A stretch of 28,275 nt of DNA. Origin: Ectocarpus siliculosus. Its lineage: Eukaryota > Sar > Phaeophyceae > Ectocarpales > Ectocarpaceae. Below are positions 1 through 28,275 of the stretch, in pieces. Each line of letters opens with the position of its first letter. Position 1 is the stretch's first letter. The stretch covers positions 323,884-352,158 of the forward strand of contig FN648564.1 in NCBI GenBank assembly GCA_000310025.1, in the 5' to 3' direction. A model generated the notes under the pieces. It was not told the DNA's origin, made no database searches, and saw only the letters and a list, made by a program, of their open reading frames with translations. The position numbers and the translations under genes were made by a program.

Positions 1-86
1 GTTTTCCCCCCCTCTCAAATTCCAAAGAGGAAAAGCCGGATTTTTTTTTTTTCAAAACCCCTTTCCCCCCCCCCCCCCCCCCCAGC

Positions 87-350
87 AACGCCGCTTACCT
101 CTCCCTTGCCAACCTTGTCATTTTTTGCTCTTGTCCCCACCGCGACTCTTCAACGGCAACACCCTTACCACCCAAACGCGAACGGCTTGCTCCTCGACGG
201 TGGGGACCCTCGCCCCCCCCCCACACTAACGCCGCTCACCTTTCCCTTCCCAAATGGTGTCCTTTTTTTTCGTTCTTGTCCCCACCGCGGCGACACACCC
301 TCTCCACCAAACTGCTTGCTTCTCGGCGGGCGGGGAGCAGTCGCAAGAGA
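87..350. repeat. Imperfect tandem duplication, about 141-bp period, in the 5' leader of the sulfotransferase gene
   Basis: A block starting AACGCCGCTTACCTCTCCCTT at 87 recurs with substitutions at 228 (AACGCCGCTCACCTTTCCCTT). The copies continue through matching segments such as TCTTGTCCCCACCGCG. Each copy is preceded by a C run; the first run is 19 Cs at 65-83. The duplication lies just upstream of the chosen start codon at 366, so it is probably promoter or 5' UTR sequence. Any regulatory role is inference. Confidence 0.65.
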
Positions 351-365
351 CAGCGATCTCGCGCG

Positions 366-3300
366 ATGGTGGCCGCGGTGGTCTCTCTAGTCCTGGCGCT
401 GGCCTTCCTGCCGATCATCCTGACCGGACCCTCGGATCCCGCCACGCCGATGCCGCCCATGCCTGCGACACCGCCGGATGACCTTGACAGCGGCGGCGGC
501 GTCGCCGACCCCGGCAGAGAAAAGCCTGCACCACCAGCAGCATCGGCGTCGGGCGTCGCCCGTAGAGTAGAACTCGCCGCCGCCGCAGTAGCAGGCCGCG
601 GCAGCAGCAGCAGCAGTAGCAGCAGCGCCAGTTACTCAGACAACCATGAGTCCCGACAAGGGTTTGATGGACAACAGAGTTGGAGGAGGGAGCAGGAGGA
701 GGGGGGCGGGGGTGGGTGGGCGGGGGGAGGAGATTCGGGTGTGCCGGAGGACCTCTCCGCTGGGCGCGCTGCGGGAGGGGGAGCAACGGGTGTTGTAGCG
801 GAAGGGGAAGGGGGAAAGTTGAGGGACGGGAGAAATCGCTGCTTCGTGGGGGCGGAGGGAGACCACCGCTGCTACCCCACCGTGTTCTTTTTCGGGACGT
901 CTAAGTGCGGTGAGGAGGCACGGGCTGCTGGTTGCTTGTTTTTTTCGGGTGTGGCAGGTGCTGTTTGTTCTACTATAGTACTCTGCCGTAGCTGTTTTTG
1001 CGACGCGAGGCCCGGCTGCAGGTTGCTTGTTTTTTTGTTGGGATTATCAACTGTTGTTAGTTCTACTACCACTACTGTCGCTGTTTGTTGGTATTTGTAT
1101 TCTTTGTTTTAGGCTGTTTGTCGCGTGCGCCCCCACTCGGTCGGGTGTTGGTGGAACCATCTCGCACATCCGTCTCAATTTCTGTCTTATTTTTATCCTT
1201 ATGTTTTTTGTATCTGGTAGACCGCACCAACCTAACCTCCGAACTAAATTAATCATCCTTGCCTCCATCCACCCTTTCACCTGACCCTACCCCCCCCTCC
1301 CACCCTATTTTCCGTCATCCCAGTTATTAAGCGCCACTCACAGTTTCTCCTCACCGTACGGTCTTGTCCATGTACCTGAGGAACTCCGATCCCTGCTGAA
1401 GAGAATGACCCCCTTGCCCTAAGTATAACGTGAATCCTCAGTTCAAAAAATGACCCACTTGCTCTCCCTCACTTTCAAAACCTTGGACTTCCTACACTAC
1501 CACACGCCGTGTCTGACCTGGCTGGCTGTATGACGGGCGACGTGCATGCCTTCATTAAAACGAAGTTTCTCTGTCCCCCACGCACACCTTTAGTTGAATA
1601 ACTTTCCCACTTGCCCTTCCTCAGTTCAAAACCTCACAAACCCTACATCACATCCGAACGTCTCTATCCTGTCTCGCTCTTCAGGGAGAACATAAATACC
1701 TTCCCTAAAAGGATAGCCCTCTGTCCCTCACGCAAAACCTCAGATCAAACCTTTTCCCCGCTTGCCCTCCCTCAATTTCAGAACCTGAAACTCCCTACGT
1801 TACCACGCGTCGCGTCTATCGTGTCTATCCGGGCTGTATCTTCATAGGAATAACATGCAGTTTAAGTATTGTCCTCTCTGCCGCTCACGCGAAACCTCAG
1901 CTCGAATGTTTCGCACTTCTCCTCCCTTCACTTCAAAACCTCAAAAACCGTAAATTACAACCAACGCGTCGTCTCTAAGCTGACGGGCCCTTCAGGGACG
2001 ACATGCACACCTTCGGTAAAAGAATGGCCCTCTGTCCCTCCCGCGAAAGCTCAGGTCAAACATTGTCCCCCGCTTGCCACCCCTCACTTCAAAACCTCAC
2101 AATCCCTACATTGCCACACGTCGTGTCTAACCTCTACCCTGGCTAGCTCTCAATAGAACCAACATGCGGTTTCATGGCGGCCTCTCTGTCCCTCACGCGA
2201 AGCCTCGGGTCAAGAATTTTCCCCACTTACCCTCCCTCACTTCAAAAACCTCAAAACCTCTACACTGCCACACGACGTCTGTAACCTGGTTGGGCTCTTG
2301 AGGGAATAACGTACACACCTTCGGTAAAAGAATATCTCTCCGTCCCTCACGCAAACCTTTAGTTGAATAATTTCCTACGTTTTCCCCTCTCTCACTTTCA
2401 AACCCCTTACACTACCGAAACGCGATCTCTAACCTGCCTGCCTGCCTCTCCAGGGACAACGTCTCTCGCGAGATGGCTGGACCACCACCCCGCCACGCAC
2501 TGGGTGGCCAACCCCCGCAGGCCGCACCAGATCGAGGAGACGGGGGTGAAGGAGGCGCACGTGTTCGACGACCCCCCGAAGGGCGACCCGGCGTTCGAGG
2601 AGGTGTGAACGAAAAAAAAACAAAATCACAATTGAGCTTACAAACAAACAAGTAATATTTAGTAATGGTTGTAGCGGCAGCGGGCGAACGAAGAGAGGAG
2701 ACGAAGGATAAAAAACAACACACCACGCTGCTGCTGTCTGCGTGGCATGTACACAATGTCAACAACACTTGTCTCGACTAGGATCGGGGTCTAATCGATT
2801 GCATATGTTGGCTCGGCGTGGGTCGGCGCCCACCCATCCACACGCGTAGGGGGGGGGTGAGCACCTTTGCAGGTGTTGCTGCAGCAAGCAACGCGTCCCC
2901 TTTGTGCTTTTTCTTCGAGTCCCCGTTTTTCTTTTGTTATGCATACCACGGCATCAATCGCGAGTAAACTACCATCGGCTGGCATCTCATACATGCACAT
3001 GCGGGTGAAAAATAAGTGGTTTCCTCTTTCTTTTATTCTTTTGTTTGGGAGGACGGCTCCGCGGTCCTGTTGTTGCCTCTAATTTGTTTCTGAAACCTGT
3101 GGTCGACAATCCCACATGATCACGACAACAACGGACTAATGAACCCCCGTGATGTCATACTTTCCATACCTCCCCCCCCCCGTTTTCAGGGAATGCATCA
3201 CGAAAAATTATTCATCACGACGCCCAAGTCGGGCGCGGAAGACGTTGTCATCGACTGTGAGTGCCCCGGAGATTCATGCGGAGGGGGGCGTAGTTTTCGA

Positions 3301-6300
3301 ATCCCGTCCCGCTGAAGCGAAGCACGCCGTCCGTGCACCCAACCATCTCTCTCGTGTTAAATTTTGCGTGCTGTACTATTCGCGTGCTACGAGTACCGTA
3401 GTTTCATCCGAATTGGTTCATTTCGTCTTGTCGAACGCGTGCTAGCACCGGGCTTTGGTCTATCTACCCTCGACGTCATGACTATTTGTGTTTGACGAGA
3501 ACAAAGGTGGTTCAAGCGTCTAATAAGTAAGACCATGGTTTCTTTTCCACCACACTTGCGGGTGCGGACGTTGTGCGGAGTGTCGTCTTTTTTTTTTTTT
3601 TCGTGCATGCTTTGGCACAAGGTCTCGGGACTCCATCGTAGTCCCGTGCCCCAAGCACTCGCTACGTGGAATGCCACACTACACACATCGCGAGGGATGC
3701 CACGTTTCCGGCCGTGTGCATCCGCACCACCTGATCTCAGCGCTGAACATACTCGACACCCTACAAGTGCGTGCCGCCTCGTACGCCATAATGCCCTTCC
3801 GCAACCGCAGACTAGCTTCGTCATGTCAACGCCGCACGACTCTTGATCCGCAACGAAGGCACCTCAATTGCGCCGCATTTCAATTGCGCCGCATTTTTTT
3901 TTTTCCTCGTTCTCGACGACACCCTCTACCAGTGCGTGCCACCTGGTACGCCATTTGCCCTTGCGCAACAACAGCAGACTAGCCTCGCCGTCTCAACGCC
4001 GCACCGCAGCAAAGGCCCCTCAATTGCACCGCTTTTTTCTTCTTCTCTTGAACGCCAGACACGCCTCACTACATCGCGGTGGCGGAGACCCCCCACCGTA
4101 TCGCGGACATCTACGGGGGCAGAGAGTCCGGGCTGAAGTTTATCGTGACGCTCAGGGAGCCGGCGGGCCGGGCCATCAGCTCCTGGGAGTTTAAGAACGA
4201 GTACAACCCGAAGAAAGGACGTGAGTCTTAAACGTCTCAAAACATCATGACTGGATGTTGTGCTGGCCCGTGTGTGTGCGATTGTTGCCCTATTTAAGTT
4301 TGTTTTTTGGTCTTTCTTTGACCAAAAACCACGCACACCTTGCAAGTTAGAGGAACCTGTTCATAAGTTGGGGACGACGCGAATACATCCCCGCGGGCGA
4401 ACTGCTGTTATATTTTTTTTTGTGCTTTTTTTCTGCACTGCTGCCGGTCGGGTGCTTGTATGTTGTCCCGCCGTCGGGGTAATTCGATTTCCGAGAAGGA
4501 GCTTGGATTGCGTTGTAATCCTTCGTGATACTGGCCAATAGGTATGGCGACGATGATTGTCTTTTCATGGTGGTTGAGGTAACGAGTCGCATGGCGTCTA
4601 AGCGTTGGCGACGCCGCCGACGGTAGTAATAGCAGAGCAGCTCACCACACAAACACGGCAACACGCGTTTGTTTTCGCCGAGGTTATCAAGTGTTGATGG
4701 CGTGATTGTTTCAACGGAATGCCTGTTCGCCGCGTCTGCTACCCCCGTAATCTCGCTGCCGTCAACACCAGGCCGAGAGGAGTCGCGATCTCTGGCCAAG
4801 ACAATTGAGGACGGGGGGCGACGCGCGATGAAGCTTCACGCCTGCCTAGCCCTCGCCAAGTCCAAGGCTGTCAGCCCCCGGGATCGCGACTTGAAGCTGT
4901 GAGTCTCTTGTGGCGTTTTGGCGTGCGGACTTGTTGCGGGTCCCAGCCTGCCGTTTCGTAGCAGTAGTCTGGAGGCTTGTGCCGAAAAGCTCGCAGTGTG
5001 AGACTTGCAGCGGGCATGGCACGAATGATGCTCGATGCGCAGTCTAAGATAAAGGTTTTCGCCCGGAGCAACTTTTTAAAGGTATGCAACAGAAGATGTC
5101 TGCTCGTTTGTCGACTCTTTGCCCTTGTGACAGGATTTTGCCGTGTGTTCTCTACCACACAAGATAGCTTCTCTTCCATACAAAGCAAGATGAACAGTCA
5201 AGGTCTGGGGAAGCCAAAGCGCCCCCCCCCCTCCCTTCACCCTGATTTATTGAAACTGAGCCCCCGCCCCACCTACGCGCACTCTTCCGACCGCCGTTTC
5301 TTCTTGTCCCGTCCTTGTCCGAACAGCTGCAACCCCCGCAAGTTTTTGGAGGTCCCTCTGTACGTTTCGCATGTCGGGAAGAGCATGTACGCCTTGCAGC
5401 TAGAGCGGTGGTTTGACCTCTTCGGCCGAGAGAACTTCAAGGTCAGGGGGCTCCGTGCGTGTGTGTGTGTGTGTGGGGGGGGTAATATTTTTGGGCTGCT
5501 TTCGCGAGAAAATGAATGTTTGAGGAAATTGAACAGGCAGGGAGGGGGTACGCAGACCGTAACCGTAACCGTAACCCTAACCCTAACCCTAACCCCCCGA
5601 TTGATGGCATGCTTTTCCCCACATGTTTCTTTGAATAGAAACACCCTGCGAAGTCTACTGATTTTGTTGTGACCAGTAGAGCTCTCAAGCTACGGAGGTT
5701 GGGGTGTGTGGTGGGCAATGGGCGGTTGGGGAGTGTGGCGACGGGGGTATCGATTTTTCTTTTTGCCGGTAAGAGTGGTAAGTTAGAATGGTAACCCTGC
5801 TCGGCTGCTTGCTTTTCCTGTTGCGACGGGACACGGGTTTTCGTGTCTTGGCGTGGTGGCAAGGGCCACGAGTGAGAGAGCGTTTGTGGGTGCCAGGCCG
5901 GAAGCGGGGACGGATGTCTTCCCAACGGCACGATGACGCTTTTTTGTGTGGGTTTGGCTTTTCTGCAAGAGGAGCTTGCGGTGCCGTGCCTTCCAACTGC
6001 CCCCCTCCGCATATTTTGTTGGATGTTCCTAGCTAGTGCCGTGTAGTCGCGGTGATCATGTGTTTTGTGCGACATTGTTGTGGCCGGCCCCCCACGACAT
6101 GATCTTCTCGTGTGCGAGCATTCCCGAAAGTTTGTCGATTCGCTTACCTGTGGTGTGGGTTTGCGTTGTTGTTGTTGTTGTTGTTGTTGTTTGGTGGTGG
6201 TGGTGGTGGTGGTGGTAGTGCTACCTCTGCTGCCCGGTAGACGTTAGTTCAGTGTCGTCGTCATCCTCATCCTCGTCGTCGTTGTCGGTGTTTGCTGCCT

Positions 6301-8151
6301 GCAGGTTGTGTTCACGGATGACATGGCCGTCGACCCCGTAGGAGTTCTCGAGGACGTGCTACACTTCCTGGGGCTAGAGCTCACCAGCGAGGACGAGTCC
6401 AAGGTAAAAGTCCGCCAAGCACGTGCAGTAGAGGTCCCTGTTTAGTGCCGGTTGAATAGTGCCGGTGCCCGGTATAGTGCCAAACGGTGTTTTCTGCGGG
6501 CACACACTGATTGTCCAAGTCATTCTCAATACTTTTAAATATGTACTCCCCAAACCTGATAATCCCCAAACCGGAACATACTATGTACTCCCCAAAGCTG
6601 AAAATCCCGAAACCTGAACAATAATGAATTCAACAACACCCCCATATATATTTTTAATGATGGTAGATAGTATTCACCATCGAAAAAGAGAAGAAGAAAA
6701 CAATTTGGGTGTGTTTGTATTGCCGGTCCGGTAAGTGCGGGTGAGGTTTCAGGGCACATATCGGCATTGAACAGGGACCTGTACTGTGTCGGCAACAACA
6801 AGAGCAGCAGCAGCATACGCAACGATAAGGAGGCGAAGAGGTCTCGTTCGACGCCTGATGTAGCCGGCAGCATTGTGCGACAGAATTTACACAGTTTCGA
6901 AGTTCCCCACTGATGAATATCTGGGTTGGAGAATGGGCGTAGCATGAACGGTAGGCGTACGTGGTATGAAGCAGAAGAAGCTCCTTTCGACCTTTGCGGC
7001 TTCAGCAGGTGCTTGCAACGCGACGGATCACACCCATTCCCACATGTGCAACCATGAACTACACAATAGTCGTCCACGCGTGCACGAGATGACCTGCTGT
7101 GTGAAATGACAACTGTCTCTTTTTTTTTTGGTTGGTGCATTCTGCAGGGATTGCCGGACATGAAGGGGTGGAAAAAGATCACCGGTATGGCGTACAACAA
7201 GACCAAATCTAAGAAGAAGGACGAGCTGGGTGACCAGGTAATTGTTTTTAAGCATGTCCGCCCACGAGAGTGTGTGTGCGTATTGTATCTCTGGGATGTG
7301 TGAACGTTAACGTTGTATATGTCGCGCGCTCGTATGTCCATGCTTACGCACAAAGTCGCCCCCGCTTTAAGGACTCTCATCTTAAGAGTAACCCCCACTT
7401 TTCGGAGAAACAAATCTCAAAAGCAGGGTTCTCCACAGATATACACTTTAGCACGGTAGAGGGGGGGGTACCGGTCTTAAGGGCACTTCCCCGCGTTAAG
7501 GATACGTTAAAAAACAAGAAAATAGGTGTCCTTAAAGCGGGATCGACTGTACGTCGAATTCGCTCTACTTGTACCATCTCCCGCATTTGTTCTAAAGGAT
7601 GTCTTGCTTGTCGAGCACTATTCATTCGGGCAGCGGGCGGTACGGCTCTTGTGCGCTCTCAGGTCATGCATGTTTCTCTTGCGGTGCACGCGCACTTGCG
7701 AGAAAAGCGGCACCACTTTTTTCGCCTCCCCCCTGGTTGTTGCCCTCCCGTTTTTTTTTTTTTTCGGCGATGCGATCCCTGTGTAGCAGCGAAGCCCATC
7801 ATCTCCTGCGGGGACCGAAATCCTTGCCCCCCACCCCCACCCCTTCCCCAACGCCTACGTAGACGGTGAAACCGCGCGAAGAACATTCATGTGTCGGGGG
7901 GTGTCTCTATCAGGGATATGATCGGTGCTGTGTCTAAAAAAATGAAATGATGGATGCTTGGGTGGTCAGACGGCTAGATGACGAAAGGTAAACAGCATCC
8001 AAATGACAACGCCCACCACGCGCGCGCACTGGTGGATGTTGTTCAGGTAACGGACGAGGTGAAGGAAGGGCTGCGGAAGTTCTTTGAGCCCCACAACGAA
8101 GCCCTCGAGGAGATCTTAGGCCAACCGCTCCCGGAAGCATGGGGCTCGTGA
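366..8151 (+). CDS. Carbohydrate sulfotransferase, type II membrane (Golgi) form, nine exons
   Basis: Transfers sulfate from PAPS to a glycan; in a brown alga probably wall polysaccharides (inference). Exons: 366-909, 2454-2602, 3190-3256, 4059-4220, 4772-4898, 5327-5441, 6305-6403, 7148-7237, 8047-8151. All introns are GT-AG and phases join without a break, giving 485 residues. Residues 1-20 are hydrophobic, a probable signal anchor, followed by a low-complexity Ser/Gly-rich stem. The PAPS-binding P-loop FFFGTSKCGTTSLARW (about 174-189) is split by intron 1. The 3'-phosphate motif LREPAGRAISSWEF (285-298) has Arg286 and Ser294 in the usual R-x7-S spacing. The C-terminus shows FLGL, then FFEPHNEALEEILG and a final Trp, as in heparan-sulfate-type sulfotransferases. 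The start is the first in-frame ATG (context GCGATGG); upstream codons in frame offer only TTG. The family is sure; the acceptor glycan is unknown. The Gly-rich stem within exon 1 could hide an unrecognised intron. Confidence 0.9.
1465..2453 (+). repeat. Tandem array of about six and a half ~150-bp units filling the 3' part of sulfotransferase intron 1
   Basis: Units begin near 1468, 1617, 1767, 1921, 2079, 2231 and 2386. Each carries CTCACTTCAAAACCTCA-like text, a CTACATTGCCACACG-like stretch, a TCTTCAGGGA-like stretch, TTCGGTAAAAGAATGG and CTCTGTCCCTCACGCGAAACCTCA. The last, partial unit ends at the true splice acceptor (CTCCAG, exon from 2454). More degenerate related text extends back to about 1345. 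The array is diverged, so it is old rather than a recent satellite expansion. Confidence 0.85.
3752..4058 (+). repeat. ~160-bp tandem duplication ending at the acceptor of sulfotransferase intron 3
   Basis: Copy 1 (from about 3752) and copy 2 (from about 3912) share, in order, CTCGACACCCT-like, GTGCGTGCC, TACGCCAT, GCAGACTAGC, TCAACGCCGCAC and CCTCAATTGC segments. Offsets are 156-165 bp. Copy 2 runs into the pyrimidine tract and CAG acceptor at 4056-4058. Inside copy 1 a 16-bp unit, CAATTGCGCCGCATTT, is itself repeated at 3865-3880 and 3881-3896. Confidence 0.75.
5455..5480 (+). repeat. GT microsatellite followed by a G run, sulfotransferase intron 6
   Basis: A (GT)n stretch of roughly nine repeats is followed by eight Gs. 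It lies just after the GTCAGG donor of exon 6. It is simple sequence with no further content seen. Confidence 0.8.
5556..5597 (+). repeat. Short interstitial telomere-type repeat (CCGTAA)3-(CCCTAA)3
   Basis: Three CCGTAA hexamers are followed by three CCCTAA hexamers and a C run, inside intron 6 of the sulfotransferase gene. CCCTAA is the C-rich strand of TTAGGG-type telomere repeats. The array is only about 40 bp and sits in the middle of an expressed-type gene, so it is an internal remnant and not a chromosome end. Confidence 0.8.
6165..6216 (+). repeat. (GTT)n then (GGT)n trinucleotide microsatellite, sulfotransferase intron 6
   Basis: About nine GTT units are followed by about eight GGT units. 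Hypothetical frames across it give poly-Val or poly-Trp peptides, which are artefacts. A CGTCGTCATCCTCATCC-type stretch follows near 6253-6290, ahead of the exon 7 acceptor at 6304. Confidence 0.85.
6541..6626 (+). repeat. Two-copy ~43-bp tandem repeat in sulfotransferase intron 7
   Basis: The segment beginning ATGTACTCCCCAAACCTGA at 6541 is repeated with changes at 6583 (ATGTACTCCCCAAAGCTGA). Both copies continue through AATCCC and AAACC/GAACA. Nothing indicates a function. Confidence 0.8.
7351..7549. mobile_element. Small non-autonomous TIR element (MITE), Tc1/mariner- or pogo-like, in sulfotransferase intron 8
   Basis: The left end reads CAAAGTCGCCCCCGCTTTAA from 7351. The right end is its imperfect inverse, with TTAAAGCGGGATCGACTG ending at 7549. 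A 14-bp core, CCCGCTTTAAGGAC, matches perfectly between the arms. The right flank is TA, as expected for a TA target duplication; the left flank is CA, one base off. The element is about 199 bp with no ORF, and its interior carries further TTAAG palindromic text. The superfamily call rests on the TA flank and the CAGTCGA-type end and is an inference. Confidence 0.7.
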
Positions 8152-8162
8152 ACCAATGGGAA

Positions 8163-8303
8163 TGGACGGCGTACAGCACAGGGGGGGGGGCTCATAGCCG
8201 TGCATGCCGTAGTCGTTGGACCATTGACATCGCCCGGGAAGGAGCACGCTGGGTTCCTCACCGGACCATGATCTCGCGTCACCAAGCGCGAAGCGCCGTG
8301 AGG
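8163..8303 (-). repeat. Dispersed repeat copy 1 (minus orientation), in the sulfotransferase 3' flank
   Basis: Read on the minus strand this holds CCTCACGGCGCTTCGC, TTGGTGA, then GTCAATGGTCCAACGACTAC, GGCATGCACGGCTATGAG and a C run. The same blocks in the same order occur at 12878-12990, and the distal blocks at 20701-20790. It starts about a dozen bases after the sulfotransferase stop codon, so it probably lies in the 3' UTR. No terminal repeats were identified. Confidence 0.75.
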
Positions 8304-9581
8304 TGTTCGTCGAGTAGCATGGAGGGTGAGCTGCATCGTGCGAAAGGGGGGTGTTCGTGCGATCCTTACGACGCAAGCAGCTGCCAACAGCAACACCAGC
8401 GGGTTGGTGAGGGAGGGGAAAGAGGGAGAGTACCCCTTTGCAACAGAACGAAGGCGGAGACTGTTGTGTTGTCTCCACCCGTTTGCGGACTGGTCCCGAT
8501 GCCTCGCCGTTGTCGGTCGGTACTCTGGTGCCCCAGAAGTGCGTTCGTTGCCTCTTGAACTCGCAAGCGGAACGGGTGCCGTCGTGTTAGAGCGTGTTCT
8601 CAGCGTTGGTGGGGCGTGTCGTACAATAGGCATAGAATGCGGGGGCAAGAGGGAACGGAACATGCCGAGGACGGGTGAAGCGGGGAAAAAAAAAGTATTT
8701 TGTGTAATAGCACTGTTGAATGTTGTCTTGTCTCTCCTAGCCTGTTTGCGCAATGTCCGAACATTGCGGTAAACACGGTATGTTCGCAAATAGGGAGTCC
8801 TGCGGGTCAGACAGCGCCGCCACCGGTCGGGTTGCCTCGGCCCGCGAGAGACGGGGGGGGGGAGGGGGGAGTCACTGCACCGGAACCGTGCGGCGAATCC
8901 TTGAAGGCCGTGTGTTTTTTCGGAGACCGAACACGGCGTCGGCGGCGAAGAAGAAGAAGAAGAGGGAAGCCGTTTTCGAGCTCTTGGATTCTATTCCATT
9001 GCTGTATACCGACGTTCGAAACACGAACAGAGTAATGGCTTGCACAGCAGTTTGAAGCAAAGTTAACGTTGTTAAGGTCGATGTCTGTCTGTTTCCACCG
9101 ATAATTTTTGGGTGTCGGTTGCAGGCATCTACTTTATTCGTGGTGTTCTAGACGATGGTTGTAGCGTGCCGTTGCTTGTCCTGTTTTGGAAATGGAGGGC
9201 TGGAAGTGGGCGTGAGGCCGTCGGGCGCCAATGAGCCGGTAGGATGGGGTTGATGCCCGGCACGGCAGGGGGGGTGGGGTCGGGTGGGCTGTCGTGGGAG
9301 TTGTTTGGGTATTGTTCTTCATTTTAGCCCTTTGCGTGTTTGTCGCTTGGGGGTCAGCGCTGTTGTTGGTATCATCATGTGCGCAGACTGTTGTAGATTA
9401 CTATTAATACGTGTTTGTGCTGCCGTTTGTTGTTCTAAGGATGAAATACATTCATACGTAGTCTGTTCTACCACGTTGTTAGTTATCAGTCGCGGAGAGA
9501 GAGGTTGACGTTCAAATTTCCACGAAAATATTAAGGTCGGTTTTGAGAAACACAACCAACCCCACGAGGAAGGGAACTTGC

Positions 9582-9602
9582 TTGCAACTTGCAACTTGCA
9601 AC
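9582..9602 (+). repeat. Heptamer tandem repeat (CTTGCAA)3
   Basis: Three consecutive copies of the heptamer CTTGCAA lie in non-coding sequence. A nearby 11-bp duplication of GCTCAGCAGTT occurs at about 9702-9723. Both look like replication-slippage products. Confidence 0.8.
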
Positions 9603-10392
9603 TAACTCCATTTAATAAGTCCTGTTCTTGGTGGCGATGCAGTAAGACATGGAACATCGACGCGAAACGTTTTTTCTTTGTTTATTTCCTCCGGGTGCCA
9701 GCTCAGCAGTTGCTCAGCAGTTGTTCCCACATTTATTTCCGGAGGCGTGCATCGTGGACTAATGATTGGTTGGAAGGACAGCCGTAGTCATCATAATGGT
9801 TCAATGGTCCCGCGTGTAGATCATAGGTAGGTACGATGGGTCATAATTGTGCTTTTGTGTTACCGTGGGACTGCTCTCATTGGTATGGGCTCAGGTACAC
9901 CCATGGACTTGCGCGAAATGCCACTATCCATTTGGTCTGGTAGAAGAGACTCTACAACAACAGCAAATTTGCAGGACATGCAGCATTTTCTTCATAAAAA
10001 ACCATCGCGCTTACACCTTCGTCCAGATTCTCCCTCCGAACAACAATGCACGAAAATTATTTCCACGGGATTTTCATACACCACTACTGGTCTACACTCT
10101 TGACACACCTTGATGCTCGCACAGCACTGCGTACGATATGTGTTCACAAACCTGGGTGGTTCATTCAACATTTTCTGGGCCCTTTCTTCGAGTCCATCTG
10201 CGGCTGTCTTCTATGCAGTTGTATGCGTCTATGCCTCGATGGACAACTAAACCTTGTTATACAATGGAGGACCGCACACCACGGGCAAATAGATGCAGCA
10301 GGCAGCCTTTAATTTACTTCTCCGGTGCGCAGTTGCCGCGGTGTCTGGTGTACGGTGTTGGTGGGCAGTGGGTTCAGGGATTCGCATCATTG

Positions 10393-10417
10393 CCCCCCCC
10401 CCCCCCCCCCCCCCCCC
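10393..10417 (+). repeat. 25-base cytosine homopolymer
   Basis: An uninterrupted run of 25 Cs in non-coding sequence. The exact length in the genome should be treated with caution because such runs are poorly resolved in assemblies. Confidence 0.85.
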
Positions 10418-11264
10418 TTGTTCCTGTTGCTCTTTCTTCCCTCTGCTGTGCCTCTCATGTGCAACGTGTACCGTGTACAGCAGTGCCGCCCTCAGTCGCT
10501 GTGCACTCTTGCTCGGTCGGCTGCTTATCGTAGAATCTATCACCACGACACATGGTCCGGATATGCAGGGTGGCCCTGCTGGTGGCCATGGTGGCGTCGC
10601 CGGTGCGTGCATTGCTTGCTGTGTGCCAGGCCTCCCTCTTCGTTGCGGGGTGCCTTGTTCAAATTTGTAGGAGCCACTGCTCCTGCTGTTCCTTGTCGCG
10701 TATGCTACCTGGAGCATAGGCTATAGGCTGCTCCTCGTTTACGTGTATACACCTGTGGGGCGATACAAGGTTGTAAAGACAGCGGCGAGATTCCTGTTGT
10801 GTTTGTCAATCTGTCCTGTGCTCTCCGTGCCTGTGTTTGTTGGCGCTGAGTTGGTCCAAACGTCTGGTGACCTTTTTTGTCTATTTTTGCAGTTCAAACG
10901 CTGACCATGTGACCTTGTGGTGTAAGCAAGATCAGGTAGCGTGCATGATACGCGAGCAACTGCTGTCGTGCCTCATCTTCAGATCGTCTGGCCCATTCTG
11001 TACACACCCTACCTCAGGACGCATTTAGTAGAACACATACGAGGTCGACTATTGCTGTCATCCCATTGCCAAGCAAAAGTAGCGGGAGTGTGACCCGAGT
11101 CTCCGTAATCTACGGCATGTTCATGTTGGTCTCCATCATCATGGCCGCCACGATCACTGTTGATAGCTTGTACCTTACCGAACGCAGGTTCGAACACGTT
11201 CCTTGCGGGGGGTGACCGCCTGGACCCACGCCGTGATCCCAACGAGGGCATCAACGCTCTTCGA

Positions 11265-11300
11265 CAGCAGCAGCAGCAGCAGCAGCAGCAGCTGCAGCAG
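11265..11300 (+). repeat. CAG trinucleotide repeat (nine CAG, one CTG, two CAG)
   Basis: A 36-base CAG-type tract lies just before ATG at 11302. In one frame it would encode poly-Gln and in another poly-Ser, but none of these frames has an ATG ahead of the tract. It is most simply read as 5' UTR or intergenic sequence next to the candidate DUF501 first exon. Confidence 0.8.
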
Positions 11301-11900
11301 CATGGGCCGACCAGGCGAGCAGGAGGCGATGCATGCGGCGGGATACCTGTCCGTTTGTGGTGCGTTCAGCCGAGGCGGGTGGCGAGGGAGGAGGAGCAGC
11401 AAGCGGGGTAGAAGTGGCGACGATGGGGATATCACCCGCTGCTTCTCGACCCTTGGCAGCAAGAGGCAGAACTCCAGGCCCGTCGGGTGGGTTCAGGGGT
11501 ATGCCCCCGCATCTACTACATGATGGAAGATATCTTACCCCATCTACAGTAGGTGTGTAGATGTGACCGTACAGCAGTATTCGAGGTCCGCTGGCGATTA
11601 CAACACCTATATACAAGACCTGAATACTGAAAGCAACATTCTGACCGAGTAGTTGTGGTTCGTAAGTATCCCGACGATAAATGTTGGGACGGCTGCGCTT
11701 GTGATTGCTCGTGTATCCCTTGTGCATTTTCCAATGTGGAACTTAGGCACATGCTTATTATTTTCTTGTCAGGTGCATGCATGCCCCATTTACCCTTTCG
11801 TTGTGGCGAAAAAGCTGCTGTGAAATCCGCTCTCTGTCCGAAAGGAACCTCAACGTGGCATCCACGGCAACGCGCCTCGTACAAATATCGTGCCTAGCGA

Positions 11901-12048
11901 TCGTTTTTTGGGATCCTCACTACTACTTCTACCTTTTATTGCAGAAGCGCATTGTTTGTCGGAATCCTCGCTACTAATAAGTTTTTCGCAGAACCACATC
12001 GTTTGTTTGTTGGGACCCTTACCACCACCTTTTTTTCGCAGAAGCACC
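11901..12048 (+). repeat. Three imperfect ~50-bp repeats, each ending in a splice-acceptor-like pyrimidine tract and GCAG
   Basis: Units at about 11901-11950, 11951-11997 and 11998-12048 share TCGTTTGTTGGGATCCT, a CACTACTA stretch, and TTTTTCGCAGAA at the end. Each unit therefore carries a polypyrimidine tract plus GCAG, just upstream of the coding exon taken to start at 12102 after another CAG (12099-12101). The acceptor used cannot be fixed from sequence: GCAG at 12037-12040 and CAG at 12101 lead into the same open frame. Confidence 0.7.
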
Positions 12049-12101
12049 ACCTCTTCTTTCCTCGTGAAATTCTGCACCCCCCTTACACACGGCGCACGCA
12101 G

Positions 12102-15100
12102 GACTGATGAGCTAACCCAAACCGCCAGAGACAGGGCGACCGCTCTCGTTGAGGCCTACGTCCCCACCCCGGCAACCGAGGGGGACCTGCGCTGCATCGA
12201 GGAGAGACAGCTGCGGCACAAGGCCGGGGCGTCGTCTAGGTCTATGGGCGTGTCCCCTAACCCCTGCCGACACGGCTTTCCGCAGGCGTTTGCTTTCGAC
12301 CCCTGCGGGCACAAGGTGCGCTTTGGAAGCGGAACCCGCCTCGTCGTCTACGAAGCTCGTTCATGGGGTTGTGACTTGGTGCCTTTTGTGGTGTGTGTCA
12401 ACTTAGTCCGCCAAGCACAACAGCATCACTTCGTGGATTGAATTGATACATGGTGATATACAGCATGGAATCTGGCGTCTGGCAAGGCCGGAGAATGAGC
12501 GCGCGCGCGCGGTGCCCTGACACCCACGGCAATCAGAGGAGCCGAAGCGAGTAGGCGCTGTGAAGCCGGGTATCCCACAGGCAAGGGGTGCGTTTCTCGT
12601 CCCCCCACTCTCTACCCTTTTTCTCGGTGGTGGTCGAGTAGATAATCAATGTTGTGTGGGGTCGAGAACCCTCACTCCGCGCAAAGGACATGATCGCACC
12701 ACATGGTGTTAAAATCGGTCAAACACCTTACACATGCTTATAGCTGTCTCTTGAAGGGAAAGCACAAGAATATAAATTAAGTCATTTGCAGCTATCATCC
12801 ATATGCAAGGAAGTAAGCACAAGATGCCGAACACCCTCGGCACGATGCAGCGCACCGTCAATGCGACTCGCCGAATGCCTCACGGCGCTTCGCTCTTGGT
12901 GATGTGAGAGCCTGGTCAATTTGTAGGGGTGCGAGGTCAATGGCCCAACGACTCCGGCATGCGCTGCTGTGACTACCTCCCCCTTCCCCCGCGTCTCCCT
13001 TAGTTTGAAAATCGACCCGACAATGCTTGCCCCGTGCTGATGCGTCTTCGACCGTTGTTACTAGGTGTCCTCGGGGCTCTTCCGGCTGTCGTGCCCGCTA
13101 CTGGTGCAGGCCATCGATCTGCTGGAGGACGAGGGGGGGATAGAGGACGTCAACGCAAGGCTGGCCAGCGAAGAGGGGCTCCGTGAGGTGCGTGATGGCC
13201 CCGCCGAGTTCTGCCCTGTCCCGCGTGGCCCGAGGCACATTTGGGCGGTGTTGATGCGCTCGGGAATGTCGGCTGTCACGAGCAAGGTGGCGTGGTGACT
13301 CTTCGGCCACGGCAATTCACTGAGAAACTTACAGCAGTACATGATGTTAACCCTTTCCCGATTGTTTGTGTGCTTCCACACATGGCCGTACTCGTTAAGA
13401 GCGGGTGCGAGAGTGCTTACATTGCCCGACGGAGGGTGCTAGCCTCACCGAAGACAGAGCCTGCAGGGAGCATCTAGACAACGGGTTTGTGTGAAGTCCT
13501 GTTTGTGGATGTCATCCACCTTTGGTTATTTGTTTTGGACTGGAGGCAGCCCGCACAGGAGAATCTTGTGGTAGCCCCCCGCGCCCCCTAGTTTTGGGGT
13601 CTACGGACACTCTAGCTTCGATTTCTACATAAGTCGGCTCTTGTGCTCAGCGTTCTATGGCGTTGCTGATGAAGACAGCTCGGAAATTCAACGTAGCGGA
13701 TGTCCTGGGTCGTTCTGTATGTACGTGGTTATGGCCCTCTACTACGCAAGAATTTCGTACCACTTTCCGCAGACTTGAGTTGTTTTTGTTTCGTGAGGTT
13801 CACGTGCGTGCGTACGTGTCGGGCGTGGGTGTTTTGATGGCCCGGCTCTGCTGGGTACTGCTGTGCAGGACTTTATGGCCGTGAACTTGGCGCACGGCAT
13901 GCTGCGGCGACGTTTAGTGACTCCGGACAAGATGGGCTTGGTAGAGGAGACCATCGGCAAGGAGGGGGCTGGACGCTTTCTCGACAGCGGCATAACAGGC
14001 GTAACGCCCGGGAAGGTGAACACTCACCCTGAAGATGAGCTTGCCAGGATTCAGCAGGCGATCTGTCTGCGACAGTCCAAGATGACCTCTTGCCTGTCAT
14101 CTGGTAGAGACTAAACCACTCTTGTTCCAGCTACTAAAGCCAGCGAGTGTAGGAAACGGCCCGCACGGTAGTGGAAAGGTTTACCCGGGCAGCGGAAACT
14201 CTTCCGACCTGTAACCCCGGGAAACGTCCGCGCCGAAAACGGTGTTAAGAGAGGTGGGCTTTGAAAATTCACATGCGCGATGTCAAGCGCCCCAACGCAC
14301 GTGTTGCACGAGTATTCTTTTTCGTCCCACAATCACCAGGTTTGCTTTCGGTCATGCGGCGGTGTTACAGACTGCTGGTTTAGGCCTGAGGAACCGACGG
14401 GTTTTTGTTCATTGCCGTGGCGTTGTTCATCGGCCGCGCTCGGCCACAACCACAGGTGCGCGACGCCAAGTGCCTCCACGCGCACGTGGCGGACGCCCTC
14501 ATGCGCGGCAGAAGCGCCAACGCGATCGGGCGCGCGACGCTGGAGCTTCTCGAGGCCCGAGGGGTGCGGACGGACGGGGGCGACCGGTGCAGCGAGCAGT
14601 GCAACTATCTGGTGGAGGAGACGGCCGACAGCTGGAGGTGAGGGCCTTCAAGCGAAAGAGAGATAACGATGTCCGGTGCCCGCCGGTGTCCAATGGGTCA
14701 ACTAGCGTATGCGACACGAGATGACACATACACCAGTGATCAAGATCTTGGCGACGTCGGTCCGAACGAGCTCGAAAGCTCGAGCAGGTGGCTGGCAGTG
14801 AGAGCGCGGGATCAATTGCTTGGCTATAGTTTTTCGCCACGGTGCGATCTTGTTTCGTTGCTGTCCGCGTTTGCAGTTTGTAGCCAAGGTTCTCGACGGT
14901 GTCTTGGCCTAGTAGTCAACGGTGGTCGCGGCGGTGGTAGCGAACTCACCAGCCACATATCCCGTGTGGACCTAGGCTCGGGATTTTGATCCCCCTCGCG
15001 CCTCCGTTCCTTACGCCTTCCGTCCCCGACCCCAATTCGTTGTTCGTCTCAAGACTTCACAGCCCACTGCAACACCTACATTTGCAGTCTAGAGTAGAAT

Positions 15101-15490
15101 AGAAATACAAGCAGCCTCATATTTTCGTCGGCGCCCGCCCACGCCACCCGTGTCAGGTATACACCGCAAAAGAATAAACAGAAGCTTCAGATGAGAAAGG
15201 TGCGGCGAAAAGACATGAAAGCCTGCATCACCAAGAAGGAGAGAGACCGGGAGACCAAGGATGATGCCGTCGTCGACGTCGATGGCGGCAGCGGCCTACC
15301 CCTCAACGGCGTGACCACTGCCGCCAGCAGCTGCAAAAACAGCACCACCGGTTCTAACATCATCAGAATACGCGGCGACACCGGCGTGAGGCACGATACC
15401 ACTGATGGTACGGGAGAACCCGGCGATGGTGGGATGGAAAGAGGCCATCGGACGATGCGGGTGGAAGAGGACCCTGTTGCTATGCGATGA
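12102..15490 (+). CDS. DUF501-family protein, five recognised exons, N-terminus unresolved
   Basis: Exons: 12102-12315, 13065-13187, 13869-14015, 14456-14637, 15157-15490, all GT-AG and phase-consistent. The order of motifs matches DUF501 as I know it: CRHGFPQAFAFDP; LFRLSCPLLVQAIDLLEDEGG; FMAVNLAHGMLRRR; GITGV; then DAKCLHAHVADAL and NAIG. A Cys pair (C-x3-C) follows. In actinobacteria DUF501 genes sit beside ftsB/divIC-like and ppx/gppA genes, but the function is unknown. The last exon adds about 110 residues, starting with a Lys/Arg-rich segment (YTPQKNKQKLQMRKVRRKD) and ending in low-complexity sequence. No in-frame ATG precedes the domain in exon 12102-12315, so at least one upstream exon is missing; 11302-11498 is a phase-compatible candidate. 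The intron 12316-13064 holds dispersed repeat copy 2. The domain call is firm; the exact N-terminus is not. Confidence 0.82.
12878..12990 (+). repeat. Dispersed repeat copy 2, inside a DUF501-gene intron
   Basis: It contains CCTCACGGCGCTTCGCTCTT, GGTGATG, then GGTCAATGGCCCAACGACTC, CGGCATGC and a C-rich end. These match copy 1 (8163-8303, opposite strand) in order. It is the same strand as the host gene and lies wholly in the intron 12316-13064. Confidence 0.75.
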
Positions 15491-17131
15491 CGATAGCGTC
15501 CTTCCGGTCTTAAGAAGGCTCAGGGTGACAATTTTCTCCTGTGACATTCGTTGGGCCTGGGTATTGATATATCTCCGGCCGCGGCTATTGCAGCTTTACG
15601 ACATTGCCATGCAGCAGCCGGGCGAACCGACCGGCTGCAAGAGCGGTTTACTGTTGAAAAAGCTCGGTCCATCGTTGTTACAAAGACGGAGAATCCGTTA
15701 GAAAGACGTTTTTTCGCGCAAGCGTGATGGTGTGTACGTAGCCCGCGCTCGAGGACAGGTGTTCATGTGTCACAAAAGCGGGCCGTTGAAGGCAAAGAAG
15801 GTCTGCAACTCTCCCGAGAACAGGTAGTGCAGGGGAATGTACTTGTAGCATGATCCGGGTGATCCAGATATGGTGCCTACAGATCAATGGAAGTGTTTTG
15901 GCCTACGAGAGGAGGGATACCCAGGTAGTCCACGCATCGGCGCCGTGGTCGTGGTCACGGTAGAGGAATCGGTAGCACACAACGGTTGTTTTCCTCGTTC
16001 TTCTTGTGAAATACGCGACGGGAAACTTCCACCTACTCCGGAAAAGCCGTCCGACGAGTTGTGATATGGTGGAGTTTAATATAGAAATCTGTTTGTGGTT
16101 TAGGAAGAAGAGGCAGAGTCGGTAAACAACTGGACACCTGGAAAGGGGGAGAGAATATCAAAGAGAGACAACGTGGCTCTAGACACCACGACCGGTGTAC
16201 AAGGAAGAGCCACCCACTCTGCTGGACATTTGGCACCGAAACGAGCGAGAGTTGGCGCGAAGAGTTGATGTCACTATTTTTTTCGGTGGAATGCTAGAGT
16301 TAACCTCGACTATTCCATCCTCGAAGAGATTCGGTTGGATGAGGCGTGCAGCCAACCTCGAATAAACAAAGTAGCGATCCGTCCCATGGATGGAGCTGTC
16401 GATAGTTTCTCTTTTATTGTGTCTCAGACGATAGGGATCTAGGTGGTCGACCTGCATAGCTAAACAGAGTCTCCGATGGGCTCTTAACACTCTTTGTTGC
16501 GATGTTCTACTCTTCCAACAAACCCACCGGAACGGAAACGAATGGTCTATCCACCTGGTTGGACGCGATTTGGATAACTCTCACACATGGCAGCGGGTAC
16601 CAAGTTCGAAACATGTTTTTCTCCCTAAGACTACTGAACCTAAAATACCTGCCGTTCGGTGCGTGTACAAGCCAGCCTCTCTAGACCGTCTGTCCGCCGC
16701 ACTCTCGCCCGGCCCCTCCCCGATCGTTGTGGCATTCGTTCTGAATGTGTTTGAATCTATGCCTGCCCATCTTCTGACTCCTAACCCCCCCGCCCTGAAC
16801 CTCACTTGGTACTTTCGAAAACCGGCAGCAGATGACTCTGCCTGTGTGGATAAAACGAATAGTGGAATCTACACCTTAGTCTAGCCTTTAATCCGTACCA
16901 AAAGTAGACACACTACGCGACCGAGCTGTAAAACAACCAGCCAATCGAATCGCTCGACTCACGCCCGAGCAACGAGAAACACAGAAAAATCTGATGAATA
17001 GGTACATGGCACGATGTTGTTGTGCCCCCCCAAAACCTGAAACAGGTCAATGGCTTACAGAATCAAGATCGGCAGCCATTAAAACTCAAATTTGAATCAA
17101 ACTAGAGGTAGAGAATCCGTGCTTTCAGTGA
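15491..17131. other. Convergent intergenic region between the DUF501 and exchanger genes
   Basis: The two flanking genes end toward each other, so this stretch should hold both 3' UTRs. Frames on both strands are short, lack ATG-led coding character and show no domain I recognise. No repeat family member, RNA gene or clear terminator was seen. Confidence 0.6.
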
Positions 17132-20100
17132 CTACTTGAGCGCCTCCGCAGTGATGGTGTACACCACGTAAGAAGCGTAGGTGAAGAGTAGGCTGTAGGC
17201 CAGCTTCGTGTTCATGTTCCATCTGCTCAGAATCAGGCTGACCACGAACATCAGCACCGCGCAAAAGAGGATGATGAGCGCCGTCGTCGCTCCCTCCGAG
17301 TCAACCTTTCACGAAGCGGCAGAGGAAACGCGAAGCAGGGTGCGGGGGGAGGAAGATTGGTACTCGTTGTCGTGCGCGACTGCAGCCTTCACAGGAGGCA
17401 GGGCATTGTCCATCAATATCAGGCCATTCCAAAATGGGTTGGTGCGTGCCGACGTTGCATTTTCGAGGCAGCCCTCGCACAACAGCGGGTTTCGTGAAAG
17501 GGAAGATGGAGGGCGTTCCAGGGACCAAAAAGAAAAAGGGTGGTTTGGGGGGGGGGGGGGGGGGTCCTGACATGGAAGGCTAAGCCTTGGGGAGGGAAAG
17601 GGCGGCGTTGGAGAAAAAGGAACACAACCACTGAGCCCTGGCTGGTTGGTAGCATGAGCAACGTGAAAATCTTCTCAGCGGTGCTGGAAGCTGTCTGTCT
17701 GCCATTTTGATCCTGAGTTTTGTGGGTGCTCGTGCGAACAACGAATGCCTCGACGACCTGACGCTTGAACATCAGCCGGGCGATTGTCGCTCGTATAAGC
17801 TTACCAACACATCTGTGATACTCATTGTTTGTATTTTTGTAGCTCGTCGCCTTGTGTCGTTCTCGCTGTGTGTTGCTGTTAGCAGCATGGAATATCGGGG
17901 AGGTCGTGCGTGATTGGTTGTGACGTGACGAGCGGGCTGAAGCGATACAACCTTCTCTCACGCGCACTTCGTTCTCTGCAGGTCGAGGAGGTTGGGCGAA
18001 GTGTTTGCTATGCATACCCATGTGCCTGTCGCCCTCTATACTCCCCCCTCACTCACCGCCGTAGGCTCGCCCGAAACGAGAGACGAGAACAACCACGGCC
18101 CCCCCAACCCAAGCAGGATGTTGAAGACGTTACTCCCAATAGCGTTCGCAATCGCCATCTGGCGCGGGACCGACGAAGCAGTAGCAAAGTGAAGGAATGG
18201 GAGGGTCGGGTTGGGAGAAGAAGAGGGATCTCCATACGGCGTTGACTGTGCTCCTTTTCACTATCAACGCGGAGAAAAGGAGAGGAACGGAGGGTGAGGG
18301 CGTGGCGGGATTCGGTTTGATAGAATTGTTGAACGTCCTTGACACAAACGCAGCTGCTGCTATGGTACAACGACTCGTCTTCGTAGGCATTCCTGCAGGT
18401 GATTGAACGTGCACCCTCCAGGGTGAGGCAAGACGGACGGTGGTTAAAAGCTCTGCCCATGGATTCGTAGTAGACGAAGGCTCGCCTCGCGAAGCCACAT
18501 CGCAAGAGGAGAAGATTGTCGTATTGAAAAATAAGTATTTTCGTCCATCGTTTGTGTTTACAGATCCAACCTAGGAGTGTGAATGGATACAGCGTTTAGT
18601 TACGATCCGCTTAAAACTCAGTCTCGTGAGTGTGAGGCGGTAAGTGGTGTTTGGGGACTCGCATCGCCTCTTCCGTGTATGTGTGGGTGCGTCGGCTCGT
18701 GAGTGGGAAGGAGGGGCAGGGCTCCTACCGATGCTTCCCCGTTCTTGGCAGCGATCATGGAGCCGATCATGTCCGGCACTGACGTGCCAACCGCCAGCAC
18801 GAGAACCCCCATCACGATTGCGCTTACGCCTAAAATACACGCTGCACCCGTCGCCAGTGTCACCTGAAGGAGGGGGTAGGGGGCGAAGAAATGGGGGTAG
18901 TGAGAACAAGGGATGGTGGTCCTGGGTATCGACAAACAGCTGCAAACGAAGTTGGTCTTTTGTCGGATAAAGCAGTCATTGCGCGAGGAGGGGGTTGCAT
19001 CGAGTAGGTTTGTGTCCAATGTCCAGCTTGGACACGCATCTCTCCCAGCTTGTTTTTTTGTCTGGTCGTCCGTTTCCACACAGTGTGCGACAGCAATGAG
19101 AGTTGATGACACAGGTTCTCTCGAACTGTGGGGACGCCGCGCTGATCTCTTTCTACATTACACATTCACAACAGTGTTTCCGAGAGGAATTCCTGGCGCC
19201 CCCCCCTTTCACCGCGTTTCGCGACTGACTCACCATGTAGCTGCTGATAATACTAATCCACGAAATGCTCATGACGAAGGTGAGGATGTAGTACTTCTCG
19301 TACTCCGGCCTGGAGCAGTCTGGCACGGTGAGGCTGAGCCCGACCAAGAACGGCAGGCCGAAGACGAAGAGAAAACGCTCCATCCACCCCTCGGGCCATG
19401 CCAGAAGGTCGTCGCCCTGCTGTCGGTCACGCAACAAAAGCACGGAACGATTTTCTGTGGTCGTGAGAGATCTGACGCGATACAACTACTATTGGGAGTA
19501 GGGCAATGAACGACAATCCTTGAGTGTGATGAAGGCAGGCAATGATGAAAGCGTGCCACACTTCCCGCGGCCAGAGAACGAATGCACGGCGCCTCGTGGT
19601 GCTCCGTTCGTGGTAGCAATTCGACAAAATGAGCACCTGGAAACAAACGTCTGTGGCGTTATGGGACAGCAGAAGGCATTGCGCCATAGAGCAAGAGGAA
19701 GGCATTGTCCATCCCTCCCTCATGGTCAAGCTATTAGTGTTATTATTACGTCAAGAACAGCCTGTTTTTGAAGAATATCGTAGCCATCTTGGCATGTTTC
19801 GTGACCCCCATTTCAGCAGACAGATAACTGCTTACCGTTTCTTCCCCGACGATCTGATAGCCTCCCGACGTTCCTTCAGGGGCTGCCTTGTTCCCTTCCA
19901 CCACGGCCGCAGCCCCACTTTTGGCTGCCACCGTTCCCTCTGTATATGCTCCTCCTCCGGATCCTCCCGTCTGCCCATCCCAGCTGAGCCTTGCCGTCGA
20001 GCCCTAGGCATGATTTCACACACAGCCGTGTAAATCAAAGAATATCGCAGTGATAATTGCATATCTACGAGTTTGGTGTGGAAGTGGATCGATGTTTTTT

Positions 20101-23100
20101 TTGTAATATGGCGTCTCTCTGTTGTTCTGGCCTATTCAAAACGAAGCGTTGGTGTTGCGAAAAATGCTTGACCATACGTAGATGATTTTACTAAATCACC
20201 TTCTTGACCGACGCAACCGCGGCTGCGGCGGCCGCAGCCATGGGATCTTCGTTCCCCTCGTTGGCAGCAACGTAGGAAGCTCTTCTACCCTGCGACGTCC
20301 GCCGCTCCTGTCGTTCGGCGCACATATATCCATCAACATCCAACAAGAGAAGCGGAGCATCACGTTGCTGCCCGGCCCAAGCACGGAGGGAGTTAAAGCG
20401 TATGTGACGAATTTTCATCGGAAAGTGTGTCGTTTTTTCCAACCTCAAAATTCTTGTTCGAACTACACTGATGATTTGTTGCGAAAGGCCATGGCACCTC
20501 TAAGAGCCCTAGGACCGCACACATACCCCAGAAACGTTAGGAGCACGCGCTGGACGAGATCTATGCACGGGACAAGCGCTGCGTTTTGGTCGCCAAATCT
20601 CCGTACCCATGGTGGAAGAGAACGTGGAAAGATTTGAGTGGTTCCCCGGCGCAACTCTGCCGGGGTGCCAGCTTACACGCCGTGACGGAAGCAGTTACTC
20701 CCCACTCACAGTCACCGCAATGCGAGGTCAATGGTCAAACGACGACGGCATGCACGACTAATGAGTACCCCCCCCCACACACATTCCCCACAACAGCGCA
20801 GGCAACATCCTGAGTACAGCTTTACGTAGGGTTCTCGTGGCGCGACAATTGATACACGAGGTTCGTGACTGTTTTGAAGGGGGGGGCGGCGATGTCTCAA
20901 TAGCTATCTCCATTGAAATACTGACCGTGCTCGGGGTGTACGAAAAGAAAAACAGTGATAATGCTTGCATGCTATGATGCGAGAAAGACCAGAACCTCCC
21001 CTCTTTCAGCGTTGACGACATTCACGAACGTGGTTGCACAGTACAAAACGAGTAACTTACTCGACGATGACGACAGCAGTTCTCCGGCAAATAATTGTCG
21101 TACGCAACTGCTTACATATCTCGATAAGCGCTGCCCCGAAACACACGGACAGCGAAACACCACGCTTTTGCCCGAAGACCGGGCTGCCGATGAAGCAAAT
21201 ATGTAAGAACAACCCCCACGTCATCCTTACAACTACAGCGTTCTAGGCGTTACCTTCTCTCTATCTTTGCTTGTTAAGAAAACAACACGACCAAAGCCTT
21301 TCGTAATAAGGTATACTCCTCAACAATATTTCTTACGCAACAAAACGAAACAGGGAAGTGCGCAGCATGTAGCTTGCCGACCTACTGCTGTACTTGTCGG
21401 GGGGCTAACGCCCAGGGCGCGATCGTTTAGAACGCCTTTTTGTTCGTGCATTGTATTTCACGCTTTACGCACCCTCGTGTACACTCGTCGCATCCTGCCA
21501 TGGCGTACGTGCCCAGCTACAGAAATAGCCTCTCTCCTGCTTATCGTTTTTGTTTTCGTGCTCACCCCTGTAAATATAGTGACTAAATGTGCGGCCCCAG
21601 CGGCTCGTGCATCTGACTCTATTGGAGGTGAAAGCCCCCTGCTATCGTACTCGACACTTATATATATCGAATGGATGCTTGTCCTAAAATACTTCCCCTT
21701 GCGAACCGGCTTAGGGTACCTGAAGACACACTAACTAACCCTTGCTCAGATGATCGCTAAAGGAAGTGGATAAACGGCTGGATTGCACGGCGGCGGCAGC
21801 GGTGGCAGCGTCGATAGGGGCACCGCCCAACGCGAAGACCCCTGCCTCCGCTACTTCGGTCGTTACAGTACACATTTCCACAAGAATGTCACAAGCAAAG
21901 CCGTTCCCACGACGTGTAATGGACTTATCTGGACCCTCAAATCGTAGCACAGCGAACATCACTCCGTTCCACCGTTAGACTTGACCTACACCGTCCAAAC
22001 GCTTGCCCGAAACACATACCAGGTACGCGGCAGTATCCTTCACAGAAAGGCGCAAACGCACCTGCAACAGCGATACCCGCAGCGCGCGAGACGCCCTTCG
22101 GTTGAGATGCTGCGAACCCCTGCGACCGCCACCATCACCTTCCCCTTCCTCGCTCCCCTGATCACCGCCGTCGACGGAACCGCGCCGGGCGGAAGAACGT
22201 CTGCGCGTTGTTGCGGTGCTGTTTCCATCACCGACGCCCCCGGCTATAAACGGCTTTGGCGGCTCTTCTCCTGCCTTTAGTCGTTGCTGGTTGCGTTGTT
22301 GGGCGCACATTTGTGATGTACATCAAGGGACGTTGTACGTTGTGCATTGTGCGTACCAAATATTAAGCAGTAGGATATCTTTCTTGTGTGGTAGAGGGAG
22401 ATTTGGCACAAAGCCAGCATCCATACAATCGCTTCGCACCGATGTGGGTGCCCTCTCCATCAAAGGTTAAGGGTCCAGGCCACACCGGGCGTACAACTCA
22501 CATTTCGCCTCCTACCCCCAGTCTACGAAAAACGTTTGCGCTTTCTTCATGTCCTGCCTCCGACTATTCACGGCAGTCTTTTGGACTCACAGCTGCTGCC
22601 TTTTCCAACGGCTCCAGCGCTTCTAACTCCGGTCCCCCGACCGTCGGCAGCACCGTCCCCTAGAAGTGTACGGCACGGGAACATGGGACAAGATGAGGAT
22701 TTGACGATGACAAGGATGGTGCGGGCGGAGTTTTGCAACGACAGAGAGCCGAGAAGAAGGTGAACGAGGGAGGCTTAGAACAGACGAGGACGGCAAAAGG
22801 GCGTGCATTGCACGGGGTGAGGGACTGTTTGATGACACAGTACGATTGTGCGGGATGCTCAGCCTGCTCTACTCGAGGCCTGACAAGGCCAGTCGCAGAA
22901 GACCTACGTACATAGGACAAGGAGAAGATGCAGACGAGGTTGTTCGAGGATTAGCGTGCTGTGAGATCATGAAAGAACGCAGGCGACAACTTGTTGGTGG
23001 TTGACTTGTGGACAAACCCCGTTTCAGCGCGTGAAAGGGTATTAAGAGGTCTCCAGGCGCGAGGCGGTGTTCCCACCTTAGGAGCGGAGCACATCTCGAG

Positions 23101-26013
23101 AATCCTCGAGTTGTAGACCATGAACACGATGTACAGCCCATATGCCAACACCATGATCAATGCCTGCAGGAGGCACAGAGACGTTCATGACGCACGCACG
23201 ACGAGAGCCGCGGCAGCAAGGAAACGAGCTGTAAACGTGACGGCGCTTCGATGGAAATAGCAGAGAACAAAGGGCGACGGAGATACTAAATCTCAACAGG
23301 AACAGGAGGAGTATGACCAATGGGCCGGAAGGATATAAAGTTGCATATCCATCCTCATTGATGTGCGGATTGAGGTACCCATTTTTTTTCACCACGTTGT
23401 TGTTGGTGTAACGGTGGCGGTAACCGCGTTGTCAATTTCGTGCATGCACGCAACTCCTCCTTCAAAGGATCCACAAGGCTGGCCGCCCGAAAGGTGCAAC
23501 AACCCCGTCAAGAAAGCAGAAGGTGCTAACCACCTACCTCCCACCACCGAATCTCGCCATCGCTGGCTGCCGCCACCAGCATGAAGATGCTGCAGGTGTA
23601 GAACGACACGTCTCGAGCCACGACACGGTGGTCAATCGTGCCGGAGGTGCCGCTCTTCACGGCGACCGCCGCCGATAGGGCCACGATAACGAGCACGTTG
23701 AACATGGCCGACCTGAGGCGATAAACGACACAAGAAAGGGCCAGGAGAAGCGGTCGGCGGTCGTATGTTGGGGATCTTGATTTGCGTTGTTGTGAGTTTC
23801 GGTGCGGTTCAGCATATCGCATATTCTTCGCTGGGCTTTTTGGACTTGGGTGCGCTGCGTGTGTTGCCTCCGTTCCTTCAACTTGTTGTTAGGTTCGTTT
23901 CTTGTAACGGAGCGGTGATGACTGTGCGTCCGAGGGTGACTGAACGAGAAACAGGTACCAAGCGGAGAGGGGGCTCTGTTGTTCGTGTTGTTACACCGAG
24001 TCGGTGTCTGATGTTTCTCTTTGATATGCAGGCCTGCAATTCTCACGCTCTCCCGGTTTTGCTTTTTTTCGCGTTGTGTTTTAACGGTCTCGTCCACGGC
24101 CTGTCTCCACCGACTCTTCACACTTATCCGCCCAAACCTAAAATGGTGTCGACGTCGTCAGCAATTCGCAGGGATGATACAATCTGCAACCAATACAATT
24201 GTAAGGTGTTCCATGTATCTTTGTAGCTGAGCGACATACAACTACGCACTTGAAGTTCGACCGTACATTTCCCAAAGGAACAGGTTTATTGGATGTAAAT
24301 ATTGTAGCTGCTCGCGATATGTTCGTAATAACAGTACCGTGATTGTACGAGTGATGGCACCCCCCGTGATAGACATTGATAGGTTGATTGATCTATATCC
24401 TAGAGGGCAACACTGCAGAAAAGAGTGGTTTAGGAAAGATCTCGTCGAGAGTTTTCCTCAGACCAATTGGTCGGTTATTGGTTGGTTTTCGCGACCTCTT
24501 GGCTGTGGAGCAATCACGCTGGTCGACCTGATTGTGTAGCGCGGTGCTTTGAGAATGAACTTGCCCTACGATGGTGCCCACGCCGATCGAGTTGGAAGGA
24601 CCGAAGACATCCGCAATTGATGTGAACAACTCCGGAGCCGATGATCCGGCCGCGAGAAACGTTGCCCCCGCCACGTCCGGGGTCAGCCCGAGCACCTGTT
24701 TGTTGTGTTTGTTGATGGCGGTGGAGGTGGCCGAAATGCGTTGGACGAAACGCACAAGGCAACGAAGCAAGAAATAAATGTAAATGTCTTTTCGTGCTTG
24801 GAATACTACTGTATGGCCCCAGCTTGTGTGTGAGTCGGGTGCACTGCTGTGTGTACTCTGATCTCTACATAGATAGGCGAGACCATAATGATATCAGATG
24901 TTCACCTAATATTTCGGCAAGTACTCTAGCGAACCGATGGTACAAAGTGTGTGCGTATCCTCTTATAAAATTGAAGTGAATACACATCTACAAGTAAGTG
25001 AGTATGGGTGACATGATTAGCATCTTCGTAGGCACAATGTGTTCGATCACACCATTTCCCTAATTCCCTGCCTCGGTACAGCAGTGTTCTGCCTGAGGGA
25101 CAACACGCGACTATTTGCTGTAGCACAGGGTACGTGTCCAGATACAACGTCCAGCCATTGTTTTCAAGCATTTGGCATTGCTTTCAAGCACTACTGCTGT
25201 AAGCTACATAAGAGCTCCGTCCACGGGAAACCTCTAACGAGCACGGCACGATATCTCTGCACCTCTTTTCGTGCCAAGCAAGGTGTAGTGCATTGAGTGC
25301 TCCATTTATTACGTGCCTGCAGAAAGAATAGACGTACATACCTCTGAGATTTTCTCCAAGGATGCCTGAAAAAATTCGTCGCAGACTATCGCCAGCCCGT
25401 TGAACGTGAACAATATCGCTACCACGAGCAGCATCACCGTACCCGCACCCCCGCCCGAGAAGGCATTGTCCGCGCATGCCGCGGCTGCTCCCTCCTCTTC
25501 TTCCTCGTCTGCCATTCCCTCTACCGACCCTTGCTGATCTTCGTCGCTGGTGGCAAGAAGCAAACGATTCAAAACGCCACTGCTATGATCGCCGGCGCCG
25601 CCGCCGGCCACGGCGACTGAAACATACCGCTCTCCGATCTTGCTTGCGTGAAGTCCTTCTGCTGCTGCTTTTTTCAACGGCACCCCAGCCATCTCCTTCC
25701 TCTCCCCCGATATTCTAGCTTGGGTTCTCAACGTTGTCGTTCTTGCTTCTATTGTCTCCGTCCGATGCGCCTCTGTTGAGCTTGAAGCCCATACGATGAC
25801 CACCCCTGCCCCGACTACCCCGACCGTATACACAAGTCTCAACAGGCGAATCCTTCGCCGGTAGGCTGTTGTTGCTCTGCCTCCCAGTTTTCGTCTCTGT
25901 GGTGGTCTCGATTCGCAACCGTTCCTCTGCCGACGCCCGCGCCGGCAACCGACAACATCGTCGCCGTGTGTATCTCTGCTGCCATCGAGGTCCCTCCTTG
26001 ATGCCGAGAACAT
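17132..26013 (-). CDS. Na+/Ca2+(-K+) exchanger, NCKX/SLC24 type, twelve exons
   Basis: Predicted to exchange Ca2+ for Na+ (or H+) across a membrane. Exons in transcript order: 26013-25342, 24695-24565, 23712-23538, 23163-23077, 22659-22591, 22286-22062, 20289-20200, 19970-19836, 19416-19234, 18863-18729, 18158-18057, 17305-17132; about 725 residues. The N-terminal half has a first hydrophobic helix ([18 protein letters not shown]), then [17 protein letters not shown]. Alpha repeat 1 is [19 protein letters not shown] (Glu246) with GVGTIVGSAMFN. Alpha repeat 2 is [15 protein letters not shown] (Asp620) with [25 protein letters not shown] and [12 protein letters not shown] precede alpha 2. The loop between halves (about 350-530) is acidic, Ser- and Arg-rich. 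Ten of eleven introns are phase 0; intron 2 has a GC donor. The start is the first in-frame ATG; GTG at 26127 was not used. Loop exons 6 and 8 have the least certain acceptors; exon 8 could begin at 20003. Confidence 0.9.
17547..17564 (+). repeat. 18-base guanine homopolymer in the last exchanger intron
   Basis: An uninterrupted G run on the plus strand lies within intron 17306-18056, so it is a C run on the sense strand of the exchanger transcript. It lies about 240 bases upstream of the final-exon acceptor. Confidence 0.85.
20644..20790 (+). repeat. Dispersed repeat copy 3 with an adjacent hairpin, inside an exchanger intron
   Basis: A perfect 7-bp inverted repeat, CCCCGGC (20644-20650) and GCCGGGG (20659-20665), is followed at 20701-20790 by GCGAGGTCAATGGTC, AAACGACGACGGCATGCACG, ACTAATGAGTA and a C run. 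The last blocks match copies 1 and 2. It lies in intron 20290-22061, antisense to the exchanger. Whether the hairpin belongs to the repeat is unclear because copies 1 and 2 lack it. Confidence 0.65.
24559..24564 (-). other. Non-canonical GC splice donor (GCAAGT) of exchanger intron 2
   Basis: On the minus strand exon 2 ends ATCGTAGG and the intron opens GCAAGT. Exon 3 begins after CTCAG with G-TCG-GCC-ATG. Only this join restores the conserved GTIVGSAMFN motif of alpha repeat 1 in frame. There is no GT within the required phase. Apart from the C, the GCAAGT context is a strong U1 match, as is typical for GC-AG introns. Confidence 0.85.
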
Positions 26014-27174
26014 TGCTAGGAATGATGATCGGATGATCCACGGTCTTCTGAGTGAGAGAGATTGTTGGCGTCGTGTGCCTGTGTGTCGTTCCACTTGCTT
26101 CCCCGCGCGTGCCGCCTGCTGCTTCACCTGCTGCGGCTATTGCTGCGAAGGCACACAAATGACATTCGCCGGGCACGGCGCTGTCAATCACCCATAAGCT
26201 CACGTCCTTGCCTTATAGAGGCGGAGGGCATTATTGGTCGTGTTTTGTTCGATGGTGTCTGTTCTCGGAGTACTTTTTTTTTTGAAACCGCCACATGTAT
26301 GTCTGAAGAGGCACCGCGCGACGGAAGGATATGATCATGGCGCTGTGAAGAATATATATCTTGTTCAAAATTGATATCTTTCACATTCATCATGCAGGCA
26401 GCCACAAGTGAGGAGGGTAATACGATTTGCTCAACACAGTTAATTAGTCTAAAATTGAACGCTACGAGTTTGCGGTGTGCTGGGCGTCTAATCTGGTGGG
26501 AACCGCGCGGAGTCTACGGTAATTGGTCGTTGAACAGGCGGTTTGTATGCAACAAAATGTTTTTAGTCTCGGATGTACTGTAGTACAGCATATTGAATTG
26601 CTGAGTACAGTACAACATACTGATTGCCACTGCTGTGTAACGCTCGCTAGATGGTGCCGAGTCCTCGTTCCTATTTGTTCGTCTCGTCGAAAGCACATCT
26701 TGCGCCAATGGCCCATGCTGATGATGAACTTCAGTTCAAACCGGGGCAGCGATTTACTTAGTTGATGTGTGGCGACCACCACACACACACACACTGTCTT
26801 TGATCCGAAGGATAGTTTAGCCTCTCCCATGCTGCCCCCTCCAGGTCCCAGTTCATGGCAGATAGAAGTGTTTTGTGTTTTCAACCGCACTAAGACTGAC
26901 GTCTTTTCATTGGTCAGCCGGTTAGCGCGGTCGATGCTAATAACAAAGACACACACACACACACACAACCTTTTGTCTCTCACTTCCAGAAAAAAGCCAT
27001 TTTTATTATTGTGTCGCCGCGCAAAGGCCGGGTCTTGGAGGTGGAACTCTCCCCCTCCCTCCCGGCCCTTAAGCCTACTAAGGAATCCAAACGCTAAGAA
27101 CCAGGCTGACCACATTCCGCTGGTCGCCCAGCTTGGTTGGGCACAAACCTCCCCATCACGAAGTCTTGTTCTTC
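26014..27174. other. 5' flank of the exchanger gene and downstream flank of the recombinase remnant
   Basis: No gene is recognisable here. The exchanger frame stays open from 26013 back to a TAG just upstream of GTG 26127, with no further ATG. Two short CA microsatellites are present, 26780-26794 and 26949-26967. Around 26575-26615 there are small self-complementary motifs (TACTGTAGTACAG, GAGTACAGTACAACATACT). A promoter for the exchanger should lie in this interval, but no element can be pinned down. Confidence 0.55.
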
Positions 27175-28275
27175 TTACTTCTGGATCCGCCCCTCTTCAC
27201 GATTTCTTCCCCATTTCGTCCCTTGCCCCGGTTGTCTCTCAAATACTCCTTCCCCTTCTTCCAACACCGCCGACACCCATGCTGGGTCTTGCATATTCGC
27301 CCTCACGTATGCCATAAATGCGTTCGACGACCACCTCCCTTCCTTCTTTATCACGGCCTCCGGCACCCCTTTCGCGGCCAGCCTCGTCGCCCCACCTATC
27401 CTTACCGAATGTAACGCAAACTCTTCCGGTTTTATCTTCGCCCCTGCCCCTTTCCCTTTCCCTTCCTTCGACCACATCTATCTTTGACACCGCTCTTATC
27501 CCCTTCCTCGGTTGTTCTGTCGCCTTCCCTCTCTGCCATACCTCCCACTTCCCTTTTCTTCTGTGTACCATCAATGGTGCCGTTGCACTTAATCCTTCAC
27601 TTCCATAAATCTTGAATAAATCCAGCATCAATTCCACCGCTCCATTCGCCCTCCCCCTCTCCCTGACTTTCACCGCTCCTTTCCTCCCTTGGTCTCCCTT
27701 CGAGCCTCTCATATGCACTTCTACATATCTTATCTGCCCTTAACCTCTCCGGTCCTTCTAGCTGCTTGTCGCCCTCGAAGAACGCCACGTCCCCTCTGGA
27801 CAGACAGGCAGTACACGCCGTGGATTTTCCCATCCTTTTCCGCAAACAACTCCGACGCTCTCAACATCAGCAGATATGCACTCTTCCCCCTGCACCCCCA
27901 CCGCCAACAATCTGCTGCATTGCACTCAACATTCCCCTTGTCAGAGGTCTCCTCACTCTTGCTTGTGTACCTTTCTCCACGTGCCCTCTCTTAGTACCTT
28001 GCGCTACCCCTTTGATGTACGGGTTACTCAACGGCAAAGACATGTTCTGAAACTGTTGATAAAAATTTACCGCCACGAGCTTCCCCATTGTCGTCGAATC
28101 CCTATTTCCTAGGAACGCACTACAGTAAGCCATGTACTCCGCCAGCTCCTCCACTATCTCCCCTTCCTCCGACCCCTTCGCAATCCATGGGCTCTTCTGC
28201 ACTCCTTCCCTCCACCTTATCCACATGTTCCAAGCCCCGTGTAAAGTTTTTCTAGTCGACGCTGCAACTCTTCCA
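27175..28275 (-). pseudogene. Degenerate tyrosine recombinase (phage-integrase fold), frameshifted and cut by the window edge
   Basis: Reading from the right edge leftwards, family features appear in order but in changing frames. The first segment is an N-terminal helical domain (around TLHGAWNMWIRWRE and EYMAYCSAFLGNRDSTT). It is followed by LRASELFAEKDGKIHG with the first catalytic Arg, RGDVAFFEGDKQLEG, a Lys/Arg-rich middle, and finally FALHSVRIGGATRLAAKGV, KKEGRWSS and AFMAYVRAN. These last give H-x-x-R, the Trp position and the Tyr nucleophile. Frame changes fall near 27875, 27800, 27735 and 27480, so no intact protein is possible. It resembles the recombinases of eukaryotic YR elements (DIRS- or Crypton-like); the exact class and the element borders cannot be told from this fragment. 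Flanking genes show no frameshifts, which argues for real decay over sequencing error. Confidence 0.8.

Follow-up and report, generated by a model that had tools for sequence, protein, structure and literature searches.

An NCKX-like exchanger gene of the brown alga Ectocarpus siliculosus with asparagine at the middle cation site

In the brown alga Ectocarpus siliculosus, an exchanger gene of NCKX type carries asparagine at the column where NCKX proteins have the aspartate of their middle cation site (Smid). The question it raises is whether the encoded protein exchanges Ca2+ without carrying K+. Kang in 2005 reportedly found that substitution of Asp575 makes NCKX2 independent of K+, and asparagine at this position specifically is said to abolish the K+ dependence of NCKX2. 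The gene lies in a window of 28,275 nucleotides, the whole stretch of DNA analysed here (assembly GCA_000310025.1, contig FN648564.1, positions 323,884 to 352,158). With a probability of about 0.65, its product is predicted to exchange Na+ for Ca2+ on a scaffold of NCKX type, having the pocket of a K+-independent NCX and a middle site devoid of a carboxylate.

The whole gene occupies 17132-26013 on the minus strand, and its spliced model contains 12 coding exons for 733 amino acids, joined across ten GT-AG introns and one GC-AG intron with no internal stops. Exon 1 (25342-26013), for which the start codon was picked from the open frame, encodes the N-terminal part, as far as the beginning of the first exchanger half. 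Exon 2 (24565-24695) holds the alpha-1 repeat with the motif SSAPELF, including the catalytic Glu, E246, and exon 3 (23538-23712) supplies the remainder of alpha-1 (GSAMFN) as well as a downstream part. The intervening GC-AG intron, with donor gcaagt at 24564-24559, splits the repeat between GTIVG and SAMFN. Exon 4 (23077-23163) follows in the spliced model. Exons 5-8 (22659-22591, 22274-22062, 20289-20200 and 20003-19836; span 19836-22659) encode a hydrophilic linker and have the least certain boundaries of the model, since splice consensus and the open frame were the sole guides to them, but all four lie outside the alpha repeats. The second exchanger half begins in exon 9 (19234-19419), and the alpha-2 repeat is divided between exon 10 (18729-18863; GTSVPD, D628) and exon 11 (18057-18158; GSNVFN). 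Both alpha-2 exons are given by the spliced model as well as by Pfam Na_Ca_ex, which matches each separately (G000:C464:342606-342746, E 6.2e-6; 341940-342047, E 1.8e-4). Exon 12 (17132-17305) encodes the C-terminal portion and the stop codon. All exons are on the minus strand, and helix assignments are by homology. Searching the assembly at the protein level gave no further copy of this gene.

The residue in question is encoded at 18120-18122, where the plus strand reads gtt and the minus strand, within exon 18158-18057, reads AAC. Once the exons are joined at the CAG|ATG acceptor, this Asn655 stands exactly 27 residues past Asp628 of GTSVPD. An earlier sequence-only reading had likewise placed AAC at these bases, 27 residues past the GTSVPD aspartate, and had held that Glu246 of SSAPELF and the aspartate of GTSVPD are both kept; the spliced model and the minus-strand reading bear out each point. 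Its numbering stands for Glu246, and its Asp620 and Asn647 are here D628 and N655, the linker exons differing and the spacing being the same. Aligned with sequences from the PDB, Asn655 shares its column with the Asn in GSNAVN of NCX1 and the Asp in GSNIAD of NCX_Mj. The residue thus does sit at the column of NCKX2 Asp575 and NCX_Mj Asp240, as had been proposed, and with Asn at Smid the protein lacks the carboxylate found at the K+ site of NCKX.

By sequence, the gene is almost certainly NCKX-like. The full-length protein belongs to the CaCA superfamily, since it matches PF01699 (Na_Ca_ex) in two stretches with 187.4 bits (core, 187.1) against a cut-off of 24.9; no other domain exceeds its Pfam cut-off in the full-length protein, and Calx-beta was not found. 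The best NCBIfam model by score is TIGR00927 (NCKX), with 277.6 bits full-length, under its curated cut-off of 710.1 bits for 1209 positions, and 253 for the core. Next come TIGR00367 (bacterial calcium/sodium antiporter), which gives 235.8 full-length and 219.9 for the core and passes its curated cut-off of 179.65, and TIGR00845 (NCX1), which at 86.8 and 91.2 does not reach its curated cut-off of 679.85. This ranking is the same for full length and core. The protein resembles SLC24/NCKX in its long linker and in the alpha-1 GSSAPE and alpha-2 GTSVPD signatures, as the available part of PMC8366772 gives them for NCKX. It differs in having Asn where the NCKX Smid Asp sits (the Asp575 column), and so is without the third pocket carboxylate. 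An NCKX-type gene in an alga would not be new, because NCX and NCKX family proteins have both been reported in chromalveolate algae (PMC3679957, in excerpt).

The assembly contains a second NCKX-like gene, on G000:C225 (exons 29543-28206 and 26512-25961), that reads GTSVPD...GSNVFD. Its core is 59 % identical to that of the window protein and, at 262.8 bits, is also under the TIGR00927 cut-off. This paralogue with its retained Asp, which the sequence-only reading could not have seen, strengthens the case for a meaningful difference at Asn655. The C225 gene (25961-29543) has one intron in its modelled coding part, at a site without an intron in the 12-exon window gene; it may be a retrocopy that has gained an intron, or may have lost introns. 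Contamination was considered as a source of C225. Its G+C content of 0.537 is close to that of the window (0.535) and the gene has an intron, but a 1145-base piece of C225 has only short weak matches, to one other contig (C53). The data are consistent with, but not proof of, C225 lying in the same genome as the window gene.

The ligand columns of the window protein, defined after NCX_Mj, read A,S,S,E,S,N / A,T,S,D,S,N and are identical to those of SLC8/NCX1 (TIGR00845; PDB 8jp0, 8sgi) at 12 of 12, with overall similarity to NCX1 being weak. The alpha-1 Asn ligand column is presumably that of NCX_Mj N81. Between the two algal paralogues, 11 of the 12 columns are common, and the twelfth is Asn655 versus Asp. 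The NCKX2 counterparts of the ligand columns are listed as A181, G184, S185, E188, S211, A541, T544, S545, D548, S571 and D575, along with P547 (PMC12150658, in excerpt). P547 alters nothing in the comparison, because that position is conserved in both paralogues as well as in NCX1. The ligand frame is also shared with NCX_Mj (PDB 3v5s, 3v5u), although NCX_Mj has T50, E213 and D240 where the window protein has S, D and N; the same three changes, T50S, E213D and D240N, are described for eukaryotic NCX relative to NCX_Mj (PMC8366772, PMC9820601). No acidic substitute occurs at the other 11 ligand columns, and visual comparison of the alpha repeats with those of the C225 paralogue showed none either. 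The preference of each model for the column was read by exchanging the single residue between Asp and Asn in scoring copies on two backgrounds. TIGR00927 (NCKX) scores Asp 2.9 bits above Asn on both backgrounds, TIGR00845 (NCX1) scores Asn above Asp by 2.8 and 2.7 bits, PRK10734 (YrbG) scores Asn 2.1 bits above Asp on both, and TIGR00367 places Asp 0.1 and 0.3 bits above Asn. The column therefore separates NCKX from NCX models, with the general antiporter model indifferent.

Across relatives, Asn at this column is not rare. Among aligned PDB sequences it is found in NCX1 and NCLX, with Asp in NCX_Mj; none of the ten different PDB sequences that matched with E no higher than 0.1, the best five of which were aligned, is named NCKX. 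In 54 prokaryotic and phage relatives, counted after dropping L029 as an exact duplicate of L007, the column holds Asn in 46, Gln in six and Asp in two (39, six and two of 47 with one representative per group of >=80 % identity). The sample is uneven. Two genome searches each had matches in 34 of the 61 genomes covered; among the best 20 loci of each, Asn was read in 20/20 for the first search, and Asn in 13/19 and Gln in 6/19 for the second. Plasmid loci, from 11 of the 63 plasmid records with matches, have Asn in 10/11 and Asp in 1/11, and the single phage locus, from 1 of 11 such records, has Asp. A conserved-peptide search of genome contigs gave 116 fitting stretches, of which three are bacterial relatives, all with Asn; in viral contigs, 13 stretches fit the pattern and none was confirmed as a relative. 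All 30 relatives above the TIGR00367 cut-off have Asn, and in this respect the YrbG-type antiporters agree with the window protein, while differing from it in having Glu for Asp in the alpha-2 signature (50 of 54 relatives) and Thr at ligand 50 (49 of 54). The six Gln proteins (L042, L044-L048) also lack the alpha-1 Asn ligand and are under the TIGR00367 cut-off; they belong to the phylum of genome G002 and have further altered ligand columns. The sequence-only reading, by which Asn replaces Asp here, was thus correct as to the residue but not as to the rarity it implied.

This distribution bears on whether the window gene ever lost an Asp. A midpoint-rooted FastTree tree was built from both paralogues and the 54 relatives. 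In it the window and C225 proteins cluster with support of 1.0, and the pair joins, with support of 0.92, three exchangers of haloarchaea and a phage protein. The haloarchaeal and phage members have the Ser50/Asp213 pocket, the phage protein with Ser for Ala at one column. Within the group of six, C225, L052 and the phage protein L060 have Asp, and L050, L056 and the window gene have Asn, such that on this tree the column has changed at least two times. The haloarchaeal sodium:calcium antiporters L050 and L056 are identical to the window protein at the 12 columns, Asn included, and L052 has the same set with Asp; the three are only 25-29 % identical to the window protein. As plasmid-encoded exchangers, L050, L052 and L056 combine a eukaryote-type pocket (Ser, Asp) with variation between Asp and Asn. 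L060, from Pseudoalteromonas phage J2-1_QLiu-2017, is an exchanger-like gene annotated as a sodium:calcium symporter, with an Asp-type pocket. A first alternative is that Asn is ancestral to the branch and nothing was lost here, the Asp seen in the paralogue and in animal NCKX having arisen elsewhere. The predominance of Asn among the relatives, with or without grouping at 80 %, speaks for such a history, and when changes were counted by hand, with Asn in the outgroup, one gain plus two reversals came out as costly as three separate gains of Asp. Animal NCKX, however, have Asp at the column (PMC8366772, available part), and if they fall outside the paralogue pair, a loss in the window gene is favoured. 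We regard a retained Asn as a serious contender that is nonetheless the less expected history. It competes with a loss as history and not as function, since the protein would still act as an NCX-type exchanger.

A second alternative concerns function, namely that the exchanger is K+-dependent despite its Asn, by way of other pocket groups. The K+ dependence of NCKX has been ascribed to one alpha-2 Asp (PMC10227063), and the sequence-only reading took that residue as the giver of K+ dependence. The inference is a reasonable one that goes too far: the NCKX model prefers Asp, but NCX_Mj, whose D240 is the equivalent of the NCKX Smid carboxylate (PMC8366772), bears Asp and is K+-independent; Asp is therefore not sufficient. 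Two reviews describe the carboxylate at Smid as one that in NCKX could lose its proton and take up Na+ or K+, whereas in NCX_Mj it is protonated and binds neither (PMC8366772, PMC9820601). The reason for the difference is nevertheless described as unclear in the reviews, as is the basis of Smid selectivity (PMC9820601). Accounts of D240 also conflict, with one naming it as one of six side chains that NCX_Mj needs for transport (PMC8366772) and another reporting kinetics of D240N mutants comparable to the parent (PMC9820601). The insufficiency of Asp and the unclear selectivity leave room for K+ dependence without it, as do the many NCKX2 substitutions that shift ion affinities (PMC12150658). 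Against it are the lack of any acidic substitute nearby, the match of the ligand columns to NCX1, NCX being K+-independent (PMC12150658), and the literature on Asp575 (PMC10227063). We consider K+ dependence by other groups unlikely. A third alternative, a one-base sequencing or assembly error with GAC as the true codon, would take a single change in a gene that is single-copy in the assembly and has an Asp-bearing paralogue, but it is highly improbable, as Asn is a common natural state and the flanking residues also differ from the paralogue, which argues against a miscopied paralogue; the codon is very probably Asn in truth.

The reading preferred here remains an NCX-like pocket on an NCKX scaffold, and transport by the window exchanger is quite likely K+-independent. 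With no carboxylate at Smid, K+ and the fourth Na+ would not be held there, and Ca2+ would sit between E246 and D628 and trade against about 3 Na+, with no K+ carried along. The C225 sister, which has Asp, is probably K+-dependent, and would be the K+-coupled partner, moving 4 Na+ for 1 Ca2+ and 1 K+. Against this proposal, removal of the Asp might impair activity and not K+ coupling alone, and the behaviour of NCKX2 mutants need not transfer to so distant a scaffold.

An SLC8-type exchanger was not found by a search of the assembly with the NCX1 model, which matches single exons and scores just the top candidates and may therefore miss one. The search gave four matches, three in the window and C225 genes and one on C17. 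The genome is likely to be without an SLC8 exchanger. The C17 match is an open stretch (G000:C17:534481-534855) aligned to NCX1-model positions 491-612, a part of the model flanked by the alpha-repeat regions. An exon at G000:C24:3752125-3752373 is NCLX-like by its motifs GNSTGD and GGPLFN, with TIGR00367 as its best model at 45.5 bits. Two Na_Ca_ex matches on C20 were set aside as a CAX-type gene by eye, in a stretch that includes a run of N.

As a tentative proposal, a duplicated NCKX-like exchanger may have been split by one ligand change into a K+-coupled form (Asp, C225) and a K+-uncoupled form (Asn, window), with the latter taking the place of an SLC8 exchanger that is likely missing. 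Such a switch of K+ coupling may have arisen more than once in nature, given the like difference between haloarchaeal L052 and L050 or L056. Carriage of K+ by NCKX is only partly explained, because NCX_Mj with the same Asp does not carry K+. Two paralogues of one genome that have 11 of 12 pocket columns in common, along with the haloarchaeal parallel, offer a natural test of the role of the residue in K+ coupling outside animals. Literature searches returned no paper on this residue in algae among the matches listed, with subscription journals mostly outside the search, and none for the motif strings combined with NCKX.

Elsewhere in the window, the plus strand at 13065-14641 has open stretches (13065-13295 and 14390-14638) that match Pfam DUF501 and resemble exons of a single gene. 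Upstream of the exchanger gene, the minus strand at 28275-27180 holds degraded pieces in multiple frames that, by eye, look like the end of a tyrosine recombinase.
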